IMG/VR virus record: IMGVR_UViG_3300046542_000227
Location: 1-64,000 of that record
Source: a virus
Length of the DNA stretch: 64,000 nt
Strand: one strand, 5' to 3'
Translations under genes and position numbers: made by a program
Shown: in pieces, positions 1 through 64,000 of the stretch
Numbering within the stretch: position 1 is the stretch's first letter
Layout: every line of letters starts with the position of its first letter
The notes under the pieces: generated by a model
What the model saw: only the letters and a program-made list of their open reading frames with translations
The model's database searches: none
What the model was told of the DNA's origin: nothing

Positions 1-2
1 TC

Positions 3-626
3 CCGCCTGATGAGATGATCAAAGAAGGTTCGGTCGAGAAAGCCATTGCGGCAATCAAAGCCCACTTCATGCGTTTGTTCATTCAGGACAACAACATCCT
101 CCCTGCGGTGGGTGTGTTGTACGAGATGGAGAAAGGCAAGCCAGTCTTCAGCCTGCTCGATCACCAAGCCATGGCCTTCGAAAGCCTCGGCACGGTAGTG
201 CAGGAATACGTACACCGTCTCGAAGAAACACGCAAGGAATGGCAGACCAAGTTTGTCAGCACCAGCGATGGTGGGATGGGCGGCGGTACGGATGACTTCG
301 GCGGTGGTACCGACGATACTTTCGGCAATGACGAGCTAGGTGGTGGCACCGATGACTTCGGCATGGGTAACGACACCCTAGGTGGCGGTACTGACGACGA
401 CAGCTTCGGTCCAGGTGGCGATGACGATCTAACGGGTGACGGCGTAGATGGCCAAGACGGTCTGAATGGCGGCGATGATAACCTCAACGCTGAACCAGCA
501 GCCGATGGCTTGAATGCTGAAGAACCTCCGGCAGAAGATGCCAACACCTTCGGAGCTCCAGAACCTGATGCAGAAGAACCTGCTGAAGTGAAGGACGATG
601 AAGAAGACGAAGACAAACTGAAGTAA
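3..626 (+). CDS. C-terminal part of unknown protein with Gly/Asp-rich repeat tail (5' truncated)
   Basis: The reading frame is open to the left edge, so the gene probably begins outside the window; an internal ATG lies at 15. About 80 visible residues look like an ordinary alpha/beta domain with motifs such as FSLLDHQAMAFESL. The remaining 120 residues are low-complexity and very acidic. They start with at least four copies of GGGTDDxFG-type repeats, two written as GND(E/T)LGGG, and end in a Glu/Asp/Pro-rich tail. The GND-x-L-GGG units recall calcium-binding RTX repeats but are too few and irregular to call. The gene converges on the tail-tip gene at 675-1574, with a shared terminator between them. 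I do not recognise the family. Confidence 0.75.
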   Translation, partial: PPDEMIKEGSVEKAIAAIKAHFMRLFIQDNNILPAVGVLYEMEKGKPVFSLLDHQAMAFESLGTVVQEYVHRLEETRKEWQTKFVSTSDGGMGGGTDDFGGGTDDTFGNDELGGGTDDFGMGNDTLGGGTDDDSFGPGGDDDLTGDGVDGQDGLNGGDDNLNAEPAADGLNAEEPPAEDANTFGAPEPDAEEPAEVKDDEEDEDKLK

Positions 627-640
627 GAAACAGACATAGG

Positions 641-666
641 CCCCTCCCCCGAAAGGGAGGGGTTTT
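641..666. terminator. Bidirectional terminator with inverted CATA/TATG flanks
   Basis: Stem CCCCTCCC (641-648) pairs with GGGAGGGG (655-662), followed by TTTT on the plus strand. The flanks CATAGG and TTATGCC are near-inverse copies. It lies between convergent genes ending at 626 and 675. Confidence 0.85.
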
Positions 667-674
667 ATGCCGTG

Positions 675-1574
675 TTAAAGCACAAGTTCCAATACCGGAC
701 GATACAGCCAGCTTGGGTGTGTTTGCGTGAAACCCAATGCACTCAGGACATCGAACTGACCAGTACCACGGGAGATACAGTTTTGGGAGTACGAGTCGGT
801 CGTAAAGAAATAGTTGACGTCATTGAGGTAGTCGAGGTACACCACTGGGTTTTCCGCTAAGAAGGATCTGTTCATGTAGAACGCAGCGAAACATTGGTCG
901 ATCTCACCACCACGTTGATCCACCGAAGTAGAAGAGGTGCTGGTACGATCCGCTCGGCTAATAGGACACCGCACCGTAAAAACATGGTCTCCTTTAGTAA
1001 GTTGGCGTACTTGGTTGAAGCTACCAGGGAAGGCCGTCTTGATTGCTGCCGGGATCAACGATGCATCATTAGAGCCATACATCAGACCGGCTTGATACAC
1101 CTGCTGTGGGGTGATCGACCCGGCCATGCCACCCTGATCCGGAAAGAACAGGATCTTACCGTTGCAGACAAACTTCAACCACTTCGTAGGTTGTACTGCT
1201 GGCCCAGCCCATCCCGTGATACCGAAGTAGGTACGGAAGTCGTTGAAGCCGATAAGTTCATCCATCCCCATCTCACCGAAGAACCCAGCCCGGTAGTCGC
1301 CTTTAAGCAGCGTCTGTGGACCTGGTCCAGTGTATGGCATGAAGCCCAACACTTTATTCAGAGACAGTGATTCGTCAGCCCCAAGGAATGCACCGATCTT
1401 GTAATAGTACACCGTGTTCCGCAGTGCAGTATTGTCGGTGTACTCAAACACGTTGGCAGCCACTGTGGCCAATGGCGCTGGCAATGACGCATCGTTGAGG
1501 GGTGTCAAACTTCGGTAGATGCGAAAACCATCGACTATGGTGTTACGATCCGTCCACTTGATTTTAATGCTCAT
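675..1574 (-). CDS. Tail-tip/fibre-type virion protein, paralogue 1 (Fn3-like N-terminus)
   Basis: This 299-residue protein is the first of four adjacent relatives. Residues 1-80 resemble a fibronectin type III/Ig-like strand pattern (IKIKWTDRN...FRIYRS...VYYYKIGA). A hinge with GPGPQTLLKGDYRAGFFGE follows at about 84-102, then a core with the family motif KFVCNGKILFFP and QVYQAGLMYG, and a conserved C-terminal end (W-x-RPVLEL). A GAGG ribosome site precedes the ATG. It lies last in the minus-strand series that begins with the collagen-like fibre, so a role in host attachment is likely. That role is inferred from structure and context, not from a recognised receptor-binding family. Confidence 0.8.
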   Translation of the reverse strand: MSIKIKWTDRNTIVDGFRIYRSLTPLNDASLPAPLATVAANVFEYTDNTALRNTVYYYKIGAFLGADESLSLNKVLGFMPYTGPGPQTLLKGDYRAGFFGEMGMDELIGFNDFRTYFGITGWAGPAVQPTKWLKFVCNGKILFFPDQGGMAGSITPQQVYQAGLMYGSNDASLIPAAIKTAFPGSFNQVRQLTKGDHVFTVRCPISRADRTSTSSTSVDQRGGEIDQCFAAFYMNRSFLAENPVVYLDYLNDVNYFFTTDSYSQNCISRGTGQFDVLSALGFTQTHPSWLYRPVLELVL

Positions 1575-1582
1575 ACTGAACC

Positions 1583-2488
1583 TCAGTACTGTAGTTCAAA
1601 GACGGGCAGCCAACCAAAAGAGGCGTTGGGTAGGGTATAACCCGTGATTAGATCATCAATGTTGGAGTTTGCCCCCAGGAGCACTGCGTTGGTCCCTGCA
1701 ATATGCTGTCCGATAAAACGGGTCGTTGGTTTGCCAGCCACATCATCCCACTTACCTTTAAGGTCAGTGCGCGTCGTGGTAAAATACGTGCGGCACATCA
1801 GATCCAGCCACTCACTCTCGGCGTACTGTGGCTCAGCTGTGATATACTGCGACGTCGGTAACGCTGACATCTTAGGTGCTCGCACCATGAAATCGAAACC
1901 CTTCACGGTAACGACGCGTTTTTGATTGACGTTAATGACAACACCACCAGCGATGCCAGCTGGCGCAGAACCAAAACCATCCACGCCATACATCAGTCCG
2001 GCTTGGTATATGAGGTTCCAGCTTACCGCGGTCGATATAGTTGAGTTGGGGATGAAGAGGATCTTGCCGTCCCAGATGTACTTATGCCAGTGGGTAAGTC
2101 CAGACTCAGCCTCGGCAGTGCCGGCACTGAATGCAGTCACGGCACGTGTTTCAGCGACGGTCAGGAACACACCGACCGGAACCCGACCGAAGTACCCGCG
2201 CTTCCAGTCACCACGCAACAGGGTCTGTGGACCAGGTCCCGAGTCAGGGAAATACCCATGGATCTTGTTATCGGTCAAGACAAAGTCATCACCTTTAACC
2301 GCTGCAATGCGGTAGTAGTAAACCACCCCACGAACCACAGTGGCGTCATCATAGGTGGTGGCAGCACCAGCCAGAGTCGCCAGCGGCGCTGGCAGTGTAT
2401 CTGCTGGGATCGGCACTGTGTCACGGTAGATGACGATACTGTCAGCCAGAGCGGCGTTAACATTACGCCATGTTAAACGAATGGACAT
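1583..2488 (-). CDS. Tail-tip/fibre-type virion protein, paralogue 2
   Basis: This 301-residue protein has the same layout as its neighbours. The N-terminal Fn3-like segment reads SIRLTWRNVN...VYYYRIAAV. The GPGPQTLLRGDWKRGYFGR hinge follows, then a core with KYIWDGKILFIPN and the terminal WLPVFELQY. A strong AAGGGG ribosome site precedes the ATG. It is separated from the flanking paralogues by about ten bases, so the set is probably one transcript. Sequence divergence lies mainly in the second half (about 180-280), as expected for a variable host-contact region. The function is inferred. Confidence 0.8.
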   Translation of the reverse strand: MSIRLTWRNVNAALADSIVIYRDTVPIPADTLPAPLATLAGAATTYDDATVVRGVVYYYRIAAVKGDDFVLTDNKIHGYFPDSGPGPQTLLRGDWKRGYFGRVPVGVFLTVAETRAVTAFSAGTAEAESGLTHWHKYIWDGKILFIPNSTISTAVSWNLIYQAGLMYGVDGFGSAPAGIAGGVVINVNQKRVVTVKGFDFMVRAPKMSALPTSQYITAEPQYAESEWLDLMCRTYFTTTRTDLKGKWDDVAGKPTTRFIGQHIAGTNAVLLGANSNIDDLITGYTLPNASFGWLPVFELQY

Positions 2489-2498
2489 GACTCACCCC

Positions 2499-3431
2499 TT
2501 ATACGGCCGACTCGATAAGTTCAAGCACTGGCCACCACGACAGGTTGGTGGTACTAAGAATGAGAGCGCGTTGGGAAACAATCTGACGCCCTGCAGTGGC
2601 CGAACCACGGGCGCAGTTGCTGGTCGATGATCCGCGCTCCTGACAGTGGATTGCGTTCGATCCCATACCCATTTGGCCTGAGGTATAGTTGGCGGTGTTC
2701 TGTAGACGTTGTTTGTTCGGTACGAACTGGAACAATGGGTAGATCAAGTCATCCCACTCACAGCTGAACGCATCGCTCGGATCGTTTACGTTCTCTGACG
2801 TTGGTTGGATATCTGTCACCACATCACTGTAACCGGTCATCAACCGTACCAGGTACGTGTCAGGTCCGATCTTCACAGTACGCTTCTGGTTAACCAATGT
2901 ACCCGGCAGGAAGTTACCCTTACCGTTATCATCAGTGCCATAGACCAAACCGGCACTGTAGATCTGCCCCCACTGGATGGTAGTGGCCAACGGTCGGTTA
3001 GGTACGATCAGGATCTTACCCTTACGTACGTATTTGTGCCATGTCGGTTGGGTGGCTGTGGCGTTACCCACGGCCATGTTGAGTGCAGTACGCAACGACA
3101 CAATGTCAATGAAATCAACCGTTGCGATTTCACCGAGATAGCCGTACTCCATGTCACCAGCCACTAACAACTGTGGACCAGGCCCACGACGGTTGGTAGC
3201 AACTACCTTTTGGTTCTGCGATACCGAACGGTCAGTAGCCGAGATAGTTTCGAAGACGTAGTAATAAGTAGCCCCGCGTACAGCAGTCGTGTCAGTCCAC
3301 TCGGACTCACCAGCGGTCAACGTCGCCAGCGCGGTACCGAGGTTAGCACGATCAAGTGGCGCGGCACCACGATAGATCTTTACCGTTACTGCGCCAACGT
3401 TAAGGTTGGTCCATTTTAACTTCAGATTCAT
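2499..3431 (-). CDS. Tail-tip/fibre-type virion protein, paralogue 3
   Basis: At 310 residues this is the third Fn3-like copy (LKLKWTNLNVGAVTVKIYRG...TYYYVFET). It has the GPGPQLLVAGDMEYGYLGE hinge, the KYVRKGKILIVPN core motif, IYSAGLVYG, and a WWPVLELIE end. An AAGGA ribosome site is well placed. Residues 200-290 contain several Cys and Ser/Thr-rich stretches absent from the other copies. It is transcribed with its paralogues. The shared end motif and the different middle suggest duplication followed by diversification of the binding face. Confidence 0.8.
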   Translation of the reverse strand: MNLKLKWTNLNVGAVTVKIYRGAAPLDRANLGTALATLTAGESEWTDTTAVRGATYYYVFETISATDRSVSQNQKVVATNRRGPGPQLLVAGDMEYGYLGEIATVDFIDIVSLRTALNMAVGNATATQPTWHKYVRKGKILIVPNRPLATTIQWGQIYSAGLVYGTDDNGKGNFLPGTLVNQKRTVKIGPDTYLVRLMTGYSDVVTDIQPTSENVNDPSDAFSCEWDDLIYPLFQFVPNKQRLQNTANYTSGQMGMGSNAIHCQERGSSTSNCARGSATAGRQIVSQRALILSTTNLSWWPVLELIESAV

Positions 3432-3442
3432 GTTCGTATTCC

Positions 3443-4498
3443 TTAAATATTCTCGGTAGTAAAGCCGAAGTCTTCCACTGGGGCAACAGACCAGACGTAT
3501 TGCTGTACCGGGATAGCATCAGCTACTTCAGCTGAGAAGCCGAACTCTTTAAGCGGCGCAACCGAATAGAGTAGATCTTTAGGATCAACCACAAAGTCCG
3601 GGACAGTCGCTACACTGGAGAGGCCGGGACTGTAAGGCACTGCAACGCTATAATCCGTTATCAGAGTATCGCGCAATTGCTCAGGCGCTTGACTGAAGTC
3701 TGCCTGTGTTACGTGAGTAGGTGACTCTAGACCATCGACACTATAAAGCAGATCACGTGGATCCAATGCGATGTCATTAGCATCGATCAGCTCAAACACT
3801 GGACGCCAGTTGCTAGGGTTACCCTTCGGTGTGGTCCCAGCTGTGGAAATGTTAGTGCCGGCACCACGAAGGTTACCGTACGTGGTTACGCTAGCGTAGG
3901 TTTCCTGTACCCATGCACCTAGATCGTTCTGTACACTAAGTTCTGCCGCGGTGTAGGCTGCCCACGTCGGTGCCACACCACCGTTGGAAGGATGTGCGAT
4001 ACGCAGCATCAAACGATCCCATTCGGACCCTGCAGTAAATGCCGCTTGTGCGTTGTTCGGGTCAACGTTAAAACCCTTCAACAAACGAAGCTTCAGCGAC
4101 CACACCTTTGGCCCTTCAGAGATCAGTGCCAGCTTGAACTGATCCACTGGCACAGCCTCAGGGTAAGTACCGTTACCACGCTTACCGTAGATAACGCCAG
4201 CACTATACAACGAGCTCCAGGCAACGTTACGCACAACGTTTCTTTTTGCGATAAAAAGAACTTTGTTGTCGAGGAAGAACTTCAGCCAGACTAGGCCCGA
4301 CTGCATCTCCAGTTGTCCGTTGGCCAGACCAGAGAGCTGGTAGACTTGTTGTGAATCCATTAACTCGGCTGCGGTGACTTCACCGAAGAATCCCGCCGTG
4401 GTATCACCGTACTGTAGGATCTTGGTACCAGGTCCAGAGTCCGGGTAAGCGACCCCACCTGTTTTCTTAGTGCCTATACCCAGTAGTATTTCTAACAT
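3443..4498 (-). CDS. Tail-tip/fibre-type virion protein, paralogue 4 (lacks Fn3, has C-terminal repeats)
   Basis: This 351-residue member starts almost directly at the hinge (DSGPGTKILQYGDTTAGFFGE at about 20-40) and has no Fn3-like segment. The core has KFFLDNKVLFIAKRN and LYSAGVIYG, and the family end NWRPVFELI falls near residue 240. About 110 extra residues follow, with three short repeats: DPRDLLYSVDGLE, DPKDLLYSVAPLKEFGF and QQYVWSVAPVEDFGF. A GGGAG ribosome site precedes the ATG. The missing N-terminal module suggests it attaches by a different surface, perhaps at the end of the fibre. Its position just after the assembly-like gene fits that idea. Confidence 0.8.
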   Translation of the reverse strand: MLEILLGIGTKKTGGVAYPDSGPGTKILQYGDTTAGFFGEVTAAELMDSQQVYQLSGLANGQLEMQSGLVWLKFFLDNKVLFIAKRNVVRNVAWSSLYSAGVIYGKRGNGTYPEAVPVDQFKLALISEGPKVWSLKLRLLKGFNVDPNNAQAAFTAGSEWDRLMLRIAHPSNGGVAPTWAAYTAAELSVQNDLGAWVQETYASVTTYGNLRGAGTNISTAGTTPKGNPSNWRPVFELIDANDIALDPRDLLYSVDGLESPTHVTQADFSQAPEQLRDTLITDYSVAVPYSPGLSSVATVPDFVVDPKDLLYSVAPLKEFGFSAEVADAIPVQQYVWSVAPVEDFGFTTENI

Positions 4499-4523
4499 CG
4501 TGACTCCCAGTACTTAAAGGCAT

Positions 4524-4549
4524 AGCAGGAGCGCCGGAGCGCTCCTGCT
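4524..4549 (-). terminator. Hairpin downstream of the assembly-like gene
   Basis: A perfect 11-bp stem AGCAGGAGCGC/GCGCTCCTGCT with a four-base loop lies in the gap after the gene ending at 4555. A short T-run follows on the minus strand. It may be partial, since the next gene starts 26 bases further on. Confidence 0.65.
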
Positions 4550-4554
4550 TAACC

Positions 4555-5202
4555 TCAAGCGATTAAGGTAGCAGGAATCGTTGGCAGAGCTGCGAGTGTG
4601 CTTGCAGCTTCGATCTGATCCTTCAACACCCAACTAGCGGCGTAGATATTCGAGCCAGCTACCAGAGCAGCATCACACATGGCAAGCAATTCCGCTGGAG
4701 TCAACGGATAGCCCACGTTTTCGGTACTGCGGAACATGGTGGTTTGATCGCTGCTGGCCGCCAACAGGAACTGTGCCAACCCTTTGAGGATGAGCAAGTT
4801 CAAGCGGTCTTCAGGACGGAGTTGAACGCCGAAGATAGTCTCTTCATCTTTCTCATAAATGAAGCCCGAGGCCAGGTCCTTCTCACGCAGCGCCAAGACC
4901 TGATCCGACAGCAGACGTTTACGGTCAGCCAACAGCACCACTTCTTCTGCTGCGGTGTATTCACGCACACTCCAGGTTTGGGTGTACTGACCATCGAGCA
5001 GAGTGGGTGTACCTTCCGTAACCACATCACCGTTAGGGCGGTCAGTAGGGTAAACCACTGCGAAGCCATATTCAGCGAGGCAGTCCTCGGTCGGGTTTTC
5101 AGGGAAGCTGACTTCCGGATTGTCCACGCGCACTTGTTGGAAGTACACCGGGTACGCACCAGTAGCCACTTTAAGCAAAGCAGTACTTGCAGTAATATCC
5201 AT
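4555..5202 (-). CDS. Tail-fibre assembly-like protein (DUF4376-like C-terminus)
   Basis: This 215-residue protein lies directly after the collagen-like fibre gene, the usual place for a fibre chaperone or assembly factor. Residues 1-95 include LDGQYTQTWSVREYTAAEE. The rest (about 95-205) resembles the DUF4376 region of such proteins: a helical start, GFIYEKDEETIFGVQLRPED, then two helices ending in KDQIEAASTLAALP. An AAAGAGA ribosome site is present. The DUF4376 match is by eye, so the family label is moderate. The alternative is a small capping protein of the fibre. Confidence 0.55.
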   Translation of the reverse strand: MDITASTALLKVATGAYPVYFQQVRVDNPEVSFPENPTEDCLAEYGFAVVYPTDRPNGDVVTEGTPTLLDGQYTQTWSVREYTAAEEVVLLADRKRLLSDQVLALREKDLASGFIYEKDEETIFGVQLRPEDRLNLLILKGLAQFLLAASSDQTTMFRSTENVGYPLTPAELLAMCDAALVAGSNIYAASWVLKDQIEAASTLAALPTIPATLIA

Positions 5203-5220
5203 GATTGTCTCTTTCTGGTG

Positions 5221-5250
5221 AAAGCAAGGGGACCGAAGTCCCCCGCTTTT
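5221..5250 (-). terminator. Terminator of the collagen-like fibre gene
   Basis: Stem GGGGAC/GTCCCC with a CGAA loop, extended by AAAGC/GCTTT outer arms. It lies just after the stop of the gene ending at 5254, and CTTTC follows on the minus strand. Confidence 0.7.
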
Positions 5251-5253
5251 AAG

Positions 5254-8406
<3,153 letters not shown>

Positions 8407-8425
8407 TTTTATATCCTCATGGGAA

Positions 8426-8445
8426 GACCGTCCCGTAGGACGGCC
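8426..8445 (-). terminator. Hairpin between adhesin and collagen-like fibre genes
   Basis: Stem CCGTCC/GGACGG with a CGTA loop, just after the stop at 8458. Only TCTTCCC follows on the minus strand, so termination may be partial. Confidence 0.45.
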
Positions 8446-8457
8446 GTACTGCTGAAA

Positions 8458-10179
8458 TTAAACCACTTCTTCCAGCTCAATCTGCATGGTGCCACCGGTG
8501 TTCGACGTGGCGTTTGCGTTGTCGCAGTTGTACCAGGTGTCGTTGGTCAACACGGTGTAGCCGTTTGCCGCTGGTGTCTGGGTGGCCTGGTAGGCGAAGT
8601 TCAAGCTGCCGGTGATGCCTTTCGACAAGTTGGTGCAGCGCAGCTTGCCAGTGTTGGCAACCTTGGTACCGATGGCGGCCTGACGGTTCGGGTAAGCCGG
8701 TACAGTCAGGGTACGGAACACGAAACCACCGATGACGTAATCAGCAGAACCCGTCAGTGCGTTCAACACACGACCCGACAGCGACTTGGCCGACAAGCTG
8801 TTGAAGGTGAACGTGCCTTTAGCGTTGTTGTCGTGGATGGTCAGCGCACGTGTCCAGACCTTCTTGGCGGCGTCGGTAGTCCAAGTACCTTTCCAAGTAC
8901 CTTCCGGAGCGTTCAAGGTTGGCGCTTCGATCAGGGCCTGAGTCGAGGTCAGGGTGATCGTGTGGTCTTGGGCCACGGTACCGTTGTTACCACCCGAACG
9001 CAGACGAGCTGCTGGAGTAGTGACACTGATCTGCGGAGCCACGCTAGCAATCTTGACGATCGCAGTAGCCACTGCTTGTGCACCGTTAGCCGTACGACGA
9101 GCGACCAGCTGAAAGTTAGCCGTCGATTCGTTGTAAGTACCACCGAGCTGGGTAACCTGCTTAGCCGCTTCGAACGTTGCGGTGTTAGCGATGGTCAGTT
9201 GTGCGCCAGGCGAGCTGTAGGTGTAACCGTTGGCGTTGGCCACAGTGTGGTTAACAGTTGCCACGTTGCCGCTATCCAGTGCTTCCTTACCAGCCGGGTA
9301 CGCGATAGTACCGAGGGTGATGATCGGAGCAATGTTGTTCAGCTTGACGTAAGACACGCCATCAGCCTGAGTACCTTGAGCCGAGGTAGAGAACCACGCC
9401 GACCACGTGCCAGAAGCTTTCTTCACACGGATTTGGAAACCCATGTTCTGCGTGGTGTTACCACGGTCTGCTACCACCAGACCCGAGACGTTGTGGATAG
9501 TGCCAGGAGTCAACACACCGGTGGTCGCGATGAACGCGCCAGCGTCTTTGATCTCGTACGCCACGACAGGAGTGTCAGTAACGAAGTTGATCGACAGAAC
9601 GTCGCCAGCTTTAACTTCGGTTTGACCCGAAGGATAACCGCCAGTGAACTTCGCCGAGTCAATACCCGGAGCAGAGTCCATGGTAATGGTGATTTGACCG
9701 GTACCGCCGTCACCGTGGCTAGCCACGACTGCGTACGGAGCCACACCAAGCGTTGCGAGGTCGATGTTTGCCGTACCCCGGAACAAAACGCCATCAGCGC
9801 CCACACGGGCCATAGGGACGGTTACAGTGCCATTGAGCTTCACTACGGGAGTGAAGGCCGATGGACCAGCGATCGCCTCTACAGTAACCTTGACCAACTG
9901 AGTGGAAGTCGAGCAGGTCAGCAGGGTGTGGTTGTCGGTAGTGCGAACGCGGTTGCCCACGTTGTCGATCGGATTAACTGGTTCGACTTCAGTGATGTAA
10001 ATGCAGCCGATAGTACCGGCTTCCGCAGTACCGCCCAGCTTCTCAGCAGCGATACGTTTGTTTTCAAACCCAGTCGGCGAACCAACCTTGGGCACGATAA
10101 TCTCAAGAAACTCACCACCCGCCAGATCGTCATGTACGGGTAGGGCCGAGATTTTACCTTCGTCTTCTGCAGCAGCCAT
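8458..10179 (-). CDS. Virion adhesin/tail protein with Ig-like beta domains
   Basis: I start this gene at the ATG at 10179 (573 residues, MAAAEDEGKISALPVHDD) because AAGGT lies eight bases upstream; a GTG at 10272 would add 31 residues but has no ribosome site. The first 70 residues resemble a short virion-anchoring segment (DDLAGGEFLEIIVPKVGSP). The rest is Thr/Ala/Val-rich beta sequence with at least three repeated bacterial Ig-like units, marked by APQISVTTPAA, APIITLGTIAYPAG and TPVVAYEIKDAG. No enzymatic motif is visible. It lies between the lysis genes and the collagen-like fibre, so a structural role at the tail is probable. A candidate CTATGTG late promoter is upstream. Confidence 0.75.
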   Translation of the reverse strand: MAAAEDEGKISALPVHDDLAGGEFLEIIVPKVGSPTGFENKRIAAEKLGGTAEAGTIGCIYITEVEPVNPIDNVGNRVRTTDNHTLLTCSTSTQLVKVTVEAIAGPSAFTPVVKLNGTVTVPMARVGADGVLFRGTANIDLATLGVAPYAVVASHGDGGTGQITITMDSAPGIDSAKFTGGYPSGQTEVKAGDVLSINFVTDTPVVAYEIKDAGAFIATTGVLTPGTIHNVSGLVVADRGNTTQNMGFQIRVKKASGTWSAWFSTSAQGTQADGVSYVKLNNIAPIITLGTIAYPAGKEALDSGNVATVNHTVANANGYTYSSPGAQLTIANTATFEAAKQVTQLGGTYNESTANFQLVARRTANGAQAVATAIVKIASVAPQISVTTPAARLRSGGNNGTVAQDHTITLTSTQALIEAPTLNAPEGTWKGTWTTDAAKKVWTRALTIHDNNAKGTFTFNSLSAKSLSGRVLNALTGSADYVIGGFVFRTLTVPAYPNRQAAIGTKVANTGKLRCTNLSKGITGSLNFAYQATQTPAANGYTVLTNDTWYNCDNANATSNTGGTMQIELEEVV

Positions 10180-10269
10180 GTCAGTTACCTTTTGGCTTAG
10201 TGGGTTTACGATATTCCAGGGTGACCTTTTATACTGAGCACGGCTCCATAACCCGGAAATGAAAATCGT

Positions 10270-10276
10270 CACATAG
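10270..10276 (-). promoter_or_regulatory. Candidate late promoter motif CTATGTG
   Basis: The minus strand reads ATCTATGTGACGATTTTC here, matching two other intergenic sites upstream of minus-strand genes (11773 and 22810). phiKZ late promoters are known to contain TATG. The motif lies about 90 bases before the ATG at 10179. Confidence 0.4.
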
Positions 10277-10298
10277 ATAAAAGTATTTTTCTTCGGAC

Positions 10299-10328
10299 GG
10301 CATAAAGCCCGCCGAAGCGGGCCGTATG
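10299..10328 (-). terminator. Terminator of the lysis/virion transcript after endolysin
   Basis: Stem GCCCGC/GCGGGC with a CGAA loop, flanked by CGGCATAAA on the left and GTATG on the right. It immediately follows the endolysin stop at 10330, and the minus strand continues with a TTTATG run. Confidence 0.75.
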
Positions 10329-10329
10329 T

Positions 10330-11175
10330 TTAGACGTAGGACGAGTACAGTTTGAAGGCATCCGACAGTTTCGTGTCGTACTGGTTTTCCTTATAAGCAG
10401 CACCGTTATACAGCCGTGCCACCTCAGCCCAGTTAAGGGCCTTGAGTGCATTCCAGAGTCCTTTCTGGCTCTTGATGAAACGCACGAAGCATTCGAGTTG
10501 ATTCGCCTCGCTCAGCGAGATGAACTTCACGAAGTCAGTGACGGAGTCAAAGCCAAGCAGTTCCCAGTGGAAACCCATGATCTGGTACGCACCCCATGAG
10601 CACGATTCCCAGGCAGCTTCCTTACTGATCTTCATGGCATTCTCAAGACGCAGCCACTCCTTCTCCCCACCCAGGTAACCACCACGAGCGGTGTTTACTA
10701 GGCCGGGCTGCTCCCGCATTGCTTTAGCCGGGTCTACCCCATAGTCCTTCACTTCACGATACATGATGTGGCGTTCATACAGAATCGCCACTTTGCCGCT
10801 TGGCAGGAAGCCAGTACCTTTGGACTCAACCGAGTTCACTGCCATCACAGCAGCGGTAGGTACCCCCAAAGACTTCGCTGCAGCAGCAATGTCATCCTGG
10901 CACAGATACTTGTGGGACTGCTCAGCCGAAGCCAAGAGCCCCATCGTTTTTGGACCGACCACGCCATCGACGACCAACTTAGCAGTCTTCTGGAAAGCGA
11001 TTACGGCATCGTAAGTCTTCTGCCCAAAGCCACCATCGGGAGTCCCGATGTCGTAGCCTGCGTTCATTAAGTGTTTTTGCAGATCGATGACTGCTGGGCC
11101 TTTATCCCCTCGTCGCAATACCGCGTCTTTGAGGAACGTGGCCCGGTGTTCGACGCCTAGCGCTTCTGTCGTCAT
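10330..11175 (-). CDS. Modular endolysin: peptidoglycan-binding domain plus muramidase
   Basis: This 281-residue protein degrades the murein layer at lysis. Residues about 20-82 form a PG_binding_1 domain (RGDKGPAVIDLQKHLMNAGY ... DGVVGPKTMGLL). Residues about 94-278 match the N-acetylmuramidase (DUF3380-type) family. That region has the expected acidic residue in VNSVESKGTGF (Glu118), the ILYERHIM segment and SWGAYQIMGFHW. The domain order, binder first, is typical of endolysins of phiKZ-like Pseudomonas phages. There is no signal peptide, so export should depend on a membrane-disrupting partner, for which 11808-12245 is the local candidate. An AAGGA ribosome site is present and the terminator follows the stop directly. 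Confidence 0.92.
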   Translation of the reverse strand: MTTEALGVEHRATFLKDAVLRRGDKGPAVIDLQKHLMNAGYDIGTPDGGFGQKTYDAVIAFQKTAKLVVDGVVGPKTMGLLASAEQSHKYLCQDDIAAAAKSLGVPTAAVMAVNSVESKGTGFLPSGKVAILYERHIMYREVKDYGVDPAKAMREQPGLVNTARGGYLGGEKEWLRLENAMKISKEAAWESCSWGAYQIMGFHWELLGFDSVTDFVKFISLSEANQLECFVRFIKSQKGLWNALKALNWAEVARLYNGAAYKENQYDTKLSDAFKLYSSYV

Positions 11176-11196
11176 CTTAAGTTTTCCTTGCTGTGT

Positions 11197-11745
11197 TTAT
11201 TGGTTCTCCAATCGACGCGTTATTCCGTTTTCAAGCAGGCGCACGGTGCCGTCCTCAAGTAGTCGGAGTCCGAGTTCTTCTGGAGTAGTGTTGACGTAGA
11301 TGGGAACCCAGCCGTAATAAGCAAAGCTCGTACCGAGCATGATCAGCGTATAGACGGTGGCATTATGTTTCGTCATGGGTTGATAGGACACCTCCACATC
11401 ATCGTGGTTTAGGTGCATGTTGAACTTACGGTTGATCTCAGCAACGACCTTAGCCGAAGTGATGGTACCATCGAGTTCGATCCGTACGAACGGCTCATCC
11501 TCGGCGGTGTATTCGCGCAATACTTTGGCGATGTCCAGACGACGGAACAGGAACGGGCGTTTCTTACCCGTCCGCAGGTTAGTCATCTCGATATAGGTAC
11601 GACCTGGCTCCTCCTCGCTGGGGGAGAAGTACATGTCTTCAAACAGGACATAATCGTCCAGCAACTCTTCGGAAGGCCGATCGCGTCGGATCAGCTCAAC
11701 CAACGCCTGCCGTGATGGTAGGTCGAAGGGAAAACGCAGGCTCAT
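11197..11745 (-). CDS. Unknown protein, possibly a virion component
   Basis: This 182-residue protein belongs to no family I recognise. The start MSLRFPFDLPSRQALVELI and the central INRKFNMHLNHDDVEV followed by MLGTSFAYYGWVPIYV suggest a compact alpha/beta domain at about 90-150. The end has two near-identical short units (LLEDGTVRLLENGITRRLEN). The segment NRKFNMHLNHDDVEV is faintly similar to TNKFNMGINQRDFAV in the virion-type protein at 38411-40114, which hints at a shared structural module. It lies between the endolysin and membrane-protein genes. A candidate late promoter (CTATGTG) lies about 30 bases upstream and GAGGA sits before the ATG. Confidence 0.65.
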   Translation of the reverse strand: MSLRFPFDLPSRQALVELIRRDRPSEELLDDYVLFEDMYFSPSEEEPGRTYIEMTNLRTGKKRPFLFRRLDIAKVLREYTAEDEPFVRIELDGTITSAKVVAEINRKFNMHLNHDDVEVSYQPMTKHNATVYTLIMLGTSFAYYGWVPIYVNTTPEELGLRLLEDGTVRLLENGITRRLENQ

Positions 11746-11772
11746 GACGAGTCCTCATGAAAGTGAAATTGG

Positions 11773-11779
11773 CACATAG
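11773..11779 (-). promoter_or_regulatory. Candidate late promoter motif CTATGTG
   Basis: The minus strand reads AATGCTATGTGCCAATTT, ending about 30 bases before the ATG at 11745 and just after a strong terminator. The same 7-mer recurs upstream of 22764 and 10179. Confidence 0.5.
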
Positions 11780-11795
11780 CATTATCCCAGACGGC

Positions 11796-11824
11796 AAAAA
11801 CCCCCGCCTATGCGGCAGGGGCTG
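11796..11824 (-). terminator. Terminator overlapping the stop codon of the membrane protein gene
   Basis: On the minus strand CCCCTGCC and GGCGGGGG form a stem around GCATA, followed by TTTTTGCC. The TAG stop at 11808-11810 lies in the hairpin itself. Confidence 0.75.
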
Positions 11825-12245
11825 GGGTTGCTTGTTGTGCGTCGGACCAAAGCTGTGCAACAAACTTCAGTAGATCAAAGAACTGAGTGAGGGTGAACTT
11901 GAAGATATCCCACATCTCAGGACTGATGGTAGTGTCGCCGTAAACCACCGCCATGGCCAAAACGATCACTACCAGTGTAAGCGTAGCTGCACCAAACAAC
12001 ATGACCTGCTTGTACAGATCGGTTCCACGGACCACACCCAGGTTGTGTTCGAGCAACGCCGTACGTTTGGCTTCGTTCACAATCTTGTAAACTTGGCTGA
12101 GTACGATGTAACCCGGGGTGTCCTTATCGATGGTGCTCCCCTTCTTCCCCAGAGATGCCAGCACAATCGCCCGTATTGCGGCCGAGTATGGACTGGAGTT
12201 AAGTGGTCTATCACCGAGAGAGATCAGCGCCTCCTGCAGTGTCAT
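11808..12245 (-). CDS. Small membrane protein in the lysis cassette, holin candidate
   Basis: I chose the ATG at 12245 (145 residues), preceded by GGAG at seven bases; an upstream ATG at 12287 lacks one. Residues 81-103 form one clear transmembrane helix (VMLFGAATLTLVVIVLAMAV). A second hydrophobic, probably amphipathic helix lies at about 111-133 (MWDIFKFTLTQFFDLLKFVA). The N-terminal 80 residues are soluble. It overlaps the outer-spanin gene start-to-end and lies close to the endolysin gene. That context and the membrane helix make it the best local candidate for a holin or lysis regulator, but no holin family motif is recognised. Confidence 0.6.
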   Translation of the reverse strand: MTLQEALISLGDRPLNSSPYSAAIRAIVLASLGKKGSTIDKDTPGYIVLSQVYKIVNEAKRTALLEHNLGVVRGTDLYKQVMLFGAATLTLVVIVLAMAVVYGDTTISPEMWDIFKFTLTQFFDLLKFVAQLWSDAQQATPAPAA

Positions 12246-12630
12246 GGGTATTCTCCAATGTGGTGGTCTGTTTTTCATACCAGCCATTGAGTGCCTGAAT
12301 TTTGTCGTTGCAGAGTCCGACTTGTTCAGTTTGCTTAGACCACTCGTCTTGCATCATCAAGGCGATGGCTTCCCATTGGGACTTTGCCTTCGGAAACTTA
12401 ATGTACGCAGTTAAGATGTCATCAACGCTGGGTGGTTCACTTGGTTGGCAGGCCGTCAGCATTACCTTTGGTGGGACACGTATCACGGTTGTCGTATGCT
12501 CGACAATACGTGCGGCGCATCCCGTTAACGAGAGCAGCAATAGCGTCAGGATCAGGATTAGTATCCACGCCCACCACTTTGGCTGGCGCTGTTTTGGTTG
12601 GTTGGTGTCCGTTAACTGCAACGTCGACAT
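12211..12630 (-). CDS. Outer-membrane spanin-like lipoprotein (Rz1-like)
   Basis: This 139-residue protein has a hydrophobic signal (WAWILILILTLLLLSL) followed by the lipobox LTGC, so Cys38 should be lipidated after cleavage. About 100 residues follow, with no further membrane segment. The gene begins inside the inner-spanin-like gene in another frame and runs 226 bases past its stop. That is the overlapping layout known for Rz/Rz1 pairs. Its own ribosome site (AAGGGAG) is present. Spanins fuse inner and outer membranes in the final lysis step of Gram-negative hosts. It is longer than lambda Rz1 and has less proline. Confidence 0.75.
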   Translation of the reverse strand: MSTLQLTDTNQPKQRQPKWWAWILILILTLLLLSLTGCAARIVEHTTTVIRVPPKVMLTACQPSEPPSVDDILTAYIKFPKAKSQWEAIALMMQDEWSKQTEQVGLCNDKIQALNGWYEKQTTTLENTHDTAGGADLSR

Positions 12631-12970
12631 CTCCCTTAGCCTCCGGCTTGGTGTATGTAGTGGGTGGATCCTTACTATCGCGAGCTGCGAAGTATTCTTC
12701 GAGAGTCTTGGCGCGATACCCTAATGCTTCTTCTACTTTAAGCTCTCGCTCATAGGTGTATTCAAACACCGCTTGGTCCGTGATCACAGCTGCCTTATGC
12801 TCAGTGGCCACTGCCTCAGTGAGGGTTTGGTTCTGAGTAGTCAGGTTCTGTGTGGCTTCCTCCATACGTCCATAGTTCTTTACAAGTGCTATGAACGTCC
12901 CCACCGCGAACACCACGGCAAGAATACCCACCCATTCAAACCAGGGCAGCTTCCTTAAAAGTGTAAACAT
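12437..12970 (-). CDS. Inner-membrane spanin-like protein (Rz-like)
   Basis: The ATG at 12970 gives 177 residues; a GTG three codons earlier is possible. After a short basic start, residues about 12-31 form a transmembrane anchor (GILAVVFAVGTFIALVK). A coiled-coil region rich in Glu, Gln and Ala follows (about 33-100, EEATQNLTTQNQTLTEAVAT), then a polar tail with Pro and two Cys. This matches the type II membrane topology of inner spanins. The outer-spanin-like gene overlaps its second half. Together with the endolysin and membrane protein it forms a lysis cassette. Identification rests on architecture, as spanins diverge strongly. Confidence 0.7.
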   Translation of the reverse strand: MFTLLRKLPWFEWVGILAVVFAVGTFIALVKNYGRMEEATQNLTTQNQTLTEAVATEHKAAVITDQAVFEYTYERELKVEEALGYRAKTLEEYFAARDSKDPPTTYTKPEAKGDVDVAVNGHQPTKTAPAKVVGVDTNPDPDAIAALVNGMRRTYCRAYDNRDTCPTKGNADGLPTK

Positions 12971-12988
12971 AAAATTCACGCCTCAGGG

Positions 12989-13600
12989 TTAAATAACCTT
13001 CCCGGTGTGCAGGTCGATCAGAATGGTCGGAGACCAACCCATCTGCAGTAACTGCATCAGGTGATAACCAATGGCCACAGCATCGACGCTGTGCTCATCC
13101 AGGCTGTCGATATCAACACCCCAAACAATGTCAGTTCGTTTCTTCAGAGCGCGGGTTACGTCCATTTTATCTTTGAACTTACCTACTACTCCAGCGGCTT
13201 TCTTGGCAGACATTGGGTCAACCATTAATAGCGGCATGGTAGGATCGTAGCGATACAACACATTCCGAATAACCGCCACGCATTCCACGAGGGTTGCATA
13301 CGCATCTGCGAAACGACCCTTGTAGTTAGATTCGCAAATCACCATGTGGGGACGGAACTCTTCGAGGATATCCCCGAGGCTGTCGTCTAAGTGATAGAGA
13401 CGGGCAATGCGATCAGTGCCCATCTCACGAATCTTGCAATAACGCTTATCACTATCGGGAAACTTCAAGGTGTAAGAATCCACCATGTGAAACGAAGTTG
13501 TCCCGATATCCCAATGCCAATGGGCAATACCCGTGTTGTAGCTGCCCGGGTCTATGGATAAGACCCGCAGTGGCTCGTTACTTTCGGGTAACGTGAACAT
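12989..13600 (-). CDS. RuvC-like Holliday junction resolvase
   Basis: This 203-residue protein has the RNase H-fold layout of RuvC-type nucleases. The first strand, RVLSIDPGSYNTGIA, carries Asp17. MVICESNYKGR carries Glu90, and the C-terminal SLDEHSVDAVAIGY supplies Asp168/His170 and Asp173. These four acidic positions bind two metal ions in the family. Such enzymes cut branched recombination and replication intermediates before DNA packaging. The start overlaps the stop of the upstream virion-like gene by one base, so the two are co-transcribed. All key residues appear present. Whether it prefers Holliday or flap structures cannot be told from sequence. Confidence 0.8.
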   Translation of the reverse strand: MFTLPESNEPLRVLSIDPGSYNTGIAHWHWDIGTTSFHMVDSYTLKFPDSDKRYCKIREMGTDRIARLYHLDDSLGDILEEFRPHMVICESNYKGRFADAYATLVECVAVIRNVLYRYDPTMPLLMVDPMSAKKAAGVVGKFKDKMDVTRALKKRTDIVWGVDIDSLDEHSVDAVAIGYHLMQLLQMGWSPTILIDLHTGKVI

Positions 13601-14490
13601 TAGCTCAACCAGGTAGTGCCGTTGAGACTGTTGGCGCCCAGCAGAGGCTCGGTGTTGCCCACGTCGAAGGCCAAGGTAGCGCCAGTGGAGCTGTAACCGA
13701 TAGCGTGGTGAGTCGAGATGATCACGTTCAGCTGGCAGGCAATGGCCTCGTTGAACATGAAGTTGCCAGCACCGCCCGAAGACGACTGTACGTTGCGGTC
13801 TACCGCCGAGCAGAAGCCCAGTTCGGAGATCACAGGGGAACGGCTGGAACCAGTACGAATACGGTGAGCGTTCACCATCTCAGCGATCACAGCTTCACTC
13901 AGACGCACGCTGATGATAGCCGAAGCCGAGATCGAAGTGTCGCTACCCAGGACTACACCACTGTTGCTGATCTGTGGTGGCTGTGGGTTCAGGTTGTCGG
14001 CAGTCGGGGTATAAGGAGTAACCACGATTTCGCCGTCAACCACTTGGATGGTTTGCAGCGAAGGGGTAACGGTGGAGTAGTCCAGACGCAGGCCGTAGTA
14101 GGCCACGTAGTTGATACCGTTGTGCGGCTCGATACGACGCAGGACATATTTTGCACGCTGGTCAGCGGGCAGGTCGTCATCGGTAGGACGCAGACTGATT
14201 GGGATCAGACCGTACAGGCCAGCATCTTCTGCATCGTGCGGAACCGGGATGATTTCATCGGAACCATCAGCAGCTACCGAAGTAGCGTGACCACGGTTAC
14301 CGAATACCAGGTACTTCATCTTCGGGAATTCAGCAGCCGAAGGGGCTACACCCGCCTGAATACCCAGACGTTCGTTGATGGTTGTGTTCGGGATCAGAGT
14401 GAAGGGTAGACCGAGCTTCAAGCAGGTCTGCAAGAACGCGCCATAAGCGGTTCGGCATACGTGAATAATCTGATTATCTACAGCAGACAT
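13600..14490 (-). CDS. Virion-like protein of unknown role
   Basis: I place the start at 14490 (296 residues, MSAVDNQIIHVCRTAYG) because AGAGGAG lies six bases upstream; 17 more codons are open before it. The sequence is beta-rich with no enzymatic motif. Recognisable stretches are PFTLIPNTTINERLGIQAGV, KMKYLVFGNRGH, YVAYYGLRLDY and a Ser/Gly/Ala-rich C-terminal region. The style suits a baseplate or tail protein of jumbo phages, and it is co-transcribed with the resolvase. The family is not recognised. A terminator of the next operon lies immediately upstream, so a promoter should lie between 14491 and 14552. Confidence 0.65.
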   Translation of the reverse strand: MSAVDNQIIHVCRTAYGAFLQTCLKLGLPFTLIPNTTINERLGIQAGVAPSAAEFPKMKYLVFGNRGHATSVAADGSDEIIPVPHDAEDAGLYGLIPISLRPTDDDLPADQRAKYVLRRIEPHNGINYVAYYGLRLDYSTVTPSLQTIQVVDGEIVVTPYTPTADNLNPQPPQISNSGVVLGSDTSISASAIISVRLSEAVIAEMVNAHRIRTGSSRSPVISELGFCSAVDRNVQSSSGGAGNFMFNEAIACQLNVIISTHHAIGYSSTGATLAFDVGNTEPLLGANSLNGTTWLS

Positions 14491-14552
14491 GTGTTGCTCC
14501 TCTTGAGGGAAAAGGCTAAATGGTTCTGTATGATTGTACAAACAAGTTATAA

Positions 14553-14577
14553 AAGCCTCCCCGATTGGGGAGGCTTA
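14553..14577 (-). terminator. Terminator of the fibre operon
   Basis: A perfect 10-bp stem AAGCCTCCCC/GGGGAGGCTT with a GATT loop, followed by TTATAAC on the minus strand, directly after the stop at 14583. The right flank carries TTATGTCG. Confidence 0.85.
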
Positions 14578-14582
14578 TGTCG

Positions 14583-15083
14583 TCAAGTGAAATCGGACAA
14601 CTTGCCCTGAACCATCGTGTTCGCCCACAGAGCGTCCAGCTTAGATTTCTTCACTTCATGCAGACACGAGACACGGAATGCAATCCCGTCACCTGCGTTC
14701 AGGATGTGCTTCTCATCATTGATGGTGATGTTCTGCCCGTCCTTAAGTGCGTATGCCACGATGATCGCAGCACGATCACCCGCATCGACCCAGGTGTTCA
14801 TCAAATCCAAGAACCCGTCATTCTTCGGGAACTCCAGGAAATAACCCACCAAGGCTTTGGTCACCGACGGACGATTGGCGAAAGCATCTTTGAAACGCTT
14901 ACGCTGATCAGCTGTCCACTTGAACCAGCGAGTGTCCTTATAGACGCTCAGGTTCTCAGCGACGTTGGCGCCCACACGCCGACGCATCGACGTAGCAAAG
15001 CGCGGATTGAATTCCGTGTACAGAGCACGCAGGGCTTCAACAGCCTCGGGCTCCAACTTCGGAAGGTGAGCAAATTCGGTCAT
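14583..15083 (-). CDS. Degenerate relative of the neighbouring 2-oxoglutarate oxygenase
   Basis: This 166-residue protein aligns by eye with the C-terminal half of the oxygenase encoded just upstream (15094-15576). KDTRWFKW parallels EARWFHRV, and GQNITINDEKHILNAGDGIAF parallels the strand pair GDGVTVDGEFYPDVLGEG. The distal His is kept in CLHEV (His142). At the site matching His-x-Asp (HID) this protein reads WVD (Trp98-Val-Asp100), and no Arg follows the distal His. It probably cannot bind iron normally. It may be a structural or regulatory derivative. A GGAG ribosome site is well placed, and it is last in the operon. Confidence 0.6.
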   Translation of the reverse strand: MTEFAHLPKLEPEAVEALRALYTEFNPRFATSMRRRVGANVAENLSVYKDTRWFKWTADQRKRFKDAFANRPSVTKALVGYFLEFPKNDGFLDLMNTWVDAGDRAAIIVAYALKDGQNITINDEKHILNAGDGIAFRVSCLHEVKKSKLDALWANTMVQGKLSDFT

Positions 15084-15093
15084 ACGGACTCCG

Positions 15094-15576
15094 TTAATCG
15101 TAAAGGAAGATGGCCACGTAACGCAGCGACTTTACCTGTGGGACTTCATGTGGTGAACTCACGTTGGTAAAGCACACCCCTTCTCCCAACACATCTGGAT
15201 AGAACTCACCATCCACAGTCACCCCGTCACCATCAGCACACAGCGGGATCACCAGATTCTTCCGGTAGCGCTGTACGTCGATATGCTCAGGCATGTAATC
15301 GCCCGGCTTGTATCGGTTGATGATGGCTTCGATAACAGAGAGGCCAGGATACTCGGGTGCCAAGGAGCGCAACAATGCGTTGAACTCCTTAGGTTGCTGG
15401 CGGTCACCGAGGAAGTCATAACTGGCCGCTGTCCCTTGGGTCGTAGGCCTGCTATTGATCTTCACTCGATGGAACCAACGGGCTTCATGCATTTCAGCTA
15501 ACTGTTGTCGCAGGTCGTCACAGACGTCCTTAGAAAACTGTGCCACCTGTAATTTGTTTAGCGCCGTAGGCTTCAT
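15094..15576 (-). CDS. 2-oxoglutarate/Fe(II)-dependent oxygenase
   Basis: With the ATG at 15576 (AAGGTGG upstream) the product is 160 residues. The double-stranded beta-helix core shows the facial triad: YMPEHIDVQRY gives His98 and Asp100, and SPHEV gives His143. Arg152 in SLRYVAIFL is placed to hold 2-oxoglutarate. This matches the 2OG-FeII oxygenase superfamily (prolyl-hydroxylase or AlkB-like fold). The substrate could be protein or nucleic acid and cannot be read from sequence. The gene overlaps the 3' end of 15530-16156 by 47 bases and sits at the end of the fibre operon, so fibre-protein hydroxylation is conceivable. Confidence 0.75.
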   Translation of the reverse strand: MKPTALNKLQVAQFSKDVCDDLRQQLAEMHEARWFHRVKINSRPTTQGTAASYDFLGDRQQPKEFNALLRSLAPEYPGLSVIEAIINRYKPGDYMPEHIDVQRYRKNLVIPLCADGDGVTVDGEFYPDVLGEGVCFTNVSSPHEVPQVKSLRYVAIFLYD

Positions 15577-16156
15577 GCAAACCACCTTCCAGTTGAGCTT
15601 CTTGTGCGGCTGCTTCATCTGCCAACGAGTAGTAGATGTAGTCGCTAGAACCGGCGTAGTATTCTTTACGCAGGTTGTTGGCCGTTTTGACCTCGGTGAC
15701 GTAGTCGTTCATCTCATCGAGAACCTTCAACGCCGCCGCCAGATCAGCATCAGGTTTGTCGCCCAACAGCCCCTGCACCACACGACCGATCTGTTCGATC
15801 GCATTACCGATGTTGTTGACTTGGTTGATCACCGGGTATTGCTTAGTGATCTTCTGCTGAGCCGCCAGATCGAGTTGGCTTTCATACATCACCAGCTCAG
15901 CTTGTTCACGATTGACTACGGTGTAATCAGGGTAAGTACCCCGCACCTCGTCAGTGTGGAAGTCGAAGTTATCGTGCTCTTCATAAATGAAGAAGTCGTT
16001 GTTCAACGTGGCTGGATCTACCCAGCCGATCACCGCCGTGAAGGCACCGCTGATCTTGTTGAACTGCAACAGAACCTTGGTCCCACCGGTTGGCAACGAT
16101 GCGATAGCCGCAGAAACCGTTGTGGTACCAGATGTTGGGATTTGTTCTTCAGACAT
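15530..16156 (-). CDS. Unknown fibre-operon protein
   Basis: This 208-residue protein begins with a Ser/Thr-rich 30 residues and a beta segment (KVLLQFNKISGAFTAVIGWV). A helical middle with many hydrophobic heptads follows (NQVNNIGNAIEQIGRVVQGLL, about 110-130), then an acidic helical C-terminus with YYAGSSDYIYYSLADEAAA. The pattern of a short beta domain plus coiled coil suits a fibre accessory or tail-connector protein. A GGAG ribosome site precedes the ATG and it lies 16 bases after the fibre gene upstream. No family is recognised. Confidence 0.65.
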   Translation of the reverse strand: MSEEQIPTSGTTTVSAAIASLPTGGTKVLLQFNKISGAFTAVIGWVDPATLNNDFFIYEEHDNFDFHTDEVRGTYPDYTVVNREQAELVMYESQLDLAAQQKITKQYPVINQVNNIGNAIEQIGRVVQGLLGDKPDADLAAALKVLDEMNDYVTEVKTANNLRKEYYAGSSDYIYYSLADEAAAQEAQLEGGLHEAYGAKQITGGTVF

Positions 16157-16171
16157 TGTGGATCTCCAGAA

Positions 16172-17515
16172 TTAAACCAGCCAAGCAGCCCAGCCGCCAG
16201 CGGTACGAATAAGGAATTTGACTTCAGGCAGTTGCCAGACAGTGTAAGCCGCCGCTTGCCGGTAACCCATAACCACAGCCTTACAACCCACTGGGTAGGC
16301 ATTGAGGTCAGTGAACCAGGTGTTCAGGTAGTTGATGGCCGCTTGCACGTTGTAGCCAGCCACAGCGGTACGTACATACACGATCGGACTACGGTTGACC
16401 TGAGCATTCATCTCGTTGACGAGAGTCATGTAGCTCTTCCACGTCCCGTTACCCATCAACACAGTACCGGTGTTGGCCACACCACTGCCGAGGGCAGCGT
16501 TAGGGAACAGACCCTGAGTCACCAAGTCAGCCGAAAGACCTGCGTTGCAGTAATTCTTCCAAGCCACCTTAGTGTAGCCAAAGATGTTCAGACTATTTTG
16601 TGCTGGCGTGTCTTTCTGCAGTCGACCCACGAGCGACGTGTTGATCTGAACCTTGGTGTAAGCGTTCACATCCTGAGCACGTACACCGTGTGGGTTGTTG
16701 AAGTTCGAGACGTGTGCGTTGAAGGCTGGCGTCAAGATACTACTGATCGCATTCTGGCCCGACTCAGGCGTCGAGTAGTACGTATCAAGGGTCTGGTTGA
16801 GCGATTCAGACAACAACACCATCCGCCAGTTCTGGATGTTGCTCAGACCGAGCTTCACCTTGTCGTCAGCGTGTGGGTTGTTATAGTCACTGAGGTGGTT
16901 AGTCAGCAGGGTCTTCTCTGCAGCGAGCAAATCCTTAGACTGCTGGAGATAACCGTCAGCGAAGTCTTTGAGTCCCTGCACCATCGCATCATCGTTCGAA
17001 CCCAGCAGATCACGAACCCGGTTCAGCACGGTGATGGTGTTATCCGCACCGTACAGCTGCCAGTATTCATCGTAGTGATCCTTAGGGTTAAACGCCGTAG
17101 GCTTGTTACGAATGTCTTCGTACGCCACCGTGAAGTCAGACGGGTCGAGTGCATCGAGCATGTCCGAGAGTTCATCGGTGTTCAATGCAAAGCTACCACC
17201 GACGGCTTGGTAGTTGAGCACGACAGTGTTAGACACTGCTTCGTTGGTGATCACGATGAAGGCGTAGATTGGCTTAGACGCCAACTTGGACATATCGCGA
17301 TATAGGTAGGTGGTGGTGTAATCCGTGCCCGGTACCAGACGACGGACGCCGTCGAAGATACGCAGGCTGGCATCATTAAAGAAGGCACCAAAGCGAGGAA
17401 TCAGAACACGGTTCTTTTGGCCAGTGACCTTAACCAGTGTTCGACTCTCGTTCTGGACCTTGTTCGATGCCTTGGTGCCCTTAAGGTCCAAGGGCAAAAG
17501 CGTGAGCATGGCCAT
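16172..17515 (-). CDS. Tail fibre protein with shared anchor domain and NPH repeats (A)
   Basis: Three ATGs lie close together; that at 17515 is best spaced from AAGGAG and gives 447 residues. Residues about 8-115 form the N-terminal domain common to this operon (LPLDLKGTKASNKVQ ... IPRFGAFFNDASLRIF ... VVLNYQAVGG). The middle has phage-fibre NPH units, NNPHADDKVKLGLSNIQN and NNPHGVRAQDVNAYTKVQ. The C-terminus has IRTAGGWAAWLV, a plausible tip strand. NPH repeats of this type are common in tail fibres. It shares its anchor with the next two genes, so these fibres probably dock on the same baseplate site. Confidence 0.82.
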   Translation of the reverse strand: MAMLTLLPLDLKGTKASNKVQNESRTLVKVTGQKNRVLIPRFGAFFNDASLRIFDGVRRLVPGTDYTTTYLYRDMSKLASKPIYAFIVITNEAVSNTVVLNYQAVGGSFALNTDELSDMLDALDPSDFTVAYEDIRNKPTAFNPKDHYDEYWQLYGADNTITVLNRVRDLLGSNDDAMVQGLKDFADGYLQQSKDLLAAEKTLLTNHLSDYNNPHADDKVKLGLSNIQNWRMVLLSESLNQTLDTYYSTPESGQNAISSILTPAFNAHVSNFNNPHGVRAQDVNAYTKVQINTSLVGRLQKDTPAQNSLNIFGYTKVAWKNYCNAGLSADLVTQGLFPNAALGSGVANTGTVLMGNGTWKSYMTLVNEMNAQVNRSPIVYVRTAVAGYNVQAAINYLNTWFTDLNAYPVGCKAVVMGYRQAAAYTVWQLPEVKFLIRTAGGWAAWLV

Positions 17516-17525
17516 CATGGGCTCC

Positions 17526-18872
17526 TTAAAGAGGTTGCCAGTTTACGGTGTCGACTTTCACCCAGCATTGCAGACGCCAAGCCGAACGACCTTCCGCCGC
17601 GTTACCTGCGTCCCAGTGACCATCGTAGTAGATCATCACCAAGCACAATGCGCCTGGAGGCCAGATCTGCGTACTAGCCATGGTCGCCTGCAAGATCGCT
17701 GCAATGTTGGCACCGTTAGCACCCTGCAGATACGCAAGCTCTGTACCACGACGGGCGTAGGCGTTGATCACTGCAGCCAAGTCTACAACTTGGTTATCAC
17801 CGGTCAGCGCATGCACCGCACTCAACCCACCAGCCAAGGTCAGACGACGGGTGTCGATACGGCCACTGGTCAGGTTGTTGGCATTCAGGTTAGTCTTGGT
17901 GTAGTTCATCAACTGCGACCAATCAGAACTTTCCAGACGGTAAGTACTAACAGCCGTTGCACCCTTGTCCAGACGGTCAGCCAACCCACCTTCAATTTCT
18001 GGGATGGTGTAGGTGTCCGCTTGAGACGCAGTAACCCGGTGTGGGTTATCCGTACGAGCAACGTGTGTATTAAAGTCAGTGAGGAAGTTCACGTCGAGCA
18101 TTTGTTTGAAACGCTGTACGGTGAGGTAACGCTGCTTGGAGTTAAAGCCAAGCGTAGTTGCTTCAGCCGACGTCACGATCGAGTAGTTCTCAACCGTACC
18201 CAGACTGACCTGTGCTGCCGTTAGGCGGTGTGGGTTATCTGCCGCCAAGTGTTGCTGTAGCTGCAACATCAGGTTATCGAACTCAGCGTTCAGGATATCC
18301 ATCTGGTTGTCGTAACCCAACTGGATCTGCTGGTAAGTACGTGCCGAGATCGCCAGCTTAGCCACGGTGATACGGTTGATCGCTTCAACCATACCTTCAA
18401 AGCCGTAGAGCTCCCACATCGCGTGCAGGTGGCCGCCGACCTCGAACTCATCGGGCTTGCCTTCGATGTTGCGCCACGTCGGGGTACGGGTTGGGTTGAG
18501 CAACCCTGCCGACATAGAAGCAATCGCTGGAATCAAGTCGCAGTACTTACCACCGACCATGCTGGCGTTGACAAACACTTCGGCTGAGACCCGTGGATTC
18601 AGGATCACAATTACCGAGCAGGCTTCGTAGCCGGTTTCGGCTGTAGCTTCAGCGGACAAGCCCACCATCTGGAAGTCTTCATCCGGTACCAGGTCATACC
18701 CGGTCGAATCTTCGATCTCCAGTTGGTCAGTATAGAAATGCCCGTTGTCCAGCACCAGCGTACGGTAAGTCAGACCCGCTTGGTTACGCAGATCGTGATA
18801 CTCACGTTGTACCCGGTTGCGCGGCAGTCGACGTGTAGAGTCGAATGGCAACGCGAAAATGACAGGCGTCAT
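17526..18872 (-). CDS. Tail fibre protein with shared anchor domain and NPH repeats (B)
   Basis: This 448-residue paralogue of the flanking genes has an N-terminal domain that aligns with theirs (ALPFDSTRRLPRNRVQ ... LVLDNGHFYTDQLEI ... VFVNASMVGG). Two NPH repeats follow: DNPHRLTAAQVSLGTVEN and DNPHRVTASQADTYTIPE. The C-terminal third has LCLVMIYYDGHWDAGNAAEG and WRLQCWVKVD, resembling small beta tip domains. An AAGGGG ribosome site lies nine bases before the ATG. Gene spacing of seven and twelve bases to its neighbours indicates one transcript. Differences concentrate in the C-terminal 150 residues. Confidence 0.82.
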   Translation of the reverse strand: MTPVIFALPFDSTRRLPRNRVQREYHDLRNQAGLTYRTLVLDNGHFYTDQLEIEDSTGYDLVPDEDFQMVGLSAEATAETGYEACSVIVILNPRVSAEVFVNASMVGGKYCDLIPAIASMSAGLLNPTRTPTWRNIEGKPDEFEVGGHLHAMWELYGFEGMVEAINRITVAKLAISARTYQQIQLGYDNQMDILNAEFDNLMLQLQQHLAADNPHRLTAAQVSLGTVENYSIVTSAEATTLGFNSKQRYLTVQRFKQMLDVNFLTDFNTHVARTDNPHRVTASQADTYTIPEIEGGLADRLDKGATAVSTYRLESSDWSQLMNYTKTNLNANNLTSGRIDTRRLTLAGGLSAVHALTGDNQVVDLAAVINAYARRGTELAYLQGANGANIAAILQATMASTQIWPPGALCLVMIYYDGHWDAGNAAEGRSAWRLQCWVKVDTVNWQPL

Positions 18873-18884
18873 GGTTTATGCCCC

Positions 18885-20264
18885 TTAGCCAAGAACGAAC
18901 CAACCCGTTTGCGTACGGATACAAGCTCGGAATGAGTTTTGGTAAACCGGGTCAAAACCACCGTTACCATAAACGTGGGTGTCGGCGTTCTGCACCTCGA
19001 AGATCACGCACGTACCCCATGGGTACCAAGCTTCGTTGGCAAAGGTCGTCCGGATGTTCGCCAGGCCAGTGTTGACATCGCCCTGATAACCCGCCCAGTA
19101 GATCTCGTCACCACCGCCCGCGGTTAAGAAGATGAACAAGTCATGCCAGTTCAACCACGAACCCGATGCAATAAAGACGGTCTCAGCCGATGGCGTACCA
19201 ATCCCCAGCAGGTAAGGGTTGACCTGCCCACTGTTGAAGTTAGCCGCATTCAAGTTAGCCCGCATCTCGTAGTAAGCTGCGAGTTGACCGAAGTTAACGG
19301 TAGCCCCTGGGTTAGACGCCGGCTGTCCCATGATCCCCGCTGCAGCGACCGCTGTGCCGTCTACCGGCAGTTTGGTTTCAATACGGGTATCGAAGGTCGA
19401 CTTGATGTAGGTGTTCAGCTGTGCGGCTGTAGGGCCGTGCGTGGTGTAACGCGCATCCAAGTGTTGCTGCAACGGCGTAGTCGCAAACTGGTTCTGCATG
19501 TCAAACACACCACGAGTCGTCAGGTAGTGTATAGCACTGGTACCAGCTTTGGCGGTTGGAGTATCAGCCACCGGATAGTTCACCACCAAGTTCAAGCCGA
19601 TGTCGGCCTTGTCGAGGTTGTGTGGGTTGGCATGGTCGTTGACGTGTGCACCGATCTGTCCAGTAAAGCGTGCCATGAATGCATGGTAGCGATCACGGAT
19701 GTCTTTACGGGCTACGTCTTCTGCCACACCATCACCCGAGGTAGTAGCTGCAGTGAGGCGCTCTACTGCCGAGTTGAGGTTACCGTAGTGTGGACGTGAC
19801 CACAGTTCTTCCTGTAGCTCACCGGGTTGCCACTGCGACTCATCACCGATAAAGCCTGCCCATGCTGGCGGGGTATTAGCCGGTAGCGTTTGCAGGTAAG
19901 CGATGGTGTCGTCTTCTACGGTCAGAGAGAAGGCATAATCAGCACCCACCAACTGACCACCCAACAGAACATAGTCGGTGATCGTTGGCTTGAGGATAAC
20001 CACAGCCGAACAGATCTCAATGCCGACATAAGCACTGGCGTCCAGATGTTTGTAGGTGGCGATATAGTCGACGCGCTCGGTCAACAGTTTAAAATTCTTG
20101 TCGTACACTTTGAGGCTTGGGGTATAGAAACCCCCTTGCGAGAATGACACAACCCGGTACGGAGTATTGCCCCGTGCCAGTAGGAGGTGCTTCTCACCGG
20201 ACACCAAGTTGGTCGGGCTCCGGCCCGTAAGATCCAACGGGTACTTGGAGATTACCTTGGCCAT
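18885..20264 (-). CDS. Tail fibre protein with shared anchor domain and NPH repeats (C)
   Basis: This 459-residue protein carries the same N-terminal anchor (KYPLDLTGRSPTNLVSGEK ... SFSQGGFYTPSLKVYD ... VLLGGQLVGADYAF). A helical middle follows with one clear NPH unit (ANPHNLDKADIGLNLVVNYP), and the C-terminal region includes GSWLNWHDLFIFLTAGGG and a final RACIRTQTGWFVLG. The last line resembles the ending of paralogue A (IRTAGGWAAWLV), so the tip strand is shared. GGAG lies six bases before the ATG. The gene follows a strong hairpin at 20288, so its level may differ from that of the genes upstream. Confidence 0.82.
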   Translation of the reverse strand: MAKVISKYPLDLTGRSPTNLVSGEKHLLLARGNTPYRVVSFSQGGFYTPSLKVYDKNFKLLTERVDYIATYKHLDASAYVGIEICSAVVILKPTITDYVLLGGQLVGADYAFSLTVEDDTIAYLQTLPANTPPAWAGFIGDESQWQPGELQEELWSRPHYGNLNSAVERLTAATTSGDGVAEDVARKDIRDRYHAFMARFTGQIGAHVNDHANPHNLDKADIGLNLVVNYPVADTPTAKAGTSAIHYLTTRGVFDMQNQFATTPLQQHLDARYTTHGPTAAQLNTYIKSTFDTRIETKLPVDGTAVAAAGIMGQPASNPGATVNFGQLAAYYEMRANLNAANFNSGQVNPYLLGIGTPSAETVFIASGSWLNWHDLFIFLTAGGGDEIYWAGYQGDVNTGLANIRTTFANEAWYPWGTCVIFEVQNADTHVYGNGGFDPVYQNSFRACIRTQTGWFVLG

Positions 20265-20287
20265 CTTTCACTCCAAAAAGAAATAAG

Positions 20288-20326
20288 CAGAGTAGACATG
20301 GTGACGAATCGACCATGTCTACTCTG
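20288..20326 (-). terminator. Long hairpin inside the fibre operon
   Basis: A perfect 14-bp stem CAGAGTAGACATGG/CCATGTCTACTCTG with an 11-base loop. The minus strand continues CTTATTTCTTTTTGG, a good U-tract. It lies between the 106-residue gene and fibre C. Confidence 0.75.
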
Positions 20327-20333
20327 GCTAAGT

Positions 20334-20654
20334 TTAGCTATCGAGGTCAGCGATTGTGGCATCGAACAGAGCAATCAACGGATCATAAATATTTGCCGTT
20401 GCGTATTCGTCTGCACGTTTCGGTGACAGTACCGTGTTGTTGTTGACACCAGCAGCAGCCTGTTCAGGCGTAGCCGGTGCACGGTTCTGCACCTTGCTCA
20501 AACCCACATCGAACTTATCGACACGGTGTGGGTTAGCCACATCCAAGGTATGATTCTTGATCTGGGTGACCACGAACTCAAGCTTGGTCTTCAGCGCAGC
20601 CGCCCGCGCACTCAACGTCGCTACATACGTTGCGAACGCACTAGACATGCTCAT
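20334..20654 (-). CDS. Stand-alone NPH-repeat protein (fibre fragment or connector)
   Basis: This 106-residue protein is nearly only one NPH module. A helical start (TYVATLSARAAALKTKLEF) leads into ANPHRVDKFDVGLSKVQN, then the usual follow-on helix LSPKRADEYATANIYDPL. It lacks the N-terminal anchor of its neighbours. It has a near-perfect ribosome site (AGGAGG, six bases before ATG) and overlaps the stop of the large fibre gene by 14 bases, so it is translated on purpose. It could be a remnant of a fibre gene or a connector joining fibre shafts. Confidence 0.7.
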   Translation of the reverse strand: MSMSSAFATYVATLSARAAALKTKLEFVVTQIKNHTLDVANPHRVDKFDVGLSKVQNRAPATPEQAAAGVNNNTVLSPKRADEYATANIYDPLIALFDATIADLDS

Positions 20655-22764
20655 ACATCACCTCCTCATTCCAATCCAGAGCATTGCCTGCAACGCTACC
20701 CCAGAACTCTACGTTAGAACGCTCATCGATAAAGACCGTGAAGCCTTTACCACAAGCGAAGTCGCCGATGGTGATATCCACCTCGTTTTCACACGCTGGC
20801 AGAGTACCGTACCAAGCAGCAGTACCGTCATCGTAGAGAATACCGCAGTGACCGTAGCAACCGCTCACACCAACAGGGCCGGTTTTAGCTGCAGCCACGT
20901 TGGTCAGCACCACACCCGAAGTACGGTTGATGGTGTAGACCTTCACGGTTTTAGCGCCAGCTTGAGTACCGAACAGAGCGAGGATGTGCGTGTCACTGAT
21001 CACCATGTCGAGCAGGGTGTCAGCAATACCAGCAGTTACCCAAGCCGCAATCACAGCGTTGAATGCGGTGACCCATGCAGCCAAGCCGTACGAGTACAGC
21101 GTACCAGCCGCGTCTTGGAACACGACCATCTCACCTGCCGCGGCGTTCTCAACGTTGCACCATACGTTCTCGCAGGTAGCATTGAGCTGAGTAGCATTCG
21201 CTGCACCTGTAGAACGGACCAGACGACCATCAGCACACTGAATGTAGATAGCGGTCTTGGTAGCGACGATCTTCTGCGCGGCGTTAGCCACGACGAAGCT
21301 GCCGCCTGTAGCGTACGAAGCGTGCGGGGTCAATGTACCAGCCACGTTGGACTTGGTAATCGAACCGTTAGCTGCGATCGACAACACGTTGTTGTTCTGG
21401 ATGATCTGACCATCCGTACCGGCGTTATGAATCGGTGGGAACGTCAGGGCAGGTAGTGCCTTCAGATGGGTTTCGTTCAGACCACCCGTCACCGCGTAGC
21501 CACCGTCACCGGCGTACAGGCTCTTCGGCTTCAGGATGTTACGCGCTTGGTTGGCTGTGTTCAGGTCAGTCACGTAGGTCGACGCAATAGCGTTGATCAA
21601 TGTGGTGCCGTCAGCGATTGCAACTGCTGCTGCGTTGAACTGGGTTTCCGCTTCGGTTTCTTGTACCACCAAGTCCATGAACTGGGTGAAGTTGTAACCA
21701 TTGAAACGGATGGCATCGCCCGAACCAGAACCTGTGATCAGGTCTTGGATCTGCTGAGTGGTCAGCGTACCGACTTGAGCCGCCGTCACGACGTGCGGGT
21801 TATCCCGACGTGCGATGAAGTTGTTGAGGGCCAATTCCAGGTTGTCCAAACGACCGGTAGGCATGGTAGCCTGGATCATCAGAGCCGTGGTGTATGGCGA
21901 CATCAATACAGTGTTGTTCAGCGGATCAGTTGCCTGAGCTGCGTTCGACAACGCCATGTTTGGAGTCAGTGCCAGACCGACCTGCGCCTTGGACACTTGG
22001 TGCGGGTTAGCCAAGTTCGCGATGTGTGTGTTCAGCGGAGTCAGGGCGAAGCTATTGATCGCCTGATACACCGTACGCGGTGTGGTGTAACCACCGGTAA
22101 AGTTCTGATCCACGGCTTGCGCCAATGTCGCCAACGGCAAGTTGACAACCGAACCCAAGCCAACCTGTGCTGCGGTCACTTGGTGAGGGTTGTTACGTGC
22201 AGCGATGTGCGATGCGCTGGAACCAGAGGCTGCAGCTTCTACAGCAGCAGCGATACCGAGGATCGCGTCCTCGATGTCATCACTACCTACCAGCTTATCC
22301 ACCGATTGGTCGTGAGCGATAGAAGGGAAGCGTGCTGGCAACCCGTCGATCTGTTCCCACGAACGCGTGATCGGGTTCAACTGTTTATTAGACAGCTCAG
22401 CCAGAATAGCGTTAGCGTTAAAGCCCCACTGCCCACCGACCGTGTGATACTTGATACGGACGTTACCAGCAATGGACTTCTTGAGCAGACGGATGGAACC
22501 GGCAATCGGACGCTTCAGCGAGTTCATCGCATCGACGAAGTAGTGACCGATAACGTAGTCGACGCCTTCAGCGTAAGGAACACCGTTGGCGTGGTTCATC
22601 AACACCAACGTTTCGACGTAGTACGGCGCCGCGTGGGGGATAATGAAGTAGTAGTCGTCCAAACCAGGAGTTTGCAGGGTCTGAACTTCGTTGGTGATCA
22701 GGTTGCTCGGATTCGAGCAATAAAGGTCCTCTTGATAAAGACCGGTACTGGAGTACGTAGACAT
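20641..22764 (-). CDS. Large tail fibre protein with NPH repeats and RCC1-like C-terminal beta propeller
   Basis: The ATG at 22764, with AGGAG eight bases upstream, gives 707 residues and is first in the operon. Residues 1-125 are a divergent anchor domain (LVLMNHANGVPYAEGVDYVIG ... IKYHTVGGQWGFN). Four NPH-type units follow, for example NNPHQVTAAQVGLGSVVN and ANPHQVSKAQVGLALTPN. From about residue 440 on, short beta units resemble RCC1-type propeller blades: AGTLYSYGLAAWVTAFN, GILYDDGTAAWYGTL and FTVFIDERSNVEFWGSV. A propeller tip would suit receptor binding. The RCC1 call is by pattern. A CTATGTG candidate promoter lies about 45 bases upstream. Confidence 0.8.
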   Translation of the reverse strand: MSTYSSTGLYQEDLYCSNPSNLITNEVQTLQTPGLDDYYFIIPHAAPYYVETLVLMNHANGVPYAEGVDYVIGHYFVDAMNSLKRPIAGSIRLLKKSIAGNVRIKYHTVGGQWGFNANAILAELSNKQLNPITRSWEQIDGLPARFPSIAHDQSVDKLVGSDDIEDAILGIAAAVEAAASGSSASHIAARNNPHQVTAAQVGLGSVVNLPLATLAQAVDQNFTGGYTTPRTVYQAINSFALTPLNTHIANLANPHQVSKAQVGLALTPNMALSNAAQATDPLNNTVLMSPYTTALMIQATMPTGRLDNLELALNNFIARRDNPHVVTAAQVGTLTTQQIQDLITGSGSGDAIRFNGYNFTQFMDLVVQETEAETQFNAAAVAIADGTTLINAIASTYVTDLNTANQARNILKPKSLYAGDGGYAVTGGLNETHLKALPALTFPPIHNAGTDGQIIQNNNVLSIAANGSITKSNVAGTLTPHASYATGGSFVVANAAQKIVATKTAIYIQCADGRLVRSTGAANATQLNATCENVWCNVENAAAGEMVVFQDAAGTLYSYGLAAWVTAFNAVIAAWVTAGIADTLLDMVISDTHILALFGTQAGAKTVKVYTINRTSGVVLTNVAAAKTGPVGVSGCYGHCGILYDDGTAAWYGTLPACENEVDITIGDFACGKGFTVFIDERSNVEFWGSVAGNALDWNEEVMYEHV

Positions 22765-22809
22765 GTGGGTCTCCTGCAGTGACGACAACCCTTTCGAGAA
22801 AAATATGAG

Positions 22810-22816
22810 CACATAG
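22810..22816 (-). promoter_or_regulatory. Candidate late promoter motif CTATGTG
   Basis: The minus strand reads AATTCTATGTGCTCATATTTTT about 46 bases upstream of the first fibre gene of the operon. It is the best match to the other two CTATGTG sites. Confidence 0.5.
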
Positions 22817-22835
22817 AATTGTCGGCTAAAGATGT

Positions 22836-22848
22836 AACTATAATAATG
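22836..22848 (+). promoter_or_regulatory. Candidate promoter, AT-rich -10-like element
   Basis: AACTATAATAATG lies about 30 bases before the ATG at 22877 and shares AACTATA with the two strong early promoters at 28957 and 45737. No good -35 is present at the usual distance. Confidence 0.35.
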
Positions 22849-22876
22849 ATGTGGACATTTCAACGAGGAAACACTC

Positions 22877-24127
22877 ATGTACCAATTAGTGCGTGCACGT
22901 TACCGCAAGGATCGGCGTGCTGGCCGCTGGGTTGAAGCCGACTTGGCAAACGCATTGGTGGCTACGCTAGCGACGGTCTATGGTGATGTTTACCTCTACA
23001 TTACCTACCCCGGTTTGCCTACGCCTAAAGCCTTGCGCTTTGATAACACCCTCGCTCAACGTCAGGGGATTTCAGCCTCTTTGACCGTACAGGCGTGGCT
23101 GACCGGTTTGGGTAATGCGACCCTGCCATTTGAAGTAACCCCACCTAACGAAACCATCCGTTTGGTTGAGTACGCTCAAGCGTGGCATGCCGGTTACCAG
23201 ATGGAACCACGTGCTCGTAACGGTAGCACTCTGGACACTGGCAGCACCTTTGCGATGGAAGACCTGATGGTCACCCATCCTAACCCTAAGTTCACCCCTA
23301 AGCGTATCGACGACTACTGCTTGTTCTCGGTCAATGGTTTCTTCCATTTGAGCGACTACGGTACCGACGGCGTTCGGGTAGTGGACGGCAACTCTACAAT
23401 CCGTAAGTCCAACGATAACCAAGTTGGCATCATGAGCTTTGAGAACATCGGCAAGATCAAGAAAGTCCCGATCACCGAAGCAATGCTCAGCAAGCAAAAC
23501 GAGAACACCCTGTACTCGACGACTACCTACGTGACACTGCCGGTTGATGTCGACTTGACCAACAAGACGGTAGCGTTGGTGCTCGGTGGTTACCTGCATG
23601 CCTTCAGCAAGTCTTATGTCCGTACTGGTGAACGTACGTGGCGCATTGACTTGAAGAACATCCTGTTCCTCGAACGCTATATTGAAAGTGTTCGTGGCAT
23701 GGACATGTCGGCGTTGGGTCTGCGTGATGATCCAACCAACCAAACGTTGTTCTCGGTTACCGAGATGTTGTCTGACCCGACAATGGTGGCTTACCTCACC
23801 ATGTCGCAAAGCTTCTTTGTAATCATCGATTGCCCGACGATGTTCCATGAACTCACCCCACTGGAATACGCAGGCTTCCCCGGTCGTTATCTGAACCGTG
23901 ATGGCCGACAACTCCCTTGTGTGGGTGCGTACGGTCGTCAGGTCGAATACCACACCATCGAAGAACACGGCATCTTCGTGTACGTCGGCACCAACAACAT
24001 GCGCTTTGATTACACCGCCAATACCGCTAACTGGTTAAACCAGAAGCTGGTCAATGGTGGGTTAGTGCCTGAGACGCCACGTCGTCACGCTGAGGCGTAC
24101 TTGCGTCTGTTCGGTACCGAAGGTTAG
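22877..24127 (+). CDS. Unknown virion-like protein
   Basis: This 416-residue protein stands alone on the plus strand between the fibre operon and a minus-strand block. It begins MYQLVRARYRKDRRAGRWVE and has a mixed alpha/beta composition with many aromatic residues (DDYCLFSVNGFFHLSDYG, FFVIIDCPTMFHELTPLEY). There is no signal peptide, membrane helix or catalytic motif that I recognise. GAGGA precedes the ATG. It is divergently transcribed from the fibre operon with about 110 bases between the starts. A bidirectional terminator follows. A structural role is the safest guess from size and context. Confidence 0.65.
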   Translation: MYQLVRARYRKDRRAGRWVEADLANALVATLATVYGDVYLYITYPGLPTPKALRFDNTLAQRQGISASLTVQAWLTGLGNATLPFEVTPPNETIRLVEYAQAWHAGYQMEPRARNGSTLDTGSTFAMEDLMVTHPNPKFTPKRIDDYCLFSVNGFFHLSDYGTDGVRVVDGNSTIRKSNDNQVGIMSFENIGKIKKVPITEAMLSKQNENTLYSTTTYVTLPVDVDLTNKTVALVLGGYLHAFSKSYVRTGERTWRIDLKNILFLERYIESVRGMDMSALGLRDDPTNQTLFSVTEMLSDPTMVAYLTMSQSFFVIIDCPTMFHELTPLEYAGFPGRYLNRDGRQLPCVGAYGRQVEYHTIEEHGIFVYVGTNNMRFDYTANTANWLNQKLVNGGLVPETPRRHAEAYLRLFGTEG

Positions 24128-24139
24128 TCCAACACGGCA

Positions 24140-24170
24140 TAAAGCCCCTCCCAGCGCGGGAGGGGCCTAT
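24140..24170. terminator. Bidirectional terminator with CATAA/TATG flanks
   Basis: Stem GCCCCTCCC/GGGAGGGGC around AGCGC, flanked by ACGGCATAAA and CTATGTCCG. It separates convergent genes ending at 24127 and 24177. Confidence 0.85.
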
Positions 24171-24176
24171 GTCCGG

Positions 24177-24881
24177 CTATACCGGTCGGAAGATACTGAA
24201 GTGGGAAGCGTCAATAAAGTGGATCAGCATGTAGTCGGTAAACCACAGCTTGAACTTTTGCACTTCGTCTTGCTTATCTTCAATCGTCATCTTCGTGACG
24301 TCATGTTCAAACAGGCGCGGTACGACCAAGTTAAAGCCTTGAGCGCGCCGTGCAATCAACCCCGACAGATGGAGTTTAATCCAACCGTTGAAGTCGTACA
24401 TGAAACCACCGGCGTAGTTATCCAACAGGTAGTCTGGTGTGACCATAGCTGGAGGTCTGGAGATAAACATGATGCGTGGGGTAAAGCCTAGACGATAGTT
24501 GAACAGACGGACAAACATCTCCATCTCTTCATCATCAAAGCTAAACGGCCACACGTTCACGTCTATCGCAATCTCCCGGTTAGGACGACCATCGATAATG
24601 GCGATCTCATTCTCAGCGATCATCTTCATCAATGGTGCGATGATGCCGGTCATCACCGAAGACTGTAGGATGTCTTTAGTGCGTTTGTCGTAAGCTTCCT
24701 TAAAGGCAGCCTCCGTTACACGCCCTACGGTAATCTGACTCCAGCGATCAGATTCACGCAGCCAGTAGTCGTCAGTGCGCAGTAGGTCTTTGGCTACCTG
24801 AGGATAGATCGAAGCCATGACCGACATACGCAGATCGAAAATAGATTCGATGTCGATGTAAAGCTTAGACACATCATCCAT
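24177..24881 (-). CDS. Unknown protein
   Basis: This 234-residue protein matches no family I know. It has a helical first half with many charged residues (ESDRWSQITVGRVTEAAF) and a second half with FTPRIMFISRPPAMVTPDYLL and a final aromatic stretch (WFTDYMLIHFIDASHFSIF). Its ATG overlaps the TAA of the gene upstream (TAATG), so translation is probably coupled. It belongs to a three-gene set whose first member looks like the C-terminus of RNA polymerase beta. That neighbour suggests a virion or transcription role, but nothing in the sequence shows it. Confidence 0.6.
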   Translation of the reverse strand: MDDVSKLYIDIESIFDLRMSVMASIYPQVAKDLLRTDDYWLRESDRWSQITVGRVTEAAFKEAYDKRTKDILQSSVMTGIIAPLMKMIAENEIAIIDGRPNREIAIDVNVWPFSFDDEEMEMFVRLFNYRLGFTPRIMFISRPPAMVTPDYLLDNYAGGFMYDFNGWIKLHLSGLIARRAQGFNLVVPRLFEHDVTKMTIEDKQDEVQKFKLWFTDYMLIHFIDASHFSIFRPV

Positions 24882-25351
24882 TAGCGTTCTACCATAGTCC
24901 AGAGGTCACGGAACAACACCACCGACATCAGGCCGATCAGCCCAGGGACTTGCTCGACGTTAAACATCGTGTCAGCCTGTACCGCTTGCGTGGTGTCAGC
25001 GAAGTCTTTGTCGACGATCTTGGCGTTCATTGGCGTGGTCAAGAACATCCGGTTGATCATCTTGACGAAAGCTTCGTCCAGCTCTTCCATCTGCAGTGCG
25101 GCCAGTGCCATACGCTCGAACTTGATCAGGATCACGTGGACCTTAGGGTCTTGACGGATCTCATCCCACAACCCAGTACGGATCACGGTAGCATTGGCGT
25201 TGTACCAGTTGTGCTCCGCCGATACTTTGTCAGCGATGTTCACGACATCGGCCATGATCTGTTTACCAGATTCAGCGGTGAACGCCTTGAGGAAGTTCAT
25301 CACACACATGGCGTACTGCTTACGGCACAGATCAATACGAGACTCAATCAT
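24881..25351 (-). CDS. Unknown helical protein
   Basis: This 156-residue, mostly helical protein (MIESRIDLCRKQYAMCVMNF at the start) has a hydrophobic C-terminal segment (GLIGLMSVVLFRDLWTMVE) that could be a weak membrane or packing helix. AAGGA lies seven bases before the ATG. It overlaps the next gene by one base and lies 24 bases after the RNA polymerase-like fragment. No motif is recognised, so a subunit of the same complex is only a contextual possibility. Confidence 0.6.
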   Translation of the reverse strand: MIESRIDLCRKQYAMCVMNFLKAFTAESGKQIMADVVNIADKVSAEHNWYNANATVIRTGLWDEIRQDPKVHVILIKFERMALAALQMEELDEAFVKMINRMFLTTPMNAKIVDKDFADTTQAVQADTMFNVEQVPGLIGLMSVVLFRDLWTMVER

Positions 25352-25375
25352 AACGGTTCCTTGGTTGGGGTGTGG

Positions 25376-26071
25376 TTAGCTCGCAGTCGCGCGAGTCTTG
25401 ACCAGCAGGTTGTTCTGGATGTGCATAGCGGTGAGGATTACGCTCAGGCTCTCAGTGGCCTTTACCGCCGACGGGATATTGGCCATGATCGAATCCAGCG
25501 ACACACTGCCGGTTTCAAAGATAGCCTTGTTCATAGCAGCGTAAGACTTGGCATCACCTGCACGGAACTTAACCAGCTCCAGCAGCATCTTGTCCAAACC
25601 TTTCGAGAGGTTTACTTGGATCTCTGGGTAAGACATCCGCGAACCTTTCGATACACCTGTAGCTTGACCGGTGAGTTGGTCGACTACGTCATCGTTACCC
25701 GGTACAGACATCTTCGATTCGAGTGTCTGTGCTTGCCGACGGAACGGTACCAGACCCACTAGGTATTTCGCAGGGGTCTTACGCAGCATCCCAGTGTCTT
25801 GGTCAGTCAGGTAAAGATGTTGGAACAGACTGTGGCCGAGTTCTTCGGCTACTTCGATGTTGTTGGCGAGGCTGAGCTTACCGCCCACCATGTTCGCTTT
25901 GAACAAGGCAAGGATCTCTTCGCCATTAGCCAGACGTTCCATCCACGTATCGAACTCATCATCCGACGTCCGCTGGAGGATCTCTTCGTAAATCTTGACG
26001 TTCTCACCGTCCGGCAATAGACGGTTGATGAAATACAACAACTCTTGTTCGGCCTGCTTACGCATGGACAT
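25376..26071 (-). CDS. Probable detached C-terminal domain of phage RNA polymerase beta subunit
   Basis: The last 130 of 231 residues follow the order of the bacterial beta C-terminus. LTDQDTGMLRKTPAKYLVGL parallels the 'DGxTGexF...VGyxY' element. Next come a basic/SER-rich loop (QTLESKMSVPGNDDVVDQL), GQATGVSKGSRMSYPEIQ in place of 'GKAQFGGQRFGEME', and LLELVKFRAGDAKSYAAMNK in place of 'LQEMLTxKSDDxxGR'. The large beta-like protein at 54904-59253 ends just before this region, so the pieces are complementary. phiKZ-like phages are known to split beta and beta' over separate genes (I recall gp149 for this part). It is first of three coupled genes. The match is by eye. Confidence 0.55.
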   Translation of the reverse strand: MSMRKQAEQELLYFINRLLPDGENVKIYEEILQRTSDDEFDTWMERLANGEEILALFKANMVGGKLSLANNIEVAEELGHSLFQHLYLTDQDTGMLRKTPAKYLVGLVPFRRQAQTLESKMSVPGNDDVVDQLTGQATGVSKGSRMSYPEIQVNLSKGLDKMLLELVKFRAGDAKSYAAMNKAIFETGSVSLDSIMANIPSAVKATESLSVILTAMHIQNNLLVKTRATAS

Positions 26072-26133
26072 GATAAGTCCCCGGTTAAAAATGGATCAAC
26101 ATATCATTCCTTTTCCAGTTAAAAGTTGCGAGA

Positions 26134-26158
26134 CGGCATAAAGGAAGGCACCGCAGTA
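26134..26158 (-). terminator. Hairpin with CATAA flank after the 120-residue gene
   Basis: GGAAGG...CCTTCC stem around CACCGCAGTA, preceded by GACGGCATAAA. On the minus strand the stem is followed by TTTATGCC. It terminates the transcript ending at 26201. Confidence 0.6.
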
Positions 26159-26200
26159 CCTTCCTCTAAGGGGGAACTACATATGGCCACAGAGAAACCA

Positions 26201-26563
26201 TTAATGCGCTGCTGCCATCGCAAAGCCAGCACGCTGCGCCAACGTGGTCAGGTCGTTGTAATACGAACCGATCCGAGTGTTGGTGTTTTGTGGGAAGCGA
26301 TTGAGCATTAGGAACGGGAGGATGTTGCCCACGAAGCTTTGAGCCCATTCACTGAAGTCGCTGGTATCAACCAGCTGGATACGCATGTTAAACGTATCGA
26401 CGTTTTGGTACTGAGCCAAGGTCTGGTGGAAGAACGCGTTAAGTTCACGAATGGAACGGATCTCACGCGGGCAACGGTGGATGAAGTCTTCTGCCAGTTC
26501 TACGTCACGAGAACGGATCAGGTAGAAGGCCTGGGCGAGAACGCTAGTTTTTGGGCTTGCCAT
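26201..26563 (-). CDS. Unknown small helical protein
   Basis: With the ATG at 26563 (GAGGA nine bases upstream) the product is 120 residues; longer frames exist but lack a ribosome site. It is mainly helical: AQAFYLIRSRDVELAEDFIH at the start, FFHQTLAQYQNVDTFNMRIQ in the middle, and a hydrophobic segment WAQSFVGNILPFLMLNRFP. The end is RAGFAMAAAH. No family is recognised. It lies between the beta-like fragment and the DUF488-like gene, all on the minus strand. Confidence 0.55.
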   Translation of the reverse strand: MASPKTSVLAQAFYLIRSRDVELAEDFIHRCPREIRSIRELNAFFHQTLAQYQNVDTFNMRIQLVDTSDFSEWAQSFVGNILPFLMLNRFPQNTNTRIGSYYNDLTTLAQRAGFAMAAAH

Positions 26564-26631
26564 ATGGGTATTCCTCGAATAGTTTTCAAACGGGTGCACA
26601 GTGCCATGCTCAATCCCTGTTGGTGTTATTA

Positions 26632-26985
26632 TTAACCGATTTCGGCTATGTAATTGACAGTCGTTATTCGGCCTAGGTACTCCGCGAGCAAATGTCGGTG
26701 ACAAAACTTACCTCGCGCACAATAGCAGCCTAGTGCCACTTTTTCTAGACGCAGCAGAGAAGCCCAGAAATTTGGGTTAACCCGGCGGCTATAGTCCAGT
26801 ATGTCATGGTACAGGGCAGTATATTTTTCCTCAGACATTGAACCGTCTTTACTGCCTAGAACCATCTCCCATGTTGGAGCGACTTGGGCGTAGCCACTCT
26901 TAACAGTGGTATCCAAAAGCAGGATACCACTGTCGAGTGCTTTAACTACACGCCACTTTGCGATCTGGTACGTGTAGACGTCCAT
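26632..26985 (-). CDS. DUF488-like protein
   Basis: This 117-residue protein has the DUF488 hallmark near its end: KVALGCYCARGKFCHRHLLA with Cys87, Cys89, Cys95, His96 and His98. The start (RVVKALDSGILLLDTTVKSG) and the helix with YSRRVNPNFWASLLRL also suit the family. Members occur in many bacteria and jumbo phages, and the biochemical role is not established. The Cys/His cluster suggests metal binding or a thiol chemistry. GAGG precedes the ATG. It lies seven bases downstream of the next upstream gene, so they share a transcript. Confidence 0.75.
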   Translation of the reverse strand: MDVYTYQIAKWRVVKALDSGILLLDTTVKSGYAQVAPTWEMVLGSKDGSMSEEKYTALYHDILDYSRRVNPNFWASLLRLEKVALGCYCARGKFCHRHLLAEYLGRITTVNYIAEIG

Positions 26986-26992
26986 GACTGCC

Positions 26993-27403
26993 TCAAGTAA
27001 GCATACGTGCGGTGGGCTTCTTCAATCGGCTCAGTAGCGCAAGGATTGCCGCTTTCTGTTCCATCATGAATTCGTAGTGACAGGCCGGTGGGTGATCGTC
27101 CCCACCGGGTTTATGCGCGGCTTGCCATTTAGCATCGTCCGGATGGATAATACCGTCAATGTCACCGAAGATCAAGAAGCGAAACTCATCACCCTTCTTC
27201 ATACAACGGATCCGAGCAGCACCACGAGAATGACCGATATAAAGATCGGCCTTCGGTGGACACGTATAGTCAGCACCAGGGTCACGCACTACAGTACTGA
27301 CCCCGTTCTTTTTGAGGAAGGCCTCAATGTCGTTGTAGTAGTCAATCGCCAGTTGGTTACCGGCGATGTACTTTGGGTTGCCTTCAATAATGACGGCACG
27401 CAT
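26993..27403 (-). CDS. Small unknown protein with hydrolase-like GHSRG elbow
   Basis: With the ATG at 27403 the product is 136 residues and begins two bases before the upstream UvsX-like stop. The start (MRAVIIEGNPKYIAGNQLAI) and the central ADLYIGHSRGAARIR recall the nucleophile elbow of alpha/beta hydrolases (GxSxG, Ser59). A His follows later in DDHPPACHYEF. It is far shorter than ordinary hydrolases, so it may be a minimal or non-catalytic relative. Coupling to the recombinase gene suggests shared timing rather than shared function. Confidence 0.6.
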   Translation of the reverse strand: MRAVIIEGNPKYIAGNQLAIDYYNDIEAFLKKNGVSTVVRDPGADYTCPPKADLYIGHSRGAARIRCMKKGDEFRFLIFGDIDGIIHPDDAKWQAAHKPGGDDHPPACHYEFMMEQKAAILALLSRLKKPTARMLT

Positions 27404-27404
27404 G

Positions 27405-28892
27405 TTAAGCAGCCAGCGGCATCGAAACAGGCAGGACCTTCGCACCGGAAGCAGCCTTGGCAGCGTTCAACTGCATCGCAGCAGCCTTGAGCGTTGCTTG
27501 CTGTTCTTTCGGCAACCAGTACGGCACGTACAGACCCTTACGCATGCGCAGCAGGTCCATGGTGGACAGGAACGGGTTCTTGTGCATGTGCTCTTCTTCT
27601 TCGAAGACCCAGAAGCCACGGGTGTTCAGCAGAACGTCCCAGTCATAGCCGATGGCCTTGAGGTCCGCATACAATTCGCCTGGTGTGGTGAACACCTGCT
27701 CTTCGTCGGTACGGTGGAACTGGATCAGCTGGAGCATCTCCGATTGGATCTCGGTCGCCCGGCGCAGTTTCGAGTCAGCGTTAAGCTTGGCACGCACGGT
27801 GGTACGGGACAGGCCGGTGTCTGGTACGAGTTCGAGGAAGTAGTTGAGGTTGTTACCACCGATACCGAAACCGTTTTCACGGCAGTAGTGGAACTCGGTC
27901 AAGCTAGGCAGGTAACCTTCGGTTTGCGACATGATCAACGGCATGACCATACCGGTGATACCACCCTTGCCACGCAGGTTCTGGATTTCCAGCAGCTTGA
28001 GGTCGGCGTCGCCTTCCATTGCTGTCTTGTTGTCCAGTGGGTACTGCGGCATCTTCTCTTTGTTCACGAGCGGTTTGTTGCTCATGATGTCCCACACGTT
28101 GTGCGGCATCGAGTAGAAGCCTGGACCTACACCTTTAATGACGGTGTCGCGCTTCATGTGGCTGAGGTTACGCTTGTCGGTTGGGTACATCTCCATGTTG
28201 ATGATGTCGCCGACATGCGCGGTGAGGATGATGTACGAGCCGGTTTGGCTGACGATAGTAGGCAGCTGGTTGAACAGCTGGGTCTTCGCCTTGCCGCTGG
28301 TCATGGCATCGGTGTTGTTCTTGCTGTCACCGATCTTGTTCTTGTCGTACATGTCCTGCACTTCTTTGATCTGGAACTTCGAGAAGCTGTCGATCAGAAG
28401 CGAGGTAGGCACGTAAGCCTTGCGTTGCTCACCGTCCTTGTCCAAGAACGGAGTGGTGTAGGTGTGCTTCTTCGGATCTTTGGTCTTGTCGTAAACCACG
28501 TCACGGAAGAGCTTCATCAACACGTCGCCGGTGTAACGCGATAGGTCGGTGAAAGTGAAGAGATCGTCTTCTTCCCAGTTGATGCCTTTGAGCTCGTCAT
28601 AGGCCGCAGCGATGGTCTGGAAACGAACGATAGGGGACAGGGTACCCTCGGTGTCGTAAATCAAACCAGCAGCCGTCTGGAACGCACGGCGCATCATCGC
28701 CTGCATGAAGATCGCCAGAGCGGTCTTGAAGTTGTTAGGACGGGACGCGATGCCGGTCAGAGGACCGACGCCACCGTTGAAGATGGACTCGCCATGACGC
28801 CCACGTTCATAATGGCCTGTTGGAATATCCAACATACCGCCCACGTTCAGGGACGGGCGAAACAGAGGTTTATCGATTACTTTGCCGAACAT
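27405..28892 (-). CDS. uvsX: UvsX/RecA-like recombinase
   Basis: This 495-residue ATPase has the RecA-fold series. Walker A is at 47-57 (GIASRPNNFKT) and YDTEGT at 79-84 is the catalytic-Glu region. The Walker B strand TSLLIDSF lies at about 163-170, and SYIILTAHVGD follows. The C-terminal 200 residues are specific to the phiKZ-like version and contain HYCRENGFGIGGNNLNYF. Such proteins coat single-stranded DNA and drive strand exchange for recombination-dependent replication. A phage partner set (SbcC-like ATPase, RuvC-like resolvase, RNase HI) occurs in this window. AAGGA precedes the ATG. The Walker A is variant (NNFKT), as in other phage RecA relatives. Confidence 0.8.
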   Translation of the reverse strand: MFGKVIDKPLFRPSLNVGGMLDIPTGHYERGRHGESIFNGGVGPLTGIASRPNNFKTALAIFMQAMMRRAFQTAAGLIYDTEGTLSPIVRFQTIAAAYDELKGINWEEDDLFTFTDLSRYTGDVLMKLFRDVVYDKTKDPKKHTYTTPFLDKDGEQRKAYVPTSLLIDSFSKFQIKEVQDMYDKNKIGDSKNNTDAMTSGKAKTQLFNQLPTIVSQTGSYIILTAHVGDIINMEMYPTDKRNLSHMKRDTVIKGVGPGFYSMPHNVWDIMSNKPLVNKEKMPQYPLDNKTAMEGDADLKLLEIQNLRGKGGITGMVMPLIMSQTEGYLPSLTEFHYCRENGFGIGGNNLNYFLELVPDTGLSRTTVRAKLNADSKLRRATEIQSEMLQLIQFHRTDEEQVFTTPGELYADLKAIGYDWDVLLNTRGFWVFEEEEHMHKNPFLSTMDLLRMRKGLYVPYWLPKEQQATLKAAAMQLNAAKAASGAKVLPVSMPLAA

Positions 28893-28956
28893 GCAGTGGT
28901 CCTTACCTGGGTAGTGGTCAAGCTAACACCTAATAAACACGTGGCGTAGAAAGTTC

Positions 28957-28985
28957 TTGACTGGAATTAATTTGAGAACTATATT
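28957..28985 (+). promoter_or_regulatory. Early-type promoter (TTGACT-17-TATATT)
   Basis: -35 TTGACT (28957-28962), 17-base spacer, -10 TATATT (28980-28985). The spacer and -10 share GAATTAATNTGAGAACTATA with the promoter at 45737-45765. The ACTATATTG core also resembles the phiKZ early motif. It drives 29044-29469. Confidence 0.75.
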
Positions 28986-28991
28986 GTCAGT

Positions 28992-29012
28992 GTGATTAGG
29001 CAAACTAATCAC
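28992..29012 (+). promoter_or_regulatory. Conserved 5' leader hairpin
   Basis: GTGATTAG pairs with CTAATCAC around GCAAA, starting about seven bases after the -10 element, then a TCCTAAGG ribosome site. Hairpins at the same place follow the promoters at 45737 and 46190. Confidence 0.65.
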
Positions 29013-29043
29013 CACTCTAACCTTTCCTCCTAAGGAAAAACAT

Positions 29044-29469
29044 ATGTTTAAGTTTCACGAGTTTGTGCTGCTGGATTCGAACAACGCTGTTGAACTCAGC
29101 GATGTGAACGATCAGCTCTGGGTTAAAGAGTCGAAAGTAATTTCGGCTGCTACCAAGTCCGGCACGCGTACGATGAGTCACTGGCGTAAACGTGATATCG
29201 AAAACGATCTCACTGGCGATGCCCGTCTGACCTACGATGCACTGATTCAGGCTGAGTGTGGTTCTACTGCACCGGATGCTGAATACGAGTTCACCCATGA
29301 AGATGTGGTGCACCGTCTGCAGAAGTATCCAACCCACATGGTCTACCACGTCAAGGTTCCTAAGCTGCAACTGGAACGTGTGGTGATTGCTAAAGATGAA
29401 GACGCTATGGTTAACCATAGCTACGGCATCGGTGGGTTGTACTACCGACTGGTCACTGACCTGTCGTAA
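29044..29469 (+). CDS. Unknown early-type protein
   Basis: This 141-residue protein has its own strong promoter, leader hairpin and ribosome site (TCCTAAGGAAAAAC), so early and high expression is likely. It is acidic and mixed alpha/beta, with DVNDQLWVKESKVI, DVVHRLQKYPTHMVYHVKVP and a C-terminal YGIGGLYYRLVTDLS. No membrane segment, zinc site or catalytic motif is seen. Its promoter copies the one before the island at 45825. That suggests it belongs with host-takeover functions, but this is inference. A strong terminator follows. Confidence 0.7.
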   Translation: MFKFHEFVLLDSNNAVELSDVNDQLWVKESKVISAATKSGTRTMSHWRKRDIENDLTGDARLTYDALIQAECGSTAPDAEYEFTHEDVVHRLQKYPTHMVYHVKVPKLQLERVVIAKDEDAMVNHSYGIGGLYYRLVTDLS

Positions 29470-29476
29470 TTAGATT

Positions 29477-29505
29477 GGGAGCCTTCGGGCTCCCTTTCTT
29501 TTTTC
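29477..29505 (+). terminator. Rho-independent terminator
   Basis: Stem GGGAGCC/GGCTCCC with a TTCG loop, followed by TTTCTTTTTTC, directly after the early-type gene. Confidence 0.9.
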
Positions 29506-29516
29506 TTTTGCTTTCG

Positions 29517-29530
29517 TCATCCTATGAACT
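29517..29530 (+). promoter_or_regulatory. Candidate late promoter motif CATCCTATGAACT
   Basis: An identical 13-base motif (CATCCTATGAACT) occurs at 50265-50277. Both lie 35-45 bases before virion-like genes and carry the TATG core seen in phiKZ late promoters. Confidence 0.55.
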
Positions 29531-29558
29531 GAGCCAACACCGTCAAGGGATATACACC

Positions 29559-30449
29559 ATGTCGCTACTCCAAGAATACACCCCACAACCGGAAGTCGAA
29601 GAACCGGTAGCAGTAGAAGCTGAACCTAACGGGCTCGGTGACCTGCTCGAACTCTTCGAAACCGTTTCCGAAGAAGCCTTTACTGTTGGCGATGTCAACT
29701 CTTGGCTCCAACGTAAAGCGGCCAAGATCTCCGCCACCGTACGTGACAACTTCCGTACGCTGACCACCTTCAACTTCAAACGCCCTGAAGTGATCAACGT
29801 GCAACCGCTGGCGCGTAGCCTCGGCACGCGTGATTATACCGATCTGGTTGGTCTTGACGTCTACGTCCCTGTGGGCTTCCAGAACGAGCTGCTCGGTTAC
29901 GCCACTACACTGACCTCGGTTTCCCAACCATTGGCCGCTGGCGCGCTGACAGACGTCCTCCTGCCTGCACAGAAGTGTGTTGGCTACTACATCAACAACA
30001 CCGGTGAAGCAAACGAGACCCGTGAGTTGATTTGCAAGCCAAAAACCACCACTGGCGACATCGCCAAAGTGGTCCAGGCTGAATCGGCGTACTTCATTGC
30101 CGGTAACCACCGTGCGACTGCTCCGCTGGGCGATGTGTTCGAGAACAAGAACGCGATCATTACCACGGCTGACATGCTGAACAAGATCAACCACTCGCTG
30201 TGGCAGCAAGTGCCTCCTGAAAAGATCCAGGCTGAAGTTGAGAAGCTGTCCAAGCTATCCACCACGCTGCTGGGCCTGCTGGAAAACAACAGCGACAATA
30301 CCAGCGCCGTGTTCGTTAAGAGCATCGTCGGTCAACTGGTAGAAGTCGGTCGTTTCATCGAGTGGTATGCTACTCTGATGACTCGCTTGGGTGACTTCAC
30401 TTCAGCGATGAAGCTGAATGAGAAGAACCTGATCGATCTACAGCAATAA
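29559..30449 (+). CDS. Unknown virion-like protein
   Basis: The ATG at 29559 (MSLLQEYTPQPEVEEPVAVE) has AAGGGA upstream and gives 296 residues. The first 30 residues are acidic and Pro-rich, like a removable leader. A helical segment follows (LLELFETVSEEAFTVGDVN), then a beta/helical body with TRDYTDLVGLDVYVPVGFQ, and a final long helix (LMTRLGDFTSAMKLNEKNLI). Its position next to UvsX-like and SbcC-like genes is as in phiKZ. It has its own candidate late promoter and a shared terminator. An internal virion protein is possible. Confidence 0.6.
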   Translation: MSLLQEYTPQPEVEEPVAVEAEPNGLGDLLELFETVSEEAFTVGDVNSWLQRKAAKISATVRDNFRTLTTFNFKRPEVINVQPLARSLGTRDYTDLVGLDVYVPVGFQNELLGYATTLTSVSQPLAAGALTDVLLPAQKCVGYYINNTGEANETRELICKPKTTTGDIAKVVQAESAYFIAGNHRATAPLGDVFENKNAIITTADMLNKINHSLWQQVPPEKIQAEVEKLSKLSTTLLGLLENNSDNTSAVFVKSIVGQLVEVGRFIEWYATLMTRLGDFTSAMKLNEKNLIDLQQ

Positions 30450-30458
30450 GCGACATAG

Positions 30459-30484
30459 CGCCCTCCCCAGCGGGAGGGCGTTTA
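30459..30484. terminator. Bidirectional terminator with CATA/TATG flanks
   Basis: Stem CGCCCTCCC/GGGAGGGCG with a CAGC loop, flanked by GACATAG and TTTATGCCG, between convergent genes ending at 30449 and 30490. Confidence 0.85.
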
Positions 30485-30489
30485 TGCCG

Positions 30490-32985
30490 TCAGGCGATCT
30501 TGACCGTACGGTTGTACACAGTCGGTACCGTAATGTTGGTTGGATCCAGCACTACGACCTCAGCGTTGTTAAACGCACCATGAGTAGAGGAGAAGTGAGA
30601 GATGTAGATGAGCTGTGACACTTGACCCATCTCAATCATCTTCAACAGGAACGGAATCGTGTTCTGGCGATGTTGTTCGTCAAACGTGTTAGCGAACTCA
30701 TCCAGATACAGTGGCCACTCTTCCAAACCTAGGAACTTCATCAGGATCAACTTGAAGCCGAAGTTCACGATGTCACGTTGTGAACTACTGCCCCGAGCGA
30801 TGTCTGGTGCCATTACTGCCCCGTCACGTACTGACAACGGGAAGTAATAGTCAAGCTCATCGTTGTCTACCTTAGAAGGCAGCACTTCCAGCGGATACGT
30901 CCAGATCTCATCGATCACCGCGTTAACCAGCTTCACTACGTTCTGCATGAATCCATTCAGATAACGACCGATCAATCCACCAGTAGGTGACATGGCTTTA
31001 CTGAGCAGACCCAGATCACCGTGCCACTGTTTGGCTTCGTTGTGTTCCCGTTCGATATCCTTAAGGGTGTTCTCACGCATCTCAAAGCGATGCAGGTTAG
31101 TCTGTAGATCCGACAGACGCAAACTGGTGTGCTTGATCTCTTCATCGAAACCTTGCTTAACCAGATCGACGATCTGTGTGTTGACTTGTTGCATGTAGTC
31201 TTGCAGCTCGGACTGGATGGCAGTCAGGTCACGACCATAACGATCAACCTTCTGTACCACATAGCGCAGGCTGTTACCTACCTGCTCAACCCGGATGCGT
31301 TCATCGGCTACATTGTGAATCTTCGTTTCCAAAGCTTCTTGGTGTTTGCGTAGGAAGTCCGCATGTCCTAAGTCAGCCTCAGCATACCGCTTCAAGGTTT
31401 GCTTGATTTGATCTACACGCATCTGCGTGGTCATAAGCTTGATGTAGGTATCTTGCGCCTGTTGCCAACGTATGACGTCAGTTAGATGCTTACGTGGCTC
31501 AGTGAACATCATACGGCGTTGTACGGCCGTTTCCCACACTGGCTTATATTGATCGTACTGCCGAACCAATACACGGAAGCGATTGACGTAGGTCAAGTAG
31601 TCATCGTAATGATCGATGTATTCCTTGAGCTGCTCTTGCTCCGTCTCGATCGCCACGATGGTTTCATGCAGCTCTTTACAACGAGCCTCAGCCAACAACA
31701 CTTCGCTAGGCGATTGCCCCGGTACGAAACTGTGAGTACAATCAGGACACACGACTTCTGCACAACCACGCATCTGCGCCAGTCGTTGGGTGGCTGCGCT
31801 GTGACGATCACCCAGACTTTGCAGACGGGTTTTGTTCTCAGCGAAACGTAGACGCTTCTCCGTACCAGCCTGATGGTTAAAGCGATCGTCTTGGTTGACT
31901 GGGAACTCTTGGATCAAGTTCACCCATGACGACATCATTTCATCCAGCACACCCTTAGAGTGTGGCAAGACTTCGTGATGCACGATTGGCCATTCATTCG
32001 AATAGCCATTCATCCAACCACCCCACAACAGGAGCTGTTCTTCTAACTGGTGTAGTTCCTTTTCCAGATCACGAATCTGTTCTGGTGTACCGAAGTCAGA
32101 CTCTGGGACTTTCTGCCGTTGGATCTCATCGAGTTCCTGCGCCAGCTCTTCCATGACCGACTTGGTCATCTGGGCACGGTGGTCAGCCACTTGGATCTGA
32201 CCTTCTAGATCCGAGCGCGAACGGATGCCGTACAACACAGCTTCATTCGGTTGGGTTTCCAGTTGACGCTTAGCCCGACGACGGATGTCATTGTAGCGAG
32301 CATTGAAGTCAATCACGTTACCACGACCAATCGGTTCGTTACCCCGAGTCCGGTACAGTTGCTGCAGACGTTCGGTCAACGCATGGATCTGTGTGCGATA
32401 ACCATTCATCTCAGCATCGCTAGGCAAGTCGATGTGTTCGTTCGCCATGCGCTTAGCTTTGTGGTTGATTACCCCACGTGCATCCGACAGATGAGACTTC
32501 ACGCTATTGAAACGGCTGAAGGCGTAAGTCAGATCGATCGGCGACATCCGGGTCAGCCACTCACGACGCTTGGCTGTGGTCATCCCGGTAAATGGTGTGA
32601 GACCGATCAGGATCTCGTGGATAGCCCGGTCCATACCGAACTGCTTGAGCACCAGATCTTTCTGGACAGCGAATGTACCACCGGGGTTCATCTCGGTGAC
32701 GCCGTCTTCTATAAAGCTGTGCTTACCTGTGCCGGTGCCACCGTAGGTAGACTTCAGCACGTAGCTGTGGTGGTTGTGTGTGCAGTGGAATTCCTTAACC
32801 CCACCGGCTTCGAATTGATCCTTAGCCGCTGGGCATGGGGTGAGTTCTTCTAACACCGAAGACTTCCCAGAACCGTTACTCCCCAACAACAACAGAATGT
32901 CACGTTCAGGTGTCCATTCAAAATAACGAATGTTCGACAACATTAAACGTTTGTAGTTTACAAGGATCAGTCTCGTGATCTTCAT
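30490..32985 (-). CDS. SbcC/Rad50-like ATPase (T4 gp46-like recombination nuclease subunit)
   Basis: This 831-residue protein has the split ABC ATPase of SMC-type nucleases. Walker A is GSNGSGKSS at 35-43. Long charged coiled coils lie at about 165-400 and 430-720, with a zinc-hook-like VVCPDC turn at 411-416 between them. The C-terminal half has the signature GSSSQRD (about 732-738), Walker B WPLYLDEF (about 757-764) and the H-loop ISHFSS (His797). Partners are usually a Mre11/SbcD/gp47 nuclease, which is not in this window. It should process ends for recombination-dependent replication. The ATG has no clear ribosome site. Confidence 0.85.
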   Translation of the reverse strand: MKITRLILVNYKRLMLSNIRYFEWTPERDILLLLGSNGSGKSSVLEELTPCPAAKDQFEAGGVKEFHCTHNHHSYVLKSTYGGTGTGKHSFIEDGVTEMNPGGTFAVQKDLVLKQFGMDRAIHEILIGLTPFTGMTTAKRREWLTRMSPIDLTYAFSRFNSVKSHLSDARGVINHKAKRMANEHIDLPSDAEMNGYRTQIHALTERLQQLYRTRGNEPIGRGNVIDFNARYNDIRRRAKRQLETQPNEAVLYGIRSRSDLEGQIQVADHRAQMTKSVMEELAQELDEIQRQKVPESDFGTPEQIRDLEKELHQLEEQLLLWGGWMNGYSNEWPIVHHEVLPHSKGVLDEMMSSWVNLIQEFPVNQDDRFNHQAGTEKRLRFAENKTRLQSLGDRHSAATQRLAQMRGCAEVVCPDCTHSFVPGQSPSEVLLAEARCKELHETIVAIETEQEQLKEYIDHYDDYLTYVNRFRVLVRQYDQYKPVWETAVQRRMMFTEPRKHLTDVIRWQQAQDTYIKLMTTQMRVDQIKQTLKRYAEADLGHADFLRKHQEALETKIHNVADERIRVEQVGNSLRYVVQKVDRYGRDLTAIQSELQDYMQQVNTQIVDLVKQGFDEEIKHTSLRLSDLQTNLHRFEMRENTLKDIEREHNEAKQWHGDLGLLSKAMSPTGGLIGRYLNGFMQNVVKLVNAVIDEIWTYPLEVLPSKVDNDELDYYFPLSVRDGAVMAPDIARGSSSQRDIVNFGFKLILMKFLGLEEWPLYLDEFANTFDEQHRQNTIPFLLKMIEMGQVSQLIYISHFSSTHGAFNNAEVVVLDPTNITVPTVYNRTVKIA

Positions 32986-33014
32986 GGTCTGGGCGATCCA
33001 GCTTTACTAATGGT

Positions 33015-33034
33015 TATATACAAGATAACAGCCG
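33015..33034. promoter_or_regulatory. Candidate divergent promoter region
   Basis: An AT-rich stretch (TATATACAAGATAA) lies between divergent starts at 32985 and 33055. The minus strand reads TTGTATATAACC, similar to TGTATATAACGG at 48131, and the plus strand has TATATA about 35 bases before the ATG. Confidence 0.35.
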
Positions 33035-33054
33035 CGTATTTTTAAGAGGTTACC

Positions 33055-33864
33055 ATGGAGAGTGTTTTCAAGCTCTACAGCATCGGTTACGTTGCAGAGA
33101 ACAAACCCCGTACTGATCGTTTCGTAAACGTCTTGTCGGTAGAAGACGCTGGCGCCACCGATGGCGAGGTAACCTTCAATCCAGAGAAGACTGTCCTTAA
33201 AGGTCAGGACAAAGATGGTAAGCAGTTCGATGTGAGTGCAACTACTGACACCACGCTGAACTGTGAATGGTTGCCATCTGGGTCTAATCGCTTTACACCA
33301 CCGGACGTAGTCCGAGGTGAACTGGTTGAGATCTTCCGTCTAGGGGATACCGATCAATACTTCTGGCGCTGCATGGGTCTGCGCGATAACCTGCGTACTC
33401 TGGAGACCGTGATCTTCGCCTTCTCTGGTTCTCCTGAAGCCGGTACAGGACCACTGAACCTAGAGCGTTGCTACTTCATCGAGATCTCGACACATGAAGG
33501 TCTGGTAACGTTCTCGACTGCTCAGGCGAATGGTGAGCCCTTTGTCTTCACCACGCAGTACAACACCAAAGAAGGCACCTTCCTTCTAACCGACGACATC
33601 GACAACAGCTTCTTCCTCGACTGTAAAGAACGTTGGTGGAAGATGATCAACGCTGACGGTTCGATGTTCGAGCTGAATAAGAAGAAGATCCTGATCTCTG
33701 CCGATGAAGAGATCCAACTTAAGTGTGGTGGCTCTACGTACATCATGAAACCTCAGGACATCTCCATGAAGTCTACTCGGGTATTCGTCGATGGTGGTGG
33801 CACGACATGGGAACAAGTCGGTGCTGGTCTGAACGTCAGCGGTCCTAAGTACACCTTCGCTTAA
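33055..33864 (+). CDS. Baseplate central spike (gp5/VgrG-like, without lysozyme)
   Basis: This 269-residue protein is followed by a PAAR tip gene, the usual order for a contractile-tail spike. Residues about 75-175 have an OB-fold pattern (PDVVRGELVEIFRLGDTDQY). From about 180 on come short alternating hydrophobic strands typical of the spike beta-helix: NSFFLDCKERWWKMIN, SMFELNKKKILISADEEIQL, then CGGSTYIMKPQDISMKS. The end (GGGTTWEQVGAGLNVSG) would sit under the tip. There is no lysozyme domain, unlike T4 gp5. AGAGGT lies before the ATG and the PAAR gene starts 12 bases after the stop. The identification rests on order plus pattern. Confidence 0.65.
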   Translation: MESVFKLYSIGYVAENKPRTDRFVNVLSVEDAGATDGEVTFNPEKTVLKGQDKDGKQFDVSATTDTTLNCEWLPSGSNRFTPPDVVRGELVEIFRLGDTDQYFWRCMGLRDNLRTLETVIFAFSGSPEAGTGPLNLERCYFIEISTHEGLVTFSTAQANGEPFVFTTQYNTKEGTFLLTDDIDNSFFLDCKERWWKMINADGSMFELNKKKILISADEEIQLKCGGSTYIMKPQDISMKSTRVFVDGGGTTWEQVGAGLNVSGPKYTFA

Positions 33865-33876
33865 GGGGTTTTACAG

Positions 33877-34143
33877 ATGCCTAACGTATCGCTCGTAGGA
33901 GAGTCTCAAGCTGGTGGCGTTATCTCTGGACCGGGTTCTGCTAAAATGACCGTGGGTGGTAAGCCAGTGTCTCTGGTGGGGGATGACGTAGCACCTCACG
34001 GCAGTGGTGTGCATCAAGGACCCAAGATGATCGCAGGTTCTGGTAAACTTACCGTCGGTGGTATCCCGGTGGTGATTCAAGGCAGTGCGGCGAGCTGTGG
34101 TCATACGGCCAATGGTAACCCGAAGATGTCTGTAGGTGGTTAA
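33877..34143 (+). CDS. PAAR-type spike tip protein
   Basis: This 88-residue protein sharpens the end of contractile-tail spikes. It carries the PAAR-family pattern of Gly-rich turns: SLVGESQAGGVISGPGS, KMTVGGKPVSLVGDDVAPHG, KLTVGGIPVVIQG and a final NPKMSVGG. His41, His46, Cys74 and His76 (APHGSGVH and SCGH) are placed to bind the structural metal ion, as in known PAAR tips. AAGGGG precedes the ATG and the spike gene is directly upstream. The length is typical of single-domain PAAR proteins with no toxin extension. Confidence 0.88.
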   Translation: MPNVSLVGESQAGGVISGPGSAKMTVGGKPVSLVGDDVAPHGSGVHQGPKMIAGSGKLTVGGIPVVIQGSAASCGHTANGNPKMSVGG

Positions 34144-34150
34144 CGACATA

Positions 34151-34178
34151 AAGCCCCTCCCCGCTACGGGAGGGGCTT
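34151..34178. terminator. Bidirectional terminator with CATAA/TTATG flanks
   Basis: Stem AAGCCCCTCCC/GGGAGGGGCTT, preceded by GACATA and followed by ATGCTG, between convergent genes ending at 34143 and 34187. Confidence 0.85.
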
Positions 34179-34186
34179 ATGCTGCA

Positions 34187-34600
34187 TCAGTGGGTTGGTA
34201 ATGGACATTGCTCGTTAATGCAATAGCGCATGAGATGGTTGATGTCCTCGCGGAGAACTTCATCCTCGCCATACTTCAGCCAGCATGGAGTATTCTTGAG
34301 CACGCGTGCGATGTAAACATCTAAGCGCTCCCCGTCAATCCGATGGATGGGAAGAATATGGCTCCAGACGTAAGGTGCAACGAACACAGAGAACTGCATG
34401 CATCGCACATCACGTGTTAGGTTGAATGCTTCATTAACCTGACTGAGTCGCTCCTTGTCGTCTTCGTGGCACTCTGCGAAACGAGCGTAAAGTGACGACA
34501 GCAGACTCATTCTTCTGAAGTCACTTGGCGTTTTGTTCCACAAAGCGATCCAGCCGCGTTCCAACAGACCGGGGCGCTTCTTCGGGGTTGGTAATAGCAT
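34187..34600 (-). CDS. Unknown small protein
   Basis: This 137-residue protein starts MLLPTPKKRPGLLERGWIAL. It is mostly helical with a Cys-containing C-terminus (LMRYCINEQCPLPTH). The middle contains FARFAECHEDDKERLSQ-type charged helices and FVAPYVWSHILPIH. No domain is recognised. It is 15 bases downstream of the RNase HI gene and probably shares its transcript. A TAGG-type ribosome site is weak. Confidence 0.55.
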   Translation of the reverse strand: MLLPTPKKRPGLLERGWIALWNKTPSDFRRMSLLSSLYARFAECHEDDKERLSQVNEAFNLTRDVRCMQFSVFVAPYVWSHILPIHRIDGERLDVYIARVLKNTPCWLKYGEDEVLREDINHLMRYCINEQCPLPTH

Positions 34601-34615
34601 GTTGGTTGCCTATCG

Positions 34616-36094
34616 TCATTTCTTGAGAATGAACTGAGTATAAGGGCAAGTGTAAATCAACACACCCTCACTCGAATCCACCACGGTGGTGAAGGAATAG
34701 CACAGCGGGCCATTGGCAACGACCAGGACCGAGACCTTTGGCTCAGACTCAGCAATACGTGCCAGGGTATTACGAACTGGAATGTCCAGCCCTAGTACCA
34801 ATTTTAGCTTTACGTCAACGCCATTGATTACCGCAGGGACCTCAATGAAAGGCGTGTTATTGGTTATGGCCGCGTGCAGTTTATTTACAGGCTTTTTCTT
34901 GCCTTCCTGATGGACGTAAAAGAGATCAGCAGTGATGTCAATCACCGTAACCCCTTTACCAACGTTGCCGTTGCAGTAGTCGTCCAATTGCTGCTTCAGG
35001 ACGCCAAAGAGTTTCACTGCTTCGTACGCCTGCTTAGGCGGACTTAGTGTCTTACTGATCAGCGTGTCATCTGGCGCTACAGTCGCCTGGATGTTCTTCA
35101 GTTTGGCGAAACCGGCGCTCCCCATTTCCAGGTAACGCTTGCGCATGTTCGGCGTAAGGACATTATCCAGACGTACGATAGCGGGTTGCGAATACTGCGA
35201 AGGGTGTTCCCGCCGGTGGTTATCCATTAACTCTTCCAGGTACGGATCACGCTCCGGGGTCTTGAGGATACAGAACACGGCTTCGGCCAAACGTCTACCC
35301 AAGATCAGATCGGTTTTAGCGATCTTATCCAAGGTGCTGTCGGTTTGCTTATGGCCGTACGAATGAGCACGACCCAGCGAATACATGCAGTAGTAATTGC
35401 CTGCGTCCAGCGGCATGGACCCAGATACGTCGAACAACAGGCGGGTCCGTTGCAATAACGGATTAGCTGCTTCGATCTTGTTCGCTTGGTGGATCTCGGC
35501 GTACGTAACCGACACCTTCTCTGTTCGATATGCTGAACCCAAGAGCGCATTGCCATCGGCGCATTCGTTGCCCCGGTGACCATTATGCCCCTTGATCCAT
35601 TCAATCTCCAGGTTACGTCCTGCAGCCAACCATTCGTCTTTGACGGTGATCAACTGCTCCCAGTATTCCCGGTTTGCAACTGGAGAGCCATCGGCTTTGA
35701 TCCAGTCGTTCTTAATCCATTTAGGTACTGTCTTGAACAGGTTTGCCTGTACGTATTGACTGTCGGTGTAAACCAGCAGTTTCTGGACGTCGGCTTCCTT
35801 GGCGATTTCGAAGGTTTCAATAACAGCTTGCAGCTCAGCGACGTTGTTCGTCACTTTCCGGGCAGGGACAGTTGCGTAAGCATCCACGTAGGCAACAACA
35901 GCGCAGCTCTCGGCGAGCGGCACCTCTTTGTAACCTGTAGGGGTGGGTAGTTGTTTTTCCCCTCGTGCGTGCTCCAATGCGCCTGCGGTGTACACATAGG
36001 CGTGTACACCCCAACCGGCCAGTCCACGACGGAAGCTCCCGTCTGCGTAGGCCACCATGCCTACATTAGTGGGCGTAGTCGATTCAGTGCTCAT
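34616..36094 (-). CDS. RNase HI with long C-terminal extension
   Basis: Residues about 12-190 of this 492-residue protein are an RNase HI domain: YADGSF (Asp18), NNVAELQAV (Glu87), LVYTDSQYV (Asp111), and IKGHNGHRGNECADGNA (His173, Asp180). All four catalytic acidic residues are present. It removes RNA from RNA-DNA hybrids, such as primers or R-loops made by phage polymerases. The remaining 300 residues have no domain I recognise and contain TRLLFDVSGSMPLDAGNYYC and a C-terminal beta region ending in YTCPYTQFILKK. Fusion of RNase HI with such an extension also occurs in phiKZ-like genomes, as far as I recall. AAGGA lies upstream of the ATG. Confidence 0.85.
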   Translation of the reverse strand: MSTESTTPTNVGMVAYADGSFRRGLAGWGVHAYVYTAGALEHARGEKQLPTPTGYKEVPLAESCAVVAYVDAYATVPARKVTNNVAELQAVIETFEIAKEADVQKLLVYTDSQYVQANLFKTVPKWIKNDWIKADGSPVANREYWEQLITVKDEWLAAGRNLEIEWIKGHNGHRGNECADGNALLGSAYRTEKVSVTYAEIHQANKIEAANPLLQRTRLLFDVSGSMPLDAGNYYCMYSLGRAHSYGHKQTDSTLDKIAKTDLILGRRLAEAVFCILKTPERDPYLEELMDNHRREHPSQYSQPAIVRLDNVLTPNMRKRYLEMGSAGFAKLKNIQATVAPDDTLISKTLSPPKQAYEAVKLFGVLKQQLDDYCNGNVGKGVTVIDITADLFYVHQEGKKKPVNKLHAAITNNTPFIEVPAVINGVDVKLKLVLGLDIPVRNTLARIAESEPKVSVLVVANGPLCYSFTTVVDSSEGVLIYTCPYTQFILKK

Positions 36095-36147
36095 CTCACG
36101 GCATCCTTAAATTCAAAATATCTACACAATTTTGGGGATGCGTAGAT

Positions 36148-36552
36148 CTATCCCTTACATCCGGAAAGATGAGTCCGGTGAGCCTTATCCAAAACAGAGC
36201 GCTCATTCTTTAGCACGGCGCGTAGTTTTTTGATATAGCTGGCGATGGCCTCTTCCAACTTGGTTTCACCCAAGGCGGAGAAATCAGGCTGCACAGGTAC
36301 GGCTTCGCGTGTGGGGATCACAAATGGAGAGCATCCAGTTTGAACAGGAACCTGTTCTTTTTTTACTTCGGTGTGATGATGACGAAGAATCCGAAGTGGC
36401 TGCGGTGTGTCCTTTTCCACAGTTGTAGACGTAGTCTGGGTAGACTGAGTTTCTGTGGTGTATTGGTAGACAGTGAATTGTCTAGCATCAACCACCACAC
36501 ACCCCGGTAAGGCACCGAGGCAGAGGCCAATGGCCAACTTGGCAAGGCGCAT
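36148..36552 (-). CDS. Second lipoprotein, possible outer spanin-like protein
   Basis: This 134-residue protein starts with a short signal and the lipobox ALPGC (MRLAKLAIGLCLGALPGC), so Cys18 is the likely lipidated residue. The mature part is Thr/Gln-rich (TTETQSTQTTSTTVE), then basic and helical with AIASYIKKLRAVLKNE. It lies three bases after a small membrane-protein gene. The pair resembles a non-overlapping inner/outer spanin set. A full spanin pair already lies at 12211-12970, so this pair may act elsewhere, for example in superinfection exclusion. AAGGA is well placed. Confidence 0.6.
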   Translation of the reverse strand: MRLAKLAIGLCLGALPGCVVVDARQFTVYQYTTETQSTQTTSTTVEKDTPQPLRILRHHHTEVKKEQVPVQTGCSPFVIPTREAVPVQPDFSALGETKLEEAIASYIKKLRAVLKNERSVLDKAHRTHLSGCKG

Positions 36553-36555
36553 TTG

Positions 36556-36849
36556 TTATTCCTTCAGGAGATCATTTAAGCGACTGGTTTCGAATGGCGA
36601 TGTACAGGTAACAGCCACGTTCGCCGGATCGACCTTTCTTGCTGCTTGCTCTTTTAGTTCCGACACCCGCATCGTTGAGATAGCCAGCGCCCACACCAGT
36701 AACAGGATGAGACCCAGCATACCCGTGAAGTGTTTATTCTCACGGATCACTTCAATGACAGTACGGTCCTTGAAAATTGCAGACCTGAGATAAGGCCACA
36801 AGAGGCGAAGTGCTTTGAAGAGTAATCGACCTAGATTTAAGTACGACAT
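36556..36849 (-). CDS. Small membrane protein paired with the lipoprotein
   Basis: The ATG at 36849 (GAGG eight bases upstream) gives 97 residues; longer frames lack a ribosome site. A basic amphipathic start (LLFKALRLLWPYLRSAIFKD) precedes one transmembrane helix at about 43-61 (GMLGLILLLVWALAISTM) and a short polar C-terminus with one Cys. It lies directly upstream of the lipoprotein gene. Topology and pairing fit an inner spanin, but the periplasmic part (about 35 residues) is far too short to cross the periplasm. Confidence 0.55.
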   Translation of the reverse strand: MSYLNLGRLLFKALRLLWPYLRSAIFKDRTVIEVIRENKHFTGMLGLILLLVWALAISTMRVSELKEQAARKVDPANVAVTCTSPFETSRLNDLLKE

Positions 36850-36966
36850 TATTGCCTCTTTGTTGTTAAGCCTGAGACAATACCTACCGTCGACCTCACA
36901 CAAAAGCCTTCACGATTAGGGTAGATATCCCATTGTTGTGTTTAGTTCATTGGCGTTCTTTTCAAT

Positions 36967-36972
36967 TATAAT
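36967..36972 (+). promoter_or_regulatory. Candidate -10 element
   Basis: TATAAT lies about 45 bases before the ATG at 37018 in an AT-rich gap between divergent genes. No good -35 is present. Confidence 0.3.
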
Positions 36973-37017
36973 AGTGCTCCATGCATGTTGTCAAATAAAA
37001 TGTGGTTGATTTTATAG

Positions 37018-38361
37018 ATGGAACCACTCTACACCACAGTTGAGGTATCACCTTACATGTACATCTTAAAGGGTTTTTTCACCCACGACAGTTTGAAGCT
37101 GAATCAGCTGAACAAAGTGGCGCTGTTTGGTGAACTCTCCGAAAACAGCAAGAGCTACGCCAAAGACAAACTGGAGTACAGCAACGGTACGCAAACTTCG
37201 TTGGTTGTCTTCCATACCTTTAAGGACTCCGTGCGTATCGAAGTCCCGGTAACAGTCGGTAACAACGCACTGGCTATCGGTAGCTGGATCCTCGCCCGTG
37301 CTCTGGCAGGCCAGATCGGTGCTGACGCTTTCACTCTGCGTCAACAGCTGAACGCTGAATTCGCCACCAAGTCGACCGGCTTCCAGACGGGTGCTGTGTT
37401 GTTGGACGTGGGCGGCATGCGTATGCCGGAGTGGATCTCCTACACCGACATCACCACCGCTGAGCCTACCACTGTTACAGTGTGGCTCTCCGACGAATCC
37501 TTCGCCAACCAATACGACGAGTTCAGCATTGAAGTTGTGGCACCGATTCTGCCATTGAACGACTTCTTCAAAGACCCGCTGGTGGTTAAGCAGAAACTCG
37601 CCGCTTATGACCTCGTCACCAAAACCGACGAAGTCCAGGCCAAGCGTGGTGAATATCCTTTCACCATGATCAAGACCTTCCGCTACGACTACAACAATCC
37701 AGCGAACCTGTCCGACAAAACACCGTCGTACTGGACCGTGATCATCTACGGCCAAGCGGGTAACAACCCTGACTTGATCCGTGAAGCGATCGTTAAGGAA
37801 GTGTTGGCGAACTCGACACACACGCAAACCGAGTGGGCAGTGATCTTGCCTGATCTGTTTCGTACCACCGAGTTCATCTTCACTCCGTTCTGGACTTCTT
37901 ACTCGATCCCCAACCATGAGTTCCAAGCGGGTATCTACAGCCCTACCGTAGACCCTCGTGAACGTAACGCACTGATCAAGCGTACTGCGCGTGGCTCTGG
38001 CTACACCGCCGTATACGTCGACAACCGTTACGAACTCACCGCCAACATCTATAAGTCGTTGGCCATGGCTGTGCTGGGTAACCCGGACAACCGTGATGGT
38101 GTGACACAGTTCTCGGACAAATGGCCGCAGTACATGATCGCCACCAACAACACCCCTGACTTCAACCGCATGGATCCAGACACCGCTGAATTCAGCAACT
38201 TGCTGAGCCGTCTGATCGTTGCTGCTGAAACCATGACCATGTTCACTTCGGTGCCTGTGGGTCTGTCGCGTATTCTGCGCGATGGCATCGTGTATGCCTC
38301 GGGTTACTACAAGAACATCAACTACCTCGTGGTTGCGAAACCTACGGTAGAATCCCTGTAA
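37018..38361 (+). CDS. Unknown virion-like protein
   Basis: This 447-residue protein starts MEPLYTTVEVSPYMYILKGFF and has mixed alpha/beta composition with many aromatic and Asn/Thr residues. No catalytic or membrane motif is seen. The middle includes SYWTVIIYGQAGNNPDLIREA and the end has LLSRLIVAAETMTMFTSVP. It is the first of four plus-strand genes of similar style ending in a clearly helical pair of possible internal virion proteins. There is no clear ribosome site in front of the ATG (TTTTATAG); an internal ATG could be used. A structural role is inferred from context. Confidence 0.6.
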   Translation: MEPLYTTVEVSPYMYILKGFFTHDSLKLNQLNKVALFGELSENSKSYAKDKLEYSNGTQTSLVVFHTFKDSVRIEVPVTVGNNALAIGSWILARALAGQIGADAFTLRQQLNAEFATKSTGFQTGAVLLDVGGMRMPEWISYTDITTAEPTTVTVWLSDESFANQYDEFSIEVVAPILPLNDFFKDPLVVKQKLAAYDLVTKTDEVQAKRGEYPFTMIKTFRYDYNNPANLSDKTPSYWTVIIYGQAGNNPDLIREAIVKEVLANSTHTQTEWAVILPDLFRTTEFIFTPFWTSYSIPNHEFQAGIYSPTVDPRERNALIKRTARGSGYTAVYVDNRYELTANIYKSLAMAVLGNPDNRDGVTQFSDKWPQYMIATNNTPDFNRMDPDTAEFSNLLSRLIVAAETMTMFTSVPVGLSRILRDGIVYASGYYKNINYLVVAKPTVESL

Positions 38362-38371
38362 CGGCATAACT

Positions 38372-38393
38372 GGGGAGGGCGACCTCCCCTTTT
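38372..38393 (+). terminator. Terminator with CATAA/TATG flanks
   Basis: Stem GGGGAGG/CCTCCCC with a GCGA loop, followed by TTTT and then TATGTTTGC. The left flank is ACGGCATAA. Confidence 0.8.
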
Positions 38394-38410
38394 ATGTTTG
38401 CGAGGCGCTT

Positions 38411-40114
38411 ATGTTAGACATTGATATTCCGCTGGCGTCCAACACCAAGACGGCCAACACGTACACGCTTCTGTTTAATCGGATCGCTACACTGCATCCG
38501 ACGCTTGGGGTAACCCAAGCCACGCACTTCGTTAAGACCATCAAACAAATGCCAACGCGTTATCGGCCATGGCAATCGATTGCTATTATAGGCAAGCGCG
38601 ACGATCCGAATTGGGAACAACAATTTCGTTATGACCGCTATCCAATCTCCCGCTACATCAGTAACCCTGTGTTTACCGACGCTGAGTTGCCCGTGGTGGC
38701 GGAACTGGATGAGCTTGGTATGTTGGCGTACCTGACCAACAAGTTCAACATGGGTATCAACCAACGTGACTTCGCTGTGCGTCCGGCTGGGATTCAATAC
38801 ACCGGTGGACGTGTGCGTCCTAACTGGCGTCTGTTCAGTTTGCCCGAATCCCCATTCTGGTATAACGACCAAGTGCTGTGGCTGCACAAACCCGGTGAGC
38901 CTGAAGACCCGACTGTTCCAGAGATCCCTACTGGACTGACGGTCTTTACTGAATGGTTGCCTCCATTCACCAACCCACATGCTAACCTGATTGCGGACGA
39001 AACCAAGACCTATACCGAGTTCTACTTTAAGGCTAACGGTTTATTCGCTAGTCCGAAGACCGTGCTCGATGCCTTTATCTCCGGCGGCTTTCTGGTGAAC
39101 CGTGCTGGGTCTGCTGCTATCGCCCCACATGTGCCGGTGAGTACCGGTACAGGTATTGCCTCCAACGTCCCGGTTGATTACACCAACGATGCTGTGTTGT
39201 CCCAGTATGACTTGGTGAACCAAGGGGATATCAATGGTACCGTTGCCATTACCACTGACGTGTTCAAGCTCCGTGAAGGCTTCTATGTAGCATGGAGTAC
39301 TTGGAACGATGCCACGCCAATCGCAGGTCCTGCTGACTTCGAAAGTGCTGTGCCACGCACTGCAGACTTCTTCGGTTCATTGCCGGTTATTGTGAGCCGG
39401 TTGCCTTACGCCATGGAGGCGGGCTTCCGTCCTGCTGCTGATGTACCGGGTGGGAGCAAGTGGGTAGACAACATGGGCTTGCCTGGTGCAATCACCTGTA
39501 AGTTTACCACTGAACAACCTAACCTCGTTTTCACTGGCCCGATAGCTGGCTTTACCGGGATCGTTAAACGCGGTAACTATGGTAAGCGGGTTTCGGATCT
39601 GAAGCTTGAAGATATCCGTTGTGGCGTGATCTACCGTAACGGTAAAGGTCAGGTGGTGATCAATGGTAATGTCGTCCTAGAACGCACAGCAGCTTTCGGC
39701 AGTGACCTGTATCTGGAAGCAGCGTTTGAGTTCACCACTCGGGGTAGTGATGGGGCCTCCTATATCGGCGTGTCTGGTATGCAGGCGGCTTTGGCTGCTG
39801 GTAAGATCAGTGCTCCCTTTAAAGGCATCCGGGCTAAGTGTACGACGGCTGATATCCACATGGGTGGGGCTAGCACGTACAAGGCTATTAAGGCGGGTGC
39901 TTTCGTTACCAGAACTCGTACCAGTAGTAGTGCGGCTACTGATGTAGCTGATGCTACCCAAAACCTCACTTACGACTTCTCGTTAGGCGACAGTGTGTTC
40001 TACTCCGTCAGTGATTGCACTTGTACGTCGACCCAATACGGCGTGCGGTCATCGATCGAGTCGTATGAGAAGTACGATAATGAACTCTTGGTCACTCGTG
40101 TAATTACACCGTGA
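38411..40114 (+). CDS. Unknown virion-like protein
   Basis: This 567-residue protein is beta-rich in its second half (SYIGVSGMQAALAAGKISAPFK) and Ser/Thr-rich near its end. The first 130 residues are helical and include LVTNKFNMGINQRDFAV-type sequence, faintly similar to NRKFNMHLNHDDVEV in the gene at 11197. A VPEIPTGLTVFTEWLPPFTN segment and a C-terminal DCTCTSTQYGVRSS follow. The pattern suggests a tail or baseplate protein. GAGG lies before the ATG, just after a terminator with a TATG flank. No family is recognised. Confidence 0.6.
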   Translation: MLDIDIPLASNTKTANTYTLLFNRIATLHPTLGVTQATHFVKTIKQMPTRYRPWQSIAIIGKRDDPNWEQQFRYDRYPISRYISNPVFTDAELPVVAELDELGMLAYLTNKFNMGINQRDFAVRPAGIQYTGGRVRPNWRLFSLPESPFWYNDQVLWLHKPGEPEDPTVPEIPTGLTVFTEWLPPFTNPHANLIADETKTYTEFYFKANGLFASPKTVLDAFISGGFLVNRAGSAAIAPHVPVSTGTGIASNVPVDYTNDAVLSQYDLVNQGDINGTVAITTDVFKLREGFYVAWSTWNDATPIAGPADFESAVPRTADFFGSLPVIVSRLPYAMEAGFRPAADVPGGSKWVDNMGLPGAITCKFTTEQPNLVFTGPIAGFTGIVKRGNYGKRVSDLKLEDIRCGVIYRNGKGQVVINGNVVLERTAAFGSDLYLEAAFEFTTRGSDGASYIGVSGMQAALAAGKISAPFKGIRAKCTTADIHMGGASTYKAIKAGAFVTRTRTSSSAATDVADATQNLTYDFSLGDSVFYSVSDCTCTSTQYGVRSSIESYEKYDNELLVTRVITP

Positions 40115-40154
40115 TTCGTTATTCTTTGATAATACACCCCGAAGGACTTCCCAT

Positions 40155-40769
40155 ATGTCACTGAACGTGCCACCGATGGGTACTCGTGGGCTGTATAGTC
40201 TGAAAGCACCGTTCTCTACGGTTGCTAACCAACTGTACACCTGCACGGCTATCCGTTTCTTCAAGGACATCCAGAACCAAGGCACGGATGTCTTTGCCAA
40301 GTACTACGAACCGAAAGGTCTGAGCCAAGCGGACTACACTCGCGATCTGGCGGCTAACGTCGCCATCGTGTCGTTGACCAGTGAGACCCAGGCTCCGATC
40401 TATATCCCCAGCTCCTACATCTTAAGCTTCCCGGGACTGACCAGCTTTAACTACCAGCAAGTCGTGCTTAGCGCGACACTGGGGGCGCTGCCAGATACCT
40501 TGGACTTGACCTTCCTGAAAACCCAGGTGGCTACGACCATCGCTGCGGTACTCGGGTTCGTCCCAACGATCTATGAGAACGTTGCAGCTTCGACTGGGGT
40601 GATCACACCAGAGCAACACGATGCGCTCGAAGCAGCGCGTCAGGCAGGGGTGACTAACCAAACCACCGACTATGCCCGGTACATTGAGGAACGTGATAAG
40701 CGCATTGTCCTCGAACAAAAACTGGCGGCCTTGGAACAACTGATGATCAGTAAGGGCGTCTTGAACTAA
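40155..40769 (+). CDS. Unknown virion-like protein
   Basis: This 204-residue protein starts MSLNVPPMGTRGLYSLKAPF. A beta region follows to about residue 110 (PIYIPSSYILSFPGLTSFNY). It ends in a helical part with a predicted coiled coil (ARYIEERDKRIVLEQKLAAL). Such a fold suits a small structural component. AAGGA precedes the ATG. It is 40 bases after the preceding virion-like gene and 39 before the next. No family is recognised. Confidence 0.6.
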   Translation: MSLNVPPMGTRGLYSLKAPFSTVANQLYTCTAIRFFKDIQNQGTDVFAKYYEPKGLSQADYTRDLAANVAIVSLTSETQAPIYIPSSYILSFPGLTSFNYQQVVLSATLGALPDTLDLTFLKTQVATTIAAVLGFVPTIYENVAASTGVITPEQHDALEAARQAGVTNQTTDYARYIEERDKRIVLEQKLAALEQLMISKGVLN

Positions 40770-40808
40770 CCAACCATATGTAGTTACCTTCTGCAACTGG
40801 AGTATCCC

Positions 40809-43313
40809 ATGAGTAAAAATCTGGAATGGCTGGAGCGCGTCTCGAAAGAATCTGCTGAGACGGCCAGCATCAAACCTGAAGGCGTGGATCTGAGCGCTGA
40901 CAGTGAAGCTGCCAACATTGTTGGTGGTGACGAAAAGCTGACCAACGAAGGCAAGAGCTCCGCCAACCACAGTGTTGATCTGAAAGACGCTACCGTGCCT
41001 GACGACAACGCTGACGCAGCTGATGCCGATAAGCAAATTGGCGTCAAGGTTTCTGCCGAAGACAATGGCCCGGACTTCAATATCGATCTGAAAACCGGCA
41101 AGCCGTCTGTTGAAGACGAGCAAACTGACGAAGAGAAAGAAGCTGCTGAAGCCGAAGCTGCCGCGGCAGCCGCTGCTGGTGATACCGGTGAAGCTGGCGC
41201 TGAAGGCGTACCGGGTGAGCCAGGTGAAGGTGGCGAAGCTACCGACCCAATCGTTGAAGTGCCGGTTGAAGGCGCTCCGGGCGAAGATGCTCCAGGTGAT
41301 GGCGGCGACGCCGTTGCTCCGACCGAACCAGTAGAAGGCGTTGAACCTGCTGCCGGTGAACCACCTGTTGATGGCGAGCCTCCAGTAGAAGGCACCGAGC
41401 CTGGTGCTGACGACCTCCCTGTTGTTGAAGGCACTGACGCTGTACCGGTTGAAGCCGGTGAGCCTGTGCTGCCAGAAGGTACTGATGGCGTTGCTGGCAC
41501 TGATGCTGTGGCTGAGCTCGAAGGTGGTGATGCTGCCGCTGTCGACCCAACTGCTGATTCGGGCAAGGTCATGATCGCTGTTGATCCGGTCACCGAGATC
41601 AAAGAAGGTCCTGAAGCTGCTGCTGAAGCAGCTGTGGCCGAAGGCGCTACCGAAACCCCACTGACCAACGAAGAACTGCCAGAAGGCACCGAAGCTGTTT
41701 CGCAAGAGGGCTTCTCGGGTGGTCTGGTCGGTTTCCTCGTCGGCGGTATGGGTTGGGCTCCATTCGTGGGTGCCGGCGTAAACGGTGCCGTTAAGGCCAA
41801 GCGTCTGAAGATGCAGCAGGACATCGAAGCGATCTCCAAGCGTATCGCCAAGATCCGTGCCGGTGATATCGAAGACGCCAAGAAGAATGGCATGACCATT
41901 CCGAAAAGCGCTCAAGGTGTGGACTGGATGGAAATCGCCAAGTCCGCGGTCCTGGGTCAGTTCCTCGGCCCGATCTACGGCGCTCGTCAGGGTAACCAGC
42001 TGCAGAACCTGAACAACGAACTCACTGCCAAGCTGAAAGAGTTGGAAAAGGAGATCGAAGCTGCTGGTATCTCCAACGAAGACTTCGAGCTGGCTGATGA
42101 AGCCGAACCTGAAGTTGCCATCGACGACATGGCTGACGACGACATCACCAGCGAGTTCGACGCTGTTGGCGAAGACGTTTCCAGCCTGGGTGAAATGGGC
42201 GCTGCTCTGGAAGAGTACAACTCTATCCTGCGTGCTGAAACCAATGCTGGTCGTCCGTTCAGCCCTGCGCTGGTGCGTGCTATCAAGATCGGTCTGGAAC
42301 ACTACAACGAACCTTTCCTGCTGGAAGGTGCTCCGTCGGTAGAAGACTTCTCCGATAACATCGGCAAGTTCACCGTCAGCAACGAGTTCGCTGAAGGTCT
42401 GGGCGCTAAAGCCAAGGCTGTGGGCGGCGCTATCATCGAGGCCATCAAGAAGCTGATCGCCAAGCTGGCTGACATCGCTGCTGATATGATGCACAACGTC
42501 GGCAAGCTGCAAGAAGCCAACGATGCGCTGGGCAAACAAGTCGCTGCACTGAAGTCTGACGTTAAAGGTCAGATCGATGTTTCCTCGGCTACCCGTTTGC
42601 TCGTGGGTGGTGAGTTCGCTGGTGACAACGCGCAGAACTACGCGCGTGTTCGTCAGTTCTGCGACAAGTTCATGGTTGACTATCCGAAGTTCAACCGTGG
42701 TCTGGCCATGGGCATCATGAAAGTCATCGAAGAGATGCACGCCCAAGGTATGCAGAAGCTTCCGCCTGAAGAGATCGCTAGCGTCTTCGAAAGTCAGTTC
42801 CACCCAGGTATGTTCGGCGTACTGGCGATCGGTAAAGACGATGTTAAAGAGATGGCTGGCTTTGACTCGCTGTTTGCCTCGCCGGTGCTGTTGGGCAACC
42901 GTCGTATGGTGGTGGGCAAGTCTGAGATGGCCAGCAAGAACGGCATCGCAGCACTGTCCAGCTGCTGGAAGGTTTCGCTGGTTGCAGGCGCTGTCGGTGC
43001 AAACCCAGCTCTGTCGGTAGCGCTGCCTGATCCACAGCAACTGCGCAACATCGTCAAAGAACTGGATGCGCTGGTTAAGGCTATCCCGAACTACGCCGGT
43101 GCGGCCAAGAAAATGGCCAGCGATCAGAACCTGTTGAAGGTCTACACCCATCCGTGGGTTTCCGGTGAACTGCAACACGCAGCCTCCGGTCTGGTAGCTT
43201 CGATGACTACACCTACTGGCCACCTGGTCGGTTACGTGGCTAACCTCGTTAAAGTCGGTCAAGCATTCGTAGCGAGCTGCGTAGCTCAACACAGCGCTGG
43301 CGCCAAGGCGTAA
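40809..43313 (+). CDS. Large protein with 300-residue acidic leader, possible internal head protein
   Basis: Of 834 residues, the first 300 are extremely acidic and Glu/Pro/Gly/Val-rich (repeated VEGxEPxxGEPP and EGTDAV units). The leader ends at VSQE, where a Gly-rich hydrophobic run begins (SGGLVGFLVGGMGWAPF). phiKZ-like prohead proteases are reported to cut after S/A/G-x-E, so cleavage after Glu300 is plausible. The remainder is helical (ELTAKLKELEKEIEAAGIS) and its last 400 residues align by eye with the next gene product. This looks like a processed internal capsid protein. GGAG precedes the ATG and a terminator follows. Confidence 0.65.
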   Translation: MSKNLEWLERVSKESAETASIKPEGVDLSADSEAANIVGGDEKLTNEGKSSANHSVDLKDATVPDDNADAADADKQIGVKVSAEDNGPDFNIDLKTGKPSVEDEQTDEEKEAAEAEAAAAAAAGDTGEAGAEGVPGEPGEGGEATDPIVEVPVEGAPGEDAPGDGGDAVAPTEPVEGVEPAAGEPPVDGEPPVEGTEPGADDLPVVEGTDAVPVEAGEPVLPEGTDGVAGTDAVAELEGGDAAAVDPTADSGKVMIAVDPVTEIKEGPEAAAEAAVAEGATETPLTNEELPEGTEAVSQEGFSGGLVGFLVGGMGWAPFVGAGVNGAVKAKRLKMQQDIEAISKRIAKIRAGDIEDAKKNGMTIPKSAQGVDWMEIAKSAVLGQFLGPIYGARQGNQLQNLNNELTAKLKELEKEIEAAGISNEDFELADEAEPEVAIDDMADDDITSEFDAVGEDVSSLGEMGAALEEYNSILRAETNAGRPFSPALVRAIKIGLEHYNEPFLLEGAPSVEDFSDNIGKFTVSNEFAEGLGAKAKAVGGAIIEAIKKLIAKLADIAADMMHNVGKLQEANDALGKQVAALKSDVKGQIDVSSATRLLVGGEFAGDNAQNYARVRQFCDKFMVDYPKFNRGLAMGIMKVIEEMHAQGMQKLPPEEIASVFESQFHPGMFGVLAIGKDDVKEMAGFDSLFASPVLLGNRRMVVGKSEMASKNGIAALSSCWKVSLVAGAVGANPALSVALPDPQQLRNIVKELDALVKAIPNYAGAAKKMASDQNLLKVYTHPWVSGELQHAASGLVASMTTPTGHLVGYVANLVKVGQAFVASCVAQHSAGAKA

Positions 43314-43320
43314 CTTGTTG

Positions 43321-43351
43321 AGGGTGGGCAACCACCCTCTTCTATTTCTTT
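43321..43351 (+). terminator. Rho-independent terminator
   Basis: Stem AGGGTGG/CCACCCT with a GCAA loop, followed by CTTCTATTTCTTTT. It lacks the CATAA/TATG flanks. Confidence 0.85.
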
Positions 43352-43361
43352 TGAGGTTGAC

Positions 43362-44555
43362 ATGAGCGTAGCTGAATTTAATCAGGTTCGCCGTGACGTC
43401 GATCACATGCACAAACTCTCCTGTGCACTGGAAGCCTATCAGGAACTGCTCGGTGGCAAAGATATCGCCGCCGGTAGTGCTGAAGGACGTGCCATCAGTC
43501 TTGGGTTGGAATCTATCGACCCGAGTATTGACTTGAAGGAAGGTTCTTTCATCACGATGCGCGTAATCAAGGAAGGCATCATCAAGGTGGCTAAGGCTAC
43601 CCGTGAAGTCGTCCGGTTGCTGTTCGAGGTGTTGGGTAACCTGTACGTCAAGTTCACAGGCAGTTTGGGTCGGGTTCGTGGTCACCAGAAAAACGTTGCC
43701 AAGCGACTAGGTCGTCTGGGTAGCCGTGTGTCCTACAAACAAATGGAAATCTCTGGCATCAACCGGCTGTCGGTAAACGGTACCTTCGTAGGTGACGATC
43801 CGAACACGCTGGTCGGTATCCGTGCGGTTTCCGAATTCCTGCTCAATCAACACCCGGCGATGGTTGTGAAGGTTGCACGTCTGTGCAGTCGTCGCTTCTT
43901 GGATCTGGTCGACAACGGAAGCGGCTCCGATGCACAAGCTACGGCTCGTGCTGGGATGACTGTGTTCCTGCAGGTAATGCAGACGGCGATGAAACCTATC
44001 GTCGGTGAGCAGCCTGTTAAGAACGGCGAGCTACCACAGTCGTTTGAGGCAGGGCGTTACAACCGCAGTGCAGTGATGCCGGGTAACTGGGCATTGGTCT
44101 ACACTGCAGTGGCTGATCAACTACGTGAAGCCAGCAGCATCAACATCAACACGTACGGTAATGTGATCAAGCAAGCTTTCAAGATTGACTTCTTGGAGCT
44201 GACCATGAACACCGCTGACCGTGCGGCACGTACTGTCGACGTACCCTCGATTCAAACCTTGGGTCAGTTGGTAGACGGGATCTCTAAGGTCCTTGACGTT
44301 GCTGAGAAGGCCGAGACTGGTCGTCGTGACTTTGCTACAGTGAAGGTCGTGGTGGATGATGCTATCCGTCAAGTGATGGACCTGCCGACGAATGACGGTA
44401 AGTTGAACGGTACTGTGATCCAGATGTTGGGTGCACTGTCGGAAACGATGGCGGCTCCAATGGGTAACTTCACTCACTGGGTTGCGGTAACACTGAACAT
44501 CTACCTGAACTACATCGATCATTGCATCAAGCATTACGAAGTAGAAGGCGTCTGA
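43362..44555 (+). CDS. Paralogue of the preceding internal-head-like protein
   Basis: This 397-residue helical protein aligns with the last 400 residues of its upstream neighbour. ALEAYQELLGG parallels ALEEYNSILRA, and NRLSVNGTFVGDDPNTLV parallels TRLLVGGEFAGDNAQNYA. The C-terminal HWVAVTLNIYLNYIDHC parallels GYVANLVKVGQAFVASC. It lacks the acidic leader. Duplicated internal proteins processed by the prohead protease are typical of phiKZ-like heads. TGAGG precedes the ATG. A flanked terminator follows. The assignment as head protein is inferred. Confidence 0.65.
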   Translation: MSVAEFNQVRRDVDHMHKLSCALEAYQELLGGKDIAAGSAEGRAISLGLESIDPSIDLKEGSFITMRVIKEGIIKVAKATREVVRLLFEVLGNLYVKFTGSLGRVRGHQKNVAKRLGRLGSRVSYKQMEISGINRLSVNGTFVGDDPNTLVGIRAVSEFLLNQHPAMVVKVARLCSRRFLDLVDNGSGSDAQATARAGMTVFLQVMQTAMKPIVGEQPVKNGELPQSFEAGRYNRSAVMPGNWALVYTAVADQLREASSININTYGNVIKQAFKIDFLELTMNTADRAARTVDVPSIQTLGQLVDGISKVLDVAEKAETGRRDFATVKVVVDDAIRQVMDLPTNDGKLNGTVIQMLGALSETMAAPMGNFTHWVAVTLNIYLNYIDHCIKHYEVEGV

Positions 44556-44560
44556 CATAC

Positions 44561-44586
44561 GGCCCTCCCCTAGCGGGAGGGCTTTA
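44561..44586 (+). terminator. Terminator with CATA/TATG flanks
   Basis: Stem GCCCTCCC/GGGAGGGC around CTAGC, preceded by GACATACG and followed by TTTATGCCG. Confidence 0.85.
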
Positions 44587-44683
44587 TGCCGAGAAATACC
44601 GAAGTATGTAATCTAGTGCTGGGCATTCCAGCCTGTCTCGCATTGAGACGTCAACCAATATACCCACAAAGGGACTTACCACA

Positions 44684-45691
44684 ATGGTAAACGTATTGCT
44701 CGCACAAAAGCTACACCACCACTTGATCAGCTGCGCCATGAACCGTGAACTGACGTGGTTCAATCAAGTGCATGACGTGATCCATGGTACGGAGCACGAA
44801 GATACCTCAGAAGAAGAGGTACAGGAAACCAACGACATTATCAACGCCTTGGCTACTTGGCTGCGCAGCAAGAACATGCCACGCCTTACCGTGCTGATTA
44901 ACAGCGGTAAAGGGGCTGTGGGTGTAGGCAATGGTTTCTGGAAGAACTGTGGGTTGACTGTAAACCCTGCACACTACGAACCAGTGTACAAGATGCTGGT
45001 ACAAGAGTGCTACTCGTACTACGCGGGTTTCTGTGGCTTCGGTCCAGAGATACAGGACATCGTTGAGAAACGCATCCGCGATGCCCGCAACGATGAGTCG
45101 GTCAACAGCGCTGAGATCCTCATGGTGGTCTCGGAACAGATCGAGTACTATGGTCGAGCATCCACCAGTTATGACCAGATTCATTTGGATGCGGTCGGCG
45201 ATAAGCTGATTCCCAAAAACCCACACAAAGAGTTCTTCATTAACATGGCCAAGTGGTTTGAACGGGCCTGCCATGAGAATGACTGCGGTCGCCCAGTGTG
45301 GGACATGGAGTTCTTGCGTGGGGCTATTAAGAAGCTACGTCGTGAGTTCACCCTGACTATCCCTATGGGTGCAACGCATAACCTGTTTAATCTAACCCTC
45401 GGTCGTGAGCTGAAGGAGGGTGAAGCGTATATGGCCACGGTGGATCAGATCCAGATGCTTACCGTGTGTAAGATCGAGGCGTCGGGTCAGAGCCCTATCG
45501 AGCACATCAGTGTTCGCGACGGTCGTTTGCTGGACAGTCCTGAGGCTGGGCGGAACATATACGGTGCAGGGAAGGCTGGTACTATTGAAGTGACTGCTAC
45601 CGGTGACCGTGAACGTTGCTGGTTCAGTGCCCACTGTGGTGGTGAGATCTTTAGCCACGTCACTATCCATGTAACCTTCCGCATGAACTAA
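44684..45691 (+). CDS. Unknown protein
   Basis: This 335-residue protein has a helical first half (MVNVLLAQKLHHHLISCAMN) with an acidic loop at about 35-50. The second half is beta-rich, with VGVGNGFWKNCGLTVNPAH, FTLTIPMGATHNLFNLTLG and a C-terminal GDRERCWFSAHCGGEIF. Several Cys and His residues are scattered but form no recognised zinc motif. AAGGGA lies before the ATG. It is alone between two flanked terminators, just ahead of the early-type island, and its 5' gap (about 95 bases) includes AGTATGTAATC, a possible TATG promoter. Confidence 0.6.
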   Translation: MVNVLLAQKLHHHLISCAMNRELTWFNQVHDVIHGTEHEDTSEEEVQETNDIINALATWLRSKNMPRLTVLINSGKGAVGVGNGFWKNCGLTVNPAHYEPVYKMLVQECYSYYAGFCGFGPEIQDIVEKRIRDARNDESVNSAEILMVVSEQIEYYGRASTSYDQIHLDAVGDKLIPKNPHKEFFINMAKWFERACHENDCGRPVWDMEFLRGAIKKLRREFTLTIPMGATHNLFNLTLGRELKEGEAYMATVDQIQMLTVCKIEASGQSPIEHISVRDGRLLDSPEAGRNIYGAGKAGTIEVTATGDRERCWFSAHCGGEIFSHVTIHVTFRMN

Positions 45692-45697
45692 ACATAG

Positions 45698-45725
45698 GCC
45701 TCTACCTACGGGTAGAGGCTTTATG
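45698..45725 (+). terminator. Terminator with CATA/TATG flanks
   Basis: Stem GCCTCTACC/GGTAGAGGC with a TACG loop, followed by TTTATGCCG. The left flank is AACATAG. The early promoter at 45737 starts about a dozen bases on. Confidence 0.85.
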
Positions 45726-45736
45726 CCGTGTAAAAC

Positions 45737-45765
45737 TTGATTCGAATTAATCTGAGAACTATATT
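45737..45765 (+). promoter_or_regulatory. Early-type promoter (TTGATT-17-TATATT)
   Basis: -35 TTGATT (45737-45742), 17-base spacer, -10 TATATT (45760-45765). The spacer repeats GAATTAATCTGAGAAC almost exactly as in the promoter at 28957. It drives the island 45825-47495. Confidence 0.75.
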
Positions 45766-45771
45766 GCGTAA

Positions 45772-45801
45772 GTGAATTAGGAGCAATGAGTTCCTAATCA
45801 C
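45772..45801 (+). promoter_or_regulatory. Conserved 5' leader hairpin
   Basis: GTGA-A-TTAGGA pairs with TCCTAA-TCAC (one bulged A) around GCAATGAGT. It lies about seven bases after the -10 element. A TCAGGAGA ribosome site follows. Confidence 0.65.
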
Positions 45802-45824
45802 ATCCCCTTTTCAGGAGAAACAAA

Positions 45825-46193
45825 ATGTTGAACACTATCGCTCGATACATGCTGATCCGCGCTCTGTCGATCATCACCGCTCTGACCCTGCTGGCTGTCT
45901 GGGGTGCTGTGGCTAACAACATGGCTGAACGCAAAGACAAGAAAGCACGTGACGCGAAAGCGAACACTGCTGTTAACCAAGTCAAAACCATGCTGGAAGC
46001 ACTGGCCTCGGAAGTCGAAGCTATGCTGCCACGCTACAACGAATCGAACCTGGTCGAGCGTGCCAATCTGAAAGCTGACCTGCGTGAAGTTTACAACCTC
46101 AAAGGTCGTCAGATCGAAAACGGTAGCGTTCGTGATATCTATCTGACTTCGGTCGATCAGATCATCACCAAGGCTTTTACCGTAGAAGCTTGA
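45825..46193 (+). CDS. Small membrane-anchored early-type protein
   Basis: This 122-residue protein has one N-terminal transmembrane helix (RALSIITALTLLAVWGAVAN, about 12-31). A highly charged helix follows (MAERKDKKARDAKANTAVNQ), then an amphipathic coiled-coil-like tail. It is first in the island after a strong early-type promoter, leader hairpin and AGGAG site. It could be inserted in the inner membrane with a cytoplasmic helix. No family is recognised. Its stop overlaps the -35 box of the next promoter. Confidence 0.7.
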   Translation: MLNTIARYMLIRALSIITALTLLAVWGAVANNMAERKDKKARDAKANTAVNQVKTMLEALASEVEAMLPRYNESNLVERANLKADLREVYNLKGRQIENGSVRDIYLTSVDQIITKAFTVEA

Positions 46194-46218
46194 TTGAAAA
46201 AGATTTGAAGTATATATA
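46190..46218 (+). promoter_or_regulatory. Early-type promoter (TTGATT-17-TATATA)
   Basis: -35 TTGATT (46190-46195) overlaps the stop codon of the gene before it. A 17-base spacer and -10 TATATA (46213-46218) follow. The layout is as at 28957 and 45737, but the spacer sequence differs. Confidence 0.6.
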
Positions 46219-46229
46219 GCCTCAGTGAA

Positions 46230-46253
46230 TTGGGAGTCGTAATGGCTCCCTAA
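46230..46253 (+). promoter_or_regulatory. Conserved 5' leader hairpin
   Basis: TTGGGAG pairs with CTCCCTAA (one bulged T) around TCGTAATGG. The preceding AGTGAATT matches the segment before the 45772 hairpin. A CGGAG ribosome site follows. Confidence 0.6.
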
Positions 46254-46278
46254 CCTTCTTATATTCGGAGTATTTAAA

Positions 46279-46656
46279 ATGAACGTACAAGCAATCGCAA
46301 CTAAAGCAGCAATCGGTGCAGTAATCGGCGGTGTAGGTTTCGGTCTGTACAAGCTGGGTTCCAGCCTGTGCCGTCAAGGTCGTGAAGTGATCCAACTGGG
46401 TCAAGCTTCGATCGATATGCACAAGCACATGGACGAAGTCATTGCCGGTAACAAAGATACTGGTGACGGTTGGGAAACCAATGCCCGTGCACAGCTGACT
46501 CTGCTGTGGGAACAAACCGCAACTCCTGCTGCTCGTAAATGCAAGTACTACGATGACGTCACCAAAAGCGTATTCATGCGCTTCGACAAACTCATCGCTG
46601 AAACCATCGCTACCAAACCAACGTCGATCGACGATACCCCGGAGCCAAAAGAATGA
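46279..46656 (+). CDS. Small Gly-rich membrane-associated early-type protein
   Basis: This 125-residue protein has an N-terminal Gly-rich hydrophobic segment (AAIGAVIGGVGFGLYKLGSS, about 10-29) that resembles a small transmembrane or channel-type helix. A helical soluble part follows, with DMHKHMDEVIAGNKDTG, and an acidic Pro-rich end. Its last codons overlap the next ATG (ATGA). GGAG lies upstream of the ATG. The Gly-rich segment recalls AALYTAGAAVVGGGCFLAYR in the gene at 47012, so the two may be distant paralogues. Early action at the host membrane is a guess. Confidence 0.65.
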   Translation: MNVQAIATKAAIGAVIGGVGFGLYKLGSSLCRQGREVIQLGQASIDMHKHMDEVIAGNKDTGDGWETNARAQLTLLWEQTATPAARKCKYYDDVTKSVFMRFDKLIAETIATKPTSIDDTPEPKE

Positions 46657-46799
46657 GCCTCAAAGACAAAGCCGTACAAGCCAAACGCGACATCGCTGAT
46701 ATCGCTAAGGTTACCTTCAAAGGTGTTGAAGACGGCGTCAAGGTTGGCGCTGCCTTCCTGCCAATGATCATCGCCATGGCTATCATCAGCCGCATCTAA
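46653..46799 (+). CDS. 48-residue amphipathic/membrane peptide
   Basis: This very short gene overlaps the previous stop (ATGA), which suggests coupled translation. The 48-residue product is charged at the start (MSLKDKAVQAKRDIADIA) and ends in a hydrophobic run (GAAFLPMIIAMAIISRI) long enough for one membrane helix. The length and the ATGA overlap support it as real. Function unknown. Confidence 0.6.
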   Translation: MSLKDKAVQAKRDIADIAKVTFKGVEDGVKVGAAFLPMIIAMAIISRI

Positions 46800-46815
46800 C
46801 TCAAGGACTACGAAC

Positions 46816-46932
46816 ATGAAAAAAGACACTAAAGACATGGCCAAATGCGTTGGTGGTCTGCTGGGCTTCGTAGTTGGTCTGTCCCTGGTAGCACTCGTGG
46901 TTAACAAGACCGCGAGTATTATCCTTGACTGA
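46816..46932 (+). CDS. 38-residue single-helix membrane peptide
   Basis: MKKDTKDMAKCVG is followed by the hydrophobic run GLLGFVVGLSLVALVVN, one clear membrane helix. AAGGA lies nine bases before the ATG. It is 16 bases after the preceding small gene, on the same transcript. The size suits a regulator or subunit of a membrane complex. Function unknown. Confidence 0.6.
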   Translation: MKKDTKDMAKCVGGLLGFVVGLSLVALVVNKTASIILD

Positions 46933-47011
46933 TTACCAGCCGGCCAGCTACAACCCAAACAACCGTCGTCAACTTACTACCCCTACCCCATCTATTCAAA
47001 AGGATAACACC

Positions 47012-47320
47012 ATGCAAACTCCAGCCAACAAACCTACCTCGATCAACGCTCAGATCAATGCTGCTGCTGAGTCCTGCGGTAAGATCGCTGAAGAAACTCT
47101 GGCGATCATCAACAAGCCTACCCTGCTCGAACGCACCAAGCGTGTTGGTCGTGGTTTCGGTAAAGCTGCTCTCTACACTGCCGGCGCTGCCGTCGTTGGC
47201 GGTGGCTGCTTTCTCGCTTACCGCGCACTCAAGGCCGGTGGTGCTGACGCAGTCGCCGAGGCAGTCGGTGATGTCGCCGCTGCAGCAGCCGATGCAGTCG
47301 CAGCCGCCTTCCGCGGTTGA
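47012..47320 (+). CDS. Small Gly/Ala-rich membrane-associated protein
   Basis: With the ATG at 47012 (AAAGGATAACACC upstream) the product is 102 residues. A polar helical start (NAQINAAAESCGKIAEETLA) and a basic stretch (LLERTKRVGRGFGK) precede one Gly-rich membrane helix (AALYTAGAAVVGGGCFLAYR). A very Ala-rich end follows (AVAEAVGDVAAAAADAVAAA), which looks like an amphipathic helix. The layout parallels the gene at 46279. No family is recognised. Confidence 0.6.
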   Translation: MQTPANKPTSINAQINAAAESCGKIAEETLAIINKPTLLERTKRVGRGFGKAALYTAGAAVVGGGCFLAYRALKAGGADAVAEAVGDVAAAAADAVAAAFRG

Positions 47321-47332
47321 TGCTGTAACCCC

Positions 47333-47352
47333 GGGGGAGGACAGCCTCCCCC
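47333..47352 (+). terminator. Intercistronic hairpin (possible attenuator)
   Basis: Stem GGGGGAGG/CCTCCCCC with an ACAG loop, then AACAACTATTATC. With no T-run it may act as a processing or stability site rather than a full terminator. Confidence 0.5.
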
Positions 47353-47381
47353 AACAACTATTATCTACAGGAAATACGAAC

Positions 47382-47495
47382 ATGCCTACCAAGAAATTTA
47401 CGGATGATCAAGAACGCGGTATCGATGCTAACCTGGCTTACGTGGAGTTCCTCCTCGCTAAGCGCAAGAAGAAAGAACTCGCAGGCAACCGCTAA
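47382..47495 (+). CDS. 37-residue highly charged small protein
   Basis: The sequence is helical, acidic then very basic at the end (LAYVEFLLAKRKKKELAGN). CAGGAA lies nine bases before the ATG, and the gene closes the early-type island just before a strong terminator. It could bind nucleic acid or an acidic partner. Reality rests on the ribosome site and its place between hairpins. Confidence 0.5.
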   Translation: MPTKKFTDDQERGIDANLAYVEFLLAKRKKKELAGNR

Positions 47496-47505
47496 TGCTG
47501 CACTT

Positions 47506-47551
47506 AGAAACATAGTACCCGGCCGCAAGGTCGGGCCTATGTTTCTTTTTT
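47506..47551 (+). terminator. Island terminator with extended palindrome
   Basis: AGAAACATAG-TA-CCCGGCC and GGTCGGG-C-CTATGTTTCT pair around GCAA, giving a 10-bp outer and 7-bp inner stem, followed by TTTTTTC. This is the longest of the CATA/TATG-flanked hairpins. Confidence 0.9.
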
Positions 47552-47557
47552 CTTTTG

Positions 47558-47586
47558 ACGGCATAAGGCCCACCCGAAGGTGAGCC
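47558..47586 (-). terminator. Terminator of the 47593 gene with CATAA flank
   Basis: GGCCCACC and GGTGAGCC pair around CGAA with one mismatch. On the minus strand it is followed by TTATGCC. It lies directly after the stop at 47593. Confidence 0.7.
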
Positions 47587-47592
47587 CTAGGT

Positions 47593-48093
47593 TTAGTCGT
47601 CTTTGCCTTTACCGCTTGGATTGATACCCATACGGCTGAAGAAGCTTTCACTGGTTTCCTGTACGTTACCAATGTGACCTTCACCGTCAACCAGTTCATG
47701 GTCGCCCAGTTTGGTTTCATCGATGTTCGGCAGGATCGCCCGTGGAGTATGGTCGGTAGGAGCCGAACCATCTGGTGCTCGCGAGAACGGGTTCTCGTTC
47801 TTCATCATCTTGATCAGTTCGACCATGTTGTTAGCCACGTCAGCGCTGGACTGACTGGTGCCTTCATCAATGGTGTTCTTACGGTCGTTGATGGCCGTAG
47901 TGTCGTGATCTTTCAGAGCAGACAACACCAGCTTGACCTCATCGAGATCGCTGGGTACGCCACCCTTGAGTTTCTCCCGGACGATGGTACGACGCACACG
48001 CTGTGAAAACGCCAGTGCTTGTTCGTACGTCATCTCATCCGGAACTTCGATCGGAGCAGCGACGGGATGCTCATTAGTATGCTGTTCAGACAT
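47593..48093 (-). CDS. Unknown acidic/helical protein
   Basis: This 166-residue protein is polar and helical in the middle (AFSQRVRRTIVREKLKGGVP, then DLDEVKLVLSALKDHDTTAI), with a flexible acidic tail ending GINPSGKGKDD. The middle loosely recalls small terminase or packaging regulators of other phages, which also count 'DxDxVxLxLxALxDxD', but the match is too weak to name. AAGGAGA precedes the ATG. It is divergent from the gene at 48204 with about 110 bases between starts, holding promoters for both. Confidence 0.6.
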   Translation of the reverse strand: MSEQHTNEHPVAAPIEVPDEMTYEQALAFSQRVRRTIVREKLKGGVPSDLDEVKLVLSALKDHDTTAINDRKNTIDEGTSQSSADVANNMVELIKMMKNENPFSRAPDGSAPTDHTPRAILPNIDETKLGDHELVDGEGHIGNVQETSESFFSRMGINPSGKGKDD

Positions 48094-48130
48094 GGTCGTC
48101 TCCTTGCAAAAGTATACAGGCCTACGAGAC

Positions 48131-48163
48131 TGTATATAACGGAATATTTTAAGTACCTATATC
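48131..48163. promoter_or_regulatory. Candidate divergent promoter region
   Basis: TGTATATAACGG (48131-48142) and CTATATCATCG (48157-48167) lie between the starts at 48093 and 48204. Both contain TATATA/TATAAC cores like early-type sites. Neither has a consensus -35. Confidence 0.35.
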
Positions 48164-48167
48164 ATCG

Positions 48168-48185
48168 TCATGCATACACGCATGA
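48168..48185 (+). promoter_or_regulatory. 5' leader hairpin
   Basis: TCATGC pairs with GCATGA around ATACAC, just before a CCGGAG ribosome site. It is placed like the leader hairpins of the early-type genes. Confidence 0.45.
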
Positions 48186-48203
48186 TACTCCGGAGTTACC
48201 CTA

Positions 48204-48737
48204 ATGTTGTTAGGTTCAATGTTCAAACGCGTAGCGTTGTGGAGCCGTTCCAGAAAGACTCAGACGATGCAACAGCGCATTGTCGAGCTGCGGGATATGG
48301 AAGTTTCTAATCCAGAGCTGCCACTAGCGGTCGCTGCGTTCTGGCGTGATGCTAGTGCCTCGGTCTTTACTTCAGTCCCGATGGATCAGCTGATCTGCTT
48401 TCCGTTAGAAAGAAACCATGACAATCTAGAAGGCATAGCTAACCTTCTGGATAAATCACTCAGGTTAATCGTGGAGGACGATTATGAACACCTGACTAGC
48501 TACCTTTCGCGTAAGTTAGCAGACAAGCACAGTAACCCTGTGGCTGCCTACCTAACCGACAAAGAAGGGTTCCCCCTTGATACGGATGTAGTTTACCTCC
48601 GGATCAGTACCTTGCTCTACAGTCTGGCTGCTGTCCTGGACGGGATGGAGTCGTACGAGTATCATCGTGTCATAAACCCGGTCTTCAGGGAATTGATCAA
48701 CGTGATTGCACGGCTGTTGGAAATCAAGCAAAGGTAA
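48204..48737 (+). CDS. Unknown protein
   Basis: This 177-residue helical protein starts MLLGSMFKRVALWSRSRKTQ, a short amphipathic basic segment. A body of helices follows (LLDKSLRLIVEDDYEHLTSY; ISTLLYSLAAVLDGMESYE). No motif is recognised. GGAG lies before the ATG. A leader hairpin and AT-rich promoter region precede it. It is probably co-transcribed with the next genes to the terminator at 49961. Confidence 0.6.
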   Translation: MLLGSMFKRVALWSRSRKTQTMQQRIVELRDMEVSNPELPLAVAAFWRDASASVFTSVPMDQLICFPLERNHDNLEGIANLLDKSLRLIVEDDYEHLTSYLSRKLADKHSNPVAAYLTDKEGFPLDTDVVYLRISTLLYSLAAVLDGMESYEYHRVINPVFRELINVIARLLEIKQR

Positions 48738-48783
48738 ACCAAGGAAGGCGTCGCTTTCCCACATCAATCACCGTAGGTGTAGA

Positions 48784-49554
48784 ATGGACAATATCAAACA
48801 GTTGCTGACGAGCTCAGATAAGGGGCGCAGTCGGGCACAGGGCATCTTGTGCTACATGTTTCGCAACACCCTGCTCTGGAACAACGTGACGTATCATCGT
48901 TGGGTGCGAGCAACTAACTTCTACTTTGAGAAGCCACACAACAGGAAGAACCCTGACCGGGGCAATCTCAACAAAGCTTTGATTCAGGACGACTTGAGCT
49001 GGGCGTCGTTCAAGAAGGGTTTAGATCTACTGAACCCACACAAAGCGATGATGACAATCATACTGACTTGGAAGAGTGGGAAGTCGTCGACTTACACAGT
49101 CAACATCGACCTCGTGGAAGATGAAGACGATGTGATCCTTGTATCCCTTCCAGAAGCTGAAGACACTGACCTCATCACCAGCATGAGTGAACGGCACAAG
49201 AATAAGCCGAAGAACACTCTGGCTCGGTTGTACGGCCAGATCATCCGTAGTGAAGGTATTGACCTCACTCGATGGCACGCGCTGCTTGATGAGTACGCCA
49301 AGAACCCGCTGAATGGTTTTACCGGGACCAAGAAGGAAACGGCCACCACCATCAGCTCCATTCAACGCCAGTTGTTTGAACCACGGTTGTCATGGAATAA
49401 CTTCCGTAAAGGGTTAACGATTCTGGGGCCTATTCAGGAGGACTACATCCTTCGCTTGGAGTGGGTACCAGAAGTGAAACGGTTCGAGGATTACACCGAG
49501 ACCCATGTAACCATTCGTGACCCTTTTAGCACTGGACGCAACTATGTCAAATAA
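48784..49554 (+). CDS. Unknown protein with internal duplication
   Basis: With the ATG at 48784 the product is 256 residues. Two halves repeat the same pattern: LSWASFKKGLDLLNP ... TIILTW at about 85-110, and LSWNNFRKGLTILGP ... LRLEW at about 205-232. Each is preceded by a helical block with an aromatic/Trp motif (YHRWVRATNFYFE, LTRWHALLDEYAK). A ribosome site is weak. A protein with a repeated W-x-x-F-x-KGL unit was probably made by duplication. It overlaps the next gene by 11 bases. No named family is recognised. Confidence 0.65.
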   Translation: MDNIKQLLTSSDKGRSRAQGILCYMFRNTLLWNNVTYHRWVRATNFYFEKPHNRKNPDRGNLNKALIQDDLSWASFKKGLDLLNPHKAMMTIILTWKSGKSSTYTVNIDLVEDEDDVILVSLPEAEDTDLITSMSERHKNKPKNTLARLYGQIIRSEGIDLTRWHALLDEYAKNPLNGFTGTKKETATTISSIQRQLFEPRLSWNNFRKGLTILGPIQEDYILRLEWVPEVKRFEDYTETHVTIRDPFSTGRNYVK

Positions 49555-49954
49555 ACGTGACGCTATCGACATCGGTGAAAGCGCCTCCCTCGATATCCAG
49601 AATGTTCTGGGCTATTATGCCCCGTCGAATCGTACCACCGAAAGTGGTTTGATTTTCAAGACGTACTTTGGTCTGCGCCAGTACTACATCAGCGGTGGCT
49701 TTGATAACCGCCTGTTGACGTTGGAAGACCCGAAGATCATTCTGGAAACAAGCCGTGAGCGGAAGTGGACACACGTTGGTGATTTACGCATGCGCCTGAT
49801 GGCCGCACTGCTACACAACGTCCGGTTGAACCACTCGGTAGTGTCGCACATCAAACCTGAAGACCACTTGGAATGGCTACGGCGTTCGCCTAAGCTGACC
49901 AAGCAGGAACAGGCTTGGCTTGAGATAGTACGTTCAGTGATCGGTTGTCAATAA
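49544..49954 (+). CDS. Unknown small protein
   Basis: The ATG at 49544 lies inside the previous gene's end, giving 136 residues. It is mixed alpha/beta with RTTESGLIFKTYFGLRQYY, a helical block HVGDLRMRLMAALLHNVRL, and an end rich in charged helices (LTKQEQAWLEIVRSVIG). No motif is recognised. It lacks a strong ribosome site and is presumably coupled by the 11-base overlap. A terminator follows. Confidence 0.6.
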   Translation: MSNKRDAIDIGESASLDIQNVLGYYAPSNRTTESGLIFKTYFGLRQYYISGGFDNRLLTLEDPKIILETSRERKWTHVGDLRMRLMAALLHNVRLNHSVVSHIKPEDHLEWLRRSPKLTKQEQAWLEIVRSVIGCQ

Positions 49955-49960
49955 CTAACA

Positions 49961-49986
49961 GCCCTCTCCTTCGGGGGAGGGCTTTA
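49961..49986 (+). terminator. Terminator with TATG right flank
   Basis: GCCCTCTCC and GGGGAGGGC pair around TTCG, followed by TTTATGACGG. The next gene starts 12 bases after TATG. Confidence 0.8.
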
Positions 49987-49999
49987 TGACGGAGTCAGT

Positions 50000-50251
50000 A
50001 TGAAGATACGTCCACATCGTCGGCTGTTGGATGAAGCAATGGCTGAAGTAAAAGAGATCGAAGCTACCATGGAAGCGGTGCGACGTTGGGCAGATGAATC
50101 GTTTGGTGTGATGCAACCACCCGATCTCTCAGGGATAGAAGTAAAGCACTACACCTACGATGCGCGCATCAAGTGGGATACGTACATTGTCACACTGCCT
50201 GGTTGGGGTGTGCTTGGCTTTACTGATGGTCCTGTAGAACCCTCCCCGTAA
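50000..50251 (+). CDS. Unknown 83-residue protein
   Basis: The first half is a charged helix (LLDEAMAEVKEIEATMEAV) and the second is beta-rich with YDARIKWDTYIVTLPGWGVL. CGGAG precedes the ATG. It is preceded at 12 bases by the TATG of a terminator flank, so transcription may start close to the ATG. The stop lies in the loop of a downstream hairpin. No family is recognised. Confidence 0.55.
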   Translation: MKIRPHRRLLDEAMAEVKEIEATMEAVRRWADESFGVMQPPDLSGIEVKHYTYDARIKWDTYIVTLPGWGVLGFTDGPVEPSP

Positions 50252-50262
50252 TGGGGAGGTTC
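50238..50262 (+). terminator. Hairpin overlapping the stop codon
   Basis: CCTCCCC and GGGGAGG pair around GTAAT, which contains the TAA stop of the 83-residue gene. The T-run follows after a gap (CCCTTTTTCTTTTG). Confidence 0.65.
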
Positions 50263-50264
50263 GC

Positions 50265-50277
50265 CATCCTATGAACT
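50265..50277 (+). promoter_or_regulatory. Candidate late promoter motif CATCCTATGAACT
   Basis: Identical to the motif at 29518-29530. It lies about 40 bases before the ATG at 50309. Confidence 0.55.
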
Positions 50278-50308
50278 CCCTTTTTCTTTTGTCTAAAACG
50301 AGGCCTCT

Positions 50309-51367
50309 ATGGTTAGTATTGCCCGTCCGGTGTTCGAAACCGGACCCAAGGATAATGTGGCGATGGTGGATGCGTATAATGCAGCCACGCCTGAAGTCCG
50401 TAACGACCTGACCAGTAAACTGTCTTCTTTCGGTAACAGCTTGACTGAGACCTTCGGGGCGGCTGGTCGTGCTTTCGGCAAGATCGGTAGTGGTATTACC
50501 AACGGCGACATTAATGTCGATGACGCTGCCAGACGCATTAAGAGCGCGCTGGGAGGCTCTCGGGGTGATATTGCTAACCTTGCCACTTCTGTACAGAACG
50601 GCATCTTCAGCGAGCTCACAGGCACTGTACCGGGCACTAACTACGTCAAGGGGGCGACTGACCTCTACGATAGCGTGCAAGTTATCAGCGGTAATGCCAA
50701 TTACATCATCAACTCAGACCAGAAGTCAGCACAATCGATCCTCGGGTTTGTATCGAGTATCACCGGCAACAGCATCTTCAAGACACTCGATCTCGGTGCT
50801 GAGGCCGCATTGATTGGTGGCTTGGTTGGCACGGTGTCCAGTTGGGGTGTGCCGGCACTGGTAGATGAGATGATGGCTGGTCGTGATGATCAGTTCAAAT
50901 ACTCCGTCTACAGTCGTAATTCTGACAGTATCCTGACGTCCAACCCAACTCCTGCCATGATGGACTATTACGTCACTCAAGGCATTGCTGCTGCCCTGAC
51001 GGCACAACGTCCTGACTTCGGGGCGAACTACCTGCAACAGTACACCTTCCCGCTCAACACCACACCGGACCAGTATGCAACCCTGCATGCACAGTTGGTG
51101 AAGATCATGGATGCGCTGGTACCGAACTGGTTACAGACCCCTCGTGGTAGCACTACGTCGGTGGTGGGCGACACTACAGTCGTTACTCCACGTATGGTCA
51201 CCAACCTGTCGGTAATCGAACGGGCGAGTGCTGACGCTAAGGTGCTGCTGCTGTCTCAGCCTTCTACTCAAGCTGCGGCTCTGTGTGCACCAAACTTCCC
51301 CAAGGTTGATCTGATTCAACTGTCGAAGAAGCTCTACCCTTTAATCGGTATCGTTACCAACCAGTGA
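50309..51367 (+). CDS. Unknown virion-like protein
   Basis: This 352-residue protein is Ala/Ser/Thr/Gly-rich and helical in the first half (LTSKLSSFGNSLTETFGAAG). A hydrophobic stretch TLDLGAEAALIGGLVGTVSS (about 160-180) could enter a membrane. The last part has VVTPRMVTNLSVIERASAD. GAGG lies before the ATG and it has its own candidate late promoter. It converges on the prohead protease, so a head or tail internal component is possible. The membrane-active look suggests DNA ejection, but no family is recognised. Confidence 0.6.
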   Translation: MVSIARPVFETGPKDNVAMVDAYNAATPEVRNDLTSKLSSFGNSLTETFGAAGRAFGKIGSGITNGDINVDDAARRIKSALGGSRGDIANLATSVQNGIFSELTGTVPGTNYVKGATDLYDSVQVISGNANYIINSDQKSAQSILGFVSSITGNSIFKTLDLGAEAALIGGLVGTVSSWGVPALVDEMMAGRDDQFKYSVYSRNSDSILTSNPTPAMMDYYVTQGIAAALTAQRPDFGANYLQQYTFPLNTTPDQYATLHAQLVKIMDALVPNWLQTPRGSTTSVVGDTTVVTPRMVTNLSVIERASADAKVLLLSQPSTQAAALCAPNFPKVDLIQLSKKLYPLIGIVTNQ

Positions 51368-51377
51368 CGGCATAAAA

Positions 51378-51399
51378 CCCCTCCCCATCGAGGGAGGGG
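51378..51399. terminator. Bidirectional terminator with CATAA/TATG flanks
   Basis: CCCCTCCC and GGGAGGGG pair around CATCGA, preceded by GACGGCATAAAA and followed by CTTATGTCG, between convergent genes ending at 51367 and 51410. Confidence 0.85.
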
Positions 51400-51409
51400 C
51401 TTATGTCGC

Positions 51410-52186
51410 TTACCAGCCCATGTAACCGGGACGGCGTGCTTTGGTTTCACGTTTGACGCGGGACCAACCAAGTTCTTTGATCAGCCCTTCATAGTCAACA
51501 GAGTTGTCTTCGAGGCCGAGGCCACGATTACGAGCCTGCTCACGAGCCAAGCCATGGAGAATCTCTGGGGTCACTTCAAGAGTGTTCTCGAAGTCTTCCA
51601 GCGATGGTGCTTGGTATTTGTTGGCAACGTAGATACCACCTTCACCTACGAAGTCGTGGGTAACGACCTCACGGGTGTACTTGATCTGCGACATCATGTC
51701 ATCGACAGTGATGGAACGGACCGAGAAGTAAGTGGCCATGGCCGGGTTCTTCAGGGACTCTTCGACGAACTTGCCGTAAGGGCCGAATGGACGCACCCAT
51801 GCAATGACCAACGTGATCGGACGACCATGTTCATCTTTGCTCGGAACCAGTTCGTAGTCACGGATGTGGTGACTCCAGCGATCAGGGTTAACCTGACGGA
51901 TGCGGGCCATGTACGCTTGGTCCGACATACCTTGGGAACGCTCTGGGTGTTTCCACTCACCATAGAGCACGCCTTTCTTAACCTGACGCATGAGCTGAGA
52001 GCCTGGCGCAAACATCGCGATGCCAGACTTCTCGTCGTACAGATAGCCGCCGCTGTTGTAAGCGTTGTAAGCACCCACCGGGCACGGGTAGTAACCTTGT
52101 GCGTCGGGTTGCAGGATACCCTGCTTGTTGGTACCGGCGAGCATGGTAGAACCGATGCGCACCGACTGGCGAAGTGGTTGTTGCAT
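51410..52186 (-). CDS. Prohead core protease (T4 gp21/phiKZ gp175-type serine protease)
   Basis: This 258-residue protein has the assemblin-fold protease signature. VLYGEWKHPERS contains the first His (His80), and WSHHIRDYELV the conserved SHxI segment. The C-terminal core FGPYGKFVEESLKNPAMATYFSVRS contains the FSVR motif with Ser155. The enzyme trims scaffold and internal proteins during capsid maturation, in phiKZ after S/A/G-x-E. Candidate substrates in the window are the 834-residue protein and its paralogue. It heads a block that ends with RNA polymerase genes, as in phiKZ. GAGG lies before the ATG and the next gene's stop is eight bases upstream. Confidence 0.82.
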   Translation of the reverse strand: MQQPLRQSVRIGSTMLAGTNKQGILQPDAQGYYPCPVGAYNAYNSGGYLYDEKSGIAMFAPGSQLMRQVKKGVLYGEWKHPERSQGMSDQAYMARIRQVNPDRWSHHIRDYELVPSKDEHGRPITLVIAWVRPFGPYGKFVEESLKNPAMATYFSVRSITVDDMMSQIKYTREVVTHDFVGEGGIYVANKYQAPSLEDFENTLEVTPEILHGLAREQARNRGLGLEDNSVDYEGLIKELGWSRVKRETKARRPGYMGW

Positions 52187-52193
52187 AGAGACC

Positions 52194-52904
52194 TCAGGTT
52201 CTCAAGAGCTCCTCGATCCCCTCGACGCGATCACTTGGGTTCACCAAGGCCGAGACAATACTGTCAGCGGTGTAAGCACCAATCAGTTTCGATGTGGTGT
52301 CCGAGGTGTTCCAGATCACGTTCCGGAAAGGAATGCTCACAGGCGGGTTGGTCTCGACATCGCTATGCTTGTTGTAGATGTGACGATAGAGGCGAGTCAT
52401 GTCCTTCGGGTCACGACAAGTCGTGGAAGTAATCAGACTCAAGATCGCGCGGTTCCCCAGGAAGATCCCCGCAAACTCTTCCGCCGTTTCGAACATGTTA
52501 GCTTTGTCGAAATAATTGAAGTACCAGGGGATGTTACCCTTGTCCACGTGTTCGCTGTACACGTAGTAAGACAGGGTGTCGTTCTTCACCGGCTCGGTAT
52601 TCGCGATAACGGTGTCACCAGGTTCGAAGTGGAAGTCAAAATACGTTACGCCATTGATTACCACCTTCTCAGTCGAAGATGGCACAATGCGGAACATCGC
52701 AATGGTGCGAACAACACCATAGCGATTGCCCATGAGAATTCCGTAGAAACCGAGAATGAAGATCTCGGTCCCTATACTGGCCAAGTGAACCGAAGCATAA
52801 CGCTCAGGCACGAGGATACGACAAGCAGTATCGGTGAGGATACTGCCGTCGTTTTGCTCATGGAGGTGTTTCTTGATGAAGTCAGGGTCACGGACCATCT
52901 GCAT
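52194..52904 (-). CDS. Unknown protein of the protease/RNA polymerase block
   Basis: This 236-residue protein has alpha/beta composition with RILVPERYASVHLASIGTEI, a hydrophobic FILGFYGILMGNRYGVV, and a helical C-terminus. No motif is recognised. AGAGG lies nine bases before the ATG. It lies between the virion-like 593-residue gene and the protease, the same place as a phiKZ virion gene of the block. A structural role is likely from order only. Confidence 0.65.
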   Translation of the reverse strand: MQMVRDPDFIKKHLHEQNDGSILTDTACRILVPERYASVHLASIGTEIFILGFYGILMGNRYGVVRTIAMFRIVPSSTEKVVINGVTYFDFHFEPGDTVIANTEPVKNDTLSYYVYSEHVDKGNIPWYFNYFDKANMFETAEEFAGIFLGNRAILSLITSTTCRDPKDMTRLYRHIYNKHSDVETNPPVSIPFRNVIWNTSDTTSKLIGAYTADSIVSALVNPSDRVEGIEELLRT

Positions 52905-52932
52905 CAGAAAGAACCTCTGGTTGGGTTATGAG

Positions 52933-54714
52933 TTACGGCTGAGCTTCGTTCGGCAACTCTTCTTCTTCCGGTGCGGCGCCAGGCAGTGGCAACTCACCTT
53001 CAGGCTGAGTAGGTTCGAAGCCGGCGTCTTGGCCATCATCTGGCAGTTCGCTTGCATCATCACCTTGTTCACCAGCAGCTGGCTCGAAGTCAGTACCGGT
53101 TACGCCGTCGCCTTCAGTGCCTTCAGCTTGCGCGTCAGCCACTTCGTTAACCACAGGCTCTGCTGCTACGTCGCCGAGGTCGGCAGCGATTTCAGCATTG
53201 GCGGTATCGATCTTGACGTTGGCTTCACCTTCGTCTTCCAGTGCCACAGCGTTCGGGTCCACTTCAGGAGTGTAAGGAACGGTGATCAACTGGTCGGCCA
53301 GGTAAGTAGCTACCAGCTCGATGGTCGCTTCGATAGCGAGTTCACGACCCGAAGCCCCTGGGTGTACTTTGGCGTAGCGATCCATGGAACGCATGAAGCC
53401 GAAGTACAGGCGCTGTTGTGGGTAGTAGATACGGCAAACCAGACCAGCGAACAGCAGATAAGGCTTTTCGTATTCCTCGTCATCGATCGCACGCAGCTCT
53501 TGGTCGAGCAGTTCGTTGACGACGCCGGTATCAACCTGAGGCAGGCCTTCTACCGCTGGGGTGGCATTGTTCAGGAACACCGCTACCACGTCACGACGAC
53601 GATTGCGCAGGCCATTGTCCAGGCAGGATTGACGCAGTACTGGGTAGTACTTGGTCCACTGGTCAACCAGCTCAGCAGCTACCGCATTGATCTGCGGTAC
53701 GGTCTTGAGGTTTGGTTGGTTAACAGCTACCGAGAGCAGGGCTTGTACGTCACCGCCAGCTTGCAGCCAGCCGTTGTACACGTCGCCGTTCACCAGAACC
53801 GCTACAGTGCCGGTACGCATGGCTTCTTGACCATCGCAGGCCAATACCAAGCGCTGGCTCTTCGCGTCTTGAGCACGGAACTGATAGGCTTGCAGCAGCT
53901 TGCTACCGATGAGCTCGTGCAGGTTACCCAGCACCAGTTCCCAAGTAGGCAGGTCTACCGACTCAGCCGACACTTCCTGTGGCGCTTCACGCAGAGCACC
54001 GGTCAAGCAGTAAGCGAGCAACAGCTCGTCGATCTGCAGCGGCCAGCTACCCGAAGACATCCAGCTGGCGCCGGAGTAGTCGAACACACGGGAAGTACCG
54101 TAGAGCTTAGCCCATACGGCGAGGATGCGGTCAGCACCCATCTCCAGCAGCCACTCGACTACTTGAGACGATTCCAGGTGTGGGTTGTTCTCAGCGACCA
54201 GCGTTACGATGGCCTCAGCGGACAAACCGTTCAGAATGAAGGAGCGGTATTCGTTTTGCGCAACGACCTGGCTGTACTTGCTGGCCACGTGGTTAACCAG
54301 AGCTGGCTCACTGTGGACGGCGTGGTACTTGAAGGCGTTAACCGATACGTTCGGTTGGAACGAGGTGTTCTGCTTAGCAACGTATTGCTGCACCAGACCG
54401 TCGATGGTAGGTACAATCACGTTACGGGCGGTGAAGACCATGGTCTGCACAGCCTTGCTCAGGGTTTCGACTTGATCGTCGATCGCTTGGGCATCGGCAC
54501 CGACGATGGTTTCGTTAGCATCAGCGAACTGACCTTCCGATTCCATGGCGACACGGACGCTGAACGCGAGCAGGTTAGGACGCACTGGGTTATGCAGGGA
54601 CTGAGCGACTTCAGTAGCTGGGGCAAACGCAGACTTGAAGGCGAGCATGCGCCCGCCCTCAGTCAACGAACGCGCTACCGGAGAGATGCTACGAACGGAA
54701 GCAGCGATGGACAT
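52933..54714 (-). CDS. Virion-like protein with acidic C-terminal tail
   Basis: This 593-residue protein has a Ser/Ala-rich start (MSIAASVRSISPVARSLTEG), a helical body of about 430 residues and a very acidic Pro/Glu-rich tail (EGELPLPGAAPEEEELPNEA). AMESEGQFAD at about 56-65 contains an S/A-x-E-type site that could be cut by the prohead protease. Hence it may be an internal or head protein. It precedes the protease on the transcript and follows the beta-like gene. GGAG lies before the ATG. The family is not recognised. Confidence 0.65.
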   Translation of the reverse strand: MSIAASVRSISPVARSLTEGGRMLAFKSAFAPATEVAQSLHNPVRPNLLAFSVRVAMESEGQFADANETIVGADAQAIDDQVETLSKAVQTMVFTARNVIVPTIDGLVQQYVAKQNTSFQPNVSVNAFKYHAVHSEPALVNHVASKYSQVVAQNEYRSFILNGLSAEAIVTLVAENNPHLESSQVVEWLLEMGADRILAVWAKLYGTSRVFDYSGASWMSSGSWPLQIDELLLAYCLTGALREAPQEVSAESVDLPTWELVLGNLHELIGSKLLQAYQFRAQDAKSQRLVLACDGQEAMRTGTVAVLVNGDVYNGWLQAGGDVQALLSVAVNQPNLKTVPQINAVAAELVDQWTKYYPVLRQSCLDNGLRNRRRDVVAVFLNNATPAVEGLPQVDTGVVNELLDQELRAIDDEEYEKPYLLFAGLVCRIYYPQQRLYFGFMRSMDRYAKVHPGASGRELAIEATIELVATYLADQLITVPYTPEVDPNAVALEDEGEANVKIDTANAEIAADLGDVAAEPVVNEVADAQAEGTEGDGVTGTDFEPAAGEQGDDASELPDDGQDAGFEPTQPEGELPLPGAAPEEEELPNEAQP

Positions 54715-54725
54715 TTAGGAACTCC

Positions 54726-54929
54726 TTAAACGCCGAGTTTTTTGGCCAGACGGGCGGTGAGTGCTTCGCGGATGTCACCATCCCCAAAGACCTGACCATT
54801 CAGGGTTGCAGAAACTTCCTCGGTACCCAGGCAGTTCCGGATTACTTCAGTGCCCAACTGTACCGCAGCGGCGAGCGCTTGGGTGTTCACCGCATGGGCG
54901 ACGTTAGGGCTTACGTTTTGCTCTTGCAT
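54726..54929 (-). CDS. Small unknown protein overlapping the beta-like gene end
   Basis: The ATG at 54929 (GAGGA nine bases upstream) gives 67 residues and overlaps the end of the beta-like gene by 26 bases. The product is Ala-rich and helical (AHAVNTQALAAAVQLGTEVI), with an acidic middle (LGTEEVSATLNGQVFGDGD) and a basic end (LTARLAKKLGV). It may bridge the polymerase and virion proteins. No family is recognised. Confidence 0.55.
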   Translation of the reverse strand: MQEQNVSPNVAHAVNTQALAAAVQLGTEVIRNCLGTEEVSATLNGQVFGDGDIREALTARLAKKLGV

Positions 54930-57900
54930 CAGCAGTTCCTCTGTAAACGGCAGCAACGTGTTTGGACAACCACGTCAGACACATGTTAGTCGTGGCAATC
55001 AGTTTAGGCGAAAGCACCATCCGTTCTTCTACGGAGGTGTTGGAGAACTTAAGATCCAGTGGCTCACCCGACTCCAGATAGTTCTCACCACCGAACACGC
55101 CGGAGATGATGGTCTTCATCTGGTTAGCAACTACACCTTTGTCACCCAACCCCGCAGCCACATCGTGATCGATGTAAACACGGATAGCGACGTTATCAGG
55201 ATCGATTGGCTCCCCTTTAATGCGGAAGCTGAAATCTACCTCACCTGTGAAGGCAGGTTCACCCATGGCAGCGGCGTAATCTTTACGCTCTTTATCACCC
55301 TGCTTCGCTAGGCGTTGCAGAGAGTCCGACATGTCCTCGAAGTCTCCGTGATAGAAGATCTCGATTTTCGATACCGTACCAACCACACGAGCACGTGGAG
55401 ACTTAGCCTCCACACGACGCAGGGTATCCAGCGCGGCATTGTCGAAGAGCGGGTTATTCGCCAACTCAGGGTCTTCGATCGTACATAGAATTGTCTCCAA
55501 GTCTACGTGATCACCTACTTTGACCAGGTCGTTGATGTTTTGGCCGAACTCCGCAATGATGTTACGGATCTCGGTGGACTGAGTATTGAACTTGGTAGTG
55601 ATAGCTTCAGAAACTTCACAACCGTCTTCCAGCGTGGTGATCTTCTCCATGAAAGCTACGGTGCAAAGCACGCCCGCTTTCCAAGATACCTGATCCGTGT
55701 TGTAGCGATCGGGCTTGAAGAACTTGCTGTTGTAAGACAAGGTGGCGCCTTCCTTGAAGGATTGGCCAACCTTAAGGTCAGTAGTCAGGGTGTGCGGGTA
55801 AGTGTGACCAGCAGCGATGCCGTGACGCAAACCGAGTGGGAAGATTTCAATCGTCCCGTCTGCATACTTCACTTGGATCGAGTGCTTGGTGATGGCTTCT
55901 ACCACACCGTCTTGGTCAGCCGACGATGCGAAGATCGACGTGGTGCATTGTCCGAGGACTTGCTCTTGACCAGTACGCAGTGGTGTAACGTCGTAGCCGT
56001 CAGCGAAGATACCTTGCTGATGCTGCACACTCACAAAGCCGATACGCTTCATGTCATCGTGTTCAACACACGGCGAGAGCAGTGCAGTGGAGGACAGTCG
56101 TTTAGCCGGACCGTCTTCTGGTGCCAATACCTTGGTGGTACCACGCAGATCCACGATGTTGGCGTCAGCTGTGAGGTAAGCCATTACGCCTACTTCGCCG
56201 GAGTCCACTGTAGCCTCGGACACCGTACCTTCATCGTCAGGATGGAACACACGGGTACGTTCAACCATCGATACGCTAGAGCGACCACCGTCACCACGAT
56301 AGGTGAAGCCTTCTTGCTCACGGGTGTTAGCCAGAGGGTTGGACTCTTCAACGATACCGTTGGATGGATCTTGTACCAGCTTCTGCCATACCGCGTACGG
56401 GTTCATCTCCACACCGATCTCGCCCGCAGACGCTCGGTTGTTGAAAGACTTCACCGCCTTGGACAGCTCACCGTAGATCACACCAGCGAAACGTTCATAG
56501 CCACGGTAGCGCATGAACTTAGGATCGGTCTCTTTCGGACAGAAGTCCGTCATCAACAGTTCCACCGCTCGTACCAGCAGTTTGCTGAATTCAATCGGCT
56601 CACCCATCTGAAGCAACAGGCCTTCAGTAATAGGATCAACCCACGCTGTCTTCAGCGCATCCAGTTCACGCAAGTAACGCACACCCAAGCCAGCTTCTTC
56701 GAGCAGGCGATAGTAGACGTCCTTCTTGTCGAAGTCCCACACCGAGAATTTCTTCAGGGTACGGTGATAACGGTTGAGACCATTCAGGATCAGTGTGGCA
56801 CGGTTGTCCTGTTTGGAAACCACGATCACTTCGTCTTGGAACACCAGACGGTAAGTGTCAGGGTCGTGCGTCAGGGTTTCACCACGAGGGTGACGGCTGT
56901 GTTCTACGCCCAGCTCTTTGAGCAAGGCAGACAAACCAAAGTAGTAGGCTAGTGTCAACCCTACCGGCAGGATCTTGTTCTGCACGGTCATCTCGGCTAC
57001 TTCATCAGGAGCCTTAGCCATGTCCAGACCAATCAGATCAGGCAGGTTGCCGATGGCTTCTTGGCCTTCGGGCAGGTTGAGGTAGAAGACGTTGTTGGTA
57101 TCGACGCAGACAGCATGTCCACCGTGAACGCCCGCAATCACTTGACCGCCAACTTCTTCCTTGGCGACATCGATGCTCAGCGCTTTGAAGTGCTCAACGC
57201 GTTTCTCGTAGTCGAAGAAGAAGCTGTACTCACCGGATGTGAACTCGGTGATCTCTTTAGATAGCAGGGAGTAGATACGTGGCAAGTGCGCTTCAGGAGC
57301 AAACACATTACCCAAACGCATTTCGGTAACGATAGTCGAAGCGGCGTCCAGCGATGCAGCTTTCAACTGCGCCAGCAACCAGCGCTCGAAATCGTCAGTC
57401 CGACGTTTGGAACGATCCACGAAGATCTTGTTGAAGTAGGAAGTCAGTGCTACCCGGAAGTCATTGACCTTACGGATTGGCAAGTCAGCACGCTGCCACT
57501 TAGTACGGTAGATAACCCCGTTGGACATGAAGCGCCCGTCTTTGTCCACCACCGGGATACGGAAGCGGATGGTCGTTTGACGACCACGGATTGGCTTGAT
57601 AGTCACCGAGTGGATTTCATAGTGGTTCATGGCGTCACGCACCACTTCCACTTTGTAGTCCTTAACGGCCACGCCCTGCTTCTGAATCGCGATCACTGCC
57701 TGCAAGATGTCTTTACGCATCAACTTAGTGACGTAGGCTTTCGTCGTACGTTTAAGCTTAGCATTCAACATCGACTTGTCGAGGATGGTCGACTTGTCAG
57801 GGAAGGTTTTGTTCGGCGGGAGCTGGGTGTCTTCCGGCTCGATCTTCATTGCGTCTTCGATCGTCTTACCCGAGTTAAACGGGTCTGGCAGATCTTTAAA

Positions 57901-59253
57901 GCTCAACGCATCTTCAATCGCACGGTTCATCGAACGTGGGGTGATCACACCCGTACTCGACATCTCGTAAGCCTTCAGCGCAATCGGTGCTACGTTCGGG
58001 TCAGCCAACAGCTGATCGGCAAACGAACCCGGTGCATCATCGCTACCATCGTCAGTGATGTCAGCCATGGTCGAACCCATAGGCTCGTCCAAGTCATCAT
58101 CGTCACCAGCCAACGCATCGAGAATTGCACTACTAGCCAAGGGCGAAGCCACAGGACTGGAAGGCGCATCGAAGGTATCGACATCGAGATCCGAGAACAG
58201 ATCCAAGCCATCGCGTTCTTCAGCGGGTGCAGCACCAGCGAGTTCACTGGCTTCTTCGTCGTCATCCGCTTGGGTATCAGCAGGACCTGTCGAATCAGTC
58301 ACCACCTTTTCTTTAATACTGGTCTTGGCCACCGCAGGGGCTTTGATTTCTTCCAGCATCAAGAATTGACCGTCAGCATCCTCGTTCAGCTCGGTACCTT
58401 CGAGCATGAACTTGTGAACACCCTGTAGGAGCTTCACAAAGCGCACCTGCAGGTCGGTAGGGGTCAGACCCTTGCTACCCTTCACATCGAGGTCTTTACG
58501 CCAGCTATCGAGCACACCGAGGTTCAGCGTGAAGAAGTGCGTACGCAGACGGAACAACAGGTTGATGTAAGGCAGCGATTCGTGCGACAGCTTACTCAGG
58601 TTCGACTTGGCCCGATCATCACCCAACCACAAGAAGATGTCGTGTGCATTTAAGTGCGACACAGTCGGGAAGGTTTCGAGCGTGGTCTGGCTGATGCCGT
58701 TGGTCAGTGCGTCCCACTTGGTCTTGTTCGGTACCGTGTTAGGGATCTCGAACTCGATGTACTGGTTCCACTTAAAGCGCTCATGGCACTTCTCAACATG
58801 GTTCCAGAACGTGGTGGCATTGTTGCTCCAACGATAGAAGGTCGCCTTGTACGATGCAACATACTTCCACAGTGGGTTGAGCATGTTGTAGTTGACCACC
58901 AACATGTTCTTGTTGGCGATCGTCAGGGCTTCATCTTTACGCAGTGGACGGAACACCCGGTTGACCCGACGGAAGTCAGCTTCCAGCGTGTTAGCGTTAA
59001 CCACCGTGCGACGTGGATTACCCAGAGCCGCATCCAGCGTTTTGATGTGTTCGATGAACAGGCGAGCGCCTTCGGTGTTGAACACACGATCCTGCGGGCT
59101 TGGGCCTACGACAGCGCCGTTATCCCGCATGTAGTGATAGATCGTGTCGAGAGGCAAGACCAGCTTGCCCATCGGCGCCATACGGGGCGTCAGCAGCTGT
59201 GTTTGCTGCCGTAGTCCGTAGAGCTGATAGAACTTTGACTGTTTAAAGCGCAT
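54904..59253 (-). CDS. Phage multisubunit RNA polymerase, beta-like subunit (lacks the far C-terminus)
   Basis: This 1449-residue protein carries conserved beta elements in order. EHDDMKRIGFVSVQHQQG at about 1064-1081 parallels the bacterial 'EHDDANRALMGSNMQRQA'. KVGQSFKEGATLSYNSKF parallels 'KVGxxVxKGxxLADGpS'. GLGDKGVVANQMKTIISG at 1368-1385 parallels 'GDKxAGRHGNKGVIS'. GEPLDLKFSNTSVEERMVL parallels the 'DxxLNPxGVPSRMN' block. The product ends soon after, lacking the last domain, which may be the protein at 25376-26071. A roughly 110-residue acidic insert lies at about 310-420. Next to virion genes this is probably the virion polymerase that transcribes early genes. Its ATG overlaps the beta' stop. 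Confidence 0.82.
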   Translation of the reverse strand: MRFKQSKFYQLYGLRQQTQLLTPRMAPMGKLVLPLDTIYHYMRDNGAVVGPSPQDRVFNTEGARLFIEHIKTLDAALGNPRRTVVNANTLEADFRRVNRVFRPLRKDEALTIANKNMLVVNYNMLNPLWKYVASYKATFYRWSNNATTFWNHVEKCHERFKWNQYIEFEIPNTVPNKTKWDALTNGISQTTLETFPTVSHLNAHDIFLWLGDDRAKSNLSKLSHESLPYINLLFRLRTHFFTLNLGVLDSWRKDLDVKGSKGLTPTDLQVRFVKLLQGVHKFMLEGTELNEDADGQFLMLEEIKAPAVAKTSIKEKVVTDSTGPADTQADDDEEASELAGAAPAEERDGLDLFSDLDVDTFDAPSSPVASPLASSAILDALAGDDDDLDEPMGSTMADITDDGSDDAPGSFADQLLADPNVAPIALKAYEMSSTGVITPRSMNRAIEDALSFKDLPDPFNSGKTIEDAMKIEPEDTQLPPNKTFPDKSTILDKSMLNAKLKRTTKAYVTKLMRKDILQAVIAIQKQGVAVKDYKVEVVRDAMNHYEIHSVTIKPIRGRQTTIRFRIPVVDKDGRFMSNGVIYRTKWQRADLPIRKVNDFRVALTSYFNKIFVDRSKRRTDDFERWLLAQLKAASLDAASTIVTEMRLGNVFAPEAHLPRIYSLLSKEITEFTSGEYSFFFDYEKRVEHFKALSIDVAKEEVGGQVIAGVHGGHAVCVDTNNVFYLNLPEGQEAIGNLPDLIGLDMAKAPDEVAEMTVQNKILPVGLTLAYYFGLSALLKELGVEHSRHPRGETLTHDPDTYRLVFQDEVIVVSKQDNRATLILNGLNRYHRTLKKFSVWDFDKKDVYYRLLEEAGLGVRYLRELDALKTAWVDPITEGLLLQMGEPIEFSKLLVRAVELLMTDFCPKETDPKFMRYRGYERFAGVIYGELSKAVKSFNNRASAGEIGVEMNPYAVWQKLVQDPSNGIVEESNPLANTREQEGFTYRGDGGRSSVSMVERTRVFHPDDEGTVSEATVDSGEVGVMAYLTADANIVDLRGTTKVLAPEDGPAKRLSSTALLSPCVEHDDMKRIGFVSVQHQQGIFADGYDVTPLRTGQEQVLGQCTTSIFASSADQDGVVEAITKHSIQVKYADGTIEIFPLGLRHGIAAGHTYPHTLTTDLKVGQSFKEGATLSYNSKFFKPDRYNTDQVSWKAGVLCTVAFMEKITTLEDGCEVSEAITTKFNTQSTEIRNIIAEFGQNINDLVKVGDHVDLETILCTIEDPELANNPLFDNAALDTLRRVEAKSPRARVVGTVSKIEIFYHGDFEDMSDSLQRLAKQGDKERKDYAAAMGEPAFTGEVDFSFRIKGEPIDPDNVAIRVYIDHDVAAGLGDKGVVANQMKTIISGVFGGENYLESGEPLDLKFSNTSVEERMVLSPKLIATTNMCLTWLSKHVAAVYRGTADARAKRKP

Positions 59254-60904
59254 GGGTCACCCGAGGTCTAGGTTTGCCGGTGATATACAGGAGCGTCATG
59301 TTGACGGTGTGAATGTCAATACCGAAGGACATGCCACCACCCGCTTGGATATAAGCACGACGCTTGGTGAAGTAGCGCTTCGCTTCAGCAATCGCTTCGT
59401 CCGAGTAGGTTGCGTTGTAGCTCATGGTGTCACCGTCGAAGTCAGCGCCTTTCGCTGTCAGTCGAGCCGGTGGGATACTGGTCGAGTCGTGGTACTGAGG
59501 AACACCATTACCATTGAGTTTCGGGAACTCTTTAGCGATGATCGATTCGTCACGTTGCCAGTTGTGATCAAGACCATAACGCAGCTCACCAGGAACGGTG
59601 GTCTTCACGTATTGCATCACTGGCGAGGAACTGTTGAAGTTCTCTACCGGATAACGCGTTACGAATGCTGCGGTGTTTTCCCACATATCCAAACAGGCGA
59701 GGTAGATCATCTCGACGTAGGACAGTGGGTGCACCAGCTTGCGATCGAAGTCTTCTGGCAAATCACTCAAGTCTCTGAAGATCTTGAAGTTACCTGCAGT
59801 GTCGACGTAGATCAAGGCAATGTAGTGGCCTTCAACTTCCACCGGACGATGGCGCTTAGCAATAACTGCCAGTTCGTTGACCACGCCTTCCAAGCCTTCT
59901 TCCGTAGACCAGCGGTCCATGGTTTCGTTGGTGCAGTCGACCCATTCCAGCTTGAGGGTTTCTTTGTTGATCAGCTGAACACTGTTGGATGCCGTGTTGA
60001 AGATCGACTCCAGCAGATTCACCCGCAGGTTGTAGATGGTCTTTGGTAGCGATGCCGCTGCTGCCTGATACAGACCCACCACCGCGTCGTTGAACTTCGG
60101 ACGGTTAGGTGCGTCCAAGTCTACTGCGGTTACGTCCAGCGAGGAGATCACGTTACGCGTGCCGTTGAACACTTTACGCGATGCCCACTTGGCTTGGATC
60201 ATGCCACCCTTGCCCTTGATCAGGGTTTCAAGGTGTTCGTAGATCTGTACCACAGTCATCTGTGTGGCATAGCGCGTGCGGTCATAAATCGACAGGTCGT
60301 CGCTTGGGTTGATCCGCTCAGGGAAGTTACGCCCTTGGATGATGCAACGCTGGTACATGTCGTTGATTTCACCGACAGTCACCCGACCGGCTGCGTCGAC
60401 TTCTACGTCACGCAAACCTGCAGGCAATACCAACAGCTTGCTGTACATCGCATTGTTGCGGTAGCGCTCGATCAGCTCGATCTGGACGTTACGAGTTGAG
60501 CTATCACCCTTCTCGAAACGCATGTCATGCCAATGGCTCATGAAAAAGGTGAAGCCCGTCTTGCCATCTACTTCACTGGCACGTTCGAACGTACCTTTGG
60601 CTTGACTGAAGATGGCGTATTCTTTACCCGCCATGATGTCGATATAAAAGCTACGCATCTTCGTCAGTACACGGAAGATGATTGGGTGTAGCACTGGTAG
60701 CCGCAGATCGATGTGACCAAAGGTCATGTCACGGCGAGGGTCACCGACACGTCCAAAGATCGAAGTCGAGAACAGACCTTCCTCATCGAAACTACCACCG
60801 GGACCGTCCATGATACCCAGACTCTTGACCTGCGGAACCAGCTTAAGCTGATCTGCCGTAGGAATCAAAAGGCTGATGTTCAAGGGTAGCATTTTCTTCT
60901 TCAC
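59243..60904 (-). CDS. Phage RNA polymerase beta'-like N-terminal fragment
   Basis: The GTG at 60904, with GAGG eight bases upstream, gives 553 residues; ATG at 60892 is an alternative. The catalytic-metal loop reads TAKGADFDGDTMSY, with the three Asp of DFDGD (488-492). RVGDPRRDMTFGHIDLRLPV near residue 50 parallels the start of beta', GHIELAxPV. The bridge helix/trigger-loop half of beta' is absent, so it must lie in another gene outside the window, as in phiKZ-like phages. Translation is coupled to the beta-like gene by an 11-base overlap. It is the first gene of the minus-strand block. Confidence 0.82.
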   Translation of the reverse strand: MKKKMLPLNISLLIPTADQLKLVPQVKSLGIMDGPGGSFDEEGLFSTSIFGRVGDPRRDMTFGHIDLRLPVLHPIIFRVLTKMRSFYIDIMAGKEYAIFSQAKGTFERASEVDGKTGFTFFMSHWHDMRFEKGDSSTRNVQIELIERYRNNAMYSKLLVLPAGLRDVEVDAAGRVTVGEINDMYQRCIIQGRNFPERINPSDDLSIYDRTRYATQMTVVQIYEHLETLIKGKGGMIQAKWASRKVFNGTRNVISSLDVTAVDLDAPNRPKFNDAVVGLYQAAAASLPKTIYNLRVNLLESIFNTASNSVQLINKETLKLEWVDCTNETMDRWSTEEGLEGVVNELAVIAKRHRPVEVEGHYIALIYVDTAGNFKIFRDLSDLPEDFDRKLVHPLSYVEMIYLACLDMWENTAAFVTRYPVENFNSSSPVMQYVKTTVPGELRYGLDHNWQRDESIIAKEFPKLNGNGVPQYHDSTSIPPARLTAKGADFDGDTMSYNATYSDEAIAEAKRYFTKRRAYIQAGGGMSFGIDIHTVNMTLLYITGKPRPRVTHAL

Positions 60905-60932
60905 ACAGAACACCCCTCGGGCAAGACAACAA

Positions 60933-60936
60933 TATG
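60933..60936 (+). promoter_or_regulatory. Candidate TATG late promoter core
   Basis: CAATATGATTG lies about 30 bases before the ATG at 60965, in the 60-base gap between divergent genes. Confidence 0.3.
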
Positions 60937-60964
60937 ATTGATTTCACTGTACCGGAGACCTTAA

Positions 60965-63900
60965 ATGGCCGGCAAAAAGAAACTAGGTGGTAATGGCCAA
61001 GGCCCGATGTTGTTGGGCGGGCTCGACCTTGACGACGTCGATAGCCTGTTGGATGACGGTGGCGGTAGCCAAGCGTCCGCTAAGCGTAGTCCGAAAGAAT
61101 CTATTCGTAAGTTCGCCGGAGCCACGACCAGATCGGTACGCGACAAAGTTAATGCCAAATCCGTACTCTCTTCCTTTATACGCACTGCTCTACCGGATGG
61201 CTACACTCGACTGCTCGGTCTGTACGACGAAACAGCAGCGGGTATCCAGTCGGTGGTGGATGGCGTAGAGGAAACTGAATTTGCTGCGCTGGAGAAACTG
61301 GCAGCTAAATTCGAAGACCAACTGCCGAAGCTGAAAGGCAAACTCCCTGATGCGGTCTATGAACGGATCAAGGGTAAGCTTGAAGACAAGAAGGAAGATT
61401 ATTCCCTCCGTCGTCAGATCGGTGACGCACAAGCCGCCCGTAAGAAAGGCGACTATGACGAGAAAGGTGAGAGCCTTGCCGTCGATCAGATGTTTGACCA
61501 GCTCCAGATGGCCGAAGCCCAACTGGATATGGATAAAGCTTCCAGTGATGTCGAACACAATAAATTAGATTACGATGTTAAGCGTGACGGCATTCGTGCC
61601 CGTCTGGACAAAACTCGTTTCGATGTGCTCAACCGTCACCTCGGCATGATCGCCGATTCGACTCAACGCAACGTCGCCTATAACGACAGCGTCACGTATC
61701 AGTACCAGAAGAAATCTCTGGAACTGCAAATGCGTTCTTACCTCGCTACCCGTAGCTTGGTGAAGCTGACCAACGAATCATTGACCCTGCACAAACAAGC
61801 CTACACTGCTCTGGTGCATAACACCGGCTTGCCTGAGTTCCTCAAAGCTTCTGAGGCTGAGCGGACCAAGTTCTACATCAAAGAGCAGATGCGCAATCCG
61901 TTCTTGAACAAGATTGCCCAGACAGCGAGTGAAGCTTCGGCTAACTTCCTGCCTGCCCTGTTCAACAACATCGGCTCGAAAGCGGCCGGTGGCGTACGGG
62001 CTGCGGGTAACGCTGGACAAGGTGGCTTGGGGATGCTCCTCAAGACACTCATGCAGAACCCTGAAGACGCCGCTGGTGGTTTGGCCGGTGATCAGATCGC
62101 CAGCTTCCTGCATTCTTCTGTTATTCCCTCGATCGCACGTCGTGCACGTCCGGGCATGAAGAAGGTCTCTGACAAACTGACTGGCGGTGGCGATAGCCGC
62201 ATTGCCTACCTGCTCGACAACATGGCGTCGATGTCGCAAGACTTCGCTAACGATGCCAAGAACTCGACCGGTATGAAAGGTCAGTTGCAGAAAATGGTGA
62301 AGATGTTTGCCCCACAATTCCGGGTCAATGACCTGGCCAAAACGGGTACTTATCAAACCATTAACCAACCTGCGCAGTTTAACCAAATGACGCAGCGTTC
62401 TATCGTCGAAGTGATCCCGGGTTATCTGGCCCGAATCCTTCAAGAAACCCGCATGATTCGTACGGGTGATGACTCGATTGGGCGTGAGGTCTTTGACATC
62501 ACTCGGGGCAACTTTGTCCAAGAGAAGAAGTCGCAAGACAATCTGGCCAAACGTGTCGTGGGCGGTAACGCACGTCGTTCGGTGAAGTACTCGCTGAACT
62601 CTGCGGTCGACGGTTTTACTGAAGACGGTAGCGTGCTGTCGCCTGAAGCTCGCCATGCGCTGGAAGAACGTTTGCTGCGTGATGCGATGGAAGGTAAGCA
62701 CTTCGATCCAGTGACCTACGTCAAGCCTGAAGGTTATGCCCCGGGTACCAGTGCTGCGGTACTGGCTGAACTGACTGAGTTCTTTAAGAAGCAGTTCAAG
62801 TTCAGTGAAGACGGTCAGCTGGCGAAGTCGACTGCGAACTTTACCAAGCGTCAGGAGTTCTCCACCAAGTTCAACGACCTGCGTGACACAGTACGTAACC
62901 CAATGGCTGAGATCGAACGGATCATGGCTTCGGGTAACACGACCCAACTGCGTGACTTGGGTATTGTGCACATTGTTGAAGGTGAAGACCGTATCAACTT
63001 TGCTGTGCTGCGTGAACTCTACCGTGACCTCGGTGATCCGAGTGCTAGTGGTGAGCCACCACCGATGCCATCGCCTACTGGTCCGTTGCTCAGCAAGCTG
63101 CGTAAGCGGTTGCGTGAAGGCAACGAAGAGATCAAGAAACGTAGCGGGCGGGTGCGTGCTCGCGTTCGTGGTTTGGGTGATCGTGCTAAGGGCGCACTGA
63201 GTGACATGGAAGGTCCAGATGTTACGGCCGTCACTGAAGCTTTCAATGCCTCTAAAGCGCAAGCGCTAGTCCATGCTGACGATGTAGCCAAGCGCGCTAC
63301 CGATCTGATGATCGCAGGTAAAGAAGGTGTCGTTATTAAGGCATCGGAAATTCTGAGCGGTGAACTGATCGATGTTACTACCCAGAAAGTCATCGGTCGG
63401 GTTGAGGACATTAAAGGTGAAGTCATTGACATCACTGGACGTGTGCGTCTGACTCGGGCTGACGTGGCTCAAGGGTTGGTCAACGGTGAAGGGCGCGTGC
63501 TGGATCTGCTCAAACATCTGCCGAAGGGTATTCCCCCAAGTGTGATGTCGATGTTGCATGGTCAGCGCCAGCAGATCGGGAACCTGATCACTGCTGAGAA
63601 CGGGGCGATGTCTCGGGTTAAGGACCTTTACCTCGAAGGTGCTAACGATCCGGTCATTAAAGCTTCGGGTCTGCGTGCTGGTGAATACATCGACGTGGCC
63701 ACCAAGAAGGTTTTGGAGACCATCGATGACATCAGTGGCGCGGTAGTCCGTAAGGACCGTCCCGATGAAGTCCTGTTCACCACTGAAGAAGCTGCCGAGA
63801 AGTTGGTTGACAATTCCGGTAAGCGCTTTAAGTCGAGCAAGATTCTCAAGTATCTGGCATGGGCTACAGGCAAGAGCTTCAGCATCACCGCAGGTATGGC

Positions 63901-64000
63901 TTCGATCGGTTTGGCGGTTGCTCGCAAGATCGGGATGTTCGTTGCCAAGAAACTGACTGGTCTGGATGCTTACCTGCCTCCGGGTCGTGAGCCAATCCTC
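60965..64000 (+). CDS. Giant tail protein, N-terminal part (3' truncated by window)
   Basis: The frame is open for 1012 codons to the right edge. The first 40 residues are Gly/Asp-rich. A highly charged helical region follows (LAAKFEDQLPKLKGKLPDA), with coiled coils to about residue 290. A membrane-like Gly/Ala stretch lies near 335-385. From about 760 on come repeats of about 110 residues marked by (V/I)IKASxxxxGExIDVxTxKV and xDDISGAV/xEDIKGEV. The last visible segment is amphipathic (AWATGKSFSITAGMASIGLA). It follows the polymerase genes, as the giant phiKZ tail protein gp181 does. I infer a tail tube or tape-measure-like role. GGAG lies before the ATG. Confidence 0.75.
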   Translation, partial: MAGKKKLGGNGQGPMLLGGLDLDDVDSLLDDGGGSQASAKRSPKESIRKFAGATTRSVRDKVNAKSVLSSFIRTALPDGYTRLLGLYDETAAGIQSVVDGVEETEFAALEKLAAKFEDQLPKLKGKLPDAVYERIKGKLEDKKEDYSLRRQIGDAQAARKKGDYDEKGESLAVDQMFDQLQMAEAQLDMDKASSDVEHNKLDYDVKRDGIRARLDKTRFDVLNRHLGMIADSTQRNVAYNDSVTYQYQKKSLELQMRSYLATRSLVKLTNESLTLHKQAYTALVHNTGLPEFLKASEAERTKFYIKEQMRNPFLNKIAQTASEASANFLPALFNNIGSKAAGGVRAAGNAGQGGLGMLLKTLMQNPEDAAGGLAGDQIASFLHSSVIPSIARRARPGMKKVSDKLTGGGDSRIAYLLDNMASMSQDFANDAKNSTGMKGQLQKMVKMFAPQFRVNDLAKTGTYQTINQPAQFNQMTQRSIVEVIPGYLARILQETRMIRTGDDSIGREVFDITRGNFVQEKKSQDNLAKRVVGGNARRSVKYSLNSAVDGFTEDGSVLSPEARHALEERLLRDAMEGKHFDPVTYVKPEGYAPGTSAAVLAELTEFFKKQFKFSEDGQLAKSTANFTKRQEFSTKFNDLRDTVRNPMAEIERIMASGNTTQLRDLGIVHIVEGEDRINFAVLRELYRDLGDPSASGEPPPMPSPTGPLLSKLRKRLREGNEEIKKRSGRVRARVRGLGDRAKGALSDMEGPDVTAVTEAFNASKAQALVHADDVAKRATDLMIAGKEGVVIKASEILSGELIDVTTQKVIGRVEDIKGEVIDITGRVRLTRADVAQGLVNGEGRVLDLLKHLPKGIPPSVMSMLHGQRQQIGNLITAENGAMSRVKDLYLEGANDPVIKASGLRAGEYIDVATKKVLETIDDISGAVVRKDRPDEVLFTTEEAAEKLVDNSGKRFKSSKILKYLAWATGKSFSITAGMASIGLAVARKIGMFVAKKLTGLDAYLPPGREPIL

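What the first reader, a model, noticed from the sequence alone, without database searches (positions are those of the whole stretch)
14583..15576. Active oxygenase beside a paralogue that has lost its iron ligands
The product of 15094-15576 has the HxD...H...R set of 2-oxoglutarate oxygenases. Its downstream neighbour aligns in the C-terminal half but reads WVD in place of HID and lacks the Arg. A catalytic-dead partner next to an active one could be a regulator or a structural subunit. Linkage with tail-fibre genes raises the idea of fibre hydroxylation.
Basis: partly seen in the sequence, partly recalled or inferred. Interest (0 to 1): 0.55.

Follow-up and report, generated by a model that had tools for sequence, protein, structure and literature searches.

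The report
Phage oxygenase with inactive sister protein
Next to its tail-fibre genes this giant Pseudomonas-type phage carries an iron-dependent oxygenase and a sister protein of the same fold that has lost the key iron-binding histidine, and the pair, with a third gene, keeps turning up beside the same fibre-tip domain in different kinds of phages, which suggests (but does not yet prove) that phages chemically modify or mature their adhesin tips.

Summary
Window 15094-15576(-) has the full HxD...H...R set of a 2-oxoglutarate/Fe(II) oxygenase; its neighbour 14583-15083(-) has the same predicted fold but Trp for the first ligand His and no 2OG Arg. D100 and the distal His remain in the window protein, so 'lost its iron ligands' overstates it. 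They are orthologues of phiKZ gp137/gp138 and come with gp136 in the order gp136-gp137-gp138 in 10 of 10 named phages and 45 of 47 IMG/VR contigs, the other two being cut by contig ends. In 42 distinct gp138-type sequences the Trp, the distal His and a second Trp never vary; in 45 readable gp137-type sequences all ligands, the Arg and NxY never vary. The cassette lies directly behind a fibre gene in phiKZ-like phages, in a T4-type Otagovirus and in further contigs of other kinds; these fibres share a C-terminal tip domain. Best reading: gp137 is a protein hydroxylase, gp138 its non-catalytic partner, gp136 an adaptor, acting on the fibre tip. Fold, paralogy, inactivation, co-inheritance and tip linkage are shown by computation; complex, activity and substrate are inferred. 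The common public label 'DNA endonuclease' for gp137 does not fit its predicted fold.

The parts
15094..15576 (-). gp137-like 2OG/Fe(II) oxygenase, 160 aa; H98, D100, H143, R152 and N87-x-Y89 present
   Evidence: orthologue of phiKZ gp137
14583..15083 (-). gp138-like inactive paralogue, 166 aa; W98 in place of the first ligand His, L152 in place of the Arg, H142 kept
   Evidence: orthologue of phiKZ gp138
15530..16156 (-). gp136-like third cassette gene, 208 aa (phrog_13209, function unknown); overlaps the start of the oxygenase gene by 47 bases; proposed adaptor or chaperone (inference)
15277..15285 (-). codons of H98-I99-D100 of the oxygenase
14784..14792 (-). codons of W98-V99-D100 of the paralogue
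16172..17518 (-). tail-fibre paralogue directly upstream of the cassette (phrog_2163 'virion structural protein'); its last ~90 aa are the shared tip domain
17526..18872 (-). second fibre paralogue with related C-terminal tip domain
18885..20264 (-). third fibre paralogue; tip domain with the GNG motif (VYGNGG)
14553..14576 (-). terminator-like hairpin (10 pairs, -20 kcal/mol, z -4.8) followed by TTTTATAA just after the paralogue: the fibre-cassette unit probably ends here (inference)

Best explanation
A three-gene fibre-tip maturation cassette. gp137 is a catalytically competent 2OG/Fe(II) oxygenase of the protein-hydroxylase type. gp138 arose from a common ancestor by duplication, had its metal site changed by an invariant Trp, and now serves as an obligate non-catalytic partner, forming a heteromer with gp137 that shapes or completes the substrate site, as has been proposed for TlxI with TlxJ. 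gp136 brings the pair to the newly made fibre or helps the fibre fold. The substrate is the C-terminal tip domain of the adjacent fibre(s), possibly at its conserved Asn-Gly loop ([G/S]NG) or its P-x-G turn; the product is a hydroxylated, correctly folded adhesin. Shown by computation: fold, paralogy, loss of the first ligand His and of the Arg in gp138, full conservation of the active site in gp137, constraint on both genes, strict co-occurrence, linkage to one tip domain in several phage backgrounds. Inferred: complex formation, enzymatic activity, substrate, role of gp136, effect on host binding.
For: gp137: H98, D100, H143, R152, N87 and Y89 in 45 of 46 distinct sequences, the 46th being cut by a contig end before them; model closest to a Shewanella oxygenase (3dkq, Z 15.8), with PiuC, P. 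putida prolyl-4-hydroxylase, PHD2 and ALKBH structures about 1-2 Z lower. gp138: W98, H142 and W153 in 42 of 42 distinct sequences; fold of prolyl hydroxylases (PHD2 Z 14.6; P. putida P4H Foldseek E 6e-8). Both under constraint: NG86 dN/dS 0.13 and 0.18 for gp138 (two of three pairs computable), 0.09-0.15 for gp137 (three pairs), with saturated dS. Order g136-g137-g138 in 122 of 131 loci (121 on the + strand, the window's own L011 on the other); 5 more (2 contigs) have it with an extra gp137-type gene behind, and 4 (2 contigs) are cut by contig ends. In 50,697 phage records gp137 was found in 72 with each of two queries and gp138 in 72, 72, 72, 57 and 0 with five queries. Tip domain, phiKZ-type set of 49 without L060/L061: against Otagovirus-type tips E 1.2e-7, third contig group 5.6e-5, both pooled 1.2e-6, L060/L061 4.1e-7, L041 1.3e-4; three controls 0.13-0.64. 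The Otagovirus-type tip protein of L062 also hits the C-terminal end of the phiKZ fibre family phrog_2163 (E 0.0098). [GS]NG in the last 80 aa of the directly upstream gene in 17 of 17 loci outside the Pseudomonas phiKZ-like group against 16 of 198 downstream ORFs.
Against: No experiment and no complex model: heterodimer folding was not available. Homologous neighbours need not touch. The Asn-Gly and P-x-G candidates were chosen after seeing the tips; the fibre copy nearest the cassette lacks the NG motif in most phiKZ-like loci, where it sits in a sister copy. The AlkB-like NxY...HxD strand (ALKBH8 is the best PDB sequence match, E 2.4e-4) leaves a nucleic-acid substrate open. Fibre genes evolve by module exchange, so linkage can also mean that the cassette hitch-hikes with the tip.
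Confidence: 0.45

Rival explanations
1. Non-enzymatic fibre-assembly module: gp138 and perhaps gp137 act as chaperones or scaffolds that fold or trimerise the tip, the metal site of gp137 being structural or regulatory.
For: Position directly behind fibre genes, where fibre chaperones often sit (recalled); gp138 has no catalytic set yet occurs as strictly as gp137; cassette products not noted in the 201phi2-1 virion.
Against: gp137 keeps every residue of a working 2OG oxygenase, including the Arg and NxY, in all 45 readable distinct sequences, which a pure scaffold would not need.
Confidence: 0.2
2. Collagen-type hydroxylase: gp137/gp138 hydroxylate Pro or Lys in the collagen-like fibre encoded nearby (window 5254-8406, 1050 aa).
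For: The window protein has collagen repeats (Pfam Collagen 3.5e-14) rich in G-D-K; pattern hits for 9 or 7 Gly codons at triplet spacing occur in 17 of 17 records of the Pseudomonas phiKZ-like type that were tested (hits were not each checked for an open frame); the gp137 model also matches lysyl hydroxylase LH3 (Z 13.2).
Against: 12 of 32 tested cassette carriers gave no hit even with 7 Gly codons: Astolliot (complete record), L060/L061 (231 kb each), L063 (183 kb) and eight contigs of 19-102 kb, which are fragments. Of the other-type carriers with hits, L062's record has one collagen-type and one Gly-Gly-rich hit, L095's and L096's are Gly-Gly-rich. The gene directly next to the cassette is the tip-domain fibre, not the collagen-like one.
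Confidence: 0.12
3. Nucleic-acid enzyme of the AlkB kind (repair or base modification), the fibre linkage being accidental.
For: NxY nine residues before HxD and ALKBH8 as best PDB sequence match; Pfam 2OG-FeII_Oxy_2 is the best family for the window protein (E 0.0011, below the curated cut-off); public label 'DNA endonuclease'; a DNA-repair role has been suggested for cyanophage 2OG oxygenases (PMC3037559, passages).
Against: Synteny with fibres in several phage backgrounds; the second Arg of the AlkB motif RxxxxxR (recalled) is absent, residue 158 being Leu; a nuclease does not fit the predicted fold.
Confidence: 0.1
4. gp138 works alone as a binding protein (for example for 2OG, a sugar or the host receptor) and only shares ancestry and operon with gp137.
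For: Its own nearly invariant pattern RxGxN...SxY and GFLDxM..W has no counterpart in gp137; three of 30 members have a weak cupin match (best E 0.093).
Against: It was not found without gp137 in any locus not cut by a contig end.
Confidence: 0.1

Closest known systems
TlxI/TlxJ (and TlxA/TlxC), fungal heterodimeric 2OG oxygenases (PDB 7VBQ; review PMC12141560, passages read)
   Same: Two homologous proteins of one gene cluster, one catalytic, one lacking the Arg that binds 2OG and proposed to hold its partner in a preferred conformation. 7vbq is among the Foldseek matches of gp138.
   Different: TlxIJ modify a small meroterpenoid; here the pair is phage-borne with a third gene and a fibre, and the first ligand His is an invariant Trp. 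No complex shown here.
OGFOD1/Tpa1 (PMC4396695, passages read)
   Same: A catalytic DSBH domain next to a DSBH domain without metal site, acting on a protein (Pro62 of uS12).
   Different: One chain with two domains in eukaryotes; here two separate genes and unknown substrate.
Bacterial and viral prolyl-4-hydroxylases, PHD2
   Same: Fold of both proteins; HxD...H...R set in gp137.
   Different: Sequence similarity is weak (Pfam below cut-off); substrate unknown; gp138 cannot be catalytic in this way.
Cyanophage 2OG-Fe(II) oxygenases (PMC3037559, PMC12774648, passages read)
   Same: Same fold among the BFVD matches; widespread phage genes of unproven function.
   Different: tblastn with gp137 of the window or of contig L035 found only Pseudomonas phage records in 50,697, so gp137 is a separate subfamily at that sensitivity, found here only with gp138 and gp136.
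phiKZ gp137 orthologues as already annotated
   Same: At least one record (phage Churi, OM718002.1) already calls gp137 '2OG-Fe II oxygenase', and UniProt names the Psa21 protein 'Fe2OG dioxygenase domain-containing'.
   Different: gp138 is 'hypothetical protein' in the records seen; its kinship to gp137 and the tip linkage are not in those annotations.

Membership tests
2OG/Fe(II) oxygenase superfamily (gp137) | HxD...H iron triad and 2OG-binding Arg | tested here: met
   45 of 46 distinct sequences, the other cut before them by a contig end
2OG/Fe(II) oxygenase superfamily (gp137) | double-stranded beta-helix fold | tested here: met
   model pLDDT 92.9; Z 15.8 to 3dkq, all 50 rows shown at Z 13.2 or more
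2OG/Fe(II) oxygenase superfamily (gp137) | Pfam curated cut-off | tested here: not met
   window protein 19.6 bits against 31.2 for PF13532; 25 of 32 members hit PF13532 at E up to 0.1, best 9.1e-5. A sensitivity limit rather than a defining residue
2OG/Fe(II) oxygenase superfamily (gp137) | 2OG-dependent oxidation | not testable with these tools
   needs purified protein
2OG/Fe(II) oxygenase superfamily (gp138) | same fold | tested here: met
2OG/Fe(II) oxygenase superfamily (gp138) | complete iron triad and Arg | tested here: not met
   first His is Trp in 42 of 42 distinct sequences; Arg at position 151 in 4 and at 152 in 4 of 42; so kin by descent, not a functional oxygenase of this kind
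AlkB subfamily | NxY before HxD and RxxxxxR at the end (motifs recalled) | tested here: inconclusive
   NxY in 45 of 45 readable, second Arg absent in the window
Prolyl/lysyl protein hydroxylases | hydroxylation of a protein side chain | not testable with these tools
   fold match only
Heteromeric active/inactive 2OG oxygenase pair (TlxIJ kind) | physical heteromer | not tested
Heteromeric active/inactive 2OG oxygenase pair (TlxIJ kind) | one partner lacks 2OG/iron residues and is encoded beside the active one | tested here: met
DNA endonuclease (public label of gp137) | a nuclease fold | tested here: not met
   the predicted fold is the oxygenase fold

The most novel reading that the evidence does not exclude
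A transferable phage system for post-translational hydroxylation of adhesin tips: an oxygenase, its pseudo-oxygenase partner and an adaptor that move between different kinds of phages together with one fibre-tip domain, so that the receptor-binding end of the virion carries an oxygen-dependent modification.
Probability: 0.38. Interest if true: 0.85.

Novelty: new variant of a known kind. Interest (0 to 1): 0.6.

Why it matters
phiKZ-like phages are model jumbo phages and therapy candidates (recalled), yet gp136 and gp138 have no assigned function in the records seen and gp137 carries a 'DNA endonuclease' label in several of them. If the cassette modifies fibre tips, it would be a dedicated protein-hydroxylation system for a phage virion, would suggest a function for part of the many phage 2OG oxygenases, and would mean that studies expressing fibres alone may miss a needed modification. 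It would also be a compact natural example of an oxygenase kept together with its own inactive copy.

Tried and rejected
Register of the lost ligand: FLD(91-93) was considered as the true HxD position because D93 is nearly invariant (41 of 42) and L060 reads GHLD.

gp136: no useful Pfam match in 11 members, no PDB sequence match at E up to 0.1, PHROG of unknown function in all four copies tested. NCBIfam and PADLOC gave nothing useful for the cassette (one weak PADLOC '2OG' match, E 0.019). No PDB sequence match below E 0.29 for gp138, and none for two of the fibres.

Bacterial homes: genome-contig scans with A4 and A2 found no relative; these are pattern scans and can miss distant members. 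The divergent gp138 of L092 found no phage record. The promoter and terminator consensus scan was no better than shuffles; the hairpin after gp138 was found by eye and folded. Of five loci folded, four have it (window, Noxifer, phiKZ, L062), but in phiKZ no run of T follows, and L035 has none.

Tip domain: carrying it from one contig group to the others by hmmsearch failed (9 hits, all of that group). Single-pair profile comparisons were mixed (third group-Otagovirus 6.4e-5, third group-w18885 6.8e-4, but third group-L060 0.024, third group-phiKZ last copy 0.065, w18885-w17526 0.21; best control pair 0.015). The pooled test had two faults: L060/L061 were members of the phiKZ set they were compared with, and one stray window ORF had slipped in. 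One search repeats it without them and is the one quoted; the results stayed (1.2e-7 to 1.3e-4, controls 0.13-0.64).

Literature: ten searches; three found no paper, the others were seen only as their top listings, plus passages of six papers. None listed described phiKZ gp136-138 or hydroxylation of phage fibres by such a pair; open-licence papers only, so this does not show that nothing is in print.

Full report
What the window is. The window lies in a 267,320-base IMG/VR virus record. Its nearest named relative is Pseudomonas phage Noxifer, 78% DNA identity over 34% of the queried 4.7 kb. The finding covers the orthologues of phiKZ gp137 and gp138. Three tail-fibre paralogues (16172-20264) and gp136 lie upstream; a terminator-like hairpin follows gp138 directly.

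The observation. Both proteins exist as described and the key codons were read from the sequence. gp137-like has H98, D100, H143 and R152. gp138-like reads W98-V99-D100, keeps H142, and has Leu at the place of the Arg. Pfam sees gp137 only weakly (PF13532 E 0.0011, below the curated cut-off) and the window's gp138 not at all; of 30 gp138 members three have a weak cupin match. The link between the two was tested in three ways. Profile-profile comparison gave E 3e-4 and 5e-4 (probability 31-39%), with control pairs at 0.32 and 0.49. The gp137 profile found gp138-type proteins of Otagovirus-like contigs L095 and L096 nearly full length at E 2.6e-6 and 1.9e-6, and its alignment puts WV(G/D) on HID and Leu on Arg; two of six gp138-type proteins in that test were not found, nor did the gp138 profile find gp137. 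The structure models, both with mean pLDDT near 93, list nearly the same elements in the same order. The gp137 model matches the PhiPA3 gp138 orthologue in BFVD with TM 0.72 both ways, and the gp138 model matches the gp137 orthologue of Psa21 with TM 0.61/0.66.

The fold. gp138 resembles prolyl hydroxylases: PHD2 Z 14.6 over 142 residues, rmsd 2.7, and P. putida P4H at Foldseek E 6e-8. The heterodimeric oxygenase TlxIJ is also in that list. gp137 resembles a Shewanella oxygenase (Z 15.8, rmsd 2.7, 152 aligned), PiuC, P4H, PHD2 and ALKBH5/6. By sequence its profile finds ALKBH8 (E 2.4e-4) and a chlorella-virus P4H (E 0.005). Rows within 1 Z are ties, so no subfamily is claimed.

The family. Ten named phages and 120 IMG/VR loci from five scans were collected. 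By hand count the IMG/VR loci come from 47 distinct contigs, some of which are the named phages again or share identical loci. Of 131 loci in all, 122 show g136-g137-g138 in that order on one strand (121 on +, the window's own L011 on -). Five more (two contigs) show it with an additional gp137-type gene behind gp138. Three loci (one contig) start inside gp137 and one ends inside it. So neither oxygenase-type gene was seen without the other except where a contig ends. In the phage collection (50,697 records) gp137 was found in 72 records with each of two queries; gp138 in 72 with three queries, in 57 with the divergent L060 query and in none with the L092 query. All records are Pseudomonas phages. 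Only part of each list was shown, so identity of the sets of 72 was not checked row by row. Two pattern scans of bacterial genomes found none.

Conservation. Among 46 distinct gp137-type sequences (one cut short), N87, Y89, H98, D100, H143 and R152 are present in all 45 that reach them. Among 42 distinct gp138-type sequences, W98, H142 and W153 are present in all, Y48 and L92 too, D93 in 41 and D100 in 11; an Arg stands at 151 in 4 and at 152 in 4. The placing of W98 in the divergent L092 needs a two-residue insertion in the HMM alignment. NG86 dN/dS is 0.13 and 0.18 for gp138 and 0.09-0.15 for gp137 among the window, L012 and Noxifer; dS is saturated and one gp138 pair could not be computed, so these are rough. 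gp138 is thus not a decaying gene.

Linkage to fibres. In the phiKZ-like phages the cassette follows fibre paralogues (two or three within the fetched flanks; the 201phi2-1 record names five). Astolliot, a 173-kb Otagovirus with T4-type baseplate and head-completion genes around the cassette, has the same three genes, as do further contigs with quite different fibres (the group around L035 I called 'marine' in notes and scripts, but no call gives its habitat). By PHROGs the upstream proteins of L035, L088, L092 and L094 belong to various tail-fibre families, L060's to the phiKZ fibre family phrog_2163, L062's only to the end of that family (E 0.0098), and L041's to structural or unknown families. 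Their last 60-90 residues are alike. With 49 phiKZ-type tails (L060/L061 and one stray ORF removed) the comparison gave E 1.2e-7 to Otagovirus-type tips, 5.6e-5 to the L035 group, 1.2e-6 to both pooled, 4.1e-7 to L060/L061 and 1.3e-4 to L041; controls 0.64, 0.13 and 0.56. A [G/S]NG motif occurs in the last 80 residues of an upstream fibre in 40 of 42 hand-picked loci, which include some phages twice; both misses are Noxifer, whose third fibre, outside those flanks, has it. It is in the directly upstream gene in 17 of 17 loci outside the Pseudomonas phiKZ-like group (L060/L061 counted there), against 16 of 198 downstream ORFs and 11 of 117 cassette ORFs. The motif was noticed after the fact and the loci are not independent.

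Architecture. gp136 overlaps the start of gp137 by 47 bases and gp137 ends 10 bases before gp138; Noxifer has 47 and 10, phiKZ 50 and 8. A stable hairpin follows gp138 in the window, Noxifer, phiKZ and L062, not in L035; in phiKZ no run of T follows it. Fibres and cassette probably form one transcription unit (inference).

Mechanism. gp137 has all that a 2OG oxygenase needs. gp138 cannot bind iron and 2OG in the normal way. Two precedents show what an inactive copy can be: TlxI, which lacks the Arg that binds 2OG, dimerises with TlxJ and is proposed to hold it in a preferred conformation (PMC12141560, passages), and the metal-free C-terminal DSBH domain of OGFOD1 (PMC4396695, passages). By analogy gp138 most likely forms a heteromer with gp137. 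The constant neighbour is a fibre-tip domain, and the cassette proteins carry no virion note in 201phi2-1 while most neighbours do, so they most likely act on the tip during assembly. Whether the action is hydroxylation (favoured, because the active site is intact) or folding help is open. A collagen-like fibre lies in the same window (5254-8406; Pfam Collagen 3.5e-14), and Gly-triplet patterns hit 17 of 17 Pseudomonas phiKZ-like records tested; in all 20 of 32 cassette carriers were hit and 12 were not, eight of the 12 being fragments. fMGyn-Pae01's fibre is also described as collagen-like (PMC11877940, passages). Since Astolliot, L060, L061 and L063 lack such runs, collagen is a possible additional, not the general, substrate.

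Known and new. 2OG oxygenases are common in phages and their function is unsettled: DNA repair has been suggested for cyanophages (PMC3037559, passages), and Phold reports many EGLN3-like phage proteins (PMC12774648, passages). gp137 is already named an oxygenase in at least one phage record (Churi). The fixed trio of oxygenase, inactive paralogue and gp136 tied to one fibre-tip domain was not met in the ten literature searches made (top listings and passages only). I rate it a new variant of a known kind: known fold, known principle of active/inactive pairs, new setting and composition.

Noticed in passing
window 15094-15576 and records NC_004629.1, NC_041994.1, NC_062582.1 and others: gp137 orthologues are labelled 'DNA endonuclease' (phrog_2297) although fold and residues are those of a 2OG oxygenase; a cyanophage 'DNA endonuclease V' (ACG-2014b) is among the fold matches, so the label may have spread by mistake.
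   Followed up: partly
window 5254-8406 (-): 1050-aa collagen-like fibre protein with interrupted Gly-X-Y runs rich in G-D-K and a fibritin-like C-terminal match.
   Followed up: partly
L060:2243-4468, L061: Cassette with a longer gp138 (insert before the distal His) and a second gp137-type gene behind it, both gp137 copies with intact ligands; L060 gp138 reads GHLD where L061 reads GFLD.
   Followed up: partly
L003, L009, L010 (PhiPA3, D6, PS119XW): Annotated gp137 starts are too far downstream: the similarity begins well before them, overlapping gp136.
   Followed up: partly
L035:7475-8305, L017:7528-8379, L041:7544-8383: ORFs that read like glycosyltransferases lie about 3 kb behind the cassette; read by eye only.
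   Followed up: no
window 14553-14576 (-), L001:4011-4030, L002:5951-5970, L062:4968-4987: Stable hairpin right after gp138 in four of five loci folded; a T-rich stretch follows in the window, Noxifer and L062, not in phiKZ.
   Followed up: yes

Follow-up and report, generated by a model that had tools for sequence, protein, structure and literature searches.

What could six consecutive, very short genes crowded on the plus strand at positions 45825-47495 of a viral sequence contribute to infection? The window, that is, the whole 64,000-nucleotide stretch analysed, corresponds to bases 1-64000 of a 267,320-bp virus contig. The contig encodes a homologue of ChmA, the criterion protein for Chimalliviridae (39% over 585 aa to phiKZ gp54, E 4e-105, tblastn), and on this basis it is classified as a nucleus-forming phage of the phiKZ/chimallivirus kind. 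Its nearest named relative is Pseudomonas phage Noxifer (MF063068), in whose record PhuZ is annotated along with RNA polymerase subunits, including one of the non-virion type; a second relative, the 283,622-bp IMG/VR contig 3300042013_000067 (hereafter G001), was picked up via the promoter pattern discussed below. Profile scans of viral contigs matched only these two phages, single-protein scans of the same kind of contigs were without success, and gene 1 has no match in bacterial genomes. The six genes and the two downstream genes that anchor the locus are the following:

45825-46193, plus strand: gene 1, 122 aa, predicted N-terminal membrane helix, then an all-helical domain
46279-46656, plus strand: gene 2, 125 aa, Gly-rich N-terminal helix and helical domain
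46653-46799, plus strand: gene 3, 48 aa, short N-terminal part and C-terminal membrane helix ending in ISRI
46816-46932, plus strand: gene 4, 38 aa, single Gly-rich membrane helix
46925-47320, plus strand: gene 5, 131 aa from TTG 46925, or 102 aa from ATG 47012
47382-47495, plus strand: gene 6, 37 aa, no membrane helix, basic tail
47593-48093, minus strand: flanking anchor, orthologue of phiKZ169 and NOXIFER_185 (tblastn to phiKZ, E 5e-18)
48784-49554, plus strand: flanking anchor, orthologue of phiKZ171 and NOXIFER_187 (86% identity to Noxifer, 41% to phiKZ)

The presence of six consecutive very short genes, first proposed in an earlier note made from the sequence, is borne out: the ORFs can be regarded as real genes because they are conserved in order in two other phages and because the differences among the three phages fall mostly on third codon positions in each of the six. 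The same genes occur in the same order and on the same strand at Noxifer 167589-169337 (NOXIFER_179-184, all annotated "hypothetical") and at G001 148113-149797. These two loci also share with the window the two promoter cassettes, the inter-gene hairpin and the long terminator, whereas the identity of their proteins to those of the window is only about 28-62%. Gene 1 corresponds to NOXIFER_179 (36% identity) and G001 148113-148484 (31%), with a conserved C-terminus, RDIYLT(S/T)V, and gene 2 to NOXIFER_180 (32%) and G001 148569-148925 (28%). Gene 3 displays 46% identity to each of its two orthologues and gene 4 42-47%, while gene 6, with 61-62% to both, carries the conserved motif ID..LAYVE(F/Y)LLA(K/R)R and ends in the very basic tail that had been noticed earlier, AKRKKKELAGNR. 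The orthologues of gene 5 are NOXIFER_183 and G001 149209-149619; its product comprises a basic stretch, a Gly-rich membrane helix and an Ala-rich C-terminal helix. TTG 46925 may serve as the start of gene 5, which would then overlap the gene 4 stop, since the 23-29 codons thereby added are open in all three phages and partly conserved (MTD..Y.P.SY). The longer form, with the extension at window 46925-47011, is also the one annotated in the Noxifer record. An alternative ORF overlapping gene 5 (47058-47495) was set aside, its conservation being explicable by gene 6, which lies in the same frame, and by the Ala-rich codons of gene 5. In a literature search, for which subscription papers were mostly beyond reach, no published description of the six genes as a unit was found, nor any expression, localisation or phenotype data for them or for phiKZ166-168.

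A common property of the products is a hydrophobic or Gly-rich helix, found in five of the six proteins (genes 1-5) rather than in the four first counted; they do look like membrane peptides, as first described. The Kyte-Doolittle maxima over 19 residues are 1.91, 1.63, 1.94, 2.57 and 1.43 for genes 1-5, respectively. At a cut-off of 1.3 the island contributes five of six, compared with 28 of 120 other small conserved genes (hypergeometric P 0.005), and at 1.6 four of six, compared with 19 of 120 (P 0.01). Membrane insertion of these five proteins is a well-supported prediction. In the AlphaFold models of genes 1 and 2, built on only three sequences each, the N-terminal helix is of low confidence and the helical domain scores well; for gene 1 the helices span residues 3-30, 38-73, 76-95 and 100-117, with a pLDDT of about 83-92 in the helical domain. 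Positive-inside reasoning by eye would place the soluble parts of both proteins in the cytoplasm.

The regulatory elements surrounding these genes are:

45737-45765, plus strand: promoter 1, TTGATT-N17-TATATT, before gene 1, predicted early (vRNAP-type), Noxifer clade
45772-45801, plus strand: leader hairpin 1, -14.6 kcal/mol, 5'-terminal, starting at the inferred transcription start
46190-46218, plus strand: promoter 2, TTGATT-N17-TATATA, before gene 2, overlapping the end of gene 1
46225-46254, plus strand: leader hairpin 2, -12.1 kcal/mol, stem at 46232-46250
47333-47352, plus strand: inter-gene hairpin, GC-rich, between genes 5 and 6, without a T-run
47506-47560, plus strand: intrinsic terminator after gene 6, stem of 10 + 7 bp (17 pairs) and T-rich tail

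Both promoters are members of a repeated cassette, TTGAYT-N17-TATATW, followed six bases on by GTGAATTRGGAG, and the inferred transcription start is the G of GTGAATTAGG. With exact spacing, eight copies are present in the contig, promoter 1 included, all on the plus strand; the cassette positions are 28957, 45737, 46190, 79302, 140439, 150889, 243072, 243535 and 246131, the first three lying in the window. Across the three genomes there are about nine strong copies per genome, again all on the plus strand, and most copies stand before a first gene that can be recognised as common to all three phages. Promoter 1 scores 55 bits and promoter 2 scores 39.9 with the cassette matrix, values that are inflated since the matrix was derived from these same copies. 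Minus-strand scores in the contig all fall below zero, and the best ones of the three genomes taken together are near or below zero. The matrix separates the two promoters from chance, which a generic sigma-70 scan does not. A matching second cassette is found at the place of promoter 2 in both relatives. The earlier statement that all the genes follow two promoters holds for genes 2-6; gene 1 follows only the first, because promoter 2 stands before gene 2.

The assignment of these promoters to an early type, made in the earlier note, agrees with a phiKZ-like early core. An AT-rich TATATW motif lies at about -10 and is repeated before presumed early operons, as in promoters of the phiKZ type, and such motifs proved to be early promoters in jumbo phages with profiled transcription (PMC7598289). 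In phiKZ, 28 early promoters are read by the injected polymerase, independently of the host polymerase (PMC13282480). The island core, TTTGARA..TATATT, resembles the TATATTAC early promoters of phiKZ, which are recognised by the virion RNA polymerase and share with the cassette a TTTRARA..TATATT core and a TGA just past the inferred start. Unlike them, the cassette mostly reads TATATTG or TATATAG instead of TATATTAC and bears a clade-specific TTGAYT element 17 bp upstream, which the phiKZ sites inspected do not show, together with a 5'-terminal hairpin. A related core, GAGCCTATATCAC, lies upstream of chmA in all three genomes. The similarity of the promoter motif to the phiKZ early promoters makes early transcription of the island a well-supported proposal.

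The first base of the leader hairpin coincides with the inferred mRNA start. Most cassette copies in the contig precede such a 5'-terminal hairpin, a feature shared with Noxifer and G001. For 22 leaders from the three genomes the mean folding z is -3.1, compared with -0.13 for random 36-mers from the same genomes. A fixed-register covariation count is uninformative here because the loop lengths differ, and a register-free arm-swap test was used in its place. Upon exchange of the 3' arms among the leaders, the mean energy rises from -9.45 to -5.92 kcal/mol, and the observed value is reached in none of 5000 permutations. Since the arms vary and yet pair better with their own partners than with swapped ones, complementarity is apparently maintained and the hairpin is under selection. 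The early mRNA leaders of phiKZ give no selected hairpin signal (mean z -0.02), which distinguishes them from those of the island. For the leader hairpin, the obvious guess would be a contribution to the stability of the mRNA. The hairpin between genes 5 and 6 is likewise kept in Noxifer and G001, with arms that have changed and are still complementary; taking into account this conserved form, the changed arms and the missing T-run, it is possibly an mRNA-stabilising or processing element. The terminator, which had been described as unusually long, is indeed long (-27.9 kcal/mol, z -5.0), and both relatives have equally long stems of different sequence.

The codon usage of the island, evaluated with the major capsid and ChmA genes as reference, is far above that of other small genes and suggests that its products are abundant. 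Taken as one set, the island genes reach a codon adaptation of 0.647. Random draws of six small genes give 0.346 +/- 0.042, with none of 20,000 as high as the island, and the same six proteins written with genome-average codons give 0.439 +/- 0.026. Among all conserved genes, the codon bias of gene 3 is second, behind that of the major capsid gene.

The position of the island can be traced well beyond the two close relatives. The upstream genes at 40155-44555 match phiKZ161-163 and the downstream genes at 47593 and 48784 are the phiKZ169 and phiKZ171 orthologues (tblastn), which places the island between a phiKZ163-like virion gene and the phiKZ169-171 block. In phiKZ this interval holds genes 166, 166.1, 167 and 168, with a hydrophobic stretch in 166.1, 167 and 168, and TATATTAC motifs precede 166 and 166.1, that is, two copies of an early-promoter-type motif, as the island has two promoters. 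In PhiPA3, Psa21, 201phi2-1, Phabio, Viktualia, HPP-Temi and RVTF4 the interval contains small membrane-helix proteins together with a TATATTAC or TATATCA motif. The search of jumbo phages for the same gene order, suggested in the earlier note, is thus answered in part: the order itself recurs in Noxifer and G001, and eight others (phiKZ and these seven) have comparable clusters, alike in lying upstream of the phiKZ169-170-171 block, in the promoter-type motif and in the one-helix small proteins, but different in gene number and sequence. Serratia phage Moabite, the only distant relative looked at, has no such cluster, and the island may therefore not be a core requirement. SbcC is encoded directly upstream of the interval in several of these phages and elsewhere in Noxifer. 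Within phiKZ 171854-173792, the products of 166.1, 167 and 168 look like uncharacterised early membrane proteins, and PhiPA3, 201phi2-1, Phabio, Viktualia and HPP-Temi appear to possess counterparts of phiKZ167, with a helix at the C-terminus.

At the level of individual proteins, the correspondence with phiKZ is faint. The best match of the gene 5 profile among 1920 phiKZ ORFs is the syntenic phiKZ168, at a weak E of 0.011, with a shared NKPTL....K+VG ahead of the helix; the reverse search with phiKZ168 returns gene 5 third, in one genome only and at a non-significant E of 1.2. Genes 1-4 and 6 have no match among the phiKZ ORFs. We read these intervals as one locus with a conserved class of role and a fast-evolving content.

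The clade has a second early locus, at contig 243107-243839, Noxifer 97156-97873 (NOXIFER_102-103) and G001 83343-84055, behind the two cassettes at contig 243072 and 243535. It resembles the island in its promoter cassettes and membrane-helix proteins and differs in being separate and made of two genes. The NOXIFER_103 family, represented in the contig itself at 243624-243839, is a clear paralogue of gene 5 (HHalign 98%, E 5e-15), and NOXIFER_102 is weakly similar to phiKZ103 (E 0.009). The gene 5 paralogue and the last RVTF4 gene of the interval (53 aa) share a YLAYQAL.GG motif, better than shuffles do; a database search with the RVTF4 protein recovered no relative. Several more small genes with hydrophobic helices follow the second locus, up to contig 247935. 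Short membrane-helix proteins behind early-type promoters are also seen in NOXIFER_110 (Noxifer 100920-101105) and phiKZ 010.1 (4570-4719), which have the C-terminal motif VI.GHR..P.G.E.LV in common.

The earlier remark that nothing resembles a known family remains valid insofar as no database family fits, and has to be amended for gene 5, with its weak positional phiKZ168 match and its clear paralogue at the second locus. Profile searches of the island in Pfam, PHROGs, NCBIfam, PADLOC, Rfam and PDB gave sub-threshold matches or none, and in Foldseek searches the models of genes 1 and 2 singled out nothing beyond the Noxifer orthologues; gene 1 does draw PDB matches, mostly to globins, but at E about 1 or worse they carry no meaning. 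A relationship of gene 2 to phiKZ gp241 was dropped because the short local match (P 0.009) occurs in one of three orthologues and because the gp241 matches listed are all from phiKZ-like Pseudomonas phages.

Taking into account that the island proteins are inferred to be early, abundant and membrane-inserted, and that the phage first lives in a vesicle derived from the inner membrane, the membrane of this vesicle is suggested as their site. Early phage infection (EPI) vesicles appear to be inner-membrane-derived, early transcription takes place there, and the defence protein JukA detects early phage proteins that are anchored there (PMC13282480). The vesicle is described as a membrane compartment made by the phage, across which nucleotides and mRNA have to be exchanged, through channels still to be identified, and what the many tiny genes of jumbo phages do is counted among the open questions (PMC12908238, PMC13282480). 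We tentatively propose, giving it somewhat less than an even chance, that the island is an operon switched on early and strongly, whose small inner-membrane proteins act on the inner membrane of the host or on the EPI vesicle. The co-injected virion RNA polymerase would transcribe it from the two promoters within minutes of DNA entry, yielding mRNAs that would open with a stable hairpin and close at the strong terminator. Host ribosomes would then make five short proteins, each inserting by one helix, and one small soluble basic protein, the helical domains of genes 1 and 2 probably facing the cytoplasm. These proteins would act at the host inner membrane and at the vesicle derived from it, which holds the genome, where they may coat, stabilise or remodel the membrane or tether phage factors to it. 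The proposal is favoured by the retention of gene order and both promoters in three phages, in which protein identity has dropped to about 30-60%. Action at the vesicle is hypothesised solely from timing and membrane helices, any inner-membrane role fitting equally, and the fast divergence of the proteins speaks against it in that it would suit an arms-race role too.

Such a role might be superinfection exclusion or another envelope defence, in which the inner-membrane proteins would stop the DNA injection of a second phage. Early, abundant, single-helix proteins would suit such a use, as small membrane exclusion proteins do in other phages, and sequence divergence at a fixed locus fits competition between phages; six co-conserved genes, however, exceed what exclusion usually needs, no similarity to any known family is found, and, according to a review, a cell infected by two nucleus-forming phages can contain separate nuclei (PMC12908238). 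We consider this explanation rather unlikely. A set of anti-defence proteins, shielding the vesicle or blocking membrane-acting immunity, is not a likely answer either. Anti-defence genes are usually gained or lost singly, whereas all six genes are retained together in three phages, and no PADLOC match is obtained, the PADLOC models covering defence rather than anti-defence; on the other side stand the fast divergence at a conserved locus, the early promoter type, the high codon bias and the fact that, in Pseudomonas, the vesicle or nucleus-forming stage is where Juk (through its pores), Avs5, Dionysus and Ophion act (PMC13282480). The earlier note had suggested that such a set could remodel the host envelope or block superinfection; the sequences fit this, a vesicle role and anti-defence alike.

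Lysis is very improbable indeed. The idea of a holin or spanin draws on UniProt A0A1Y0T0N3, the gene 2 orthologue NOXIFER_180, which is named 'Holin' there and hypothetical in GenBank, and on a marginal match of the window gene 1 protein to the Rz-like spanin family PHROG 1152 (E 0.013). The name is probably automatic, since no family match found supports it, and NOXIFER_179 gives no PHROG match up to E 0.1. A holin would be expressed late beside an endolysin; here the promoters, from which timing is deduced, are early-type, the annotation of Noxifer shows no endolysin around the island, and the phiKZ endolysin gp144 is some 25 kb away from the syntenic locus. It is also quite improbable that host sigma-70 RNA polymerase, and not the phage polymerase, reads the island. 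The TTGAYT-17-TATATW arrangement does look the part, with -35-like and -10-like hexamers exactly 17 bp apart in the strong copies, but the conserved upstream element is TTGAYT..A and not TTGACA, and the core resembles that of the phiKZ early promoters, which do not depend on the host enzyme (PMC13282480).

If the island is indeed an early operon of inner-membrane proteins, a bolder extension, which we consider doubtful, is that a dedicated, fast-evolving locus of the Pseudomonas chimalliviruses encodes the phage-made protein complement of the EPI vesicle, including candidate coat, channel and tether proteins. For the Noxifer clade, the cassette with its leader hairpin offers a ready marker of early operons. 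An early locus of conserved position, with probably abundant membrane proteins, yields a short list of candidates in laboratory phages, namely NOXIFER_179-184 and phiKZ166.1-168, and proteins of this type are also what vesicle-sensing defences could detect.
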